Positions 1 to 64,000 of a DNA stretch of 64,000 nt are shown in pieces. The notes beneath the pieces were generated by a model. That model was not told the DNA's origin. It made no database searches and saw only the letters and a list, made by a program, of their open reading frames with translations. Location: the NCBI GenBank assembly GCA_019915015.1, contig JAHBBC010000046.1, forward strand, positions 1 through 64,000, given 5' to 3'. The first letter of the stretch is position 1; each line of letters starts with the position of its first letter. A program made the translations under genes and the position numbers. Source of the stretch: Auriscalpium vulgare. Taxonomy: Eukaryota; Basidiomycota; Agaricomycetes; Russulales; Auriscalpiaceae.

Positions 1-880
1 GTTGCAAAACTTGTCGCCTGGTAGACGCCCGGGCCGGAAGAGGCCGGAAGCTGTGTTGTCGCCCTTTGCCTCAGGGCCCTCCACCTTCTCCGCTTCCACT
101 TCTACAACGTCCGCCCAATGTCGCCACATCCAGCGAGCTGCTATCGCATGGGCATGGGGGAGAACAGTCGACCACGACGGCGCCGGCCGTCTTGCGCGTG
201 ATCATCGACCGGGGTGCCAGTGCTCTGAAGGTCCTTGAAGGTCCTCACCTACCATTCGACATCGCGCTCTTTCGAGCGCTGTGCTGGCCGGGATTCAGTT
301 TGTCGTAAGCCTACCCCATGTTCTAGGAAACGCGCAACCGTGACTCTACATATATATCTGTCAGCCAGGTGAAGGCGCGTTACGACTATCAGCCGTCGAA
401 ATAGCAGCGCCGGCGAGGAAGACTTCCATGACACGTCGCGGCAAGCAGTGCATTTGATGAAGCATTGGAGGGATGCAACGGCGTGAAGGTGTGCGATATG
501 CTTCTCGTGTAATGCGGGCGATGTTGTACTAATGCGCCACCTGTAGTACGATTTTCACGTCCCGTTCAACGAGCCAGTAGCAATTTCGGGTTCTTCATTG
601 TATGAGCTCGCAATCTCCTTTGACTATCTCGGTCGTCCTTGGTCGCCAAGGCTCGCTATGAACGTAAGCGCACGTCAACAAGCCTTTCTCTCCGACAATA
701 GAAGGGCATCGCTTTTGCTCAGATTCACCCTTTGTCTGCTCCCTTTCAGCGCGCCGCTGTTACCCACTGACTATTCTTGTCATTGGAGGTCTCTGTCGCA
801 GTCCCACATGTCAGGCATTTGATATCTTCACATGCGCCCGCCTTTGATCTCATCGACTATTCTAACAGGGACGAGATGGC
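1..880. other. No supported gene
   Basis: Only short overlapping ORFs are present. None has a recognisable domain, a convincing exon chain or a homologous copy elsewhere in the window, so no gene is called here. Confidence 0.5.
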
Positions 881-1050
881 GACATCAGATCGACCATACA
901 AGGATCCTAGCACGGATCATCACGAATTTCGCGTTCCCCTCTAACGCTACTCTGCAAGCTTGAACCGCTCGGACGTACATTGCGTCGACTCGTTGACGGC
1001 TCGCTCTGATCACGTCTTGTCGACGAATCCGGCATTCGAAACGCATACAT
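881..1050. repeat. Partial third copy of the peptide-gene upstream repeat (R1)
   Basis: This stretch resembles the distal part of the region upstream of the two minus-strand secreted-peptide genes (compare about 1835-1905 and 5575-5670), including the shared string acgtacgttgcgtcgactcg with one change. It is a fragment with no peptide gene attached, which suggests copying and loss of the gene part. Confidence 0.6.
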
Positions 1051-1182
1051 GAAGTCCTCCTTAACACTTAGCCAGCACCCAAGCAAGAGCCTTGTTCCAT
1101 CATACGGCTGCATGCTTGCCGTGAGCTTCTCCTCGCAATCTCCAAACAGCGACCCACCTCGAGGCTCGTTGGCGCGCGAAGC

Positions 1183-1404
1183 TCATTTCTGCGCGTGGCT
1201 GCAGGGCGCCCGCTTAAACCATTCGCACTGGCGAATATTCAGTTCTGCATACCGTCCACCGGTCAGCCTCGTTATCCTGGTAGAAGAAAATCATTATGCG
1301 GGAAACCAACCGATCGCGCGCTCATCGACGGGCGTAGGGAGGGCCTGAACAAATGACACCAGGAGAGCGAGGGTAGCGAGCGCGGTGAAGCAGAGGAACC
1401 GCAT
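1183..1404 (-). CDS. Short secreted peptide precursor (SP2a), predicted two exons
   Basis: An ATG at 1404 opens a signal-peptide-like leader (MRFLCFTALATLALLV), then a segment containing LPTPVDER. Read without splicing it stops after 36 residues (TAA at 1294-1296). A plausible 66-nt intron (1245-1310; donor GTTGGT, CTGAC about 17 nt before a GCAG acceptor) would join it to a second exon ending in TGA at 1183-1185. The spliced product would have 51 residues, two cysteines and a dibasic FKR site before the last eight residues. SP2b at 5164 has the same leader and a duplicated upstream region with a TATAAG box. The leader also resembles that of the repeat-peptide gene at 27.8-28.6 kb. Function is unknown; secretion is inferred from the hydrophobic start. 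The exon 2 model is the weaker part. Confidence 0.5.
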
Positions 1405-1945
1405 TCTGAATATCCTGGCTAATAGGAGCGGGTACGCATGTCTCTTATACTCAGTACAGAAGTTCTTTACCTATTATCGTCGCCCACGCTTGACAGAGCC
1501 CTGCACCTTCCATCCCAGAGGACACCGATCTGCCTCCACGGTGCGAACGCGCCTGCCCACGCCCGTCAAGTCGCTCGAGCGTTGATCCTGATACAACTTT
1601 AGCGGGTGATACCCCATATGTGAGCATACTTAGTCTGCGTCTCCGCGCGGCCATCGCAAAGCTCTGACGCCTCTGCTCGCCCATCAAGCCATTTAACTCT
1701 TGGTAGCCGTCCGGGCGGTGTAGAGCGCAACACGAATACCCAGATGCCCCCGCTCCATTGGGCACATGGTCTGCCATCTACTCCGTCCATGATCACTCCC
1801 ACGATGGGATCATGACGAAGCCCGCGGTCAACTCCAACGCCTCTCTGCAAGCTCAAACCGCTCGCACGTACGTTGCGTCGACTCACTCTCATCCCGTCTT
1901 GTTCACGAATCCAGGTCGCCCTTCTGCGCTGGCCAGGTCCATCTT
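1405..1945. repeat. R1 repeat: duplicated upstream region of peptide gene SP2a
   Basis: About 540 bp here match 5165-5700 closely, with long identical runs around 1490-1600 versus 5255-5350. The repeat lies directly upstream of each SP2 start codon and contains TATAAG in the minus orientation (the plus-strand cttata near 1443 and 5204). It therefore probably holds the duplicated promoter. The spurious ORFs inside it are not conserved in frame. Confidence 0.75.
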
Positions 1946-2544
1946 CTGATGAGCGCGCGTAAAGTTGAACGCATCTTTCGCGCAGTCTATGGACGCATCA
2001 ACTGCTCACTCTTGCCGACATTGTTCACGCAGAGCTCGAAAATTGACTGCTGCGGCTGGCGTGCGGCTGGTTGCGTCCAGCTTGCACCGTGCACCGGGAC
2101 CTGTCGGCGCTCGCAGCGCTTGCGCTCCCTGGATAATCGAACATGGAACGTATCCCGGTGAGGAGACTGATGACATACTTTGCGTGTATATATGCACCCA
2201 AAGACATGTGCCCCGATGCATCTACTTCTTCTATGTGCCCGCGAGAGTCTACCTCAAAGGCTATAGTAAGTACTGAAGGACGTGAAGGCCCATCCCTGTG
2301 TAATTGCAAGACGACGGTAGGCAGTATCGCAACACATGCGTTTCAGGTTTTAAGGTGCATTTTCATATGCCTGACATCTACTCTCGGGACTTATCCGCCA
2401 GCCAGGCCAGAAAATACTAATACGAACATCGCGGCTGCGCATGCACACTAAATTGCAGTCGAATTTTGTATAGTAGCGATACTAGCTTGCGGTTGGAGAG
2501 AGTCGTACTGTCAGCGAGACCAAAAATATATATATAATGTAATG
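1946..2544. other. Intergenic, no supported gene
   Basis: Several overlapping short ORFs occur on both strands without domain, splice-chain or paralogue support. The right part is the 3' flank of F-box gene A. Confidence 0.5.
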
Positions 2545-4581
2545 TCACACTTTCTTCCTCGCAGTTTGTCCTATCTGTCGCTCTGTATGGACCTTCAAGA
2601 TTACCTCTGAGACGGGATGCCCACTTCGTGCACGGTCTGCGCACCATTCCGAAAACTCCTCCACGCCATGGATGCCCTTTCTGATGCGTGACAAAGCAAG
2701 TGAAGATAGGTGCGGCAGCACTACGGTGGCGGCCCCGTCACCTCCGTCTTCGGCCATGGGTAATGCTTGATCCATGAGCAGCCTCAAGAAAGTCTCCCCT
2801 GTAATCCCCCATGCGCACACGCGCCGCAGCCGGGGAGACTGAACGATGAGCGAATTCCACCCGTGGGATTTGAGTTCCGCAGTCAGAGCGACCTGGGCGA
2901 GTGCCGAGCCCCAGAAGAGGGTGCACGCGGCCGCGGCAATGGCGGGTTGACGTCCAAGGCCGAGGCCATGCCTGTAGTTTATGTCCAGAAGCACGTCGGG
3001 CTCCGGTTTCCTCGCGCGGCTGCATGTGTGGAGATTGCCCGGATATTCCATCCACGCTTCCACGAGCATCCTGTCTGGGTCACCCGGCGGGGACCGCCTG
3101 GACTGAATCCGAGCAGCGACGGGCTCAAAGCGTTCTGCCCTCGCCGATATCCGAGAGCCCATCCACTCCCTCAGCGCCTTGAAAAATCCCTTGAGCTCTT
3201 TATCCGGCGCGATGTCACAGGCCATATTCAGCCGGATAAGTGCGCGCGCTGGCACGGCAAGATTTGCCAGTAGGTACGTACACTCCCAAGGTGAGGCCCG
3301 GAGAGTAAGTTGCATGAGGCGCTGGAGGATGACCATTCGTCCTCTTAGCCTTGACGCCGCCCATTTGGAGTGGATGTCATACGAGCAGGATGCAATGCAC
3401 AGCCTTGCGAGATTTGGCAAGCCCTCCAGCATGTCGAGGACGGTAGCGAGGGGTGTAAGTATGTCATTGTCAAGTACCACCTCGAGCGACTCGATGCCGT
3501 GCAGGGAAGGACGAGCCCAATCCAGTGTCCTATAGAATTGGTGAGAGAGGAGATCGCGGAGGCGCGGAGCGTGCAGAGTAAAAGCATTGCGAGACCGCAG
3601 AGATAGGCTGATGTATTGTGTGAAGATTTGTTTGAGGTGCAGGCTCTCTAACAGCGGCATGTCTGACGGAAGGTCATCGAGGAGAGCGTGGAGCGCCCGT
3701 TCGTGCCCATCGAGATGCAGTGCTCGTACACGTGGGCTGTTGTCGACAATGAGGTCCAGAGCACTTTCCTGCGGTATCATGTAGCTGGTTTCTTCTTCAT
3801 CTTCGTCCATGACTCGGATGAAGGTGAGCGGAGCATTCTGTGCGCGACGGACCATCTCGTGCGCGCCGTGTTCGCCGAAGGAGAGGTCGATGACGGCCCA
3901 GAGGAGGGCAGAGTTGATGGCGAGCGTGCGCCAAGCCCGGCAAACATGCGTCACCGCAATCAGCGGACGTGCGCAGTACTGTTCGCGAAGTTGGTCATCC
4001 ATGTAGCGGCTCGCAGCGTACTCGTACTTGTCGTCCTTGTCCTTGTCTTTATCCGCTGTGGGGTTGCCTGCTCCATTATCTGCATTTTTTTTTGAATAGA
4101 TTGTTAACGCACCGTCGATTTTGTTTCCTGTGTCCGGTGTCAGATGGTCGCCCTCGTCCGGTGTGGATGTTACATCGTCGGCGCTGGTTTCGGCGGTGAT
4201 ATCCTCTCCTTCGTCGTAGTCTGCGGTATAGTCCTCTCGCCAGTCTTCCACCTCGGGAGTGTCGGCAGGCGTACACAGCGCAAATATGCGGGTAAGGAGT
4301 TCGGGTGGAAGGCGAGAAATGGGTGCGCGGGTGTTGCGGAGGGTGCGAAGCTGACGGGCAATACTAAGGATCGCACGCTCTTCCTCGTCGAATGTGCTCA
4401 GTGAGACCTCTAGGATGGACAAGGAGTTTATGGCTAGGATACGAGCGAAGAGGGCAGAGTTCCAGTAGGACGTGGCGAGTCTGGGCAGATTGGTCAATGC
4501 ATGCCAAGTACTGAACAGAAGGAACTCGACATACGACGGAGTGCCAGTGGACTCGCCCTTGCGAGCCGCGTTCGAAGACAT
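2545..4581 (-). CDS. F-box protein A with split F-box and leucine-rich-like C-terminal region
   Basis: Single 678-residue ORF from a true ATG. F-box proteins link substrates to SCF ubiquitin ligases through Skp1. The first half of the F-box (SRLPPELLTRIFALC) is near residue 90-105 and the second half (VTHVCRAWRTLAINSALLW) near 210-230. Between them lies an acidic Asp/Glu/Thr-rich insert of about 105 residues, which is unusual because the motif is normally contiguous. The rest has repeated hydrophobic leucine-rich stretches like those of fungal F-box/LRR proteins. Two paralogues, B (7-9 kb) and C (22.9-24.9 kb), share this layout but are broken in frame. A 33-nt stretch inside the insert starts GTGCGT and ends TGCAG; the same place is 32 nt in B and C, so a tiny intron or an indel hotspot is possible. 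Confidence 0.85.
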   Translation of the reverse strand: MSSNAARKGESTGTPSYVEFLLFSTWHALTNLPRLATSYWNSALFARILAINSLSILEVSLSTFDEEERAILSIARQLRTLRNTRAPISRLPPELLTRIFALCTPADTPEVEDWREDYTADYDEGEDITAETSADDVTSTPDEGDHLTPDTGNKIDGALTIYSKKNADNGAGNPTADKDKDKDDKYEYAASRYMDDQLREQYCARPLIAVTHVCRAWRTLAINSALLWAVIDLSFGEHGAHEMVRRAQNAPLTFIRVMDEDEEETSYMIPQESALDLIVDNSPRVRALHLDGHERALHALLDDLPSDMPLLESLHLKQIFTQYISLSLRSRNAFTLHAPRLRDLLSHQFYRTLDWARPSLHGIESLEVVLDNDILTPLATVLDMLEGLPNLARLCIASCSYDIHSKWAASRLRGRMVILQRLMQLTLRASPWECTYLLANLAVPARALIRLNMACDIAPDKELKGFFKALREWMGSRISARAERFEPVAARIQSRRSPPGDPDRMLVEAWMEYPGNLHTCSRARKPEPDVLLDINYRHGLGLGRQPAIAAAACTLFWGSALAQVALTAELKSHGWNSLIVQSPRLRRVCAWGITGETFLRLLMDQALPMAEDGGDGAATVVLPHLSSLALSRIRKGIHGVEEFSEWCADRARSGHPVSEVILKVHTERQIGQTARKKV

Positions 4582-4825
4582 GGCTTGCAGGGTGTTCAGA
4601 AACCTTGTTCGGTATTTGCAGTTTCTCTAAGGATAACCATGCGCACTGGATCTTCTGACGAATGAAAAGGTCAGGCTCGGGCAGGAAGTTACGTCGAGGC
4701 AAGCAGAGAGGAAGCGTGAGAATTCAGGCTTCAACCGAACCCCGTCTTCAACTTGACTCTGCACCAGCTCTGCACCTTCCCGCATGCAGAATGCTCGCTT
4801 TCTTTCCCTTTTGAGCCACACGGAT

Positions 4826-5060
4826 GAAGAATGTGGACGGCCTCAGCAGGCCTTCTCGCTGCAGTGTACCCGAGTACTTTGAGAACGGCCAAGGACCCAC
4901 GGTGAAAAGACGGGGCGCAAAGTAAGGGGATCCAATATAGGTGCGTCCCTTTTTTCCATCCTGGTCAGTCGTCTCTCATGCACGCTCCCAGCACCACCGC
5001 ATCTGTTCCTTAGACTTCCTAGAAATTTCAGCCGGATCTTATGCACTGCCGACCAAGACG
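4826..5060. repeat. R2 repeat, copy 1
   Basis: About 235 bp resemble 18640-18880 and 25170-25420. Copies 1 and 3 lie upstream of F-box genes A and C respectively, so the block was copied with them. In this copy the minus frame is open (4843-5046) and could be a second exon of peptide gene SP2b; the other two copies have stops in that frame. A role as a 5' regulatory region is an alternative. Confidence 0.65.
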
Positions 5061-5164
5061 CTTAACCCACCCATCGCGCGCTCATCGACGTGCGCAGGGA
5101 GGGCGTGAACAGATGCCACGAGGACAGCGAGGGTACCGAGTGCGGTGAAGGATGGGAGCTGCAT
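5039..5164 (-). CDS. Short secreted peptide precursor (SP2b)
   Basis: The ATG at 5164 opens a 41-residue ORF with a signal-peptide-like start (MQLPSFTALGTLAVLV) followed by HALPAHVDERAMGG. It is the paralogue of SP2a, matching in leader, in the LPxxVDER segment and in the upstream R1 repeat with its TATAAG box. A possible intron begins GTGGGT just after the ERAMG codons and could end at CTAG 52 nt later, extending the product into the minus-strand frame of repeat R2; this is uncertain. It lies upstream of F-box gene A on the same strand. No CaaX end is present, so it is not a standard basidiomycete mating pheromone. Function is unknown. Confidence 0.5.
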   Translation of the reverse strand: MQLPSFTALGTLAVLVASVHALPAHVDERAMGGLSVLVGSA

Positions 5165-5700
5165 TCTGTATATGCTGGCTAATAGGAGCGGATACGCATG
5201 CCTCTTATACTCAGTACAGTTGTTCTTCACCTCTTATGGTCGCCCACGGTTGACAGAGCCCTGCACCTTCCATCCCAGAGGACACCGATCTGCCTCCACG
5301 GTGCGAACGCGCCTGCCCACGCCCGTCAAGCCGCTGGAGCGTTGATCCTGATACAACTTTTGCGGGTGATGCCTCTTAGGTGAGCATACTTAGTCGGCAT
5401 CTCTCGCGGCCATCGCAAAGCTCTGATGCCTCTCCAGCCATATGCCTCTTGGTAACCGTACGGGCTGCGTAGAGCGCAACACGAATACCCGGATGCCCCC
5501 GCTCCATTGGGCACATGGTCTGCCATCTACTCCGTCCATGATCACTCCCCCGATGGGATCATCACGAAGCCCGCGATCCACTCCAACGCCTTTCTCTGCA
5601 AGCTCAGACCGCTCGCACGTACGTTGCGTCGACTCGCTCTCATCACGTCTTGTTTACGAATCCGGCATCAGCAGGTCGCCCTTCTGGGGGCTTGCCAGGT
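5165..5700. repeat. R1 repeat: duplicated upstream region of peptide gene SP2b
   Basis: Second full copy of the block at 1405-1945. Its right end runs directly into the decayed secreted-peptide gene at 5734, replacing that gene's own start. A recombination junction therefore lies at about 5700-5734. Confidence 0.75.
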
Positions 5701-5733
5701 CCCTATCCAGATGGGCGCGCGTAATGTATCGCC

Positions 5734-6098
5734 CTTGTTTTCACCGGAGCGTTCGTCGCCCCGGTACATTCGCATGTGTCGATCCCCCCCATAACTGGTA
5801 AGTTGATGGCCTCTCCTTTCCAGGTTGACAAGGCTGATTTGCGCTACCTGCAGCCGCGGCCCTGCAGACTGCAGCGAGCGCTCCTGGTGGCTCTCCCGAC
5901 TCTTCTAAGTGAGCGTGCCTCGCGCCACAGAGGTCAGCTCCGGTCCGACATTACCACTCTCGTGTCCCCACTAATCGACCGTGATGGGCTTTCTTCCAGC
6001 CGAAGGAACTTGAGCGGGATGCGGTGGTATTGTCAGTGGCGTTGAGATGCAGTCGGGTTCACGACGTGTTAACTTGTATAACAACTTCGTTCAATAAA
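5734..6098 (+). pseudogene. 5'-truncated secreted-peptide gene (SP1c), relative of the repeat-peptide precursor
   Basis: This copy matches the intact gene at 31900-32096. It keeps the leader part FVAPVHSHV, the intron (GTAAGT to CTACCTGCAG, 56 nt), an exon 2 ending in APGGSPDS plus two residues, and the downstream region through AATAAA at 6093-6098. The first codons, including the ATG, are missing and replaced by the R1 repeat. It ends close to and tail-to-tail with the deleted F-box gene at 6143-6714, the same arrangement as SP1b with F-box gene F at 30-32 kb. Presumably non-functional. Confidence 0.7.
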
Positions 6099-6142
6099 CG
6101 CCGCCGCGCTCAACTCTCTCTCTACATCCCCTAATTAGAAAA

Positions 6143-6714
6143 CTATCCGCCGACAGCTAATAACTCCCCCCGCATAGTCACCAATATGTCTGGCAGCTCC
6201 TCACGCAGGGCCTGCAAGAACGCCTCGTCCACGTTGCACTCCAATAGATCGAGTTCCTTCAGCGGGTATCCAACGGGCGGCTGCTCTGCGAGACTGCGCA
6301 GCAGCACGGCCGCCACATGTACCATTCCGTCATCCGGCGACCCCGCCTTGATGTCCACACCTGAGATAACGAGCGCAGAGAGCGCGGGGAGAAAGCCCGC
6401 GGGGCCATCATGATCGAGTGCAGCGCAGAATGGCGCGGCCGCAGCGCCGGCGACCGCCGTGGTAGCCCAGAAGGTGCGGTCTTGGATGGCGATATGACGC
6501 CAGCGCTAGCAGACGTGTGTGATTTTCACCCATCCTAATTTTCTCTTGAGTTTGCACACAACTCGAGGATATTGACGAGGTGGGTCGATAGAAGAGAGAA
6601 TGGTGAATATGTGCGAGACTCAGCGAGAGAATTTCACGCGGGAGGTGGACGATGGGATTTTGGATATTGCGTTGCAGCATCGTAAGCCGCATGGGGGAGG
6701 TCTGCGCCGCACAT
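6143..6714 (-). pseudogene. F-box gene G with a large internal deletion
   Basis: The N-terminal region (from ATG at 6714) matches F-box gene F at 30077, and the C-terminal frame at 6143-6413 matches F's C terminus (for example KELDLLECNVDEAFLQAL). The middle, about 1 kb in F, is absent: sequence equivalent to about 30350 of F joins directly to the equivalent of about 31340. The N-terminal part is also out of frame. Its final exon is useful because it retains CAG where gene F has a TAG stop. Confidence 0.8.
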
Positions 6715-6822
6715 AGGAGATTGTGATATGGCTGGACGTGTGCTGTTGTCTGCGAAAGACTCGGAGGGAGTATATTTCCACTGAAACACACGCCGCCGCC
6801 ACGCGGCGCTGCTGGCACCTGG

Positions 6823-6835
6823 TTTAGGGTTAGGG
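6823..6835. promoter_or_regulatory. Telomere-like box upstream of F-box pseudogene G
   Basis: The string tttagggttaggg lies about 110 bp upstream of the former start codon. Equivalent boxes precede F-box genes D, E, F and H, so it appears to be part of the ancestral promoter. TTAGGG-binding factors of the Tbf1/Teb1 class act at such sites in other fungi; their action here is inference. Confidence 0.5.
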
Positions 6836-6956
6836 CAATCGACCGCGCCGCGCGACTGCAAAGTTGCAAACTTCAAAGTTAGACCGCGCTGCTCTTCTCA
6901 CCTATAGCTGATCACTTTGGCCGAACATCTAGTGCGCGCGGTTATCCTTTCGATAA

Positions 6957-9055
6957 ATGGCTATCACTGATTTCTTTTTTCGCCCTTCTAAAAGGTATGT
7001 CTTCGAGCGCGGCTCGCAAAGACAAGCGGGCCACTTCTCCCAAGAATCCGTCGTATGTCACAAAGGTCCTTCTGTTCCTTGGCATGTATTCACCAATCCA
7101 CCCAGGCTGGCCACATCCTACTGGGACTCTGCCCTCGCCGCTCGTGTACCGGCCATAATCCCCTCATCTATCCCAGAAGTTCCGCTGAGCACATTCGACG
7201 AGGAAGAGCGCGCGATCATCCGTGTTGTCCGTCAGCTCCGCACCCTCCGAAACAACCGCGCACCCATTTCTCGCCTTCCACCTGAGCTCCTCACCCACAT
7301 ATTCGCGCTGTGTGCGCCTGCCGGCACTCCCGAAGTGAAAGATGGGCTAGTACGGGATTATTCCACGGACTACGAAGGAGGGGATGTCACTGCCGAAACC
7401 AGCGCCGAAGTAGCAAACTCCACACCGGACAAGGGCAATAATTGGACACCAGACACAAGACATATAATCGATGGTGCGTAAATGATCTATACAAAGGACA
7501 TGCAGATGATGGAGCAGGGAACCTCACAGCGGGCACGGACTTGGACTTGGACGACAAATACGAGTGTGCCGCGAGCCGCTACATCATGGATTACAAACTT
7601 CGCGAACAGTACTGCGCACGTCCGCTGATTGCGGTCACGCATGTTTGCCGGGCTTGGCGCACGCTTGCCATCAACTCTGCCTTCCTCTGGGCCGTCATTG
7701 ACCTCTCCTTCGGCCAACAAGGCGCGCACGAGATGGTCCGTCGCTCAAAGAATGCGCCACTTTCCTTCATCCGAGTCATGGAAGACGGCGAAGAAGAATC
7801 GGACTGCATGATACCGCAGAAAAATGCTCTGCGCCTCATTATCGACAACAGCCCACGTGTGCGAGCACTTCATCTGGAAGGGCACGAACAGGCACTCAAC
7901 GCTCTCCTCGACGGCCTTCCGTCGGACATGCCGCTGTTGGAGAGCCTGAACCTCAAAGAAGTCGTCACCGAATACGACGAAGAATCCGATATGCCGTTTG
8001 GAAATTTCTCTACTCTGCACGCTCCGCGCCTCCGCCATCTCGGCTCTCATGAATTCTACAGGACACTGGAGTGGGCTCGTCCATCCCTGCATGGCCTCGA
8101 GTCACTCCACGTGGCACTTGACGAGGAAATGGCTGTGCCTCTCGCTACCGTCCTCGACATGCTGGATGGCCTGCCAAATCTCGCGAGGCTATATATTGCA
8201 ACCTGCTCGTATGTCGCGCATTCCGAGTGGGCAGATTTAAGCCCGGGAAGCCGTAGGGCCGTCTTCCATCGCCTCAAGCAACTTACTCTCCGGGGCTCAC
8301 CTTCGGAGTGTACTTACCTACTGGCAACTCTCGCCGTGCCAGCGCGCACACTTGTCCGGCTGAATGCGGACTGTGTCAACGGGCCGGGTGAAGACTGCGC
8401 GGTATTTTTCGAGTCGCTAAGGCAGTGGATGGGCTCTCGGGAGGGGACAAGGGAACATCTCTTTGAGCCCGTCGCTGCGCGGATCCGGTCCCCGCCGGGT
8501 GAGCCGTCCAGGGTGCTCGTGGAAGCGTGGCCGGAATATCCTGGCGATCTCCACATTTGCAGGCGCAGCACCGGCCGCGCGGAAGCGGAAGAACCGGAGC
8601 CCGAGGTGCTTGTCGACATAACATGGAGGCGTGGTTTTGGGGGCGCTGGAGCTGAATCCACCATCGCCGCGGCGGCGTGCAAGCTCTTCCGGGGCACGGC
8701 ACTCGCCCAGGTTGCTGTGACTGTGGAACTCTATTTGGGAGGGTGGGATTCGCTTGCCGCTCGGTCCCCCCGGCTGCGGCGCGTGAGCGCGTGGGGGTCT
8801 ACAGGGCAGAGTCTCATGAACATGCTCGTGTATCAAGCCCTATCCACGACTGAATATCCAGGTGACGCACCGCGCGCCAACGTACTGCCGCATCTATCTT
8901 CGCTTATTTTGTTATGCATCAGAAAGAACAGCGAAGACGCGGAGTTGTTCTCAGGATGGTGCGCAGAGCGTGCACGAAGTGGGCATCCCGTACCGGAGGT
9001 AGTGTTAAAACTAGTTCGATACAGCCCAACGGATATGTACCAACAGTGGCAATGA
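6957..9055 (+). pseudogene. F-box protein B, paralogue of A, split over frames
   Basis: Close homologue of F-box A in the opposite orientation. The early frame matching A's N terminus starts at an ATG at 6993, shifts near 7080, runs to a stop at 7481, and continues in another frame from about 7442 to 9055. The F-box halves (SRLPPELLTHIFALC and VTHVCRAWRTLAINSAFLW) and the whole leucine-rich C-terminal region are preserved. The second shift falls on a stretch bounded by GTGCGT and TGCAG that is 32 nt here and 33 nt in A. Because C has the same breaks, either these are short introns or B and C descend from one frame-shifted ancestor. If the introns are real, the gene could be functional. Confidence 0.7.
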
Positions 9056-9245
9056 CATTTCTGGTGGGTCGTCTCGCCAACGCCAACATCACGATTCTCT
9101 CCATTCGCAAGCCACCACTACCAATCTGTAGAGGATCCGCCGCGATGTCCGCTCGAGCCACCCTGATCCAGATCCAAGCGTTGAATTGGCATTCTCTAGT
9201 TCCCCCGCACACCTAATGTAGATGTCGCGCTCGCCCAGAAAGTGA

Positions 9246-9850
9246 CTACGGGTGCTGCGTCCTAGGCGCAGCAACTTCCCTCGCGAGCTGCAGGTTGGCC
9301 GGTTTCACAAAGAACAAAGTATCAGTCAAACCAACGCGCCTCAAGCAGAGAGCAAAGACACGTACGTTAGCTATCCATCCAGCCCCACACGCTATGCTCC
9401 CGCACAAGCGTGCCCCACGTTCAATCTCACCGCCCGGTCTGGTATTGGAGAGCCCGGGGAAGCCGCCGTTTCGCGCTGCACGATCGGGTGGTTCGAATTC
9501 GGCCGAGCAGCCTACTGGTTGGCGGAGTCGGCAGTCAGACGTACGAGGACCAGGGAGGGCACGAGAGCGTAGGAGATGTGCATTGAGCTGCAGACGATAG
9601 TGCAGGGTCCCGGGTCGGATAAGAGTCTGGCAGCTTTCCCAGCTGCGTTGTCCTCCCCGCGCAAGAGTCTTCCGAGTTGCCCGCGTTGCCCGTTTTCGTG
9701 CCATCCCCAGGCGACGCGTCGTCCTCTTGAGCTCGGGCTCCCAGAGTCACCTTCTTGCAAAAGTAAGATTCTGGACAAGGTGCGAAGTTGGATGGTGGCG
9801 TACTTGAAGAACGATAACGATCCTATGCTCTCGGCTGTCCCGCAGTGCTA
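9246..9850 (-). repeat. R3 repeat, copy 1 (reverse orientation)
   Basis: In reverse orientation this block matches 17700-18290 and 25560-25960, including a recognisable ATGGCCATCCGCAACTGCTC-like segment (diverged here). All three copies keep similar sequence, but each favours a different reading frame and has indels against the others. A degenerate gene or a non-coding dispersed repeat are both possible. Confidence 0.65.
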
Positions 9851-10686
9851 GTGTCAGCGGTCCGCCAGGATTTAAGAACAACGGTTCCGAGTCGAAACTG
9901 AGGTGGTGCTATGTTCTCGAGCATACTCTGGGTCCCCAGAGTCGGAGACCGCGACTCGATGGGCGTAGTACTTGACTGAGACGTGGCCGCGTTGTGTGGT
10001 TCAAGCTTTTATGGGATCGTCTTGAAGCAGCGCAGCCAGACCATCGTCTCAATCGCACTCGGCGCGCATAAGTCAAGTAGGTTGGATTATAGAGACAGAC
10101 AAGGTGTATGCGGCGGATGGAGGTCCGACGTCGACGCGCGTCGCAGAAGGGAATGTTCCCACGACCTTTGCTCGTCCGGCCCGCCTGTCATGCTACGAAT
10201 TTTGGAACAAAAGATGGTTGACGCGCGTTGCACAGCTGCAGCTTGCCAACTCTTGCCAACGCGTGCACGGCAAACTCCCAACGCGGTACGTAGCAGGGTG
10301 TCAAGACCACAGCCGCCTCTGGCACATGCCTCCGAGAAATCGCAAGTCTGCCTCTGGGTGGTCTCCGATCCGACCCGGACGGCTTTGATGACGGTCACCA
10401 ACCTGGAAGGCCCAAAGGGCGAGTAGCGAGAATCCGAGATTCCCATAGCGCAAGCCTGGCCGGAAGAGCCTGCGCAAGGACTCCATGACCAGGCCTCAGG
10501 TGAGGGGAGACGCGTCGAGATACGGAAGCGGATGGATACCAAGCCGATCCTGCTGTCGACGTCGATGTACAAAAGGTTGGCAATACAGACGGTGGTCTCC
10601 CCAGGTCTTCCCCCGATTTCCTTGTCTGGTGTTGTCCTCTTTAAAGTCGCCCATCTGCACTTTACTCTCTCAGTTCCGCGCCCGCA
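9851..10686. other. Intergenic region upstream of the PL14 lyase
   Basis: No supported gene. The longest ORF (minus strand, 10087-10863) overlaps the lyase start antisense and has no domain. The last roughly 150 bp presumably carry the lyase promoter; no clear TATA box was identified beyond a weak tttaaag near 10640. Confidence 0.5.
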
Positions 10687-11902
10687 ATGATCTCCCCCAT
10701 CACCTTTTCCCTTGTTCTCTTCACCCTCGCCTCCATTTCCTCCGCCATTCCGACTGTCTCCCTGCATCCGGCAGCGTCCAGCTTTGTCGTTGTCAAGTCG
10801 TCGTCGACGACCAAGAATGACTTTGCAGCCGGCCGGAATCATACATCTTCCTCCGCACCCCATCCCTCCAGTACCTCCAGTGCTCCGCCTGCTTCTACCC
10901 CGTCAGGATCCCCGGGCAGTATTGCCGCGCTTCTCAAGGACCTCTTCCCCGTTTCCACGGGCTTGGTGTCGTTCACCACGGTCGCCGGCGCGCCGGGTGG
11001 TCTGCCTCTCTCCGACAGCACCCTCCGCCCAACCAAGGAGATTTCCAGTCTCCCCCATCCGTACGTGCAGTCGCCCGGACCCAACTCCAAGCTTGCCATG
11101 CAGGCCCACTACAGCAAAGGATCGTGGACGTTCGGCTCCGGTCCCCCTGGTGGCTTTGACATGTACGCGGCCGGGCCTGCGAGCCTTAATGCCGCCCTCA
11201 CCTCCGCAAAGGAGGCGACCTTTGGGTATTCGGTGTTCTTTCCCGAGAACTTTGAGTTCAACATGGGTGGCAAACTTCCTGGCTTCTGTACGTACTTTCA
11301 ACCTTTGAACATCAAGCCCAACAATGAACTTATGTTCGCTTTTTCAGACGGTGGTATCAGCCCCGCTGTTGCGGCTACCTGCTCCGGTGGTAGCCGGGAC
11401 CCCGACTGCTTCTCCACCCGCCTCATGTGGCGGATAAACGGCGCTGGGGAGGTTTACACCTACCTGCCCCCGTACGACGAGCCCCAGTACGCCGCGAACC
11501 AGAAGCAGTGCACTGTCCCGCCTTTCTCTGAATGCAACCCGACTTACGGCGCGTCTGTGGGTCGCGGCGCGTTCCACTTTACGCCTGGCAAATGGACCAC
11601 CGTCAGTCAGCGCGTGCGCCTCAATGACCCCGGCCAGGCGAATGCCGAAATCGAGCTCTTCGCCAACGGCCAGTCTGTTATCTCAGTAACGGGCTTGATC
11701 ATTGCCGACAAGGCGTCATCCCGGCTTCAAGGCATGCAGATCCAGACCTTCTTTGGAGGTATGTGCTTCATAGTGCTCTGTAAGATACCCGATTGCTCAT
11801 ACAATCTCGCGCTGTACAGGCCATACCTCTGATTGGGCATCTCCCACGGACCAAGACGCGTACTTCGCCGATTTCTCGGTTGCCGTCATACAGAAGTTCT
11901 AA
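10687..11902 (+). CDS. Secreted polysaccharide lyase, PL14-like, three exons
   Basis: Predicted 364-residue protein. Exons are 10687-11287, 11348-11758 and 11820-11902; the introns of 60 and 61 nt have GTACGT/GTATGT donors and CAG acceptors, and joining keeps frame throughout. Residues 1-19 form a signal peptide (SLVLFTLASISSA), followed by a Ser/Thr/Pro-rich linker to about residue 80 and then the lyase domain. Splicing restores the family-typical KLPGFYGG and FFGGHTSDWASP segments, which the unspliced frame breaks. CFSTRLMWR and GRGAFHFTPGKWT are further PL14-type blocks. Known PL14 enzymes cleave glucuronan or alginate-like polyuronides by beta-elimination outside the cell; the exact substrate here is not known. 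It is one of the best-supported ordinary genes in the window. Confidence 0.9.
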
Positions 11903-12412
11903 GTGCTCGACAGCATCCACTCACACCCGACTCACAACCACCGACTCCAGACTGACGGCACTGAATCGACTGTATATCACATGGCCCTACTCGCACTCAT
12001 CGACTCATCTCTCTCTTAACCACGCGAACCTCAATCTCTACACATTTACCGATGAGGCCGCACGATGCGAGACACCAATGGACGGTCTGACCGCCGCTTT
12101 GGTATATATATTGCTTTGCTTACTGCTCAGGCTGTGCGTGCGGTGGAGCATGGTCGTGGTTGGATGTATTCTGTAATATATGATGGCAATACTTGAGGAG
12201 AGTCAATTGTTCAGATAAGTTGCGTATCGACGCTCTTGCATCTTGCCCGAACTCGACACTCTTGCATCCGCCATATCGCCTTGAAGAGCAGACAAGTCAG
12301 TTTGATTCGCCTTCGCAAAGATCTGCACTAACCTAGGCCACTCCGTTCATAGCGAATGCAAGGACGTTCAGTCAGATACAGTCCTTTCACCATTTGCCGG
12401 CAGCAGTTCTGC

Positions 12413-12540
12413 AGAGGAGAACTTCCGACTGGAGAATCTCGGGCGGGATGTGGGACGATGGATATTTGGATATTGTGCTGCACGGCGGTACTACGGGCAT
12501 CAACGACCAAATTAATTAGCACGCACCGACGAATGAACAA
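12413..12540 (-). pseudogene. F-box N-terminal remnant
   Basis: On the minus strand a short frame (VQHNIQISIVPHPARDS) matches the start of F-box gene F (VQHNIQNPIVHLLPEIL). Nothing else of the gene follows, so this is a small relic. The rest of 11903-12742 shows no supported gene. Confidence 0.6.
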
Positions 12541-12742
12541 GACTCGGGCCCGGGTCGGTGACCGCGCTAATGATGGGAAGCTGCTGCGTCAATCGCGATA
12601 TCTTCCATAGCGCAGCGGGCCAATAGCATCGAGAGGCAGGAGGTGCAGGGGAGACGGTGGAGTTGATTTCTTATAGTCGTCGGACACCGTCGAAGCCTCT
12701 GAAACCACATGCCTAGTTGCATACAGACCCATCTTAGCTGGG

Positions 12743-14476
12743 TTACCCATGACTAGGTAGATCGTATATGCACGATATGTCCAGTGCCTCGATGGGTGCA
12801 GGCCAACCGATGTCGTCCCAATGTCCACCCGACACCGAGACCAGTCCCTCGCACCCCTCTCCGCCGTCCCCTCGCCACCTAATAACCATCGCCAGCACGG
12901 CATCCTGTAGCCTGCGCACGCAGGCATTGTCCAATGTACACCCCAGAACGTTCAGCTCCTTCAGCGCGTAGCCTGCCTGCGCGCGTGCTGCGAGACCCAG
13001 CGCCAGCGTGTCCGCGAGTGTGCGAACTGTCCCATCCGGCGCAGGGGCTTGGGACGCCTCCTCGAAGTCGGTGCGGGCCAAAACGAGGGTGGACAGCGCG
13101 GGCAGGAACTCCTCGGTCCGGTGGAGGGCATCGCAGAACGGGCGCACCGCGACACCCTTCAGCACGACGCGGCGCAGCCCGCGCGCAGAAGACAGCGCAT
13201 CCAGCCACGCGTCGGTGGGCACATCGCCCGATGCAGCGAGCTCCTCGAGGGCGTCCGAGCAGAACGCAGGCAGCACGGTCGCGGAATCGCGCTGCGGGGA
13301 GGCTGCGTCGCAATGGAGTCGGAGCGTCAGCGCGGGCGGGCCTTGGGTGTCCGCAGAGCGCCACGCGAGGAGGTCGACCCCGGCCTCGCCCAATGGCCGA
13401 GCGGGCGCGAAGTTGACGCGCAAGGTGGGCGCAGACCGGGCGCCGGTGCATGCAGCAAGCGCGCGCAAGAGCTCTGGGAGATGCTGCTCTGCCTCGGCAC
13501 TGTCCTCGCTGCAGGGAATCTCGCAGCAGACGCGGACGTCCTCCGGGAACGCCAGGCGGGCGAGAACGACGCGCGCATCCGCGACCTTCGCATGCAAGCG
13601 CAAGTCGCGCACCGCGGGAAGCGCGACGGGCGCGCCCGACGACCTCCTCCTGACGTGATGATTGATGTCGAGCTGCAGTGTGATGCGCTGCAGCTGGCGG
13701 AGCTCGCCCAGCGTCTTGAACGTCTCTGTGAGCGTGGCGTCCGCGAAGATCCGCATCGCGAGGTCGAGCGAGACGAGGCGCGTGAGCAGCCCCCTCGGCG
13801 CCGACCAATTTGCCGCCCTGTCCGAGCACACGCGCAGGTGTTGCAGCGCCGGCGCACCTTCGGGCCCGCCGAGCAGACTGTCTGGGAGTTTAGGGATGGC
13901 CCGACTCGGCATATGCCACCCGTATGTCCGGGTGTTGAAGCAGACATTAAGGGTATGGAGGTGTGGGGCGGGGCCGTGGAGAAGGGGGAATAAGATGTCG
14001 GTGTGGTACAGGTGAAGGTCCAGGACGCGCACACGGGCGAGGTGTTCTTCAATCAGATCCCACCGGCTGTGATAGGGATCCGAAGCCATGGAGTAGTCAG
14101 GTTGTATCATGGACATATGGGAGTAGGTGATTTTGAGTGGAATATTTTGAGCACGGGATAAAAAGGTGTCGACACCGTCCCTGCCGAATGGGTGAGGAAG
14201 AGTGATGTTGGCCCAGAGGGCGCTGTGATCAAGGGCAACGTGGCGCCAGCGCTGGCAGACGTGAGTAGCACAAAGCCATCCGCGGTAGGTTCTGATTGTC
14301 TCTGGCCATGTTTGCCTTATTTCAAACGAAGGTGGGTCGATTGAACAGAGGATGGAGAGGATATAGGCAAGTGTCTCGGGTGGGATGCGTGAGATGGGTT
14401 GCTCAGCGTTGTGCTGCACACGAGCAGCGTGTGTATGTGCGCGATTTGTGACGTCGGGTTCGTCGAATTGGTCCAT
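12743..14476 (-). CDS. F-box protein D, intact
   Basis: Uninterrupted ORF of about 577 residues from the ATG at 14476; a TTG-initiated extension to 14494 is less likely. The F-box is near the N terminus (SRIPPETLAYILSIL, then ATHVCQRWRHVALDHSALW) with a normal short spacing, unlike A-C. The remainder is Leu/Ala/Arg-rich with repeated hydrophobic segments, consistent with a leucine-rich substrate-binding region. It is GC-rich, which creates long antisense shadow ORFs. A telomere-like box lies about 65 bp upstream. The N-terminal segment TNRAHTHA matches the truncated gene E at 29.8 kb. The likely role is a substrate adaptor of an SCF ubiquitin ligase; the target is unknown. Confidence 0.88.
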   Translation of the reverse strand: MDQFDEPDVTNRAHTHAARVQHNAEQPISRIPPETLAYILSILCSIDPPSFEIRQTWPETIRTYRGWLCATHVCQRWRHVALDHSALWANITLPHPFGRDGVDTFLSRAQNIPLKITYSHMSMIQPDYSMASDPYHSRWDLIEEHLARVRVLDLHLYHTDILFPLLHGPAPHLHTLNVCFNTRTYGWHMPSRAIPKLPDSLLGGPEGAPALQHLRVCSDRAANWSAPRGLLTRLVSLDLAMRIFADATLTETFKTLGELRQLQRITLQLDINHHVRRRSSGAPVALPAVRDLRLHAKVADARVVLARLAFPEDVRVCCEIPCSEDSAEAEQHLPELLRALAACTGARSAPTLRVNFAPARPLGEAGVDLLAWRSADTQGPPALTLRLHCDAASPQRDSATVLPAFCSDALEELAASGDVPTDAWLDALSSARGLRRVVLKGVAVRPFCDALHRTEEFLPALSTLVLARTDFEEASQAPAPDGTVRTLADTLALGLAARAQAGYALKELNVLGCTLDNACVRRLQDAVLAMVIRWRGDGGEGCEGLVSVSGGHWDDIGWPAPIEALDISCIYDLPSHG

Positions 14477-14540
14477 GTAATTTGTCGAGAGCAAGTGCCA
14501 AGCGCGCTCGCCGCTCGCTCACTCGAGGCGCAGGCGCAGC

Positions 14541-14552
14541 ACCTAACCCTAT
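14541..14552. promoter_or_regulatory. Telomere-like box upstream of F-box gene D
   Basis: acctaaccctat sits about 65 bp upstream of the ATG on the minus strand. Read outward, it is flanked by CACC and GGTG in a partial inverted repeat similar to the perfect one at 29938-29958. Confidence 0.5.
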
Positions 14553-14639
14553 ACTGGGTGTTAAATTTTGCGCTCGCTCGGCATGCCGCATGCCGCGGCC
14601 CGCCTGCAGCTGCTGTCATCGGCCTGCTTCCCGCAGACT

Positions 14640-17600
14640 ACCATAATCATCATCATGCTCTTTAGCAGGCGTGCCAGCGATGGGGCGAGAAGATCGTTTC
14701 TCAAATTCGTTGCTTTGCTGATTATCTGCCGCGCCCTCTTGCGTAGCATTTTCCGATGACCTACAGACCACTGGACACGCTCCACATCTCACCGCCGGCC
14801 CTCGTATCGTCTGGCTCTAGTAACGGTCGTCGTGCTCAAGTATGTGAGCTGAGTCGGACCCGCCCTCGACCCAATATACCGACTGCATACGTTTGGCATA
14901 TGCGGCGACCTGTCCGTTGCGTTGTTTCATTGCCGACACCGACTTGCTCAATCATCGTAAGTGCAGTCCTCCCTCGTCATCATTGCTGATCTGAATAGAG
15001 AGCGCCCAGGATATATACTCAGTGGAGGCTCACTGGACGTCCGCACAGTCAGTCCGAGATCCTCGTCAACGTAGTCGCTGTCCCTCCGTCACATTTATCT
15101 GGATCGCCCACGTCTTCCGGCGCGTCGCCTTTGCTCTGGACTGCTGTGACCGACGACCTCTTCTCATCTCTTAACATCGTCAGGCCCGAGAAACATAACG
15201 CATGTGTGTCGTGCCCACGCGGACGTGGCCCTCCCCCAGAGGTTGCCCCTCTTGGCCGACCTGAGGCAATCGGACGCACTGTGCCACCCCCGGTACGTAC
15301 ATGCTACTCGTTTGTCATACTTCTCGTCTCAACATGTACTTCTCTAATCTCAGCGTTACAAGGCGCATCTCAGTTTTTGCAGCCGTCTGCCTCGTGACAC
15401 GCAACTCTAACGAACGATAGCCGCCGGCTGCAAATTGCTAGAACGAATGGGCGTGCGACGACTACCTACGCAAACAGTCTGTCTCAGCGCGTCTGGGTCT
15501 CGCGACGCATGGTGCGCTTGCTGGCGGTATGTCGTTGGATTCCCCGCTTGATGCAAATGCTGGTGGCTGGCGGAATCTTGTGTTGCACTATCAACCCGTT
15601 CCTCTCGCCATGACTTTGCTAATGATATTCTGCGTGCCCGCACGCATAGTAGCCATTCCCTTCGATATACTTATGGCGCGCATCCGACGAAAAGACCACG
15701 GAATCCCCACCAGCTGCATGGTTATCGCCTGCAGCTCGTTCTTCAGATAGCAAGTCGTAAGTCTTCAACCCTATCGTCCGTCGATGAATTTGGCCAGCGC
15801 ACATCCGTAACGCAGTGCTCGAAGAGCGTCAGGGAGCTGCACGATGGCGAGAAATCTTTGATCAACATGAGACCAAACTTGCATGGCAAGAGATGCGCGA
15901 ATGCGCTTGATGATGCATCGACGCAGTTAAACTTGTACTCCCCCAGCTGCTGCGCATAGCTGGTCCCGGTCGGCACTGATGGTTTTTGCTCTGCGCCCAG
16001 TCCTTTGAGTTTTATCTCCTATCGAGCGCCCAAGAATGAGAACGACAGGGCGCCCCGCGCGCTCGCGGGGAGGAGCTGTACAGGATCACCTGCGGCTCGA
16101 TGCAATCGATCAGGCAATTTTGCTGGACGCGTATTTGATCAGTCTCGAAATGCGCAAGGGCTAGTACCAGTGTTTACTTCACATGTACTTCAAGTGTATG
16201 AATAGGGCGGGCCCCGTGAAAGCTATCTACAGTTGATCAGGGCCATCTTGAACTTAGTCAACAGCGCCAGAGTGGTGAGCATTTGCTCAGGCCTGTTCAA
16301 GCTTCAGAAGCATTTTCTTCGATGCATCCCCTTGGGCTTCTTTCTTGCTTCGACCTTGCCCTTTAGTCTTGATGCCATTAACTGTCCAATTAGCGTTTAA
16401 AAAACTGCCATCGAGCACAAGAAAAAGAACACACAGGTAGCGGTGGCAGTCCACGTCGGTATGTGCTCGGAAACCTCACAGTTAGTCTTCCATTCGAGCG
16501 AGGCGAGCTCATGTCGGCCCTGCAGTAAATTGTTTAGAGCTTGAATATAGTGTCCTTCTGATTGTGAGTAACAATGAGAGCTCATAACCTGTAGACCGCC
16601 ACCGTGAAGAAAGTGATACACACCTGACATCTCCTAAGCTGTGCGGGATACAGTATGTGATGTTTGGTGAACAGCTGAGGCCTTGGCCTTATATACACCG
16701 ACAGACAAGGGTATCGAAACCCAATTTTGCTCCACGTAACTGGTGCCACGTGTGGGCAACGCTGCCGCCGTGCGTGCGCGACAACCGAGCCAACGTCGAA
16801 AGCCAATTGTACACGTTGTGCGCGTGTTCTGCCCAGCTACGAACGCCGGCTGCGCAGCATCGCAGCACATTTGCCACCGCGCACGATTAGCATGCGCGTA
16901 GACGTGGAACCGAACAAGCCGTACAACACACCCTTGTTTACATGGATACTACAGCAGGTCCCATCCGGCACTCGCGGATGTTCTTCTCCAGCCACATTGC
17001 GATGGTTCACCATGTGTGACTCCCACTGTGAGATCCGAGCTGGCAAGCCCGCGTGCGGTCTGCTGCCTTGCCAGTATTAGCACGGATAGAGGACGTACTG
17101 TCAACAACGCGCAGAGGCAGAGGCAATCCTGGCGCGCGCCCACGAGTAGCCACACTCCCTCACGATCGAGCTAGCCGCGGCTATGAGATCCGTCTCCGAG
17201 AGGTCGCACGCCCACATCCACTACTGGAGTTCGTGTGGACACGTTCTCTTCAGCCCGCCTGTACGTCGCGAGGATGAGAATGGGGAGGCGGTTCACGGAA
17301 AGAGCCGCGTACCGTATCGCGCCCCGCGCCGACACTCATTCTTGGAACGTAACGCGTCTTGAGACGACGCAGAATGTGAGCTGGCGGCATACGTGGTTCA
17401 TGGTCCATGATGTTGAGGAGAGTGTATACGGTTGGCGGGTGCCGTCAGAGTCAAAGGGTCCAGAGCGCAATGTATAGAGTGAGGCCGGTGGTTTGAACGA
17501 GGTCGAATGCATAATGCGCAAATACAACTTGTATATGTATGGATCTACAAGAGATAGCGCGATGGGCGCATATATATTACGGTGTTCGTTGAAGAGCCGC

Positions 17601-17690
17601 GGTCACGCGGTCACGGTTGTCCCACGATTCTCCCCATTTCGCACCTTGACATTTCCTGACCTCTTCGATTCCGATGCCGTTCATGCCTCT
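14640..17690. other. Gene-poor region with a few candidate introns
   Basis: No gene is called. Candidate introns are visible, for example a GTACGT donor near 15297 with an AATCTCAG acceptor near 15352, and a GTAAGTG donor near 14958. The intervening pieces do not give one long, convincing protein on either strand. Short plausible exons (for example 15810-15935) may belong to a decayed gene. Confidence 0.4.
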
Positions 17691-17699
17691 CGGATGAAC

Positions 17700-18530
17700 C
17701 TTCTCACATACGTCCCACACAATCCAGAATCTCACCGTTGCAAGAAGGTGACTCTGGGAGCCCGAGCTCACGAGGATGACGCGTCGTCTGGGGACGGCAC
17801 GAACGCGGGCAACTCGAAAGACTCTTGCGCGGGGAGGACACGCAGCTGGGAAAGCGGCCTGCCGGAGATCGGTTGGAAGCATTATTGCTGAAAATTAGCA
17901 GCCCTGCGTCGAGCGCATCTCGCGGAGTGGCCGAGTACTTCAAGGTGCGTCTGCGCACGTCCTTCTGCTGGCAGCCCTAACTCACCCGCGCTACTATCCG
18001 ACCAGGACCCTACATCCTCGCCCGCAGGCTATTGCGCATCCTACGCTCTTGTGCTCTCCGTAGTCCTCACGCGTCTGGCTGCCGACTCCACCAACCAATC
18101 TGCGATGGCCATCCGCAACTGCTCAGCCAAATTCGACCTACCCGATCGCGCGCCGCACGAAACGACGGCCTCCCCGGACTCTCAAACCACAGGCGGGGCG
18201 GTGAGGTTGAACGTGGGGCACGTTTGTGCCGGCGCATAGCGTGTGGCTGGATGGATATCTGACGTACGTGTCTTTCCGCTCTCTGCTCAGGCGCGCTAGT
18301 TCAAACTACTTACTACTTTGTTCTTTGTGAAGCCGGCCAGCCTGCAGCTCGCGAGGCAGGCGGCGCGCACTGGCATGCTGCGCCGCGGCTGCTTCGTCGC
18401 TGCGGCCTAGCTACATACTGCTAGCACTGCAGACACGCCGGCGCTGTATGCCTTCACGACATCGCCCCTTCCCCTCTCTCCTCTTTGCAGTCATCCACCA
18501 CAACTTCTGCCTTCGCATGAACCAACCCGC
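17700..18530 (+). repeat. R3 repeat, copy 2
   Basis: This copy matches 25420-26180 over most of its length (very closely in 18000-18330 versus 25615-25945) and 9246-9850 in reverse. One frame here reads about 60 residues with FDLPDRAPHETTASPDSQ. It could splice at a GTGAGG donor, but a one-base indel breaks the same frame at 25.8 kb. The downstream pyrimidine-rich part (18420-18530) is shared only with the third copy. Confidence 0.7.
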
Positions 18531-18639
18531 CGTGATGCAAAAAGTTTGATATCCCAGTTCACTCGCGTCTCGGGCCTCCCATCTCGTTGTCGCCGACAGA
18601 CGGTCACCGGTCTAGCAGACTGCTCGCTTTCCATCCGGA

Positions 18640-18880
18640 GCCGCAAGGATGAAGAAATCGACGGTCTCGGTACATCTTCTTGCCGCAATGTACCCACGTA
18701 CCTTGAGAATGGCCATGGACCTACAATGAAAACACGGGCAACGGCGCAAAGTATGGGGATCTACATAGGTGCGTCTCTTTTTACATTACGGTCAGCCGTC
18801 TCTCATGCACATGTACAGCACCACCGCATTTGTGTCCCTGGCTTTTCAGCCGGATCATCCATTCCCGACCAAGCATCATG
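18640..18880. repeat. R2 repeat, copy 2
   Basis: This copy resembles 4826-5060 and 25170-25420. Unlike the other copies it has no F-box gene attached. Both strands have stops in the frames that are open in copy 1. Confidence 0.65.
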
Positions 18881-20337
18881 GCTCGCCCACGCGCCCGACG
18901 CGCCTGAAAAGTTTTCTGTCTGCCCTACGCATACCGCGGCATAAACGTACATTGGCTGTCGGGGATGTGCGAGAGACGGGTGGTGTGATGTCTCGTCTCT
19001 GTTCGGGGTGCGTGGCGCTCTGCAGTAACATGCCTCGCTGCTGATGCGCTCGCTACCAGGCTTCGTGCCCACCTCTTATTGCCAGCGCAAGATGGCAATT
19101 CACAGACTCCTGTTGGGCAATTGTACTGTATGGCCATAGCGCCTGTCTTTGATAGAAAGGGCGAAGGCGGTCCCGTCTCGAGACGCGGCCTCGCCTTCCC
19201 CACACGATCTCTCCCATCTCCGCGGGCACAAAGCGTACCCCTCCCAGGATCCAGGGACTGAATAGTATGCTCCAACTTGCGCGGCATTTTTGCTCAAGGC
19301 TCACATCGTGTCTTCGAAGGCCGAAGACGAGCGCGCAGCACAGTGACCCCGACAGCGGTGTCGAGTCTCTTTTCCAGGATCGGTCATGTGCCGACGTACG
19401 GACGATGCGCTCCACGGATTTCGCGGTTGGCGGAGACACGCTGCAGAGCAACAGTGCGTACCCGAATATGTTCCTCGCTTCAGCAAGCCGACACGTCTCA
19501 CGGACACCTCGTCCTCGTCGTTACAAGAACCTGGCGCCAACGAAGGGTCACCTACGCCGAAGTATCATGGCTCACTTCTCGTGCTAGGCCTTTAAATGAT
19601 CACGATTGGACTAATCCCACACGCAAAGCTATCCCGGACGCAACGTATGTAACACATGCGTCGCCACACTCACCGCCGTGTATCCCAGGCACACTGACGC
19701 CTCGTCATGCAGCCGGATCAGCTGGTGCGTCACACATCTGGGGGTTGCTCATGCATTTTCAAACGTGTTCTGTAGATCGCATCGCGGCGCTGAAATGATA
19801 CCTGGAATTCAAGGGCCTTTCCGCGTCCAAGAACTGCTCACTCGCTCCGGCGACCCTGAGGCCGAAATCGTGGTGGAATGTGCCTTTGCATAGACACTGG
19901 CACGTCCTGTCTGACGTCCGCATCGCTAACGGCGCTCTGCTGTTCCCTATTCAGTGGACCAATATAGTCATCATCCTGTTGTCTCGCCGTCGGGCATAGC
20001 CTAATCAAGTCGCTATGTCTAACTATACTGACGATCTTGTACTTATCTGTAAGTGTAGGCGTGCAATACATCCCAAATATGAGCTCTTCTTGGCTTCCAT
20101 TCGTCGCTTTTGAAAGGGCTCAACTGAAATTGTAGTCCGACATAATTGCCTTGCTCTCCCATGTCGCACCACCCGGTGAACAGCGAGCACAGGTCATGGA
20201 ACTGGGCGCATAATCCGCTGCTGTGAGCGCAGAACTGTCTCCTTGGTTCGTTCTCTGACAACAAAACACGGTCATCAGTTGCTCGGCCAACTCCGACAAC
20301 GGGCCACGTATCGCCACATACCATCTTCCCGCGTACA
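18881..20337. other. No supported gene
   Basis: Several ORFs of 60-170 codons overlap on both strands without domain or paralogue support. One frame at 19480-19595 (ending LVLGL) looks mildly protein-like but no gene start or splice chain could be built. Confidence 0.4.
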
Positions 20338-21137
20338 TTAGAACAGCACGCCGCCAATCGCCACGCATTTCGGGGGCGGATTTTTCTGATGCCTCGTCTT
20401 ACCGTCCTCTCGGGCGAACTCCTCATTGCAGCGCTCGCATACAAACCTCGGCCGGTCCTTGTTATGCGTCTCGGTGTGTCGACGCAGGTCCGACTCGCGC
20501 CCATTCATCTGCACATAATCACATTGTGAGCAGAAGAGTTTTATCGAAAAAATCTCGATAAGTTGACGCTTGTACTTATTTTCGGGGGAGAACCCGAAAC
20601 TGTTCAGCGCCCTGTTCACATCCTTGTATTGGAACTTGTAGAGGCCTGCACAGTCGCATATGTCATTACCGTCCGAGAGTACAGAATATCAGAATACGCA
20701 CGGTAGGCGACACATACAGCCTCGCTGAGCGCGCCTTCTTCATTGTCGTCAAGCGATATGAGCAGTTTGTTCCCGACCGACAGGTGCCCGTCTATTGTAG
20801 CGAAAAGGCTCATGAGCTCGCATTCCACTATGCCTTTGATTGTGAAATTGGTATTGGAATGGTCCAAGGAATGTTTGACCTCCTTATTCAACGAAATTGT
20901 GTGTTCGACTTTATGAGTCTGTTTGTTCCAAGTGTTCGGACTAGAAATAATAGAATTATATCATACGGCAATACATAGAAGTCGAGCGACCACTTACCGC
21001 CCCCGACAAAGCTGACCGCCATTTTCGACTTTGTACACCGTGGAGATATCATCAGCCCCTGCCATGTCGCCCACGGACTCCGTGCGGCCATCTTCATTCC
21101 ACAGTAAGTCCTTGAAATTGTACGGGTCCTCTTTCAT
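20338..21137 (-). CDS. C2H2 zinc-finger protein, three exons (predicted)
   Basis: Proposed exons 21137-20998, 20940-20702 and 20645-20338 are separated by introns of 57 and 56 nt (GTAAGT...TTTCTAG and GTGCGT...TGTGCAG). Joining them keeps one open frame of 228 residues. The last exon carries two zinc-finger-like motifs: CSQC with a following H-x3-H, and CERCNEEF followed by a His and a late Cys. The first has 14 residues between the Cys and His pairs, slightly longer than usual, so the second finger is better described as C2HC-like. A role as a nucleic-acid-binding regulator is inferred. The start is uncertain: an upstream exon ending in ttttccag may precede 21137. A fragment of the same 5' region lies at 34.9 kb. 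Confidence 0.6.
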
Positions 21138-21509
21138 CTCTGGAAAAGTCACGTCAGCTCCACATTTATCATAGTCCTGCCAGAAGCTCAATGTGACGTA
21201 CTATTGATTTTTGAGTGTGCGGACGGGTGCCTGGGGCGCTCTGGGGGGGACACTGGACCCTCTTCTCGGGCTTTTATGCTTCAGCCCACGTCTGCGGAGC
21301 GTGAATTGCTACGGGGACGTTCGAGGAATTAATTGTATCATCGAACATTCAGTAAAGCGGGGACAAGGACAACGCATGCTCCAGTGCCCTGTCCCATGCG
21401 TTGTGTCATGGGCATGCACCACGTCAGTGCGGTAGCGGACTGCAGTCGTTGGTGCACGTTTTCAGCAGAAATTGCGATGTTTTTGGCGCTCAAATACAAG
21501 CGTGTGATG

Positions 21510-22110
21510 GCCCGGGATGCGATGTGTTGCGGACTGCCGGTGGCGGGGGCGCAGGACAACGTGGCGGCTGGACAATAGAAAACAAGAACGCGTGCGATGG
21601 CGTCGACAGCTGGTCAGCAGATCCATCAACAGAGGTTAGCAAAAGAAAATCACCAGCCAGAAACCTCGCGTTTCGCTCATGGATGGCGACCGGTACTAGT
21701 ACCTTGTTGACGAGCCCTGCTGCAGTCGCTCGCAAATTTGCGGATACCCTCACGGATCCGTGTTGACGTGCCTGCTCGCTCCCGGCTGTCTGTACTACGC
21801 ACGCTTTCAGCTGTACATAATTTAGCACATGATACGCACATTTCTTTTTGGAACTTGGAAGTAACATAACCATCGCCGACGGTTGAACAGTTGAAGGGCG
21901 GCCACGCTGCATGGCGGCGCGAACTTGAACATGCCCGTCTGACCGGCCATGGAGGCAAGTTCTGTTGATGGCGCTCGCAGAATGAGAGCGCCTGATAGAT
22001 GATGGCATGGATTTTGGGCATGCAGGGATACTGGATACATCAAGTGATCAACTTGAAGTTGGCGGTGAGTAGAGGCCCGCGATGACGATGATGCCCTAAC
22101 CCTAAATCAC
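21510..22110. repeat. R4 repeat, copy 1
   Basis: This block matches 34956-35520 over several hundred bases with a few small deletions (for example 21600-21700 versus 35025-35110). It carries no reading frame conserved in both copies. It ends at the telomere-like box upstream of an F-box remnant in both places, so block and F-box start were copied together. Confidence 0.75.
22094..22105. promoter_or_regulatory. Telomere-like box upstream of F-box remnant H
   Basis: ccctaaccctaa lies about 95 bp upstream of the remnant's ATG at 22200. It is one of the five F-box-associated boxes in the window. Confidence 0.5.
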
Positions 22111-22199
22111 GTGCCACAGCGCTATCCAGGCTGATCTTGCAGTTGCACGACTTTGAACTATACTCTCTTGCAGCACAACCGGCCGTCGCATAATCTACT

Positions 22200-22420
22200 A
22201 TGTGCAGCGCAGACTCTACTCGAAGACCTCACCCATGGCATTGAAAACGCGACTTACGATGCCGCTCTGCAGCACAATATCCAAGACTCCTCAGCTGAGC
22301 CAACCGCTGCTCTCTCTTTCTGACTTTCTGACGAAGCTGAGGGCGACCAGGAGGCTCCCCCGCATTTCCAGGTTTTTATCTCTCGTCTGCCATGCTCTGC
22401 TCCCCGTGACTTTGGATTAG
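22200..22420 (+). pseudogene. F-box N-terminal remnant H
   Basis: The ATG and following sequence match the start of F-box gene F (ATGTGC..C, then the equivalents of IENAAYD and VQHNIQ), but frameshifts occur within the first 60 bases. Only about 130 bp of recognisable F-box coding sequence remain. Confidence 0.65.
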
Positions 22421-22439
22421 AGAGTCAATGCTGCCGCCG

Positions 22440-22713
22440 ACGATCGACGTACTCGAGGCCAAACGTCACGACCCCAATCCCCTCGCGTCTCGGCCTTCCG
22501 AGCTCGAACAGGCTGCCGAGCGCAACGCGAGACTGCCCGGTAGCGTCTTGAATTTTGACCTGGGTCGCTGCTATGGACAAAGATGTCGAGGTTGAGGTAT
22601 TCACCAACTGGATTGTCGAGTTCCTCCCCTCGATTCGTGGCGGCGCATTCAACCCGAACAACGTGAAAGACGGCAAGATATTCAAATGGCGGCTCAAACA
22701 AACATCGCGTTAG
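22440..22713 (+). repeat. R5: 3' end of an unidentified gene, copy 1
   Basis: The plus frame contains LASRPSELEQ and, after a frame break, VFTNWIVEFL ending in TAG at 22711-22713. The same pieces recur at 26225-26373 (LASRPSKVEKM, VFTNGIVEFL), and a trace occurs at 18545-18590. The end of this copy also matches 35645-35700. The parent gene is not recognised. Confidence 0.5.
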
Positions 22714-22865
22714 AGCCTCTACACTAAGTACATTGTAACAAGCGAATCTTGTATATCAGTGATTGATTGTCTGTGTATGGAGAGAATCATGGTCGGCGAG
22801 AACAGTCACGAAAATAATCCACTCCCTCTTCATCACAATCCGAGTCTGTCGTATCCGTCGTGTTA

Positions 22866-24946
22866 CAAAACCTTGAACATTACCGCCGGTATAGGATGCC
22901 CGCTTCGTGCACGTTCTGCGCACCATGCTCAGAACTCCCATGGCTGTCCCTTCCGATGCGTAACAGGACAAGTGAAGATAGGTAGGGCAGCACTACGTTG
23001 GCGCGCGGTGCGGCATCTTCGGTCATGGGTGGTGCTTGATTCACGACCTTCCTCAAGAAAGTTTCCGCCGCAAACCCCCATGCACACACGCGCCGCAGCC
23101 GGGGACAGTGAACTAGGAGGGAATTCCACCTCCACCCTTCTGGCTTGAGGTCCGCAATCAGAGCGACCTGGGCGAGTGCCGTGCCCCCGAACAGCTTGCA
23201 CGCGGCCGCGGCAATGGTGGATACGACTTCAACGTCATGACTCCAGTATATTCCGACAAGCACCTCGGGCTCCGGTTCCCCCGCGCGGCTGCCGCGAATG
23301 TGGAGATCGCCAGGATATTCCCGCCACACTTCCACGAGCACCCTCCACGTCTGACGAGGCGGGGACTGGATCCGCGCAGCGACGGGCTCAAATGGATCTC
23401 TACTCGCCCCTTCCCGAGAGCCTATCCACTGCCTCAGCCTCAGCGCCTCAAAAAATCCCTTGAACTCTTCATTCTCGTTGGCAGAGTACACATGCAGCCG
23501 GACAGGTACCCGCGCTGGCAGGGCGAGAGCTGCCAGCAGGTACGTACACTCAGAATGTGATCCCCAGAGCGTAAGTTGCATGAGGCGTTGGAGGACGATC
23601 CTTCGTCCTCCCAGGCTTGAAGCCATCCACTCGGAGTGCGCAATATGCGAGCAGCAAATGCGCAGCCTCACGAGATCTGGCAAGCCCTGCAGCATGTCGA
23701 AGAAGGTAGCGACAGGCGTAATCTGGTCATCTTCCAGTTCCACGTCGAGCGACTCGAGGCCGCGCAGGAAAGGACGAGCCCAATCCAATGGCCTGTAGCA
23801 TTGATGAGAGAGGAGATGGCGGAGGCTCGGAGCGTGCAGAGTAGAGACATTGCCAGACGACGGATATTCGTTTTCGTATGCGGTGATGACTATTTTGAGG
23901 TGCAGGCTCTCCAACAGCGGCATGTACGACGGAAGGCCGTCGAGGAGAGTGTTGAGCACCTGTTCGTGCCCATCCAGACGCAGTGCTCGCACACGTGGGA
24001 TATTGTCGATAATGAGATGCAGGGCACTTTTCTGTGGTATCATGAAGCTTGTTTCTTTTCGTCATCGTGCTTAACTCGGATGAAGGCGAGCGGCGCATTC
24101 TGTGCGCGACGGACCATCTCGCGCGCGCCGTGTTCGCCGAAGGAGAGGTCAACGACAGCCCAGAGAAAGGCAGAGCTGATGGCGAGCGTGCGCCAAACCC
24201 GGCAAACATGCGTGACCGCAATCAGCGGACGTGCGCGGTACTGTTCGCGAAGTTGGTCATCCATGTAGCGGCTCGCGGCGCACTCGTATTTGTCGTCCGA
24301 GTCCAGGTCCTTGCCCGCTGTGAGATTCCCTGCTCCATCATCTGCCTTTCCTTTGTATAGATCATTTACGCACCATCCCTTTTGCGTCTTGTGTCCGGTG
24401 TCCAATCGTCACCCTCGTCCGGTGTGGAGTTTACTGCTTCGGCGCTGGTTTCGGCGGTGATATCCTCTCCTTCGTAGTCCGTGGAACAATCATGTCGCCC
24501 ATCTTCCACCTCGGGAGTACCGGCAGGCGCGCACAGCGCAGATATGCTGGTTTCGGCAGTGATATCATCTCCTTCGTAGTAGTCTGTGGAATGAGGTCGC
24601 CCATATTCTACCTCGGGAGTGTCGTCAGGCGCACACAGCGCAAATATGCGAGTAAGGAGCTCAGGTGGAAGGCGAGAAATGAGTGCGCGGTTGTTTCGGA
24701 GGGTGCGGAGCTGACGGACAACACGGATGATCGCGCGCTCTTCCTCGTCAAACGTGCTCAGTGGAATTTCTGGGATAGACAAGGGGACTATGGCCGGGAC
24801 ACGAGCGGCGAGGGCAGAGTCCCAGTAGGACATGGCCAGCCTGGGTAAATTGGTGGATATATGCCAATGAACGAAAGGAGCTTTGTGACATACGACGAAT
24901 TGTTGGGAGGAGTGGGCTTGCCCTTGCGAGCCGCGCTCAAAGACAT
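22866..24946 (-). pseudogene. F-box gene C, frame-broken paralogue of A and B
   Basis: The homologue of A starts at an ATG at 24946. It changes frame where B does (near 24860 and at the GTGCGT...GGCAG stretch near 24340-24375). It then has its own break at about 24043, where HDDEKKQAS ends in TGA just before the MIPQK segment, and another near the C terminus (22.93 kb). It also carries a duplicated acidic segment in the F-box insert (two TPEVE..TAET units). The F-box halves SRLPPELLTRIFALC and VTHVCRVWRTLAISSAFLW remain visible. The private breaks argue for a pseudogene. Confidence 0.8.
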
Positions 24947-25169
24947 GCCTTTCCAGGTGGTCAGATACCAATAGCAGTTTTTCCAAAGGAGAACCACGCG
25001 CACTGGATCCTCAGCCAAGGACAAACGGTCAGGCCCGGGCAGGAAGTACGTCGAGGTATGTCGAGGCAAGCAGAGAGGAAGCGTGAGAATTCTGGCTTGA
25101 ACCGAACCCTACCGAACCACGTTTAACTCTGGACCGACTCTGCACCTCCTGCGTGCAGAATACTCGCTT

Positions 25170-25420
25170 GGAGCCGCAAGGATGGAGAAATGGACGGTCT
25201 CCGCAGGTCTTCTCGCCGCAGCGTACCCGCGTACCTTGAGATCGGTCATGGAGATGGTCCTGCGGTGGAAGGACGGGAATGGCGCGAAGTATGGTATCTA
25301 CGTATGTGCGTCCCTTATTCCATCCTGGTTAGCCATCTCTCATGCATGCACTCAGCAGCATTCCAGTTTCTCTATATACGTCCTTGGACCCTCAGCCGGG
25401 TTTCATAGACTTCCGACCAC
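25170..25420. repeat. R2 repeat, copy 3
   Basis: This copy lies upstream of F-box pseudogene C, as copy 1 lies upstream of A. It carries a plus-strand ATG frame (25182) that is not conserved in the other copies, so it is not called as a gene. Confidence 0.65.
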
Positions 25421-26180
25421 TGCGAATGCGGGCAATTCAACTGAGAGACTCTCCCGCGGCGAGGACACGCAGCTGAGAAAGTGGCCTGCCGGAGGTCGAT
25501 TGGAACCATATTGCTGAAAATTTGCAGCCCTGCGTCGAGCGCATCTCGCGGAGAGGCCGGGTACTTCAAGGTGCGTCTGCGCACGCCCTTCTGCTGGCAC
25601 CGAACTCACCCGCGCTACTATCCGACCAGGACCCTACATCCTCGTCTGCAGACAAGCGCGCATCCTACGCTCTTGTGCTCTCCCTGGCTCTCACGCGTCT
25701 GGCTTCCGACTCCGCCACCCAGTCTGTGATGGCCATCCGCAACTGCTCAGCCAAATTCGACCTACCCGATCGCGCGCCCGCACGAAACGACGGCCTCCCC
25801 GGGCTCTCAAATCACAGGCGGGGCGGTGAGGTTGAACGTGGGGCACGTTTGTGCCGGCGCATAGCGTGTGGCTGGATGGATATCTGACGTACGTGTCTTT
25901 CCGCTCTCTACTCAGGCGCGCTAGTTCAAACTACTTACTACTTTGTTCTCTGTGACGCCGGCCAGCCTGCAGCTCGCGAGGGAAGCTGCTACGCTTGAGC
26001 AAGCGGCACGCACTGGCATGCTGCGCAGCGGCCGCTTCGTCGCTGCGGCCTAGATACATACTGCTAGTACTGCAGACACGCCGGCGCAGTATGCCTTCAC
26101 GACATTGCCCCTTCCCCTCTCCCCCCTTTGCAGCCATCCATCACAACTTCGGCCTTCGCACGAACTAACCCGCGGTGATG
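25421..26180 (+). repeat. R3 repeat, copy 3
   Basis: This block is close to 17700-18530, including the pyrimidine-rich tail at 26080-26180. A single extra C near 25785 relative to the 18.1-kb copy changes the frame, which argues against an active protein gene in at least one copy. Confidence 0.7.
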
Positions 26181-26224
26181 CGACACCGACGCAACGGACA
26201 CCGCCACGTCGTGCGCTCAAGAAC

Positions 26225-26373
26225 GAAAAGTTCGATATCCCAATTCACTCGCGTCTCGGCCTTCCAAGGTCGAAAAGATGGTGGCCGATGTTTTCACCAA
26301 TGGAATCGTCGAGTTTCTCACGGCGATGCATGACGGCGCATTTGACGCAGACGACGTGGACGACGGAAGCTAG
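26225..26373 (+). repeat. R5: 3' end of an unidentified gene, copy 2
   Basis: An uninterrupted frame (PNSLASRPSKVEKM, VFTNGIVEFL, then an acidic end DADDVDDGS) stops at TAG 26371-26373. It is the better preserved copy of the fragment at 22440-22713. No upstream exon is recognisable. Confidence 0.45.
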
Positions 26374-26379
26374 CCATGG

Positions 26380-27600
26380 GCTTCGCAGAGGATTTGCCCC
26401 ATACCCTAGACGTGGGTTTGACGCTGGGGTCTGACCATGGGCCACAATGTGAAGCTACTGGCGGCTGTGGTGTGTGTATTATTCCGTCGTTACTACACAC
26501 TTGCTAACTCACGCTTTTGATAAACAGGATGCTAGTACATCCAATAAGCGGGCGTTCCAGCAGGCTTTCGCGGGAGCCGAGGCGCGCCATTCCGAGTCGC
26601 GAATGCCTAAACATCGTCGTTATACCAATAGGTACTATGAAACGGCGTCCCCGCTAGCCGCCTCTTCTCAGCAGGGCTCTGAAGCATTCGTGGATGAACA
26701 TGAATGCCGCGCTCCAGCTCGTCTCTCCTTCCGTGTTTGGACGTGGTTCTTGGCCCCCTCTTGAAATCGTGTAGTACCTGTGAATAAACAATAAACATTG
26801 CTAATAAGTGGTTCCAGGCAAGCTCCTCCGCGCGGCTCGGGCTCAGAAGGCATAGTAGAAGCCGGAGAAGTCCCCCGAGCTCGAGGCGACACTTAAATAC
26901 CGGTTTGGTATATTTGGAACATGGGACGAGGCTTGCTGGAGGCTGGAGCAGCAGCGCGATACGTGGCGGAAACAGAAGCACCAATCAAAGGACGCTTTGG
27001 TGACGCTGGAGCGCCGTGCATGTCACCGCGACGGCAATATTGAGCTGGTGAGTGCTCTTTCAGTGTCATGTTGTGTGCCAATGCCAAGGAGACTTTTGCA
27101 GAGCATTCCTCGCGGAGGATAATTGATAATCACATCGCAGCCGCGTTGAAGTTTGCCTCCAGCGTTGTCCGTGAGTAGACGACCCGAGCTCGCTGCAGTT
27201 CACGACGCACGTATATGGATTTCGTGCTTATATCTATGCCATTATGTCTCATTCCTTTAGTTACTTGATTCTCGGGATCAGAGGACGTCTATGAAAATGT
27301 TCAAACAGTAAATACTTCTTGTGGGAGTCACAGCTCACAAATGATTCTCTTCGTGCTGTCTATATGTCGCCTCGGCGTCAACCCGCGCGGCGATCGCGTC
27401 CGGTGTACGAGAGAGTCAGAGCAAACAAGGCTGCACACGTGGCGTGAGCGTCGATGTGTTCGCATCTGTTTGCTGGCGCAGAAGAGCGGGCATCAAGTGC
27501 GGGCACCGTCCGCCGCGCCAATATTCATGCGTCGTATCGCCGGGCACAAAATTTTGAATAAGACTTTGCGCGCAGATAGATAGTTCGGACAAAGAGAGTG
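26380..27600. other. Gene-poor; one protein-like exon candidate
   Basis: On the plus strand about 26920-27051 reads as a charged, helix-like segment (EQQRDTWRKQKHQSK, later RDGNIEL). It ends exactly at a GTGAGT donor with a TTTTGCAG acceptor 54 nt later. No complete gene could be assembled, and the following exon soon hits stops. The rest shows nothing supportable. Confidence 0.35.
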
Positions 27601-27796
27601 GAGAAGCGGAGGCATTTATTGAACAATATACCCGTGAACACGTCGTGAACCAAACTGTGCATCAACGCCATCGACAATACCGTCGCATCCCACTACATTC
27701 GTCCGGCTGTAATAATTGTTGTAACGGTCAATTAGTGGGAATGGGTGAGTTGCTGACGATAATTGCACGGACCTCTGTGGAGCGAGCAACGCGCAT

Positions 27797-28609
27797 TCAC
27801 CAGGACTGGTTAGGGGTGCCGTCGACGTCGTCGCGGCGCCTGCGGGCACGCAAGTCAGCCTTCATCTTCGAGCGACTCGGAAATCCACTGTTTGCTCACC
27901 AGGACTGGTTAGGGGTGCCGTCGACGTCGTCGCGGCGCCTGCGGGCACGCAAGTCAGCCTTCATCTTCGAGCGACTCGGAGATCCACTGTTTGCTCACCA
28001 GGACTGGTTAGGGGTGCCGTCGACGTCGTCGCGGCGCCTGCGGGCACGCAAGTCAGCCTTCATCTTCGAGCGACTCGGAAATCCACTGTTTGCTCACCAG
28101 GACTGGTTAGGGGTGCCGTCGACGTCGTCGCGGCGCCTGCGGGCACGCAAGTCAGCCTTCATCTTCGAGCGACTCGGAAATCCACTGTTTGCTCACCAGG
28201 ACTGGTTAGGGGTGCCGTCGACGTCGTCGCGGCGCCTGCGGGCACGCAAGTCAGCCTTCATCTTCGAGAGACTCGGAAATCCACTGTTTGCTCACCAGGA
28301 CTGGTTAGGGGTGCCGTCGATGTCGTCGCGGCGCCTGTGGGCACGCAAGTCAGCCTTCATCTTTGAGCGACTCGGAAATCCACTGTTTGCTCACCAGGAC
28401 TGGTTAGGGGTGCCGTCGACGTCGTCGCGGCGCCTGCGGGCACGCAAGTCAGCCTTCATCTTCGAGCGACTCGGAGATCCACTGTTTGCTCACCAGGACT
28501 GGTTAGGGGTGCCGTCAAGGCCGCCGTCGGCAGCGACGGGCATCGGAGTGGCAAACACCGGGGCAACGAATGCAGCAACGGCCAGGGTGACGAAGGAGAG
28601 GAAGTGCAT
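27797..28609 (-). CDS. Secreted repeat-peptide precursor with seven identical mini-exons (KEP/RiPP-like)
   Basis: Exon 1 (28609-28494) encodes a signal peptide (MHFLSFVTLAVAAFV, cleavage likely after PVFA) and a short region ending DGTPNQS. Seven 39-nt exons follow (28433-28395, 28334-28296, 28235-28197, 28136-28098, 28037-27999, 27938-27900, 27839-27801). Each is preceded by a 60-nt intron with donor CTG/GTGAGC, GCTGAC branch and CCCGCAG acceptor. Spliced, they give seven WRRDDVDGTPNQS units and a final Trp before TGA (27797-27799), 130 residues in all; the second unit reads DDIDG. RR before each core is a Kex2-type site, so the expected product is DDVDGTPNQSW after trimming. A TATAAGTA box (28680-28687) and AATAAA (27615-27620) frame the gene. 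Kexin-processed repeat precursors include fungal pheromones and dikaritin RiPPs. No UstYa-type (DUF3328) partner was found here. Function unknown. Confidence 0.82.
27801..28493 (-). repeat. Seven tandem 99-bp exon-intron units
   Basis: The period is exactly 99 bp (39-nt exon plus 60-nt intron), with seven copies and exon 1 beginning the eighth. Copies differ at only a few sites: gaaatcc/gagatcc in units starting 27900 and 28395, agagact near 28268, and four changes in the unit at 28296, one of which gives Val to Ile. Near-identity of the introns points to recent expansion or ongoing homogenisation. On the plus strand the array happens to be open as a 33-residue repeat (ORF 27645-28652), considered an artefact. 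Confidence 0.95.
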
Positions 28610-28679
28610 GATTGCTTGGATAGAACTAGAGCTGGAGGAAAACGGCTTCTGATGATATTGGAGGAGGGAGTCGCCGTCG

Positions 28680-28687
28680 TACTTATA
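28680..28687 (-). promoter_or_regulatory. TATA box of the repeat-peptide gene
   Basis: TATAAGTA lies about 70 bp upstream of the ATG and sits in the longer string TATAAGTACGAC, which is also present upstream of the paralogue SP1b (32165-32172). Conservation in both supports a minus-strand promoter. Confidence 0.65.
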
Positions 28688-28689
28688 GG

Positions 28690-29690
28690 TGTTTCTGACC
28701 AGATACTCGGGCGATGTCTCCACATCTCGGAGTCGGAACAAGACTGCGCTGTAACACAGGATCGTCGCAGACGGCCGCATACCTGTTCGGACATGACAGT
28801 CAGATAATTGGTAAAAATAGGTAGTCAGTATCAACTCGGCAGAGTGACCCACATGCAAAGCGAGGTGAAGACGGACACCGCGAGAAATGACCCAAGCCAG
28901 ACCGACAGCCATTGATGGAGCTGAACCGCCAGACAAGCGATTGGCCATAGTAGCGCCGGCGAGTTCTTCGCTCCCAATCTTGCCTGCGCTCGACGTGGGC
29001 GTGCCATCGATTTCGGATGAGCATTGTATCCATGAGCCAGAGGTTCCCTGTTTTCGATTACATAGCGAACGACTAGCGGTGCACTCGCCGCGCCCGCGAC
29101 GAAGATCCTAGAAATAGTCGGCGACAATGCGTGGAGTTTCTGACCAATTTTGGGTAACACCACATACTGTCATCGGCACGATTGAACGGTTTGTAGGTCA
29201 AAATCTTCTGCCCCGGAGTCGTACGGGTTGAAACAAAGGCCCGCGATCTTGACTGTGCTCTCGCTGCGCCTTGGAGCAACTCGGAGCAATGGGTGTGTTT
29301 CAGCAGCCGTTGCTAACATGATGAGGGTCTAGGTGCATCAAGTACACCCGCGGTCAGAGGCGGCATCCATGGTCGACGAACATGACTGACATTCTTGACT
29401 CACTAGCCCGTTCATGCCTAGAAACGCGCCGAAGAACATCAAGGGTGCTGGCCGAGAGCGGATGCGAGATCTTAACAGGCACGTGGTGCATCTTTGCCTG
29501 AGCGTCGGGTGGGACGGCGAAGCGGGAGAATAGATGGGAACTTGGGGTTGAAAGAGAGAGAAAGGGTACGGCGGCGCCGCGGCGGTGCGGTGACGACGCA
29601 CGTCGTTACACATGTAACTCCGTTCCCATCTCCCCCTCTCAAGCCGCTCAAGCCGCTCTCGACAAAGCCGGCACGCGGTGACGCTCGCCG
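28690..29690. other. Intergenic, no supported gene
   Basis: Only short unsupported ORFs are present between the repeat-peptide promoter and the truncated F-box gene E. Confidence 0.5.
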
Positions 29691-29699
29691 TATAATTCA

Positions 29700-29869
29700 A
29701 TTTGCATGCCATCATTATATGAAGAAAGGATGGAGAGGATATAGGCGAGTGTCTCGGGTGGAATATTGCGTGCGATTGGTTGCTCAGCGTTGTGCTGGAT
29801 ACGAGCGTGTGTATGTGCGCGATTTGTGACGCCGGGGTCGTCGAGAGAGTCTGGGGCGAGATGGTCCAT
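29700..29869 (-). pseudogene. F-box gene E, N-terminal fragment
   Basis: From the ATG at 29869 the frame reads MDHLAPDSLDDPG, TNRAHTHA and IPPETLAYILSILSS, matching gene D. It diverges and stops soon after the first half of the F-box, so it is a truncated gene. It shares a divergent promoter region with gene F. Confidence 0.75.
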
Positions 29870-29937
29870 GTTATTTGTCGAGAGCAAGTGGTGAGACTAA
29901 GCGCGGTCGACTCTCGACTCTCGAGTCTCAAGGCGAG

Positions 29938-29958
29938 CACCTAACCCTGTGTTAGGTG
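29938..29958. promoter_or_regulatory. Palindromic telomere-like box in a divergent F-box promoter
   Basis: CACCTAAC, a five-base centre CCTGT, and GTTAGGTG form a perfect 8-bp inverted repeat containing CTAACCCT. It lies about 70 bp from the start of truncated gene E (minus) and about 120 bp from that of gene F (plus), between two divergent F-box units. Confidence 0.55.
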
Positions 29959-30076
29959 TCAATTTGTTCTCGGCCTGGTCCTGCAAGAACTTGAGTCTCA
30001 GACGTGGCAATTCTCACAACTTGAACTATACTCTCTTGCAGACAACAGTACACGTCCAGCCATCTCACAATCTTCT

Positions 30077-31582
30077 ATGTGCGACTCAGACCTCACCGGA
30101 ATCCACGGCATTGAAAATGCGGCTTACGATGTTGCCGTGCAACACAATATTCAAAACCCCATCGTCCATCTCCTGCCCGAGATTCTCTCACACATATTCA
30201 CCATTCTCTCTTCTATCGACCCACCTCATGATCAATATACTAGGGCTGTGCACAAGAGCAAGAGCATGATCAAGAGGGAGCTCGGATGGGTGAAGATCAC
30301 ACACGTCTGCCAACGCTGGCGCCATGTCGCCATCCAAGACCGCATCCTCTGGGCTACCAACCTCACCATTCCCTCTCCCCTTGGCGACGACTGGATCGCC
30401 GCCTTTCTCTCCCGCGCCGACAGCGTGCCCCTCATTATTTCCGAGTCTGAAAGTGCTCAATCCGCTGTCAGCGATTCTCAACTCGCGATTGTTGCTACCA
30501 ATCTCGCGCGCATGCGCGTCCTTCACCTTCACCTTCGCGGCACGGACGACATACTGTCTGCACTTAGCACCCCCGCACCACTTATCCACACCCTTTCCTT
30601 AGAAATTCCCCCCGACAGCTACAAGACCACATCTCTTGCCCTCTGGACCGGCCTGCTTGGCGGCATAGCAGGCGCACCGGCACTCCGTCACCTGCGCGTA
30701 CGCACATGGGGCCCGGTGCCCTGGTTGTCACCGCTTGTCTCGCAACTCGTCTCACTAGATATTGAAGATCAAGGGAATTTCCCAGATCTCCCCACACTTT
30801 TCGACGCCCTGGGCAAGATGCCCATGCTGGAGCGACTGGTATGTCAGTTGTTAGTGCGCGCGGACGGGCAGCCCCACCGCGTCGTTTCGCTTCCAGTGCT
30901 GCACCATCTCCGTTTGCACACAATGATAGAAGACGCATATCTCGCCTTTGCACACCTCGCGCTCCCCGCAGAAGTCGTACTCCACTATGGAGAGCGCTGC
31001 TTCCTCACGAAGGCGCAGCTCGCACGACTTTTTTCAGCAGTGATGGCATGCATCGATGCCCGCGCCGCGCCCCTCTCCCGCCTGCACATAATGCCCATTA
31101 TCGACGACGAGGACTTCGATGTTGCTGTGACTGCGTGGCGTACAGGAGGTGCGCCCGCGCCGTCTTTGGCGGTAAAGTTCGCGCATTTAACGGATGACGA
31201 GTATTGGTGGGACGTCGTTCCGTGTGCGCTGAAGTCCCTCCCTCTGGAGTGCCTCGAAGAGCTGGCCGTGGGGTGCGACGGGTGGGACCCCGCGTGGCCG
31301 GACGTTTTGCGGGGCACGAGCGGGCAGGGGCTGCGGAGCGTCACGGTCGCCGGCGCTGCGGTCGCGCCATTCTGCGCTGCACTCGATGGCCGCGCGGGCT
31401 TCCTCCCCGCGCTCTCTACGCTCGTTATCTCAGGCGTGGACATCAAGGCGGGGCCGCCGGATGACGGGATAGTGCATGTGGCGGCCGTGCTGCTGCGCGG
31501 TCTCGCAGAGCGGGCGCGCGCTGGATACCCGCTGAAGGAACTCGATCTATTGGAGTGCAACGTGGACGAGGCGTTCTTGTAG
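30077..31582 (+). CDS. F-box protein F, slightly truncated at the C terminus
   Basis: A 501-residue ORF from ATG 30077. The F-box has the usual spacing: IVHLLPEILSHIFTIL and, about 45 residues later, ITHVCQRWRHVAIQDRILW. A leucine-rich-like region follows (for example LPLECLEELAVGC, KELDLLECNVDEAFL). The stop TAG at 31580-31582 stands where pseudogene G has CAG. After it the same frame continues for about 17 codons to TAG near 31639, so one C-to-T change probably removed the last residues. The gene shares a telomere-like box with E upstream and faces the secreted-peptide gene SP1b downstream. The probable role is an SCF substrate adaptor, target unknown. Confidence 0.85.
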   Translation: MCDSDLTGIHGIENAAYDVAVQHNIQNPIVHLLPEILSHIFTILSSIDPPHDQYTRAVHKSKSMIKRELGWVKITHVCQRWRHVAIQDRILWATNLTIPSPLGDDWIAAFLSRADSVPLIISESESAQSAVSDSQLAIVATNLARMRVLHLHLRGTDDILSALSTPAPLIHTLSLEIPPDSYKTTSLALWTGLLGGIAGAPALRHLRVRTWGPVPWLSPLVSQLVSLDIEDQGNFPDLPTLFDALGKMPMLERLVCQLLVRADGQPHRVVSLPVLHHLRLHTMIEDAYLAFAHLALPAEVVLHYGERCFLTKAQLARLFSAVMACIDARAAPLSRLHIMPIIDDEDFDVAVTAWRTGGAPAPSLAVKFAHLTDDEYWWDVVPCALKSLPLECLEELAVGCDGWDPAWPDVLRGTSGQGLRSVTVAGAAVAPFCAALDGRAGFLPALSTLVISGVDIKAGPPDDGIVHVAAVLLRGLAERARAGYPLKELDLLECNVDEAFL

Positions 31583-31899
31583 GCCCTGCGTGAGGAGGTG
31601 CCGGGTATGCTGGTGAATGTGCGATGGAAGGTGGATTAGCTGAAATCTGACGTCGGCGGATCGTTTTCGAATTAGGGCATGTAGAGAGAGAGTTGAGCGC
31701 CGCGGCGTTTATTGGGCAAAGTTGTTATACAAGTTGAACACGTCGTGAACCCGACTGCGTCTCAACGCCACCGACAATACCATCGCATCCCACTCAAGCT
31801 CCTTCGGCTGCAAGAAAGCCCATCACGGTCCATTAGTGGGGATACTACGTGAGTGGTGATGCGACCGGAGCTGACCTCTGTGGCGCGAGGAACGCTCAC

Positions 31900-32096
31900 T
31901 TAAGAGTCAGGAGAGCCACCCGGAGCGCTCACTGCAGTCTGCAGGGGCCCATCTGCAGGTAGCGCAAATGAGCCTTGTCAACCTGGAAAGCAAAGGCCAT
32001 TAACTCACCGCGTGTGGGGGCGAGCGACACATGCGAATATACCGGGGCGACGAACGCTCCGGCGAAAACAAGGGAGATGAGAGACAAAAATTGCAT
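31900..32096 (-). CDS. Small secreted peptide SP1b, two exons, single-unit relative of the repeat-peptide gene
   Basis: Exon 1 (32096-32009) encodes MQFLSLISLVFAGAFVAPV and ends in LAPTR. A 56-nt intron (GTGAGT...CTACCTGCAG) leads to exon 2 (31952-31900), whose product ends APGGSPDS before TAA; total 46 residues. The intron's last half (AAGGCT, TTGCGC, ACCTGCAG) aligns with each intron of the repeat-peptide gene. The leader FVAPV, the TATAAGTACGAC box and the 3' region through AATAAA (31708-31713) are shared too. There is no dibasic site, and only one core-like unit (GGSPDS versus DGTPNQSW). It lies tail-to-tail with F-box gene F. The splice model is supported by conservation in the pseudogene at 5734-6098. 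Function unknown. Confidence 0.72.
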
Positions 32097-32164
32097 GTTT
32101 GCTTGGAGATACAACTTGGACGGGAGGAAATTAGCTGTTGGAGATTCCGGAGGAATGGTAGTCG

Positions 32165-32172
32165 TACTTATA
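32165..32172 (-). promoter_or_regulatory. TATA box of SP1b
   Basis: TATAAGTA within TATAAGTACGAC lies about 70 bp upstream of the ATG, in the same position and context as in the repeat-peptide gene. Confidence 0.6.
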
Positions 32173-32179
32173 GTTCGAC

Positions 32180-34700
32180 GACACTCGGGCCACCCTCCGC
32201 CTCCGCATCTCGCAGTCGAGATGGGCATGGGCTGAAACACGGAGAAGACAAGAAATCCAACCGACGAGATGGCTTGACATGGATGCGAAAGATGGACCGT
32301 ACTTCCCCGCAGCGCTGGCGGGCCCTCCACATCATCTTGGCTGTGGTCATGGGCGCGCTTTTGGTTCAGAATTGTATCCGTGAGACGATAGTCACAGTCA
32401 TTGCACCCACTTCCTAAGTGTGTGCGTAACCTCCATTTACCGTCAGTGACGGTGTGGCACTCGCCCTTGCAGGTTTGCCCGTGCCCGCAACCAAGATTTC
32501 CTGAGAATTAGTCAGATACAATTCGAGTGCGGGCAGGGTACCGTTGTGAACTGCACATATTGTTACTTACACGCAGAGCTGGCCTGCCTCGTCATCAGAG
32601 GTTGCTGCAAAGATCTCTGTGCTGCCTTGCGACGCCGAGATTACGATCTAGAATTCGGAGTCCCTGTCAGGTGCGCATCTAACAGGGGAAAGAGACTCTC
32701 ATACCTAGGAATTATGAGCGCATGTCGGCGCAATTTTGCTGTGACTGCGCCATGGGGAAAACGGAGGGAGTGGATTATTGCGTTATTCAAGTTCAGCGGC
32801 GCCGCAGCTGTTACCCAGTCAATACGATGGTGGAAAGAACTCTACGGGTACCACGGCAGCGGTAGAAAGCGGCGTCCGTGGTCGCCAGACATCTTTGATA
32901 ATTATAGAATGAACGGTGACCATTGAGGCTGGCAAGGTGCTACGCCGTACATGTAGCAGCTCAGGCCGCTCGACTCTGATACCTCCGGACACGTACTTAG
33001 CGGTAGATGCGCTGTTGGTATGGAGGAACTGCGGACGCACAAGCTGTGAGAATGGGGCTCAATAAGAGCATGAAAGTGATGTTGTGGTAGGAGGTAAGGA
33101 GCAAGAGTCGTGAGTGCGACCACGACCGTGACCACGGTGGCACATGCTGGACTGGTTACTGAGGCGGCGCCGTTCTTACCTCCTGCCACAACATGTTCAC
33201 TAGCATCACTTCGACCGCCTCAACCTCACACTTTACGCGCGTCTTTTCGCGTCATCTAAGTAACATCATCTATAACATAGCTGATCTATTTCCTACCGCC
33301 AGAGTCATTCGGTCGCCATGTCTCCAAATATTTGACATCCTCCCGCAATGGGCCTGTCTTCGCATCAACCGTTCAGCTGCTGGTCAGGCCTCAATCTCAA
33401 GGTCAATAGATATCATCTGCAAGCCCGGGCACCATCGTCAACCCTGAAGTCTGCGCCAGACAGCTCAAATACGTGCGTCGTCATCGTCTACGCAACCAGC
33501 CCTACCGCTGAACATGCCGGCCTTCCGCCCCTTGTACCTCGTAGTAAGACTCCCCATCCTTGCTCAATGCCAGCATGCCAGCATTATGCCTCAAATCGAC
33601 GTGAAGGAACCGCCGGAGATTTTTATCGCAGTCGCAGACGGCACCAGGTGCGTTGACAACAGATCCTGTCGCGCGTTGGGAAGCTGACCTACCTCCGCAG
33701 CGTTTGAACAATGTACTCTACGTAACGCGCATATCACGAACGCATCTACAGCAACAAGTTCTGAGAAGGCGGAGACCGCGGTTCCCAGCACCTCCAGCGC
33801 CGTGGCCACGACCGCCCCTAGGTCCGAGGAGCGTATCAAGCATCATTGGGCGGGGTTTACTGCGCGAGAGATGCGTGCGTGCAGGAGGTCAGTGCGCGCA
33901 GACGATGGCATACAGGTGTGTGGAATGTCTTCGAATTGGCCCGCGTCGGCATGTACTGACGTCTCGCTTGGCCAGCTCATCGTAAAGGCCCAGGCCTGCT
34001 CTGAGAGTCGTCCAAGGACATTGAGATAGGGGCCATCGCTCAAACTATATCTCCCTACCATGGGCCTCAATCTCGTCCAACATCAAACACGTCACGGGTA
34101 GTCGTAGGGGTGTTCCGCGGACATTGACCGCCGGCAGAATTTGTCTCTCTCATGTGCAAATTGCGTGACGTGTCGAGCGCATCACGGCCGGGGTCGAGGA
34201 CATCCAAAGATTGGCGTGTCGAGGGATAGAGGCATGCGGCGAAGCTATGCAGGTATGTGAAGTTGGAATTGTGGTGACGTGCACCCAGGCTGACTCCTTC
34301 TTCATTATCAGCGTGGTCGGACTCCATAGAAGCCGCGTAACATGCACATGTCGGTCGGCGGAGCGTTTGCATCATCGCTCTCGGTAAGTCAATAGGCCAG
34401 AGTGACCCGCCCGTCCGCCTCCCACACCTTTTCGCGCGCGCCCAGACACCGCTTTCGCTGGACACGCGTCCCCGGTGCGTCGGTGGGTCCCCGACAGCGC
34501 GTGCCGATGCGCCCGCCGCGTGCGACGCAATATTTGCAGACGCACTGCCGTCAAAGTTGCCAGTCAGATGAGCTTGGGGTTCAAGGTGCGTAAAGTGTGT
34601 CAGCTTGATGTCAAGGTGCGCTGACGCTGGCCTCAGGGTGAATCCCGTTGAATGCATTCGGAAGACCCGCAAAGGCGACGTGGCGCGAGGCGAGGCGGGC
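32180..34700. other. Gene-poor; weak spliced-gene candidate near 33.5-34.0 kb
   Basis: On the plus strand an exon-like piece (ATG near 33585, KEPPEIFIAVADGT) meets a good intron (GTGCGTTGAC...GCTGACCTACCTCCGCAG, about 33648-33700). It is followed by a Ser/Thr/Ala-rich open frame (SSEKAETAVPSTSSAV). The reading phases do not match across that intron, so it is either a decayed gene or mis-modelled. Nothing else is supportable. Confidence 0.3.
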
Positions 34701-34879
34701 AGACGGTCATTCGACCGAAATCCCGTTTCAAATAAAATAATGTACGCCGAGGCCGCAACTGATGGAGGGGCATATGTGTACGTAGCTCTCGTCGTACACC
34801 GGCGGACTCAAGCTCTGCCGCGGAGAGATACACGGTGGGTGTATTTTGACACATACCCACTTGGCGTTGGAATTCTGGC

Positions 34880-34990
34880 GGTACGCGTCCTCGTTCATCT
34901 CTGGAAAAGTCACGTCAGCTTCACATTTATCATAGTCCTGCCAGAAGCCCAATGTGTTGCGGACTGCCGATGGCGGGGCGCAGGACAACG
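34880..34990 (-). pseudogene. Fragment of the zinc-finger gene's 5' region
   Basis: The minus frame FWQDYDKCEADVTFPEM repeats the region just upstream of and at the start of the zinc-finger gene (FWQDYDKCGADVTFPEM at about 21185-21135). The match stops a few codons later, so no zinc finger is present. Confidence 0.6.
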
Positions 34991-35508
34991 TGGCGGCTAG
35001 ACAATAGAAAACTAGAACGCGTGCGATGGCGTCGACAGCTGGTCAGCAGATCCATCAACAGAGATTAGCAAAAGAAAATCACCAGCCAGAAACCTCGCGT
35101 TTCGCGCAAGGATGGCGACGGGGGTACTACCTCGTCGCTCGTATACGCCTCACGGATCCGTGTTGACGTGCCTGCTCACTCCCGGCTGTCTGTACTACGC
35201 ACGCTTTCAGCTGTACATAAGATAGAAAATGATACGCACATTTCTCTTTGAAACTTGGAAGTAACAATATAGCCATCGCCGACGGTTATTTAAACAGATC
35301 CCGTTGAAGGGCGGCCACGCGGCATGGCGGCTCGAACTTGAACATGCCCGTCTGACCGGCCATAAAAACAGGTTCTGTTGATGGCGCTCGCAGAATGAGA
35401 GCGCCTGATAGATGATGGCATAGATTTCGGGCACGCAGGGATACTGGACAAGTTCAGTGCATGAATGGCGGTGCCGGGTGTGCCATGTGGCCCACGATGT
35501 CGACGATG
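34956..35508. repeat. R4 repeat, copy 2
   Basis: Second copy of the 21510-22110 block, with small deletions (for example around 35120-35150). In both copies it leads into a telomere-like box and F-box remnant. Confidence 0.75.
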
Positions 35509-35890
35509 CCCTCACCCTAAATCAGGTTGCCAGCAGCGCTGATCTTGCACGACTCTTGAACAGCGGCTACTACTATGCTCTCTTACATCTAAGTATATGT
35601 AAGATCGACTATCATCTGTCATTGAGCCAGCTACGGAGACTAAGTCAAATGGCGGCTCAACCGAACATCGCGGTGGAGCCTCTACACTACATTGTAGCAA
35701 TCGTTGTATAGCAATGATGGTCTTGTGATATGGAGAGAATCATGGTCGGCGAGCACAGTCACGAAAATGATCCACTCCCTCTTCCTCGCAATCCGAGTCT
35801 GTCGTATACGTCGTGCTACAAGACCTTGAACATTACCGCCGGTATAAGTAGGATGCCCGCTTCGTGCACGCTCTGCGCACCATGCTGCGG
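35509..35890. pseudogene. Composite of F-box promoter remnant and F-box C 3' end
   Basis: 35509-35523 (ccctcaccctaaatc) is a decayed telomere-like box. About 35640-35890 then matches 22680-22920, including the R5 end and the last codons of F-box C in reverse (ACCGCCGGTAT...GCCCGCTTCGTGCACG). Everything between these parts in the 22-kb copy is missing. It is a deleted duplicate of the 21.5-22.9-kb block. Confidence 0.65.
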
Positions 35891-36064
35891 ACCCTGTGCG
35901 ACCATGTCGTTCACCAGCGGCTGCATCATGTATATCTTTGCGACACGCCGTGAAAAGGGTTAGCAAAGGCGAGACAAGGCGCTACCGTCACGCCGCAAAC
36001 GAGTCGGTGGCCAGAAAGTCGGGGCATTGGAAACTACGCACTGCCTGCACAGCCGGGTATTTCA

Positions 36065-36285
36065 TCAGAAATACCGTGGAAATTATGGTAAAAGGATTCT
36101 ACGTATATTACCAGAGATACTGTGAGAGGTATTTAAAGTATTGCATACTAAGAAACACTAAGGCAGACAAAGGCCCACAGCCGCGGGGTTAAGTATTTCT
36201 TTATGAATACTTTACAGTATTTCCAAGGTTTTTCTCGTCAAATACGTACAGTCTTTTTACAGTTATTTCCACAGTATTTCTTGGT
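36065..36285. repeat. Imperfect inverted repeat, arms about 95 bp
   Basis: 36065-36164 and the reverse complement of 36190-36285 align along their length (AGAAATAC.GTGGAAAT, GTAAAA, TACGTAT, TATTTAAAGTATT versus TACTGTAAAGTATT). About 25 bp of GC-rich spacer lies between. The AT-rich arms could form a long hairpin. It may be a MITE-like element or an inverted duplication. Confidence 0.6.
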
Positions 36286-36289
36286 GTGC

Positions 36290-38126
36290 CACTCGACTGC
36301 GCAGGCAGTGACGGCGCGGTTTCGTACGGCCATAGTACGGCCGGAGTACGGCGTTGATCGCGGCTTCCCGGCACGCCCGCCCCGCTGTCCCACCCTCCCG
36401 CTCGCTGTGTTCCCCACTCCCGCCCGCCGTTCCCCACTCCCGCCCGTCGTTGACGCTGCCCGCCGCTCATTCCTTCCACCCCGCGCGTCACCTTTTCACT
36501 TCACATATCACTCCTTCATCTGTACCCCCGCGGCCCGGTAACCTGCCGGAGCCCGACCGGGCCGGTCGCCTCGTGAAATTTCTAGGGGTCTCTCTTGCAA
36601 CACGTCCTGGCAGCTCATCGCGGCCCACCTTGAGCTCTCACACGCAGTGCTGAGGCTGGGTCCGTCCTGCTTCCTTCCTGGTCACGTATGGCGCGAAGTT
36701 GATGCTCCCAGTGGACGCCCGCAAGATCCCCAAGGGACGACGCAGTAACGACTCAAGTCTGGAATCGTCTGTAGCGGGAGAAGTGGTTGGAGGGGTTACC
36801 ACGCGGACACGCGAATGTGTATTCCTTGATGTGCGTTCTTGACATTCATAATGTACCGCTTTCGCCTCCTACTGATGTATACCGGATTAGCTGTAGCCCG
36901 CGCAGCAGTAGTGCAACAGCCGTCTCTGCGTCCAACACCTTTTCTGTAGCGTCCACCGTGTCTGCTGCGTCCAATGTCTTCGTCCACAGCCCGCGGAGCC
37001 GTCCGTAAGACGCACGGGCAGGGACAAAAAGGAGCAGCGGCCTACGCTAAGCGTCCAGGATGGTCACAGATCGGATATCCAAGTCTGCGAGAGGTTCGAT
37101 GATACGCGCTCGCGCTTGCGCCGCAATCAACATGCCTCAAGACCGCCATGCTCGCCGGTGAGATCTCCTTGTACGTTGATACTGAAGATTGGAAGATGGC
37201 AGGACGGTCCGTCAAAGCACGCTGCAAGTGGAGCTATCGCTTGCGCATCCGGGGGCCCGGCCTCCAGCGTGCAAGATAGACATATGTGCGGCAAGTCATA
37301 CGCATCTTTGGCACCGACGACTTCTACGGAGCTGCTGGACATTCGAGTATGCGGCTGTTCGCAGCCAGACTACACCTCGTGAACTCAGTGAGCTCGTCCC
37401 TGGACTACGGTTGTTGATGCTTACCTGAACAGTGATATGACCTCGTGCTTTCAGACGATCGTCGCGACGTGGGTCTGGGGCATCACTCTTTGAAAAATGC
37501 CAGACTTCAAGACACCGCTGGGGAAATGACGGATTGGAGATGACATCGGCGAGGTATGTGGCAACCTGCCGCTTGGTGAATTCTACAGTCTCTCTTTGTC
37601 TCCCAATCTACTTACCTTCTACCCGGAGGACTTCCACGCGCCGAAGATCTGTGACAGTGAGAAAGCCCTCACAGCTAGTGGGCGGAGAGCGGCCGTGGCC
37701 TGTAGCACGCTGAGACATCATCTCGACACTCGGAGTCGAGACAATGTGCTCTTACGGTATCCTGACAACTACCGTAGTTGAAGGCGGTACGCCGCGTATG
37801 CTGTCCACGTTGCTCACTACTCACGTTCATTGCTCACTCTTACAGAACTTGGATTTCAAATCGTATACTACGTTCCAAATGCGCCGCGGCGCATCCACAA
37901 TTGGGCGCGCGGCGTTGTTTCGACAACTGAAAGGAGACTTATCGTAGTACTCAGAGCGTACAGGGCCCGGAACTGCAAGACAGGGCGCAGTCCTTCGTAC
38001 GTTCGTCATGATCTCCGTTCTTGCGCCCAGTCTCGCTTACGTCGACACTGTCAAACCGCGCGCTCCTGTTCGCAGCGCTCATTACGGAGGCAACATTCAA
38101 TGTAAACAAGGCGCGTTCGAAGGCTA
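36290..38126. other. No supported gene
   Basis: 36350-36540 is C-rich on the plus strand (CCCGCCC/CCGTTCCC repeats), perhaps a promoter-like tract. A mildly protein-like frame around 37135-37280 (AMLAGEISLYVDTEDW) could be a decayed exon. No gene model could be built. Confidence 0.4.
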
Positions 38127-39497
38127 TTACGATTGCGGGACGGGTTGATCTCTAGGTATGGGCACAGCCGGCGTACGCGTGATTATGTACCCGGTCGTGC
38201 GGTAGATATGGCGAATCCACCTGAACGGACCCAAAATAAAAGAATCCTTCTTGCCAACAAGGCGAGAGCACAGCTTCCAGCTCGTCAGCGCGCCGCTCAC
38301 CTCCGCAAATCGGGACGCGACGACGCCAATGGAGGGACGCATGCTCGGATTCTCGTGGCACATGTCGGCAACCAGAGGCTCGAGCCATTCGAAGCCACAG
38401 TATTTCTGGTGGTAAGAGTGAGAACGCTCATGCACGCGTACGATATTCATACCTGAATGATATCTGTACGCAGCATGTTTCCGAGGTAGTATATGTCTGT
38501 CTGGAAGGGATTGTATGGTGGGCAGTCAGGATAGCCGCGAAATTCCGGCACAGACTTGTCACCGCCACGGATTGCATGGTCCAGTGGGGCACCACGTGCA
38601 GGATCGTAATAGCGGGACAAGCCAAAGTCGATGAGATAGTAGCGTGGCGGGCGCTGCGTGCGCGTGTACGACTTGGCGAACCAGTAGAAATTCTTGCTGC
38701 GGTTCATTTTGATCGGATGGAAGGAGTTCGGGTACATCCCGCTCGGATCCAGGACAATGTTTTGACCAGTGCAGTCCCTGCACGGGGTCAGAAGTTACTC
38801 GCACAATCAATATGGCTTACCTGTGAGCGATGTGAAGCTCGTGCATAAGTTCAATGCCCTGCACTTGATAAGTATCGTTGTCATACATCAGGTGAGATGG
38901 CGCACCTCAAATATCTGCGTGGCGAATGCCACGACCTCTCCAAACGTCCCAAACCGGGGATTGTCGTACGGGCGCATCCTAGGAAGAACAAGGAGAGTCC
39001 CTGATAATTCCTCGAGCCGTTTTGTTTCTAGCACGGGGATGCAGTGATTCTTGGGAATCCGCCTGTACTGCTCCGAAGAGAACAACTGCGTGATCTCGAT
39101 TTCCTCGGGCGTCCGGTCATCAAGCAGTCGCTTGAGGATAACCTGTTTCCCATCCACTATACGTGTGGCATCGATGACGAGTGGAGCCTGGGGGGGTCAG
39201 TTGCGTGTTTTCGATGCTTTCATGACTACTCACCACGAGGATCTTCCTCTTCTGCCAATCCTCGAACCAGCTGCGCGGCAGCTTCCACCGAGACCCAGAA
39301 AACGTCCTGTCCTCATGATAGCGAGGGCGAAGCATGTATCCAGCTGCCTCTATATCCTTCTGATGTTGAGCCCAATATCTTTCACCAGGCCAACGATGCC
39401 CAGGGTCTGCACGCATCTCATAGAGCGCGGCAAGCCTGCGCGCCCGTGCATCCTCTTCTTCAGGAGTGCCTTGTTTTCTAGTGGGTAAGAAGACCAT
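38127..39497 (-). CDS. Protein kinase-like protein, five exons
   Basis: Exons are 39497-39234, 39187-38906, 38858-38821, 38777-38453 and 38405-38127, with introns of 43-47 nt; joining gives 395 residues in frame. Kinase landmarks are a candidate ATP-binding Lys in VILKRLL and a catalytic loop HRDCTGQNIVLD, which is assembled only by splicing. YYLIDFGLSRYY carries the DFG, and GGDKSVPEF stands in the activation-segment/APE position. The loop lacks the usual Lys two residues after HRD, so activity is uncertain. A C-terminal extension contains MCHENPSMRPS, typical of kinase subdomain XI. Such kinase-like proteins are common in mushroom-forming fungi, with roles largely unknown. The gene is divergent from the orphan gene at 39914, with about 416 bp between start codons. 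Confidence 0.82.
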
Positions 39498-39759
39498 AGA
39501 AGGGGAAGCAAGCGTGAGTTGGAGACGTTAGGACGAAGGAGATGAGGAGAGAATGTTGTCTGAGCGTGGGTATTTGGGAACAACAACTTGAACTTTGCCG
39601 TGCCTTCCGCGCCGTAACTTGATTGAGCGCCTGATGTCTGGCGCCCAGCCGAGTTTCGGGAGCCGCAACGAGATTACTTGTGGACTGGGCGTTGGCGATG
39701 GATGGGAAAGTTGTGCTGAGATTACGCTGACGAGCTCGGCGTTCACTGAACTTATTTCG

Positions 39760-39766
39760 TATATAA
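39760..39766 (+). promoter_or_regulatory. TATA box of the orphan gene at 39914
   Basis: tatataag on the plus strand lies about 150 bp upstream of the ATG, inside the divergent promoter region shared with the kinase-like gene. Confidence 0.5.
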
Positions 39767-39913
39767 GCACAGACATAAACCCGCTTCCTTTCATCTTCCT
39801 GCACTTCGCAGTCGCACCATCAAAGTGCCCCGACTCCTTCGCGCTTCTCCGCATTGTACCCTGTCACTGTTCCTTCTCGTCCTCACAAACTCTCCGCACG
39901 TCCTGTTGACAGT

Positions 39914-41170
39914 ATGGTGGATCCAATCACACCTGTCGTGGCAATCAAAGCTGCCTCGGGCCTTGCTCAAGTTATCAATGCTGTGGTGCACAAATTCTCC
40001 ATCGAGAAACGCTACGACGCGGCATCAAAGGCACAGGACTTTATGAAAGAACAGGTGGATCTCTACTGGCGCCATATGAATCAGCCCACCCGCTCGTACA
40101 TTGAAATCGTCCTTGGAAAGTACGTTGACAGCTTCAGTAATATTTTCGGAGATTCATTTAGATCTATCGCAGCGTTGACGATGCCAGTAACAAAGTCACA
40201 ATGGACGCTGACAAACGCAATGCCTTCCAAACATTCATAGAGGTTCGTAAGTATGAGAAGGTGGCGAAACGAGCGAAGCTAGCTGTTCAGGTGTGTACTC
40301 CACGTGCGGGGGCCGGACGCGAACAGAATACATGCCAGTGAATTGCTGTTGAACTCAGTCTTCGGCAGATAGCATCGGATAGTGTCAAGCGCTCAATAAT
40401 GAAGGATCAACTACGTATGACCACTGGGCAAGCCCATGTCCAGTCTGAACAGCCGACAGAGTCTCCCGGGCACGGTGAGACGAGCCCACACGTCAATCTT
40501 TCCTTTGTCGTTCCTACTAGTAGCGGTGTTCCCACCGATGGTAAGTATCGACTTTCTCTTCCTTTCGTAGCCGTACTCACAACATTTACAGAGCCAAATT
40601 TTACGATGCAGGCAACCGTAGAAGGTGACCCAGACCATTTGTACCTGGGTACATACACCACACGAAGGGCCAAAACTGTGAAAATCTTGGACCCTGCAAC
40701 CGGGAGGCTCACTCAAACCTGTAAGCTGAGCCATTGTTGGGTGGCATGTGCGAGGATCTGACGCATACCACATTGTGGACACACAGTGCATGTGACTAAT
40801 GAAGAAAGTGTAACGCGCGGGCTTAACCGCGGCGACAGATCTGGAGCGGCCACTGGGGCAGCGGCGGTGGGTTTGTTCTCACCACGCGCACTACTTTTCG
40901 CTAATGCTTGGCTCGGCTTTGTAGGCTGTTCACACGCCGGATACGCCGAGCGTTCACGCCCGCACCGAGACAGACGCACCGGTGGATGCTGCTGATACGT
41001 CTGACGTCTCTTCTGATGCAAAATCTGACGGTCCGAGTCTCGACACCCCCGAAGATTCTATCACGTCGTCTGGGAGCATTGACCATGTGGATCTGACTGA
41101 CTTTCAGGAAGTCGGATACTATGGGTTTGCTCTCGGAGCCGATCTCTTCGAAAACATTTGGTCCCAGTGA
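39914..41170 (+). CDS. Orphan protein, six exons, acidic C terminus
   Basis: Exons are 39914-40119, 40173-40290, 40369-40540, 40592-40720, 40787-40866 and 40925-41170, with five introns of 51-78 nt. All phases agree and give a 316-residue protein ending in TGA. The N-terminal part is helical and charged (KRYDAASKAQDFMKEQVDLYW, written here as KRYDAASKAQ followed by DFMKEQVDLYW). A middle segment has TMQATVEGDPDHLYLG, and the C terminus is rich in Asp/Ser (DTSDVSSDAKSD) and ends ENIWSQ. No signal peptide, membrane segment or known domain is recognised. The start was chosen for the TATA box upstream and an open first exon. Divergent pairing with the kinase-like gene suggests co-regulation, which is inference. 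Confidence 0.72.
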
Positions 41171-41652
41171 ATGATTCTCTGTCTCCACGTGCTTCATTAT
41201 TATAGGCTCACGATATCGTTTGATATGTATACAGTATCGTCACTGGCTCGCCATGTTATCGCGCTGATTGTTTGTCTGATGTAGTATGATGCCTATCATT
41301 TATCTTGGATTGTGTAGCTAGTAGTCTGAAATGGACATTATTGCGAGTTTTCTCAAGACCTGCGCGAAACAGATAATTAAGCTGGTCATATGACATGCCT
41401 GCACCCCTCTTCTATGGAAGGGAGAAGCCCATCTCAGACCGTACGTGATGCTAAGCGGACCCCTTGTTCAAGACTGTGTTACCTGCAATGTGTAGCGACG
41501 TCCGCGGCTGTCTGACCTGAGGGTCAGGTCAGCGTACGCCATTTTTTGTCAGGGCGCACAGAGGCCATGTGTCTGGAAGCCAAGGTATTCTATGCTATTT
41601 CTGAATAGTAAAAGCGCCAGTACGCCGTACATTTTAGCTCACGCCGCGGCGG

Positions 41653-42037
41653 TCATTCAGCAAAAGACGAACGCCGGAGAATTCTTTCTAGGCGGGCGTA
41701 TGGTGGCCAGAAGACGGGAAGAAAGGGAAGCGAAATGAGCATCGAAAGCAGGACGTGGTCGAGATCAATCCTAAGCGCTGTACGCGAAACTGAAGCACCG
41801 TATGCTGCCACGCGGGCGTTGACACCTTGTGCCGATCGCTCTTGAACAAATAACCTACGGATATCATTCAGCAGTGTTTTATCCGTACCGTTGGCATCTC
41901 TTGAGCTCGTTGTCACTCTCACGAAAGCCCTCCTGATGGCGCGACAAGATTGCAGCGCTATAATCAGCTTCGCCGCGGGAGCTCAGCGAGGCGTCAGAGC
42001 GCTGTTGGAACCACTCACATGTGCAGGCAACGCACAT
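41653..42037 (-). other. Possible small gene next to the retroelement end
   Basis: A minus frame of about 105 residues ends at 41653 and looks protein-like: a charged N-terminal part (RRAFVRVTTSSRD, LLNDIRRLFVQER), then a hydrophobic stretch (HVLLSMLISLPFLPVF). It could start at the ATG at 42037 and splice through a GTGAGT donor. No family is recognised. The retroelement end lies only a few bases upstream, so its promoter would have been displaced. Confidence 0.35.
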
Positions 42038-42043
42038 GCTACG

Positions 42044-42242
42044 TCTATGTTCTTGCCTAGGCGCGGATCAGACGCACGCGGTCGATGGGTCATCGACAAG
42101 TGACAGCGCTACAAGAAATGCATGGTATTGGCTATGGACAACAAGCGAAGCGAGTGCGGGATGAATGCGGGGTGGGCGTCAGACCATAAGGACAGACCGA
42201 CACGGAAACGACTCCTACACGAAAGCCAAGATGAGCAGCGAC
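42044..42242 (-). repeat. Split direct repeat B2 (199 bp)
   Basis: Identical to 43475-43673 in all 199 positions read. It forms the left end of the retroelement and includes the C-terminal codons of the recombinase frame. Confidence 0.9.
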
Positions 42243-42368
42243 GGGGAGGGATGGGAATACAAGGGTGCGGCGGGTGGGTTAGGCACCGGAACGCGAGTGT
42301 AGGTAGCCGGATCGTGTCCAATAATAGTACAAATGCTGAGTAAATGCGCAGCAGATAAGAGATAGCGA

Positions 42369-43199
42369 CTACGCGGAGAAGTCTGACCCGTACTCCTCTG
42401 AGAACTCCATCGCGACGGAGTCGCCCGACGACGACGAGCTGGTATCGCCGTGGAACACAGAGCGCTCGATGCGCTGGGACCTATCGGCGGCCTGACTCTG
42501 CGCTTCTCGCTCCATGCCCCTCGCGCGCGCGGGGTTGAGCAGGTGGCAGCAAAGCTGCGTCCGTGGCTGAGCAGGGTAGAGCCGACGCGGGGAAAGGGGC
42601 TCGAGAGAGAGCGGGAGGAAGGGGCGGGCGATGGCGGACAGGAATCGGAGAGCGAGGGGAAGGACCGCCCACTCCAGGGGAACCTGCAGGTAGACTGTGG
42701 GCCCGCGGGCGCCGCGCGGCGTGACACAGAACTCCACCCAATGCGCCTCGACAGATCGCACCGAGCATATGCGACCCAACACCACCGGATGGTGGGGGTT
42801 CAGCCTCCTGGACGGGTGGTACAGAGCCACTGAGCTCCCCACGCGCAGCCAGGCGTTTGGACGGCAACAGACAAACCAGGTCGAGATCATGCGGGATCCA
42901 ATGGCGATCGACCGGCGGCTCACGTGCGCCACAACCCAGGCTGGGTCGGAGAATAGGGAGTTGATTGGGGCCAATGGGTGGATGCTGGGCGGCAGCACTG
43001 CGTTCCGCAGGATGGCGGCGGTGGAAAGGTGTGCCTGGGGGGGAGAGGGCAGCTGAGGGAGTGGAGGCAGGCCTGTGGAAGGCGGGGGATGTGGCGGAGG
43101 GGGAATAGAAATGCTGCGCGCGCGGGTGGGCGCCGGCGCGCGCGGTTGGGGGGCGTAGGGGTGTTGCGAAGCCATAACTGGGGAAAACGGTGCTGGCAA
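42369..43199 (-). CDS. ORF in the A2 segment of the retroelement
   Basis: A 276-residue ORF: a Pro-rich start, a middle with VVLGRICSVRSVEAHWVEFC, and an acidic Ser-rich end (FHGDTSSSSSGDS). No family is recognised. If A2 is a copy of the missing A1, this ORF would be the start of the element's first gene repeated at the 3' end, and not a separate functional gene. That predicts the same sequence beyond the right edge of the window. Confidence 0.4.
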   Translation of the reverse strand: MPAPFSPVMASQHPYAPQPRAPAPTRARSISIPPPPHPPPSTGLPPLPQLPSPPQAHLSTAAILRNAVLPPSIHPLAPINSLFSDPAWVVAHVSRRSIAIGSRMISTWFVCCRPNAWLRVGSSVALYHPSRRLNPHHPVVLGRICSVRSVEAHWVEFCVTPRGARGPTVYLQVPLEWAVLPLALRFLSAIARPFLPLSLEPLSPRRLYPAQPRTQLCCHLLNPARARGMEREAQSQAADRSQRIERSVFHGDTSSSSSGDSVAMEFSEEYGSDFSA

Positions 43200-43474
43200 C
43201 GAAGGTTATAAGGCATGATGTTGAAGGAGTGGCGTAGCACGTGGGCCGTTCCAAGACCGAAACACTGCGTAAAGGAACTGCGTAATGAGCTGGGAAAGGG
43301 AGGGAGGGTGCAAAAGAACGAGAGTGAGCGGATACGATCGCGAAGGCGAGTGGAGAGGAAGACGAGGAAAAACTTGGCAAGGCGCGCTGGGCGTGCGTCG
43401 AGTCCGGCTACGGCCGCGACCATAGACCACGTGCTATGGCCATACTCGTTCCTCGCATTACCATAGAACTCCAA

Positions 43475-43673
43475 TCTATGTTCTTGCCTAGGCGCGGATC
43501 AGACGCACGCGGTCGATGGGTCATCGACAAGTGACAGCGCTACAAGAAATGCATGGTATTGGCTATGGACAACAAGCGAAGCGAGTGCGGGATGAATGCG
43601 GGGTGGGCGTCAGACCATAAGGACAGACCGACACGGAAACGACTCCTACACGAAAGCCAAGATGAGCAGCGAC
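43475..43673 (-). repeat. Split direct repeat B1 (199 bp)
   Basis: Identical copy of 42044-42242, here providing the actual end of the recombinase ORF (stop at 43540). The segment between the copies (42243-43474) is presumed to be A2. Confidence 0.9.
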
Positions 43674-45714
43674 TCCCAATCATGGGTAGGAGGCCTCCGA
43701 CGCGTCGGCGAAGCTTGGCCCCCAAACAATAGGCGCAGGACTTACAAGAAGGTGTGACATGCGAAAAGGACGTGCGCAGCAAGGCTGTATGAATTTCGGG
43801 GCGTGCTTGCAAATATGGGGCGAGGATTTGCGCGTGTTTGCGGAGGTAGAGGTTGAACGCGTCGCTAGACCAACGGCCCTGCACGCGCACGGTCTCAAAA
43901 GGGACGTTGCGCAGCAGATATTCCAGGGTGCCCCCGATGCGGAAGCTGTGGCCGTGCAGCTGGGGCCTCCCAGCTGCGTCCGCTGCGCGCTTGATGCGGT
44001 CCAAGAAAATGCGCCTCGAGAGCGGGCGCCGAGACCGCCCGACCGTGTGAGCGAAAAGGTGCTCGGTCGGCTGCGGGGTGTTCACGGAGAAGTGATTGTT
44101 GAGGGCGGCCTCGGGGTCCGTGGGGCCGGCCTGTCGCGCCCACTGCACGGTCTCGCCGGTGTGTGGGTGAGTCTTGGTGGAAGGGATGTTGAACGACATC
44201 ACTTCGCGCTGATTGCGGTCTACTTCGGGCGACACGCACGCGGCCGAAATGTTCTTCTTGGGGTTGAATCGCGAGACGGCTTTCACTGTGAATTCGCCGG
44301 TGCGCGAAATGCTGTAGAACAGGGTTGTTGCGCACGCCCACGCCGCGGCGTCGAGGGGGTCGGCGAGGTTGAAGTGAGGGAGGAGGGCGGCGAGCGCTTC
44401 GACCGTGTATGGATCGCGCGGCGGCCTGCGGTGAGCGCCGGTTGTTTCGGCCTGTGCGGAGCGCATAGCGACGTCGTAGCGCTTGTCGTCAATTTGCCAG
44501 GGGAGCTCGTGCAATACGTGCCAGGCGCGAATGCCGCTGATGATGTTGCTGATGGAGTGGTGTGAGTAACTTCCTGCAACAGCGTTAGAACGCCGCGTGC
44601 GATGCACGATGCGTGTGTACGCACCGATGAGCGCAGCGATAAATGCGATGATAAGTTCAGACGACGCGGGAGCTCGCGTGTCCTCGGGAATGCCCTTGCG
44701 GTCGCACCACACGTGCAGGGTGAGCAAACCGGTGCCGTATACTTCGAGAGTGCTCTCCTCCCAGCCGTGCACTAGCGCCTCAGTTGTGCGCCGGAGGTCT
44801 GCGTCGGCGAGGCCGAGACTGGCGCGGCGCACGCCGGCCGGTGGCAGCCACTCCTGCACGCGATTGCGCGCGTGGCAGTGAGGACGTATCGGGGACGGAT
44901 TGGGAGTGAGGTGCGCAGGGTATGGGCGAGGTGGTTGCGTTGGGATTGGGCGGGACGATAGCGGCGTGGGATTATGAGCTGGAGCCCAATACGTGGGGTT
45001 GGCTGGGGAGACGCAGCTCCTCGAGGCGCCGCTCGGTGTGGAAGACTGCGCGGGCGGCGTCGTGGCTGCGTGGGGTGCGCTTCTTGGGATTCGGGCCGTG
45101 CTGACTGACTCGACGTCGGTCGCCGGGGGAGAGTCTGGCGTCGAAGTCGATGACGAAAGGCGTGAGTTCGTCAGGAATATCCAAGGGGGGAAGGAGAAGT
45201 GTTCGACTCGAATAGATGCCGCGGGAGGGTTTGTCGGCGGGGTTGTTTGCGCTGGGGACATATCGGGAGTGTATGCGAGTGTCGGTGTCCGCCAGGAGCC
45301 GGTGGATGCGACGGAAGACAATGTTCGTGGGCTGGTTGCGGCTGCGGCCTGTCCACCATCCCTCGACGACTCCTTGGTTGTCTCCGTATACAAGGAGGTC
45401 TTGCTGTTGCGGGTGTCGGGGGAAAGCCAGGAGGGTACGTACGAGAAACTCGAACCCGACCGCTTCTGCCCATCCGATGTCTCGACCGTCGCTCTTCCAC
45501 CCGTCGCAGAGCTTCCAGGCTCTCCAGCGCCCGCCGATGCAGATACCAATACCCACCTCGGAGCTTGCATCCGAGTAGGCTGAAAGGTCGAGAGGCGTGA
45601 CGATTGGGGGGAGGGTGCGCTGTAGACGTGGGCGCGAGAGAACGGCGGCCCACCAGCGCATGTCGGCTTCAGTGCCGTGTGGCGGTGTGAGCGGCTTATG
45701 TGGATTCTTGCCAA
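43540..45714 (-). CDS. Tyrosine recombinase of the DIRS/Ngaro element
   Basis: A 724-residue frame; the recombinase proper starts around residue 250-310, because upstream sequence overlaps the RNase H ORF in another frame and is low in complexity. The N-terminal SAM-like part contains WEESTLEVYGTGLLTLHVWC. The catalytic part contains an Arg in YSISRTGEFT (about residue 470), HGHSFRIGG with the His-x-x-Arg (about 590), and the probable nucleophile Tyr in FNLYLRKHAQ (about 624). These fit the R-H-R-Y set. The enzyme would integrate a circular cDNA by recombination without target duplication. The end lies within the B1 repeat. The true start codon is not clear. Confidence 0.85.
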   Translation of the reverse strand: MARIHISRSHRHTALKPTCAGGPPFSRAHVYSAPSPQSSRLSTFQPTRMQAPRWVLVSASAGAGEPGSSATGGRATVETSDGQKRSGSSFSYVPSWLSPDTRNSKTSLYTETTKESSRDGGQAAAATSPRTLSSVASTGSWRTPTLAYTPDMSPAQTTPPTNPPAASIRVEHFSFPPWIFLTNSRLSSSTSTPDSPPATDVESVSTARIPRSAPHAATTPPAQSSTPSGASRSCVSPANPTYWAPAHNPTPLSSRPIPTQPPRPYPAHLTPNPSPIRPHCHARNRVQEWLPPAGVRRASLGLADADLRRTTEALVHGWEESTLEVYGTGLLTLHVWCDRKGIPEDTRAPASSELIIAFIAALIGAYTRIVHRTRRSNAVAGSYSHHSISNIISGIRAWHVLHELPWQIDDKRYDVAMRSAQAETTGAHRRPPRDPYTVEALAALLPHFNLADPLDAAAWACATTLFYSISRTGEFTVKAVSRFNPKKNISAACVSPEVDRNQREVMSFNIPSTKTHPHTGETVQWARQAGPTDPEAALNNHFSVNTPQPTEHLFAHTVGRSRRPLSRRIFLDRIKRAADAAGRPQLHGHSFRIGGTLEYLLRNVPFETVRVQGRWSSDAFNLYLRKHAQILAPYLQARPEIHTALLRTSFSHVTPSCKSCAYCLGAKLRRRVGGLLPMIGSRCSSWLSCRSRFRVGLSLWSDAHPAFIPHSLRLLSIANTMHFL

Positions 45715-48133
45715 ATAAGGGCATCATCTTCTCGAGCCTGGTGAGATAAGCACGGCCCTCTGGAATCACACGCGCTGCGTGCAGAAGTTTCCCGTAGAGC
45801 TTTTGGAGCTCTCGGAGGTCGTGCGTGCGGGAAACCAGCCAGGCGGAGGTGGCTGCGAGGTATTTGGCCTGCTTTGCGGGCACGAGGCGGACCGTTTTGT
45901 GTTTCAAATTCCATATGAGTCCGATGTACGGGACTTCCTCAGAGAACGGTACGTCTTTTTCCAATTGCCATGGAATCCCGAGCTCTGCGGATACGGCGTC
46001 GATGTCCGCCATGCAGCATGAAAATTTTTCGTCCTCGGCGGTGCGAGGGGATGCGCCGGACAGGTCTTGGACCGGGGTCGAGCAATCGTCGTCGAATTCT
46101 TCGACGCGCCCGTCGGGGAGATCTGCCCCGCGGTACCAAAGACGGCCGCCTGTGTGCTGTACGCCGCCGTTGGCGACTATCCGTCGGTGGCACTGCGCGC
46201 GGAACTCGTTGTATTCCGCTATGTACTTGCGTAGGATTCGTATGAACGGGTGGTCATCGACCCACTTGGAGACAGGCCCTAGACCGCGTGCACGCATAAT
46301 GGCAACTGCGGCGTCTTGGAGTCCGCCGTATACGCCGGCGTTGGGCGTAGCCCCGAATGCGGCGTTGGTGTCCAGCATGAATGCGCGCTCCTCGACATTG
46401 GAAATTCGGACGACCGCGGCGGGCCACTGCGAGGGATGTAGCGGGACGGTGCGGTAGGCTTCCGACACGTCGCGTACTGCACATTGGGAACCTGGCGGAA
46501 GTCGGAGGACGATGAGTGCGAAGGTGGAAAAGGTGCCCCATGTGCAAGGGAAATGGTCAGAGATGACGTGGGAATTAATCGACGACACGCGGGAGGAGGG
46601 ACTGCGGGGGAAAGAGAAATTCTGTATGAGGCGGAGCTTCGAGGGATTGTGTGGCTTGGGAATGAGGGAAAGGGGGGAAGTCTGGAAAGGGCCTATTAAG
46701 GACTCGAGCTCTGGGCGGGAGAAAGGGCCGATGTAACGTCCTCGGTCAATCTCAAGCTGTACAGTATTGGCAAAGTTCTCTGGGTGGTCAAGAATGGAAG
46801 CATCATTAAGGGGCGCGAAGGTAAAAGATATGGAAGGGAACTCGACGACAAAACCATGTGTAATGCCTTTCACAATATGTGCGTATGTGTCGCGGAGGCC
46901 GGCCTCCGAAAGGGCGGCCGCCCACGCGCCGACTCTGTATGGCGTGCGGGGGTTAAGCTTTCTCAGCTCGACTGCAGCGCGCAGCGCCGTGGTTCGTGTT
47001 GCCGCATCCGGAGCATCGGTGGCGCTCCTGGTGACCGGAGCTGCGACATCCGCTTGAGCGCTGCCAATCGATGCAGATCTGCTCATCGTCGGGGAAGACG
47101 AGTCTGTGGCGAGAGTTGCGCCGGACGTACGCTTTGTCGCCGTTCCATAGCGTGTTGGCGTTGCATTGCGCGAAGTCGTGCTCTTTGGTGCTGAGGCAAA
47201 GGGCGCAAATGCGGGCCGCTTTGGGAGCGGGAAAGGACTGGCGCGATGATGACGACCTGGGAGGCGGGGATGCGGATGCGGATCGCTGACGCTTGCGCGC
47301 GGGCGGTGCGGGGGAATATGACGTCGAGCGCTTCCGCCTGCCCGACTTCGAAGACTTCTTGTCGGGCCTCCCGCGTCCGCCGGCGTTCGGCTTGGACGAT
47401 GCACGACCGCCTGAGGGGGTGTCGCCTCTGGAGCGGCGGTTGTCGTCGCGCCCTTCGATGAGGCTGAGGTGCGTGCGCCGAAACGCGTGATGCGTGTGCG
47501 GAAATGCGTGCGGTGCCAATGCGAATAATGCGAGCGTGCGCGGGGTATGTGCGGTATTGCAAATGCGTGCGTGCGAGGTAATGCGTGCGTCCGCCAAGGC
47601 GGGTAATGCATGTATGCGTGGCAGTGTATGCGGTCGCCGAGGCGAGGGTGCGTGCGATCGCCGAGGCGGATGGCAGCGTATATGCAAGTGCGGGTTCGAG
47701 CGCGGGCGCGAATGCGAGTGCGAGTCCGAGCGCGGGCGCGAATGCGAGTGCGAGTGCGGGTGCGGATGAGGATGCGAATGCGAATGCGAATGCGAATGCG
47801 AATGCGAATGCGAATGCGAAATGCGAGATGCGAGATGCGAAATGCGAAATGCGGGTGTGAATGAGAGTGCGAGTGGACGTGCGCGTGCGAGTGCGTGTGA
47901 GGGGGTGTGAGGGGGTGTGCGGGACGTGAGGCGTGGCGGGAGAGGGGAAAAAGGGGAGTTAGCGCGGGAGGAGGGATGAGGCGACGGGCAACTGACCGGT
48001 CCGCGCAGCCTACGAGATACTCGTCTTGGTACTTGTTCTCGAAGCGGCGGAAGAGTTCGTCATTCCAGATGCCGATGTTGATGCGGTCTTCAACATTGGG
48101 CAGGTTTAAAGAGTCGTGCCACTGCTTGCGCAC
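44972..48133 (-). CDS. Reverse transcriptase / RNase H of the DIRS/Ngaro element
   Basis: Continuous open frame of 1053 residues, open up to the gypsy junction. RT motifs lie at about residues 480-680: KLRLIQNFSFPRSP, RDVSEAYRTVPLHPSQWPA with the first catalytic Asp, and the KWVDDHPF box with the paired Asp. RNase H is at about 845-975: LSAYSDASSEVGIG, GWAEAVGFEFL, YGDNQGVVEGWW and SANNPADKPSRG supply the D-E-D-D set. The first 450 residues are low in complexity, including an Arg-Ile run coded by a GCGAAT satellite. In the 47.0-47.46-kb part another frame clearly encodes a gag-like zinc-knuckle protein. RT is therefore probably made by frame change, reinitiation or intron retention. Confidence 0.82.
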   Translation of the reverse strand: MRKQWHDSLNLPNVEDRINIGIWNDELFRRFENKYQDEYLVGCADRSVARRLIPPPALTPLFPLSRHASRPAHPLTPPHTHSHAHVHSHSHSHPHFAFRISHLAFRIRIRIRIRIRIRIRILIRTRTRTRIRARARTRTRIRARARTRTCIYAAIRLGDRTHPRLGDRIHCHAYMHYPPWRTHALPRTHAFAIPHIPRARSHYSHWHRTHFRTRITRFGARTSASSKGATTTAAPEATPPQAVVHRPSRTPADAGGPTRSLRSRAGGSARRHIPPHRPRASVSDPHPHPRLPGRHHRASPFPLPKRPAFAPFASAPKSTTSRNATPTRYGTATKRTSGATLATDSSSPTMSRSASIGSAQADVAAPVTRSATDAPDAATRTTALRAAVELRKLNPRTPYRVGAWAAALSEAGLRDTYAHIVKGITHGFVVEFPSISFTFAPLNDASILDHPENFANTVQLEIDRGRYIGPFSRPELESLIGPFQTSPLSLIPKPHNPSKLRLIQNFSFPRSPSSRVSSINSHVISDHFPCTWGTFSTFALIVLRLPPGSQCAVRDVSEAYRTVPLHPSQWPAAVVRISNVEERAFMLDTNAAFGATPNAGVYGGLQDAAVAIMRARGLGPVSKWVDDHPFIRILRKYIAEYNEFRAQCHRRIVANGGVQHTGGRLWYRGADLPDGRVEEFDDDCSTPVQDLSGASPRTAEDEKFSCCMADIDAVSAELGIPWQLEKDVPFSEEVPYIGLIWNLKHKTVRLVPAKQAKYLAATSAWLVSRTHDLRELQKLYGKLLHAARVIPEGRAYLTRLEKMMPLFGKNPHKPLTPPHGTEADMRWWAAVLSRPRLQRTLPPIVTPLDLSAYSDASSEVGIGICIGGRWRAWKLCDGWKSDGRDIGWAEAVGFEFLVRTLLAFPRHPQQQDLLVYGDNQGVVEGWWTGRSRNQPTNIVFRRIHRLLADTDTRIHSRYVPSANNPADKPSRGIYSSRTLLLPPLDIPDELTPFVIDFDARLSPGDRRRVSQHGPNPKKRTPRSHDAARAVFHTERRLEELRLPSQPHVLGSSS
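46953..48133 (-). CDS. Gag-like zinc-knuckle ORF of the DIRS/Ngaro element, predicted spliced
   Basis: Exon 1 (to 47997) encodes NIGIWNDELFRRFENKYQDE and ends at a GTCAGT donor. A 533-nt intron (47464-47996) ends in CACCTCAG. The second exon (47463-46953) starts IEGRDDNRRSRGD, in the phase that fits the join. It has a basic Arg/Lys/Ser region, CALCLSTKEHDFAQC, and a canonical CCHC knuckle CSGCGNTNHGAARC, and ends SRAEKA. CCHC knuckles bind element RNA in Gag proteins. The 5' part of exon 1 is cut by the gypsy insertion. The splice model is inferred only from signals, matching phases and the junk-like intron content. Confidence 0.6.
47772..47855 (+). repeat. GCGAAT hexanucleotide satellite
   Basis: About eight tandem GCGAAT units followed by degenerate GCGAAA/GCGAGA units, within a longer GCG-rich stretch (47640-47900). 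It lies inside the proposed 533-nt intron. On the minus strand it reads as alternating Arg-Ile. Confidence 0.95.
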
Positions 48134-48142
48134 GTAGGCCTG

Positions 48143-48409
48143 TGTAGTGTACTCGGACCGGTCGTCCTACTTGGACGACCAGCATGTGCGGAACCGCGGG
48201 TTCCAGACAACGCTCGGAGCTGGGCTGAGGTGAAGGGGCTGTTCCTGGGGAACAGCCTCGGATCATTGATGGGATGGGATTACATAAGGGTAGCATATAT
48301 ATATCCGTCCTCTCCTTGGGAGAGGACATCTTTTGTACTTTCACTACTCGCGCCCCATCGAATCATACTCAGCCCACGTCGATATACGTGGGTACGATTC
48401 TACAGGCGT
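48143..48409 (+). repeat. 5' LTR and leader of gypsy-1 with five perfect hairpins
   Basis: It begins at TGTAGTGTACTCGG where the retroelement reading frame breaks off; its right limit is uncertain. Perfect inverted repeats occur at 48160-48180 (8-bp stem), 48190-48204 (6), 48237-48257 (9), 48307-48327 (9) and 48373-48392 (7). TATATATATA lies near 48295. No TGG-starting primer site was identified after it, so the priming mode is unknown. Confidence 0.6.
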
Positions 48410-48491
48410 GATCACCTAAGTACAAGGGCATCGACGTTACACTTTTTTGAATCCCACCGGATTTAAAAGCGAATATATCGACCCTTCGAAC

Positions 48492-51400
48492 ATGGGACCC
48501 AAGAAACCCACACCCGCTGGAGAACCTCGCCGCTCGTCTCGAGTGGCAAGGGTCTCTGGTACCTCTACCTCGCATACCGAGGGAAGGGGAAGTCGGTCTG
48601 GAGGCCCCGCTACGAGCAGCTCTGCGCCTGTGGCGACGAACAACTCGGTGCCAATGGCGACGAGTGGCTCTGCCCCCGCGGTACTGCCCGAGGCGATACC
48701 TCCGGATGCACTCCCTGATCCCGCGGATCACCGTGATCCCCGGGAGGAATCCGAGACATCGCCACGTCCGCCTGATAAAGGCAAAGGACGTGCGATTACC
48801 CCCGAAAATGAATCTGAGGATTCAGGGCAGGCTGAGGAGGAGGAATTCGACGTCGCCCCATTCGACGACGATATCCTCCGGGCCACCCGCAATTCGCTGA
48901 ATGACTTCAGCAACCCATACGCGCGGTTGGGCAGTCCCTCGCGAGCGAGAGGACCGGCCGGGCCAACACCATCAGGCGGATCAGTGACCCGCTCCGAGCG
49001 GGAAGTCGAGGACACGATCCGCCCGGTCCGCGCGGACATCCCGTATACATTCGAGATGGACAGGCTCATGGGCAACGTACGCGACCAGCTGCAGGGCAGT
49101 GAGATGTTCGTGAAACAGATGGAGGAACTCTGGCAAGCGACCCGTGGGGTCATGCAGGAGACATCCACCAGCATCAGTAACGCATACAGGTCGCTCGCCG
49201 CTATCGAGTCAAAAATGCAGGGCACTACTCCTGAGGAGAAGCCCCCCGCTGCCAATCGAGGCGCGGGATTGAAGTACGACACTACGGCGGACGACGCGGA
49301 AATGCCATCCAGTGGATGGACCAGGCCGGTCCGTGAGGACGGCGAGACGGCGGTCGACTTCGACATGCGCACTCGCGCGGCCGCCCGCCTTAATCGACAC
49401 CGCCAGAGAGTGCACGAGCACTTCCTACCGCAATTGCGGAAAGACACCCCTCGTCGGCGTATACAATTCGCAGACCGCCATTCTCCTGAGGAGGATGACA
49501 GCGATGACCATGATTCTCACTATGGAGACGGTCCATCATACACGCGCGACGAACCAATCAGCGCAATGACTGCACAGTCCACGCGCTACGCGAGCTTAGA
49601 GCCGCAGAGTGTTCGCAGCGACCACATTGCGCGACGCGTAGGACACCACAGTCACGGCGCCGCGGATCTGCGTCCTAAGGACACTGCCACTAGCCGTGTT
49701 GAAGCTCCACGGCTCCGTAATGCCACTGTGTATACACTAGAGCGTTTGGCTGCACTCATACGTGAACAAGTGGGCGAGCCGACTTCCGCTCTACTAGCAC
49801 AAGTGGCCAAAGCTTACAAACTACCCATGCCCGGTTCGTACAACGGCGTCGATGACATCGACACGTTGGAGCTCTGGCTTGGGAAAGTATTACGGTGGAT
49901 GAGACTGTACCACGTCACAGGGCCAGACCGTGATGCAGAACGCGTAGCTCTGCTCGGGTCCTTCCTTGACGGGGAAGCGGCCCGATGGTACACCCAAGAG
50001 GTGGAAGCCCCCACCCGAGCACACCGTGCCTGGACATTCGAGGACATCATCGCTGCGATGTACTCCCGATTCATCCACCGTGCCTCAGCACAGACGGCCG
50101 CGTCCCGGTTCATGGCATCGCGCTTTTCCCGAAGCAAAGGAATTGCGGGATTCTTCAGTGAACTGAAGGAGCGAGCCTCACGCATGGTGGAACAGCCGGA
50201 TGAATATACGTTCAAACGACTGTTCCTCAGCGGGCTCCCGGAGGAGTACAACGATGTACTGCTGCGAGTACGCGGTCTGTCGGCCGAATACTCTGATATG
50301 AACGCGCTCCTTGAAGCCTCACTCGAAATCGAGGAAGGCAGCAAGATTATGAGCAAGTTCCGCGACTCGCGACAGAGCATGGCGCCCGCGCGCACCACTG
50401 ATAAATCAGTGGACCACACCCGGAAGTCGACCGCGACCTCGAGTGCGACTGCGCGGCGGGTAAGACCGTCCCGAGGACAGACTCAGACCGCCCGAGTCAA
50501 CCAAACCTCGCCTCAGACACGCACGGGAAGTGGCATGGATGGACCACGCCCCGACAGTACCCCTCGCCCGCAGAAGCTACAGGGCCGTCCTGGTGGACAG
50601 CCCCGTACCGCGGTAGGAAAAGATGGTAAATCCATCACGTGCTTCGGATGCGGACAGACGGGGCACTATTCAAGTGACCCTACTTGCCCGCAATTCGGCA
50701 AGCCCCGCATGTTTGCCTCTCGAGTAGTCAATGACAACTCGGAGGACGATCAAGCGGGAGAGCCTGAAGCGCAGAACGACGAGTCATCCCCTGGGGACGA
50801 CGAGCGCGCTGACGACGACAAAGAAGCCCCTGAGGAGCGCTGGGCGTCGTCAGATGATTACGTCGAAGATATGGAATACCTAGACACCCCATCCGACGAC
50901 GATGAGGGGCCCCCACTTCGACTCGCCAGCATGCGTATGTTCTCCATGAGAGTTACGCCCGCTAGCGACGAAGAAGACAATGTGTCGTTAGGCTCCGAAT
51001 CTGACGACATGCCTGGGCTAGTTGAACTGGGCCCAGCCCCCTCGCAGCAAGCTGTCGATCTGGGACGGCTACTAGGGGAGGATGCGGTCCAATACTTGCA
51101 GCAGAGAATCCCGATGGGATTACCTGGCCCCGCATACCCTGGACCGAGCTTTTCACGCCCAGTGCCAGGGCCTTCTCGCGTGAGCAGAGTTGCGCCCCCA
51201 GGGCCATACTCCCCGCCTGACTCCCCGGGAACTGGGATTGAGAACATGATTCGCGCCGCGCTCTCGCTTGGTCGCGCCTCGAGCCCAACCTCCCGTAGTA
51301 TGGCGCCAGGAGCCGTCGGTAGCGACGAATTCGCCCAATACCCTCGGGAGTACGGATTCACGTACGCACAGCACCAAGCGGACGGTTTACGAAGGTGGCG

Positions 51401-52727
51401 AGGCACCGGACACGCGCTGCGTCCTGGGATACCTCACCCCATCACAAATGATGGGCACTTCCCCGCTCGCCTCATGTTTGACGAGGAATTCGCAGACAGC
51501 GTCCCTACGGACACTTATCTGCTGCGCGACTTCGAGCTCGGCTCCATCGAGACCGTGAACGTGCACGCCGTCGTGTGGTGGTACAACCAGACGGACGAGA
51601 CACGGCGACGCTACGTGGAGGACCGCGTGAGCGCGGCCCTTTTTCTCGGGGTACCGATTGAGCTCGAGCATACATGGATGTTCGACCCCGTGTACGGCCC
51701 CATACACGCAGCTGAATGCTTCATCTGCCTCGTATTCGTGAATCACCGGCGAAACGCGCGACGCGGTGATGGATCACTCGACGCAGCGGAGGAACTCGGT
51801 CAATCCATGCGGAATGACCGATACGACGCCGGCTACAACGCTGGGTTGGCCACCGCCGCACGAGCCATCATGCACTTCTCGCGATCCGAGCAGGCAGAGG
51901 CTCGTCAGGAAGTAGCGTACAACGCGGGCATGCGCAACGCATTCAACATCGTCGCCGCCCTTGAGCGCCGTCGGCCCCGTGGACCAACGTTCCCCGCCGG
52001 CGACGACGCAGACAATGCATGGCCACGTCATGCAGGGGGAGGGGACGCAAATGCGGATGTAACACCACCGGCGCCGTCATACGTAGCACCCCCAGCGTAC
52101 ATAGACGAATTATCACGACGCACTACGGGCATGATGCTATTCGCCATGCGCGCAATGCGCTCGCACCTGCCAGCAGTGACACCTGAAGTACCCCGCTGGG
52201 TATACAGTGCCAACTTGCGTCGTAACGTTCCAAATGAGGAACAGCCCGATCGCAACGCGACACGACATATAGTCCTCGCCGCCGATGTTAACATCAACGG
52301 CGAGACACTATTTGCGCTGTTCGACAGCGGAAGCACCACCAATGGCATAAGTCCGGAGGCAGCCACGGTATCCCGGGTAGGGATATTTGAACTTGTAGAC
52401 CCAATGACGCTCCAACTGGGCGTCGTAGGATCCAAGTCAAAGATCAACTACGGGACCAGGTGCCGGATCAAAGTGAGCGGGCAAGAAGTCCCATGCTATC
52501 TCGACGTGGCCAATATAGACCACTACGACATCATACTGGGCACCCCGTTCCTCCATGGCAACAAAGTCGCTCTCGACTTTGGCGACCTGTCGATCACGAT
52601 CAATGGCCAACGCATCGTTGCACTGACTCCTCAGGAGGAAGCCCAACGATCGCGACGGCACTGGAAACGTGACCGTGCTCCGATGGCGACTGCGCGTGTA
52701 AACGCGGCGCGCCCGATACTGGAATGA
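48492..52727 (+). CDS. Gag-protease of gypsy-1, unusually long
   Basis: The frame is open from 48447; the ATG at 48492 (GPKKPTPAGEPRRSS follows) is preferred. A capsid-like region is near residues 430-620 (LELWLGKVLRWMRLYHV, SFLDGEAARWYTQEV, AGFFSELKERASRM). A zinc knuckle CFGCGQTGHYSSDPTC follows; it is CCHC with six residues before the last Cys where four are usual. The retropepsin-like protease near the C terminus has LFALFDSGSTTNGIS (DSG) and YDIILGTPFL. Between knuckle and protease lie about 500 extra residues: an acidic part, then a region with PTDTYLLRDFELG and NHRRNARRGDG and no recognised family. The ORF ends in TGA, after which pol continues in the same frame. Confidence 0.88.
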   Translation: MGPKKPTPAGEPRRSSRVARVSGTSTSHTEGRGSRSGGPATSSSAPVATNNSVPMATSGSAPAVLPEAIPPDALPDPADHRDPREESETSPRPPDKGKGRAITPENESEDSGQAEEEEFDVAPFDDDILRATRNSLNDFSNPYARLGSPSRARGPAGPTPSGGSVTRSEREVEDTIRPVRADIPYTFEMDRLMGNVRDQLQGSEMFVKQMEELWQATRGVMQETSTSISNAYRSLAAIESKMQGTTPEEKPPAANRGAGLKYDTTADDAEMPSSGWTRPVREDGETAVDFDMRTRAAARLNRHRQRVHEHFLPQLRKDTPRRRIQFADRHSPEEDDSDDHDSHYGDGPSYTRDEPISAMTAQSTRYASLEPQSVRSDHIARRVGHHSHGAADLRPKDTATSRVEAPRLRNATVYTLERLAALIREQVGEPTSALLAQVAKAYKLPMPGSYNGVDDIDTLELWLGKVLRWMRLYHVTGPDRDAERVALLGSFLDGEAARWYTQEVEAPTRAHRAWTFEDIIAAMYSRFIHRASAQTAASRFMASRFSRSKGIAGFFSELKERASRMVEQPDEYTFKRLFLSGLPEEYNDVLLRVRGLSAEYSDMNALLEASLEIEEGSKIMSKFRDSRQSMAPARTTDKSVDHTRKSTATSSATARRVRPSRGQTQTARVNQTSPQTRTGSGMDGPRPDSTPRPQKLQGRPGGQPRTAVGKDGKSITCFGCGQTGHYSSDPTCPQFGKPRMFASRVVNDNSEDDQAGEPEAQNDESSPGDDERADDDKEAPEERWASSDDYVEDMEYLDTPSDDDEGPPLRLASMRMFSMRVTPASDEEDNVSLGSESDDMPGLVELGPAPSQQAVDLGRLLGEDAVQYLQQRIPMGLPGPAYPGPSFSRPVPGPSRVSRVAPPGPYSPPDSPGTGIENMIRAALSLGRASSPTSRSMAPGAVGSDEFAQYPREYGFTYAQHQADGLRRWRGTGHALRPGIPHPITNDGHFPARLMFDEEFADSVPTDTYLLRDFELGSIETVNVHAVVWWYNQTDETRRRYVEDRVSAALFLGVPIELEHTWMFDPVYGPIHAAECFICLVFVNHRRNARRGDGSLDAAEELGQSMRNDRYDAGYNAGLATAARAIMHFSRSEQAEARQEVAYNAGMRNAFNIVAALERRRPRGPTFPAGDDADNAWPRHAGGGDANADVTPPAPSYVAPPAYIDELSRRTTGMMLFAMRAMRSHLPAVTPEVPRWVYSANLRRNVPNEEQPDRNATRHIVLAADVNINGETLFALFDSGSTTNGISPEAATVSRVGIFELVDPMTLQLGVVGSKSKINYGTRCRIKVSGQEVPCYLDVANIDHYDIILGTPFLHGNKVALDFGDLSITINGQRIVALTPQEEAQRSRRHWKRDRAPMATARVNAARPILE

Positions 52728-55700
52728 GGGTACGCGGCGGGATCTACGAAAGTAGAGCCTGCCACCTCGGTGGCCCCTCCCATGCGGGAGAACCACACCA
52801 AGCACCGCGCACGGATGAAGATAGGAGAAGCGGAGGAAGCCCAAAAGGGACTCCCAGTGCCCGAGGATCCTGAGGATCCCCTGGCGCCACTCCGGAAACG
52901 ATGGATGGAATCGGAGGCGGACCTGATGTGCCCAGTGCCCCCAGAGCTCCCTCCGTTCCGAGAAGTTAATCATCGCATTAATTTAATTGATGAGAAATTA
53001 CGCAGCTTGTACCACCTCCCCCGAAGCCCCGACTCGCTTAAACCACAACTTATGTTGAAGATAAAGCGATACGTTGAGGCGGGATGGTGGGAAATGCGCA
53101 CAGCCCCACAAGCCGCCCCGTTACTTTGTATACCAAAGAAATCGGGGAAACTGAGGACTGTGGTGGATGCGCGCAAGCGTAACGACAACACCCATAAGGA
53201 TGTTACGCCTTTCCCTGACCAGGATCAGATCCGAATGGACATCGCACGCGCGAAGTTCCGGTCCAAGATTGACATGAGCGACGCGTACGAACAAATACGC
53301 ATCGAACCCGATGATATTTGGAAGACAGCGTTCGCTACAATCTACGGCACGTTCGTGAGCCATGTTATGCAGCAGGGAGACTGTAATGCGCCCGCCACAT
53401 TCCAACGGCTTATGACGGTGATCTTCCGAGATCACATCGGCATTTGCGTGCACGTATATCTCGACGATATATTCATATTCTCAGACTCGATCGAGGATCA
53501 TGAAGAGCACTTGCGCGCCGTGTTCCATATCCTAAGAAAAAACCACCTATTCCTCAGCAAGGAGAAATGTGATTTATATTCGAAGGACATGGAATGCCTT
53601 GGACATCGCATCGATGACCAAGGGCTGCACGCCGACATGGACAAGATGTCCAAGGTACGCAACTGGCCCAGGCCAACGAACACCAATGAGGTGCTTCAAT
53701 TCCTTGGGCTAGTGCAGTACCTAGCGCAATTCATGCCTGATGTGTCTGCATACACCTCGGTGCTATCGAGCATGACGAAGAATGGACGCGCTTTCCAGTG
53801 GAGAGCGATCCATACATCCTGCTTCGAGACCATCAAGGCAATTGCCTGCAAGGTGCCCATATTGAAACCCATCGATCCTCGCACGGGAGAAATGATATGG
53901 GTCATATGCGACGCCTCCACTTGGGGAGTCGGCGCTATGTACGGGCAGGGCAAAGTCTGGGAGACTTGCCGTCCGGCAGGACTGATGTCTAAGCGGTTTA
54001 CGGACGCTCAACGCAACTACCGTACGTTCGAGCACGAGACGATTGCGATCCTTGAGGCCCTCGCCAAATGGTCGGACAAGTTAATCGGTCGCCGATTTAC
54101 TGTCGTCACCGATCATAAGGCGCTGGAATTCTTCCACCAGCAGAAAAACCTGTCGCCGCGACAGTCTCGCTGGGCAGAATTCCTGGCCAAGTACGACATG
54201 CAAATAAAGTACATTGAAGGCAGGGTGAACAAAGTAGCGGACGCTATGTCGCGCTACTATGCCTCCGTCCCGCCGGACATGCCTGGTACCGAGCTAGTCA
54301 CCATCGACGTCCAATTGGACCCCGACATGGATGATCTATCTCCTGAGCGTGTACTAGAGCTGCGTGCAATGACTATGCGAAACCGAGACTCGGAAAGGGA
54401 TCGCGCGGCCAGGGAGTTGAGGCAGTACGCTGCCCCGATCACCAAACCGCCAGCGAAGCCCTCTAAGACTCGCGCACCGCCACCGCGTCGCGTCGACCAG
54501 ACAGCGAGCACGCTACCGACGTCGCCAATCACAGTGGAAACGCCACGCGGATCGGCCACGTTGGTGAGCAGCGGCGCAGAAACGTTGCCTGTAACACTTG
54601 CACCTGAGGTGCAGGTGAAGGACGCGCTCACGGATGGACCCTCGCTGCCGAGACAACTGGAGGCGTCTCCAGGATGGGAATCAGTCATGCAGGAAGCATA
54701 CCACACCGATCCGTTCTTCGCGAAGATAGTAAAGTCCCCCGGGGAATTCACTACGTTCACGATGAAGGACGACAAGTGGTACTCCACGTCGCGGATGGGC
54801 CACGTAGTGCTATGCGTGCCCGATGCACTATTGCGACAACGTAAAATCCGTGAACTGATCACGGATACCGCGCACCGCACCCTCGGCCACTTAGGAGCCC
54901 ATAAGACTGCCGAGTATATCAGGCGTTGGTTCTGGTGGCCCCGCATGGGTATTGAGATCGAGCAGTTCTGCAAGTCCTGCGGGACTTGTCAGATGTCGAA
55001 GCCGGGTAATCAGGCGCCCGCTGGGCTGCTGCATACACTCCCCATCCCTGCACAACCTTGGGAATCAATTGGAATGGACTTTACTGGCCCATTCCCCGAG
55101 CAGGACGGCTATGACTACCTATGGGTAGTCATCTGTCGCCTCACGTCGATGGTGCACCTAGTCCCTATGCGCACCACTACGACAGCCGCCCAGCTCGCCG
55201 ACTTATATCTCAAGGAGATAGTGCGGCTGCATGGGGTCCCCGCGTCCATCGTGTCGGATCGAGATGTGAAGTTCACATCGGCGTTCTGGCGCGAACTGCA
55301 CCGACTACTGGGTACCAAGCTACTGATGTCCACTGCATTCCATCCCCAGACGGATGGAGTGACAGAGCGGGCCATCCGTACGGTCGGCCAGATGCTCAGG
55401 AGCATGGTCGCGCCCGACCAACGCGACTGGCGGGAAAAATTGCCCTTGGTTGAGTTCGCGCTGAACTCGAGCGCGAGCGCCACCACTGGGTGCGCACCGT
55501 TCGAGCTCAACTACGGCTACATGCCCCGTATATTTGGGCCCACGATACCGCAGACCACGTTCTCAGGTGTCCGGGACTTCGCCGCGAAGGCCCAGTCGCA
55601 CCTGGAACAGGCACACGACGCGATCATCGAGCGCAGGGTCTTGCAGACCGCGCAGGCGAATAAGCATCGACGTGTGGACGAAGAGGTGAAGGTTGGAGAC

Positions 55701-56195
55701 TTGGTGTATCTCAGCACCAAGAACCTCAACCTCCCCAAAGGCCGGGCTCACAAACTGCTCCCGAAGTATGTGGGACCATACAAGGTCATAGCCGCGAACC
55801 CGGACAAGTCGGTGTACACGATCGAGTTGCCCACGGAGTTGCGTGTGCGTCGTATCCACCCGACGTTCCACGCATCATTGCTGCGACGACACCACCCTAG
55901 CGACGATCGGCTGTTCCCAAACCGAGAATCGAGGCGATTCTACGACTTCGGACAGCCCGACGACGACGAGTGGTTCGTAGACGAGATCACCGGCCATCGA
56001 TGGGTCGGTGATAGGCTCGAGCTCCAAGTCAAGTGGTCTCTTGGAGAGCACACTTGGGAGGCACTCGCAACCTGCGACGAGCTGGAGGCACTAGACGAGT
56101 ACCTCCGGCTACGCGGGGTCAGCGACCCTGGGTCGCTGCCACGCAGGCAGAGTGGCGGGAAGCAAAGAGGTGATCCTCGGGATCGCCAGGAATAG
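52728..56195 (+). CDS. Pol of gypsy-1 (RT, RNase H, integrase, chromodomain)
   Basis: In frame with gag across its single TGA; the first ATG is at 52782. The RT has SKIDMSDAYEQIRIEPDD and YLDDIFIFSDS (about residue 230 from 52770). RNase H has WVICDASTWGVGAMYG and TVVTDHKALEFF. The integrase has an HHCC finger (HRTLGHLGAHKT, CKSCGTC) and a DDE core: MDFTGPF, IVSDRDVKFTSAFW, and a Glu in GVTERAIRT. The C-terminal chromodomain (about residues 1065-1115: WFVDEITGHRW, LQVKWSLGEHTWEALATCDE) typically directs integration to marked chromatin in chromoviruses. No internal stops, so the element appears young. Confidence 0.95.
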   Translation, partial: GYAAGSTKVEPATSVAPPMRENHTKHRARMKIGEAEEAQKGLPVPEDPEDPLAPLRKRWMESEADLMCPVPPELPPFREVNHRINLIDEKLRSLYHLPRSPDSLKPQLMLKIKRYVEAGWWEMRTAPQAAPLLCIPKKSGKLRTVVDARKRNDNTHKDVTPFPDQDQIRMDIARAKFRSKIDMSDAYEQIRIEPDDIWKTAFATIYGTFVSHVMQQGDCNAPATFQRLMTVIFRDHIGICVHVYLDDIFIFSDSIEDHEEHLRAVFHILRKNHLFLSKEKCDLYSKDMECLGHRIDDQGLHADMDKMSKVRNWPRPTNTNEVLQFLGLVQYLAQFMPDVSAYTSVLSSMTKNGRAFQWRAIHTSCFETIKAIACKVPILKPIDPRTGEMIWVICDASTWGVGAMYGQGKVWETCRPAGLMSKRFTDAQRNYRTFEHETIAILEALAKWSDKLIGRRFTVVTDHKALEFFHQQKNLSPRQSRWAEFLAKYDMQIKYIEGRVNKVADAMSRYYASVPPDMPGTELVTIDVQLDPDMDDLSPERVLELRAMTMRNRDSERDRAARELRQYAAPITKPPAKPSKTRAPPPRRVDQTASTLPTSPITVETPRGSATLVSSGAETLPVTLAPEVQVKDALTDGPSLPRQLEASPGWESVMQEAYHTDPFFAKIVKSPGEFTTFTMKDDKWYSTSRMGHVVLCVPDALLRQRKIRELITDTAHRTLGHLGAHKTAEYIRRWFWWPRMGIEIEQFCKSCGTCQMSKPGNQAPAGLLHTLPIPAQPWESIGMDFTGPFPEQDGYDYLWVVICRLTSMVHLVPMRTTTTAAQLADLYLKEIVRLHGVPASIVSDRDVKFTSAFWRELHRLLGTKLLMSTAFHPQTDGVTERAIRTVGQMLRSMVAPDQRDWREKLPLVEFALNSSASATTGCAPFELNYGYMPRIFGPTIPQTTFSGVRDFAAKAQSHLEQAHDAIIERRVLQTAQANKHRRVDEEVKVGDLVYLSTKNLNLPKGRAHKLLPKYVGPYKVIAANPDKSVYTIELPTELRVRRIHPTFHASLLRRHHPSDDRLFPNRESRRFYDFGQPDDDEWFVDEITGHRWVGDRLELQVKWSLGEHTWEALATCDELEALDEYLRLRGVSDPGSLPRRQSGGKQRGDPRDRQE

Positions 56196-56433
56196 GATAG
56201 AGTAGCAAGGTACCATCAGGGATCATAGATCGCGATCCCGATGGACTGCCATATCAGATGAGATAAGCAGGGCGAGAAAAGCTTAAAGACGCCTACGGGC
56301 GCCTTCGACTTCTCCGTCCCTCGCCCATCTCAATCCAATATGACACGCACACCGCGCCGCAACAGCGATCCCCCCCGCCTACCACCACCACACTCCTTCC
56401 CCCCCTCCGCCTCTGGATCGCGGGCCGTCACCT

Positions 56434-58713
56434 ATGGTGACAGACCCGCCGCCCACCGCCGCCGCGACGCAGCCCGCCGCAGCAACGGAGGGCCAACCCC
56501 CTGCCACTCCATCCGCGAGAGGCTTCTTTTCTGGTGCCAGCTGGGCATACGACCCGGTTACGCGTATGGTGCGTCACCGCCCTTGCGACTGTGATACACT
56601 GTACGGCCAGCACTACGACGCCGCATTCGCGGCCGACCAGGAGGACCTGATGCGCGCCTTAGACGCGGCCAGGGCATACGAGGAGGTTCGACTGCGCGAG
56701 GCCGAGCTCGCTATCGAGCGCTGGCAGACCGAGTCTGACCGACTTCGTCGCGAGCGCAACGAGTCGCGCAACGAGGCTCGGGAGCTCCGCCGTCAACTCG
56801 ACGAGCGCCCCGCCGCGCCGCAAGAACCCCGTCCCCCGGTAGCGCCCGCCGCCAGTACATCCCCCGCGTCGCATCCGACGCCGGCAATAGTACCGGTCAG
56901 CGTGCCGCCTCCCGCACCACCCGTCGCACAGTCGCAGCCGACTACCGCTCCGTCAACGAGTGCGCCCGTCGGACAGAAGCGTGCTCGCAGCGTGCACGCG
57001 TACGACGACGACGACTACTCGGATGACGAGGACGAGGAAGACATCCGCGAGCGCGAGAAGAAGGCTGCGGACAGGGAGTACACCCTGAAGCTCCGCAAGG
57101 AGAAGAAGGTCCGCGAGCGCGAGAAGAAGGCCAATACGCGCGCGCCGCCCTCCTCGTCTCCGTCCTCTTCCTCGCAGCCCGCCTCGACGACGGGAAGCTG
57201 GGGACAACCTGGACCGTCCCAATGGACCCGGTCTGCTGTGTCCCAGTCCACCGCGCCGTCAAACAATTGGGGACCGGGAACCGTGGCAACCCAACCCGCC
57301 GCGACGTCGGAGAGCTGGGGACCGCCCCAGGCATGGGGTGGCTCCTGGTCCGCTGCGGGAGCGGGTGTAGGGCTGACACTCCCAGTACCGCCAGCCGAGC
57401 GCCCATACGACCCGTTCACGGGTATACTGGTCTCGCAAGGACAGGAGCAAGCCCGCGCACAGGTCGACGAGCAGTTCAACCGCGGCATCGCAGACGATGA
57501 CGCGGCGGAGACGATACGCGACTGGCTGCGCGTCATCAACGATGCCAACCCCGCCAACCGCACGCCGCTCGCGCGGTACGTGCTGCAGCAGTACTCGCAA
57601 CGTCACTACTTCCTCCGCCCGCCGCGCACGTTCACCGCCACGCAACACAACTTGGCGCGGTTCGGACCCCAACACGCGCCAAGGGGGAGGGGTGCACCAA
57701 ACAGGCCTACCGTTGTCCCGAGGACAACACACGCAGGCCCACCGACGAGAGGCACGGCCATGGGATGGTCGAGCGCGAACACCACGGTCCCGAGGACCGC
57801 GAGCACGAACGCGCCCCCCAGCAACAACGCACAGTGGCCAGCCAGAACGATGGCCCCGAATGCTACAGTCCCGGGGACTGGACGCACGGGACAACCACCA
57901 GCACGCGGAGGCGCAGCGACCGGCACGGGACAGCGTAGTGGCGCCCCCGCACCGACGACTCAACTCGACGCAGACGTCGAGATGAGCGAGAAGAAAAAGA
58001 AGCGTAAGAAGAAAAAGGCGCGCCGCGCTGACAACGCGGAAGAATCCGTCCCATTGGACGGATTCGCTAGCGTGCACGATCTGGTCCCCGACGACCTGAG
58101 CGCCTCCATATACCCGCCGCCGATTCCACAACGTGTCGGTCCGCCTCAACTTGAGGAACCCGCCGCGCGATGGATGGCGTTCTGGAGGGCCCACCCCACT
58201 CAGACTCCTTCTGGAGTCGAACCACACGAGCAGCCCGCACTGTTTTACGTGCAGGCGTTGACAAGCCCCGTCCCGCGCTGGGAGGGGATCTCGACTGTCT
58301 TTTCGCATTTTCGACCAAGTCCTCGGTCACGTGACCTCGGCCTTCCTGCGCCACGATCGGAACGCCCCGCCGACTCCCACGCTGCTCGCACCACGCGCCC
58401 CCAGTCGCCACACGCTCGCCAGCACAGCATTTCCCACGCCCGTCACGACGCATCAGATTTCCATCAGACTCGCACAGCCTGGTCGCACGACAGCCACGTT
58501 CGGCGCTTCGCAGCTCCGGAGCTCTCACGCCATCCGAGTACCGCCTCAGTCGCTCTTTGTCCGCTTGCTCATTGTCCGCCACACGAGTCCGACTACCCCG
58601 ACGTCCTCCGGTTCAGCGCTACCAACTCGCCCGCTTCCCTCCGATGCGCCCTAGCGCCTTACGACCCGCGCTACGCCCCCGCAGTCACGACGCGACTTGC
58701 GATCGACACGTGA
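56434..58713 (+). CDS. Third ORF downstream of gypsy-1 pol, 3' part is foreign
   Basis: ORF of 759 residues from ATG 56434. The start has GFFSGASWAYDPVTR and CDCDTLYGQ, followed by a charged coiled-coil-like segment (RLREAELAIERWQTE, ERNESRNEARELRRQ), Pro/Ser-rich linkers, an acidic run, and Lys/Arg-rich runs (REKKVREREKKA, KKKKRKKKKA). No family is recognised. From about 58290 the reading frame enters the presumed LTR of gypsy-2 (Ser/His/Arg-rich nonsense), so the natural protein was about 620 residues or more. The position after pol suggests an accessory gene of gypsy-1; a captured host gene or the gag of another damaged element are alternatives. Confidence 0.6.
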   Translation: MVTDPPPTAAATQPAAATEGQPPATPSARGFFSGASWAYDPVTRMVRHRPCDCDTLYGQHYDAAFAADQEDLMRALDAARAYEEVRLREAELAIERWQTESDRLRRERNESRNEARELRRQLDERPAAPQEPRPPVAPAASTSPASHPTPAIVPVSVPPPAPPVAQSQPTTAPSTSAPVGQKRARSVHAYDDDDYSDDEDEEDIREREKKAADREYTLKLRKEKKVREREKKANTRAPPSSSPSSSSQPASTTGSWGQPGPSQWTRSAVSQSTAPSNNWGPGTVATQPAATSESWGPPQAWGGSWSAAGAGVGLTLPVPPAERPYDPFTGILVSQGQEQARAQVDEQFNRGIADDDAAETIRDWLRVINDANPANRTPLARYVLQQYSQRHYFLRPPRTFTATQHNLARFGPQHAPRGRGAPNRPTVVPRTTHAGPPTRGTAMGWSSANTTVPRTASTNAPPSNNAQWPARTMAPNATVPGTGRTGQPPARGGAATGTGQRSGAPAPTTQLDADVEMSEKKKKRKKKKARRADNAEESVPLDGFASVHDLVPDDLSASIYPPPIPQRVGPPQLEEPAARWMAFWRAHPTQTPSGVEPHEQPALFYVQALTSPVPRWEGISTVFSHFRPSPRSRDLGLPAPRSERPADSHAARTTRPQSPHARQHSISHARHDASDFHQTRTAWSHDSHVRRFAAPELSRHPSTASVALCPLAHCPPHESDYPDVLRFSATNSPASLRCALAPYDPRYAPAVTTRLAIDT

Positions 58714-59490
58714 CCCAGTCGCGACCGCGTCGAGAGTGGTGCACTCCGAACGTTCGCAATCGGAAGGCGCAGCCTCGTGCCCACATCATCGGACCACCGC
58801 TATCGCGCTCGATATGGCGCGCATTGTCCGTTCCCGCGCTCCCCGACGCTGTTTCCCACAGTCGACGACAGAGAAGATCGTTTCCCGCGCCGTTTCCTTT
58901 GTTCCCTGACAGCGCTGATCGTTCGCTCGACATCGTCCCCCGCCTCGTTCCTCGTCGTCTGACCGTCGCATGACTCTCGCACATTGTCCGCACCATTTGA
59001 CACGACGCCGCTATCTTTTCTTTTGTCTTTCCGATGTTTCCGTACTTACTCGATCGGACACGCACTGTACTCGTCGCATCGTATAAATAGTCGTCGGATA
59101 CTCTGCGAAATGGAAGTTACGTTCCCCCCTCATCGCTCCGAGCACAAGTCGTGCACTCTCGCCCTCGTCGTATCGTATAGCGGTCAACATCGGTTGACTG
59201 CTCTCGCGCCTCAGCCTCAGTCGTCGCCTTAGCCTTTGTTCTCGCTTCCCGTCTTATCGCCCTCATCTTGTTCCATCGTTGTTGCCCCTTTGCCCGAGTC
59301 CTCGATCGCAGTCGCGTCGCAGTCTTCCGACATCGTACGTCGAAGTCTTGCTTTCCGATCGGTCGGAGAGTCGATCGATCGCCTCGTCGCTGCTGCGCTC
59401 TCGATCGGATCGCAGTACGATTGATCGGAGACGGTCGTCGCTTACTCCGGGACTCCTGACGCTCGCTCGCACCCACACCGACATCTCTGC
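58297..59490 (+). repeat. Presumed 5' LTR of gypsy-2
   Basis: About 1.2 kb without conserved coding content, starting near tgtcttttcgcattttcg and ending before a TGG-starting candidate primer site. It contains a TATA box at 59082. The limits cannot be fixed because the other LTR is outside the window. Confidence 0.5.
59082..59089 (+). promoter_or_regulatory. TATA box in the gypsy-2 LTR
   Basis: tataaata in cgtataaatagtcg on the plus strand, about 400 bp before the gag frame opens; it probably starts the element's genomic transcript. Confidence 0.55.
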
Positions 59491-59501
59491 AGCGCTCTAG
59501 G

Positions 59502-59517
59502 GATTGGTGCTACGTTA
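59502..59517 (+). other. Candidate primer-binding site of gypsy-2
   Basis: TGGTGCTACGTTACGC begins with the TGG expected opposite a tRNA CCA end and lies just after the presumed LTR. The tRNA was not identified. The gag-compatible frame is already open here. Confidence 0.3.
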
Positions 59518-62299
59518 CGCATTCCGCCCTACTACCTGGTTGTGTCCATCACTTTTGGAGCCCACCGCGAGGGTTTCAGTCAGGATTCCTCCGAAGCAAG
59601 CGCCAGCGCCTTCCCCCTTCTCCAATCGACGCCACACCCGTTCCTCCGCTCTCGCCGACGAAGTCCGACAAAGCTTCGTCGTACCCCCACCTGCTATCCC
59701 CGGATCCCCCACGCTCGTCGGAGATCTCTTCGACGAAGTCCCCAGCCCGGACGCGACTCACAATCACCTTCCGAGTACCTCCGGAAGCGAGTCGTTCGAG
59801 CTACTCGATCACCCACACATCCCAGGCGGGTTCCGAACACCGTCGCCTGCTCTCACACCTTTGACCCCATCGACTCCTTCACGTCCATCGCACCCTCCGA
59901 CGCCAATCACTCCACCCTCTCCGACTCCCAACGTCGGACCAGTCACAGCACCGATCACCTTTATCCCCCCTCCCGCAACAACCATAGCTGCCGTACCACC
60001 CGTCGCACCGCTTCCGATGGCTACTCCTATGCCCCCCCGCGGTTCGAAGACCGCCCCCGTTTTTGATGAAGAAAACCCGCGATCCATCAGGCGATTCTTT
60101 TCCGACCTCGAGACGCTTGCGGCGCAGTCTGGTCTCACCGACCAGCAGAAGAAAGATTGGGTACAACGCTATGTCCCGATCGAGGTCGCCGATTGTTTCG
60201 AGGCTCTGCCAGGCTTCGCAGGCACGTACGACGTGTTCAAGGCCGAGATAAAGGCACTCTACCCCACCGCCGATGAGGATCGCACCTACTCCACTTCCGA
60301 CCTCGAATCGCTCATCTCCGACACGCGTCGCACGTACATGGTCACGCTCGACGACTTTGCTGCCTACTACCGATCGTTCATTACGATCTCCGGATTCCTC
60401 ATCCGGCATCATCGGTACTCCGACATGCAGCAGAAGAGCGACTTTCCGCGTGGGATCCCCGATTACCTTTGGCCGCGCATCGAGGCGCGACTGCAAGTCA
60501 AGAAGCCCGATGTGGTCCCAGGCGACAGCTACGAGGTCGCCGACGTCAATAGCGCTGCTCGCTTCGCGCTTCAGTCGGTCTCGAGGGACATCCGAGGAGC
60601 CACCACCGCTACCTCTACGACCGCTCCGACCATCGTCGCAAACCCGCCAGCCCCAGTGCCACAGTCGCAGACCCCTCCGCCCGCAATTAAGGCCGAGGAC
60701 ATCATCGCATCGTTCGTCCGAACGCTGATGCAGGGAGGCGCACTCCCAGGCGTGACTCAACAGGCTGCGGCGGCACCAGTCGCAGTCGCAGTTCCGGCAG
60801 TCGCAGTCGCCCCAGCGGCTGTCCCCAATGCGAACATGCAGCGCCTGGCAGGTCGATGTCTGTACGATGGAGCTTCCGATCATCGCATCTCAGCGTGCCC
60901 CGCAGTCGAAGAAGATATTCGGGCAGGCATAGTCGCTCGGAACGCGGACGGAAAGGTTACCCTGCCCAACGGTACCTTCGTGCCCAGTCGCATCACAGGC
61001 GACTTCCTTCGCGATCGGGTTAGAGAGTGGCATCGTCGCAAGGCAGCGGAGCAGCCAGGGGCTGCCGCCCAACTGTTCGTCGGCGTAATCCCGGAGGAGC
61101 CCCTCCAAGTCTTCACCCTCTCGACTTCCGATCGCATCGCCACGCTCGAAGCGGAGCTCGCACAGCTACGTGGCGAGAGGACTGCCTCGACCAACGCACA
61201 AGTCTTTGACGGTGTGGAGATCACGCGTCGCGCTAAGCCCAAGCAGGCTGCGGCCGCTCCGACGGCTTCCGATCAACCAGCCAAGTCCTCCGATCAGTCG
61301 GCGCCCGCACCGGCGCATCCCTTTCGAGGAGCACGCGATGCGACCGACGCGCCGGTGAAGCCCAAGACAGTGCCAGCCGACCCGCCCAAGGCGACTCGTG
61401 AGCCCAACTATCGCAACCTGCCTCCGGTCCATCGATCGGAGATCGCAGAGCAAGTCTTCGCTCGCGCTATGAAGGACTCCCAGATCGTCATCACGCCGGA
61501 GGAGCTTTTGTCGCTCGCCCCCGAGGTCCGCGCCAAGTACCGCGACGCAGTCACCCCACGTCGCGCAGTCAACGAGGCAGCAGCAGCACCCGTCGCGACC
61601 ACGAACTATCATCGCGTCACAGTGGAGGAAGTCCCCGACGAGGAGCTCGTGTCACCGGCCGCTGCGATAAGGCAGGCTGAGGAGCGCGTCTTCTCCAACT
61701 ACGCCCCCGATCCCCGAAAGGCCTCCAAGGAGCAGCTCTGGTCGAACGAATCGAAGGAGTGCGTCCTGTACATGTCCGACCCTATCGAGATGTACCTCAA
61801 CGATCTCGGCCCCGGCGAGTGCCCCGACCCCGACATGCTCACAGTCGCTCGCGACTCCCACGCTCTCCGATCGATCGACGGTCTCGTCGCTGGTCGCGCC
61901 ACGATCGAGTGTCTGCTGGACCCCGGCTCGCAAGTCATCGCGATGTCCGAGGAGGTCGCCCATTTCCTGGAGCTCGCCTACTCCCCCAACGTCAAGATCC
62001 GACTTCAAAGCGCCAATCGACAAGTCTCCAGTTCGCTGGGCATGGCGCGCAACGTTCCGATCAAGTTCGGGAACATGACCCTCTACCTGCAGGTGCACGT
62101 TGTCCGCGACGTCGCCTACGACATTCTCCTCGGTCGCCCCTTCGACGTGCTCACCGAGAGCATCGTCCGCAACTACCGCGACGAGGATCAGACGGTCACC
62201 ATCCGCAACCCGAACTCCGACGACATCTTGACGATCCCGACCTTCCCGCGAGGCCATCATCGGTTTCGCAAGGCATGCCATAGCGGCTCCCACCTTTGA
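59504..62299 (+). CDS. Gag-protease of gypsy-2
   Basis: A 931-residue frame; no ATG occurs until about 60018 (MATPMPPRG), though the preceding 170 residues look protein-like (SFELLDHPHIPGG), so the start is uncertain. The capsid-like part begins VFDEENPRSIRRFFSDLE. The zinc-knuckle position reads CLYDGASDHRISAC, where the second Cys is replaced. A coiled-coil piece IATLEAELAQLRGE follows. The protease has CLLDPGSQVIAMSEE and YDILLGRPFD: the catalytic Asp is followed by Pro-Gly where Thr/Ser-Gly is usual. The frame ends in TGA at 62297-62299 while pol is open one base ahead. Confidence 0.82.
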   Translation: MVLRYAFRPTTWLCPSLLEPTARVSVRIPPKQAPAPSPFSNRRHTRSSALADEVRQSFVVPPPAIPGSPTLVGDLFDEVPSPDATHNHLPSTSGSESFELLDHPHIPGGFRTPSPALTPLTPSTPSRPSHPPTPITPPSPTPNVGPVTAPITFIPPPATTIAAVPPVAPLPMATPMPPRGSKTAPVFDEENPRSIRRFFSDLETLAAQSGLTDQQKKDWVQRYVPIEVADCFEALPGFAGTYDVFKAEIKALYPTADEDRTYSTSDLESLISDTRRTYMVTLDDFAAYYRSFITISGFLIRHHRYSDMQQKSDFPRGIPDYLWPRIEARLQVKKPDVVPGDSYEVADVNSAARFALQSVSRDIRGATTATSTTAPTIVANPPAPVPQSQTPPPAIKAEDIIASFVRTLMQGGALPGVTQQAAAAPVAVAVPAVAVAPAAVPNANMQRLAGRCLYDGASDHRISACPAVEEDIRAGIVARNADGKVTLPNGTFVPSRITGDFLRDRVREWHRRKAAEQPGAAAQLFVGVIPEEPLQVFTLSTSDRIATLEAELAQLRGERTASTNAQVFDGVEITRRAKPKQAAAAPTASDQPAKSSDQSAPAPAHPFRGARDATDAPVKPKTVPADPPKATREPNYRNLPPVHRSEIAEQVFARAMKDSQIVITPEELLSLAPEVRAKYRDAVTPRRAVNEAAAAPVATTNYHRVTVEEVPDEELVSPAAAIRQAEERVFSNYAPDPRKASKEQLWSNESKECVLYMSDPIEMYLNDLGPGECPDPDMLTVARDSHALRSIDGLVAGRATIECLLDPGSQVIAMSEEVAHFLELAYSPNVKIRLQSANRQVSSSLGMARNVPIKFGNMTLYLQVHVVRDVAYDILLGRPFDVLTESIVRNYRDEDQTVTIRNPNSDDILTIPTFPRGHHRFRKACHSGSHL

Positions 62300-64000
62300 T
62301 GATCTAGGTGAAGATGAAGCCATCGCCATGATCATCGAAGGCGATGGCGACGACGCGCGCATCATTGCATATACCCCAATCGACGCCTCCGACGACTCCG
62401 CGATTCAAGCTGCCTACGTTACCGCCTCCGAAGCCCGCACGCATTTGCCAGAGTACGCAGCCCCGTCTTTCTTGAACAAAATATGTCCCGCAGAGCCTTG
62501 TAAATCACGTACGACTCCCGAATCAAATCTTGGTCACCAGTATATGTCGTCCGATCGCAAACCATCTCCGACTCAGAAACCGCGCTATCGACACCCACAT
62601 CTTGACGACGACACTCAGCAATATCTTGGACATTCCCCGCGACCACCGACCACTTTCTTGAACTCGTCCACATCGTCGCCTTCGCCTTCCGATCCCGAAC
62701 CAGTCGACATCTTTCTTGGCAAGAAGAAGTACAAGCCCGTCGCAGACAAAGTCCGACCCGTTCTTGGCACACTTCCTGACGGGTTTCGCATCGAGCGCAA
62801 CATCATCGGAGACCCCCTCGCATCCATGCCACCATTATCGACGCATCCCCCGCCCTTCGTTCACACCGGTCGATACACCCAAGAACGTCACGACAAGATG
62901 GACGCGAACCCCAGCTACGAATTCCTCACCCCGACCGAGCGCGATCTCTTGCACGACATCATCGTAAAGCAGAACGAGGCTTTCGCATGGGACGACACTG
63001 AACGCGGCAGCTTCAAGCCCGAATACTTCCCTCCGATCCAGATTCCTGTAGTCGCACACGTTCCATGGGTCGATCGCAACATCCCCATACCCCCGGGCAT
63101 CTACAACGACGTCTGCGCCATGATCAAACGGAAGATCGCGGCAGGTGTCTACGAGCCCTCGAACTCTTCCTATCGATCGAAGTGGTTCTGCGTCGCAAAG
63201 AAGGATGGCAAGAGTCTACGTATAGTCCACTCGCTCGAGCCACTCAATGCTGTCACGGTCGCACACTCCGGCGTCCCTCCGATCCAAGAACAACTTGCGG
63301 AACAGTTCGGAGGACGTGCCTGTGGTGGCATTCTCGACCTCTACGTCGGATACGACGAGCGACTCATCGACCCCCGATCCCGCGACTTCACGACCTTCCA
63401 GACGCCTTACGGAGCACTTCGTCTAGTCACCCTTCCGATGGGGTGGACGAACTCGGTCCCCATATTCCACGACGACGTCACGTTCATTTTGCAGGATGAG
63501 ATCCCGACCTTCACGGTGCCCTTCATCGACGATGTTCCCCTCAAAGGCCCCAAGTCCGACTATCGACTTTCCGATGGATCTTACGAGATGATCCCGGAAA
63601 ACAAGGACATTCGTCGCTTCGTCTGGGAGCACCTTACCAACGTCAATCGGATCCTCCAGCGCATGCGCTACTCCGGCGGTACCTTCTCCGGTCCCAAGTC
63701 GATACTCATCGCTCGCGAATTCACCGTCCTCCGACACCTCTGCACTCCGGAAGGTCGCCGCGCAGATCCGACCACAATCTCAGCCATCACGAACTGGGGT
63801 CCTCTCAAGGATCTTTCCGACGTTCGCGCCTTCCTTGGCACAGTCGGAGTCTGCAGGATATTCATCAAGGACTTCGCGAAGCATGCGTGGCCTCTCACCA
63901 AGCTCACACGGAAGGGTACGGAGTGGGAGTACGGTCCCGATCAGCACAAGGCGCAAGAGTACCTCAAAAACGCGCTGGTCAAGTCGGACGCCCTTCGAGC
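62280..64000 (+). CDS. Pol of gypsy-2, partial (window edge)
   Basis: The frame is open from about 62232 to the end of the window and overlaps the gag end by about 68 nt in the +1 frame. The reverse transcriptase is recognisable: KWFCVAKKDGKSLRIVHSLE, GGILDLYVGYDERLID (first catalytic Asp), FQTPYGALRLVTLPMGWTNS, and a PFIDDVPLKG box where Tyr-x-Asp-Asp is usual. The start of the connection/RNase H region follows (LGTVGVCRIFIKDFAKHAWPL, here shortened to LGTVGVCRIF and FAKHAWPL). RNase H and integrase lie beyond the edge. Confidence 0.88.
   Translation, partial: MAAPTFDDLGEDEAIAMIIEGDGDDARIIAYTPIDASDDSAIQAAYVTASEARTHLPEYAAPSFLNKICPAEPCKSRTTPESNLGHQYMSSDRKPSPTQKPRYRHPHLDDDTQQYLGHSPRPPTTFLNSSTSSPSPSDPEPVDIFLGKKKYKPVADKVRPVLGTLPDGFRIERNIIGDPLASMPPLSTHPPPFVHTGRYTQERHDKMDANPSYEFLTPTERDLLHDIIVKQNEAFAWDDTERGSFKPEYFPPIQIPVVAHVPWVDRNIPIPPGIYNDVCAMIKRKIAAGVYEPSNSSYRSKWFCVAKKDGKSLRIVHSLEPLNAVTVAHSGVPPIQEQLAEQFGGRACGGILDLYVGYDERLIDPRSRDFTTFQTPYGALRLVTLPMGWTNSVPIFHDDVTFILQDEIPTFTVPFIDDVPLKGPKSDYRLSDGSYEMIPENKDIRRFVWEHLTNVNRILQRMRYSGGTFSGPKSILIAREFTVLRHLCTPEGRRADPTTISAITNWGPLKDLSDVRAFLGTVGVCRIFIKDFAKHAWPLTKLTRKGTEWEYGPDQHKAQEYLKNALVKSDALR

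Follow-up and report, generated by a model that had tools for sequence, protein, structure and literature searches.

A gene on the minus strand of the Auriscalpium vulgare window (the whole 64,000-nt stretch of DNA analyzed here) likely encodes a secreted KEX2-processed repeat protein (KEP), with each peptide copy carried on its own symmetric phase-2 exon. The window lies on contig C46 (175 kb), in a genome of 51.6 Mb assembled as 96 contigs. The gene is real and probably functional. Its class is known; its core is new, and its cassette structure is unusual, with support from another array of this kind in a related member. Gene structure and family can be read from the sequence, and the processing steps are predicted from the KEP class as described in PMC9769878.

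The minus strand from 28609 to 27797 was read directly and also rebuilt by script, giving a signal exon, six internal exons, a terminal exon and seven introns, with an ATG start codon at 28609 and a TGA stop at 27797. The features of the locus are as follows (exon 2 through exon 8 as in the rebuilt gene model).

28680..28687, minus strand: promoter element TATAAGTA, of the pattern TATRAGTA
28494..28609, minus strand: exon 1, with signal peptide MHFLSFVTLAVAAFVAPVFA (cleavage site by eye), the TPMPVA dipeptide stretch and the diverged copy ADGGLDGTPNQSW; aligned with seven paralogues
28434..28493, minus strand: intron 1, 60 nt, GTGAGC..CTGAC..CAG
28395..28433, minus strand: exon 2, 39 nt, RRDDVDGTPNQS(W)
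28335..28394, minus strand: intron 2, 60 nt
28296..28334, minus strand: exon 3, 39 nt, the DDIDGTPNQSW copy
28236..28295, minus strand: intron 3, 60 nt
28197..28235, minus strand: exon 4, 39 nt
28137..28196, minus strand: intron 4, 60 nt
28098..28136, minus strand: exon 5, 39 nt
28038..28097, minus strand: intron 5, 60 nt
27999..28037, minus strand: exon 6, 39 nt
27939..27998, minus strand: intron 6, 60 nt
27900..27938, minus strand: exon 7, 39 nt
27840..27899, minus strand: intron 7, 60 nt
27797..27839, minus strand: coding part of exon 8, 43 nt, with the last core, W and the TGA stop
27707..27772, minus strand: probable 3′ UTR intron (GTCCGT..ACAG), placed by paralogue alignment
27654..27710, minus strand: conserved 3′ element around GGGATGCGACGGTATTGTCGATGGCGTTGA, from an alignment of ten family copies
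27615..27620, minus strand: polyadenylation signal AATAAA, seen in the sequence

After splicing, the predicted precursor is 130 aa long and contains seven WRRDD(V/I)DGTPNQS units (RRDDVDGTPNQSW) followed by a terminal Trp. The second unit is the DDI variant, and the cores preceded by RR are thus six copies of DDVDGTPNQSW and one of DDIDGTPNQSW. A diverged extra copy, ADGGLDGTPNQSW, lies at the end of exon 1 without a preceding RR and adds to the seven cores, so TPNQSW occurs eight times in the product. The signal peptide fits by eye only, and it aligns with those of seven paralogues. All seven introns are exactly 60 nt long, begin with the donor GTGAGC and carry a CTGAC branch-like motif; their acceptors are CCCGCAG (six) or CCCACAG (one). 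Exon 1 is 116 nt. In the unspliced minus strand, each of the seven units ahead of the final one contains an in-frame stop. Tandem Repeats Finder assigned the array a period of 99, 7.3 copies, 98% matches and a score of 1398, and the array is therefore not a chance arrangement. Within the array, exon columns (1/39 variable) and intron columns (4/60) showed no significant difference in variation (p=0.65); independent support for the model comes from the paralogues.

Much of this had been anticipated by the initial annotation, which proposed a minus-strand gene with a signal-like exon and splice signals; the script rebuild and the paralogous family bear this out. Its seven repeat units, terminal Trp and single DDI copy all reappear in the spliced product. 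It had also called seven 39-nt exons; repeat exons of that length do exist, but only six measure 39 nt, the seventh being the 43-nt terminal coding exon. Two paralogues in the window, near 32 kb and 6 kb, went unnoticed at that stage, as did the stops at the exon–intron borders with their bearing on splice errors, the Asn-Gln-Ser sequon of every core and the earlier findings of Trp-ending KEP peptides in Agaricomycetes (PMC9769878). Overall, the earlier interpretation is partly supported.

The genome was searched for relatives by signal exon, 3′ end and pattern. At least nine loci carry both the promoter element and the signal exon: A (focal), B (window, 32 kb), E (C57), F (C4), G (C13), H (C40), I and J (C11, near 1.335 Mb and 1.331 Mb, respectively) and K (C1). 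In eight of the nine the alignment extends to the 3′ end as well. Two further copies, C (in the window) and D (C11, 1.676 Mb), are truncated. A near-identical copy of H on C70 was left out of the locus count; the flanks of the two are also near-identical, perhaps as two haplotypes in the assembly. Members mapped to intervals are listed here.

31690..32200, minus strand: paralogue B, which shares its promoter element, signal exon and 3′ end with the focal gene; its core has been lost or altered, its intron is in phase 1, and it is possibly decayed
5728..6116, plus strand: paralogue C, truncated and without a visible in-frame start; identity to B is 89%
C57:80500-80860, plus strand: member E, a single-core relative with DPVAGSDVERSGCYHGCW between RR and KR
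C11:1327500-1337000, minus strand: neighboring members I and J, modelled with ten and nine exons, many of 24–75 nt

TATRAGTA was found 74–143 nt upstream of the ATG in all nine signal-exon loci (as the variant TATGAGTA in H), against an expectation of 0.005 per 220 nt taken from a window count that includes A and B themselves. The 3′ element aligned in ten copies, A to J, with K outside the alignment. As a pattern allowing up to three mismatches, it occurred at nine places in the whole genome, all of them family copies (A, B, C, D, F, G, H, the C70 copy of H, and J; E, I and K were missed), and the reversed control gave none. Rfam gave no match at gathering scores in seven sources around this element. 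A coding role for the conserved block was considered and rejected, as open frames through it, compared by eye, differ between A and B. In these two loci the block is read as 3′ UTR, probably derived from the last coding exon still seen in member I. At the probable 3′ UTR intron, AG/GTCAG..CAG/CC (slashes marking the borders) aligned in most paralogues and agrees with the final coding intron in the model of member I.

Several local observations concern the truncated copies and the rest of the window. The upstream truncation is identical in C and D, which suggests that the copying took in their flanking sequence as well. Both B and C lie near F-box-like frames, diverged copies of which surround the locus (2545-4626, 7442-9055 and 12743-14518). 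Two of seven frames scanned reached the Pfam F-box-like cut-off; the frame at 7442-9055 is similar by eye only. Elsewhere in the window (47683-47899), an array of about 27–35 copies of a 6-nt unit sits in a long open frame beside retroelement-like frames.

Core sequences, as read from the gene models, differ among family members. Member E has a single core, RR-DPVAGSDVERSGCYHGCW-KR-GDGSPDASQ, with a Trp end expected after trimming; we take the two Cys and terminal Trp of this core to resemble ascomycete alpha-pheromones. Member G has repeats of DGDDLLPPPFQT between Arg-Lys pairs, and member I has EIANELE-like peptides alternating with a 43-residue peptide. In I, which has ten exons, all nine introns are in phase 2, RR occurs at seven of nine junctions, and a two-exon unit is repeated three times. 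Across the models of A, E, F, G, H, I and J, 39 of 39 introns are in phase 2, a count that leaves out B (one phase-1 intron) and K (no usable gene model) and is not independent of method, since models were chosen by splice signals and open frame and the ends of F and H are uncertain. By manual count in the same models, 22 of 39 acceptor exons begin G-CGN, and Arg therefore opens the exon. A family with the same promoter element and mostly the same intron phase strengthens the case for the minus-strand gene.

Member G on C13 carries a second array of the exon-per-copy type, whose eight short repeat exons measure 39 or 42 nt. Its introns after the first are 51, 55, 58 or 65 nt long, differences that are not multiples of three, and the repeat exons stay in triplets. 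Across five full units (exons 3–7, with the diverged exons 2, 8 and 9 left out), substitutions affect 3 of 42 exon columns as against 17 of 55 in the introns (p=0.005, Fisher test); once gaps are counted, the intron figure is 21 of 55. The units are arranged in a higher-order duplication and are thus not fully independent. In the predicted frame, which exon 1 sets, none of the three exon changes alters an amino acid; read in either of the remaining sense frames, they are not silent. The antisense frame with the same wobble positions is likewise unchanged. Exons 2, 8 and 9 also differ in amino acids. Because introns differ in length, exons stay in triplets and changes in full units are silent, the C13 array serves as an independent test that supports the gene model. 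As a weak splice control, actin-like genes gave a frame-keeping intron candidate in 5 of 11 gaps between matched exons. The best-ranked intron was 49–59 nt with GTGAGT or GTGCGT in four of these five; in the fifth, candidates of 101 and 65 nt ranked equally.

The focal copies are near-identical and young, three paralogues (B, C and D) have been truncated or changed, and focal exons and introns vary alike, all of which would also fit a decaying, non-functional locus, a pseudogene in neutral satellite-like expansion. We consider this unlikely: all seven donors, all acceptors and the reading frame are intact, the promoter element, stop and polyadenylation signal are present, and exon change in the five full C13 units is silent only.

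Under the KEP reading, the signal peptide would route the spliced precursor into the secretory pathway, where signal peptidase would act. Kex2 would cleave after each Arg-Arg and a Kex1-type carboxypeptidase would remove the two Arg, freeing up to seven copies of DDVDGTPNQSW (one of them DDI) plus a longer N-terminal peptide from exon 1. The genome search gave one match to the Kex2-type P-domain (PF01483), in a stretch that reads through one TGA, probably an intron. The RR-separated cores of a Kex2-type precursor, proposed in the initial annotation, hold up at the level of predicted genes, with seven cores after RR, paralogues under the same promoter element and the second exon-per-copy array. 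Each core also contains Asn-Gln-Ser, an N-glycosylation sequon, and the product may therefore be a glycopeptide, possibly N-glycosylated at this site. In the C13 member the dibasic sites are Arg-Lys, a weaker Kex2 site, instead of RR; Umemura counts RK among the KEP dibasic sites (PMC7329392). The mature focal peptide is most likely linear, and would most likely serve in cell signalling or in interaction with other organisms. For the linear peptides, the calculated [M+H]+ is 1233.502 for DDVDGTPNQSW ([M+2H]2+ 617.255) and 1247.518 for DDIDGTPNQSW. The array would have grown by tandem duplication of the 99-nt exon-plus-intron cassette, within a family of fast-changing secreted precursors.

Splicing may bear on how much peptide is made. 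Because each donor follows TG and begins GTGA, a retained focal intron would place a stop right after Trp. Single retention of introns 1 to 7, when modelled, left one to seven copies, with whole cores and a TPNQSW end in all seven cases. All 64 combinations of kept and skipped internal exons stayed in frame, with two to eight copies (the diverged first copy included). Since the modelled skips and retentions leave whole cores, splicing would change dose and hardly sequence. This tolerance of splice errors could have been selected, or it could have arisen incidentally when the last exon was duplicated; intron-retained forms could also be lost to nonsense-mediated decay. Schistosome micro-exon genes (PMC4350168) similarly yield secreted products from very small symmetric exons that tolerate alternative splicing. 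They are unrelated animal genes, however, and the focal exons, unlike theirs, are near-identical copies, so that splicing here would alter the number of peptides and hardly their sequence.

The KEP definition (Umemura 2020, PMC7329392) calls for an ER signal peptide and at least three tandem repeats of at least eight residues between KR, KK, RK or RR; the focal precursor has an N terminus that looks signal-like by eye and seven 11-residue cores after RR. It shares with Agaricomycete KEPs dibasic-separated repeats and predicted Trp-ending peptides in the range of 7–11 residues, besides the signal-like N terminus; the KEP peptides are linear and were reported by mass spectrometry. Examples in PMC9769878 are L. 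edodes KEP 2599 (7-fold SGTGEASAADW repeat, detected in fruiting bodies), P. ostreatus KEP 1091723 (SGVAADW) and C. cinerea KEP 490115 (QYKAPSW, from Pichia expression), all Trp-ending, and some KEPs, such as 497993, yield peptides that do not end in Trp. Given the 7-fold Trp-ending 11-mer reported from shiitake, the focal peptide seems unremarkable as a type. In the same paper, knocking out six C. cinerea KEPs produced no phenotype. The focal gene differs in its core sequence, in the lack of a STE13 motif in its repeats and in having one exon per copy. KEP genes with one exon per repeat were not described in the literature searched, which covered few subscription papers and included PMC10182648, PMC8786786 and the main text of KEP papers. 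In SP7-like effector genes an intron is conserved ahead of the first repeat, but the repeats do not each occupy an exon (PMC11333574).

Searches with the product and its core returned little. The spliced focal product had no significant match among 5.8 billion proteins, a set that includes some annotated A. vulgare proteins; its three hits (E 2.8 to 10) were taken as noise. As a coverage control, the neighboring polysaccharide lyase 14 frame (10645-11829) matched an A. vulgare protein: 329 of 358 aligned columns are identical, and a single gap accounts for 20 of the remaining 29, as expected if the host is A. vulgare or a close relative. The focal gene may be absent from the annotated A. vulgare strain. 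The product of member I likewise had no homologue at E≤1 among the best 8000 candidates scored, and the core strings TPNQSW, DDVDGTPNQ and GTPNQS had no literature match.

Pheromone precursors offer another comparison. The focal protein has a signal-like N terminus and ends in TPNQSW, not in the CaaX motif of basidiomycete a-type pheromones, as initially noted. It resembles ascomycete alpha-type pheromone precursors in its signal-like N terminus, predicted Kex2 sites and repeated short peptide, but lacks the STE13 motif (XA/XP) that immediately follows their dibasic sites: each of the seven cores opens with DD-VD or DD-ID, and the XP/XA dipeptides lie in TPMPVA, after the signal peptide. A genome search for a STE2 receptor gave no match, and its control also gave none.

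Might the secreted product instead stay wholly or partly uncut and work as a repeat protein, or have a structural role, rather than being a free signal? In Ustilago, the Rep1 repeat precursor is likewise processed by KEX2, and its peptides assemble into amyloid-like fibrils (PMC9769878), but DDVDGTPNQSW is short, acidic and polar and does not seem amyloid-like by composition. Either role is quite improbable.

The initial annotation had also raised a RiPP of the ustiloxin/phomopsin (dikaritin) type, in which UstYa-like enzymes would cyclize the cores after the Kex2 cut. Dikaritin precursors (ustiloxin, phomopsin and possibly epichloecyclin) do have the same layout, with a signal peptide and repeated cores between dibasic sites (PMC9769878), and the genome has at least 14 matches to UstYa (DUF3328). 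None of the 14 listed lies on C46, however, and the closest to any family member found, on C4, is about 164 kb away; by contrast, the distance reported by Umemura averages 3.09 genes between a KEP and its accompanying DUF3328 genes. The focal core lacks Tyr and Cys, its Trp is terminal, and the analysis found no feature that supports a cyclic product. Cyclization in this way is very doubtful.

That the true gene is the 364-aa plus-strand frame (27558-28652), encoding a 33-residue repeat protein, is barely credible: it is open through the whole array because 99 is a multiple of three, but the family promoter element, signal exon, splice sites, 3′ element and AATAAA are all on the minus strand, and in the unspliced C13 array neither strand has an open frame that runs the whole way (11 stop-to-stop frames of at least 40 aa overlap it, the longest of 163 aa, and none crosses it).

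With the secreted KEP as the preferred reading, what is new is the core sequence and the cassette architecture, one exon per peptide copy being the unusual part. We tentatively extend this to the family as a whole, though we would not yet lean on it: its members may be built of interchangeable phase-2 exon-plus-intron cassettes, each exon encoding one Kex2 peptide. Splicing would then set copy number, with no modelled skip or retention spoiling a focal core, and duplication of cassettes would multiply peptides and let new cores arise quickly. On the same tentative reading, proteome-based KEP surveys would miss such genes where tiny exons are missed; the Umemura survey began from annotated proteins (PMC7329392).

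A precursor split into exons of 39 to 42 nt is easily missed by gene prediction, and the related genes of similar build hint that fungal genomes may contain peptide genes of this sort that have escaped notice. Were the cassette design widespread among mushroom-forming fungi, the peptide repertoire of these fungi would be undercounted. The family also offers a natural case of a shared leader with fast-changing cores, and one of peptide dose set by exon duplication, not by codon-level repeat growth.
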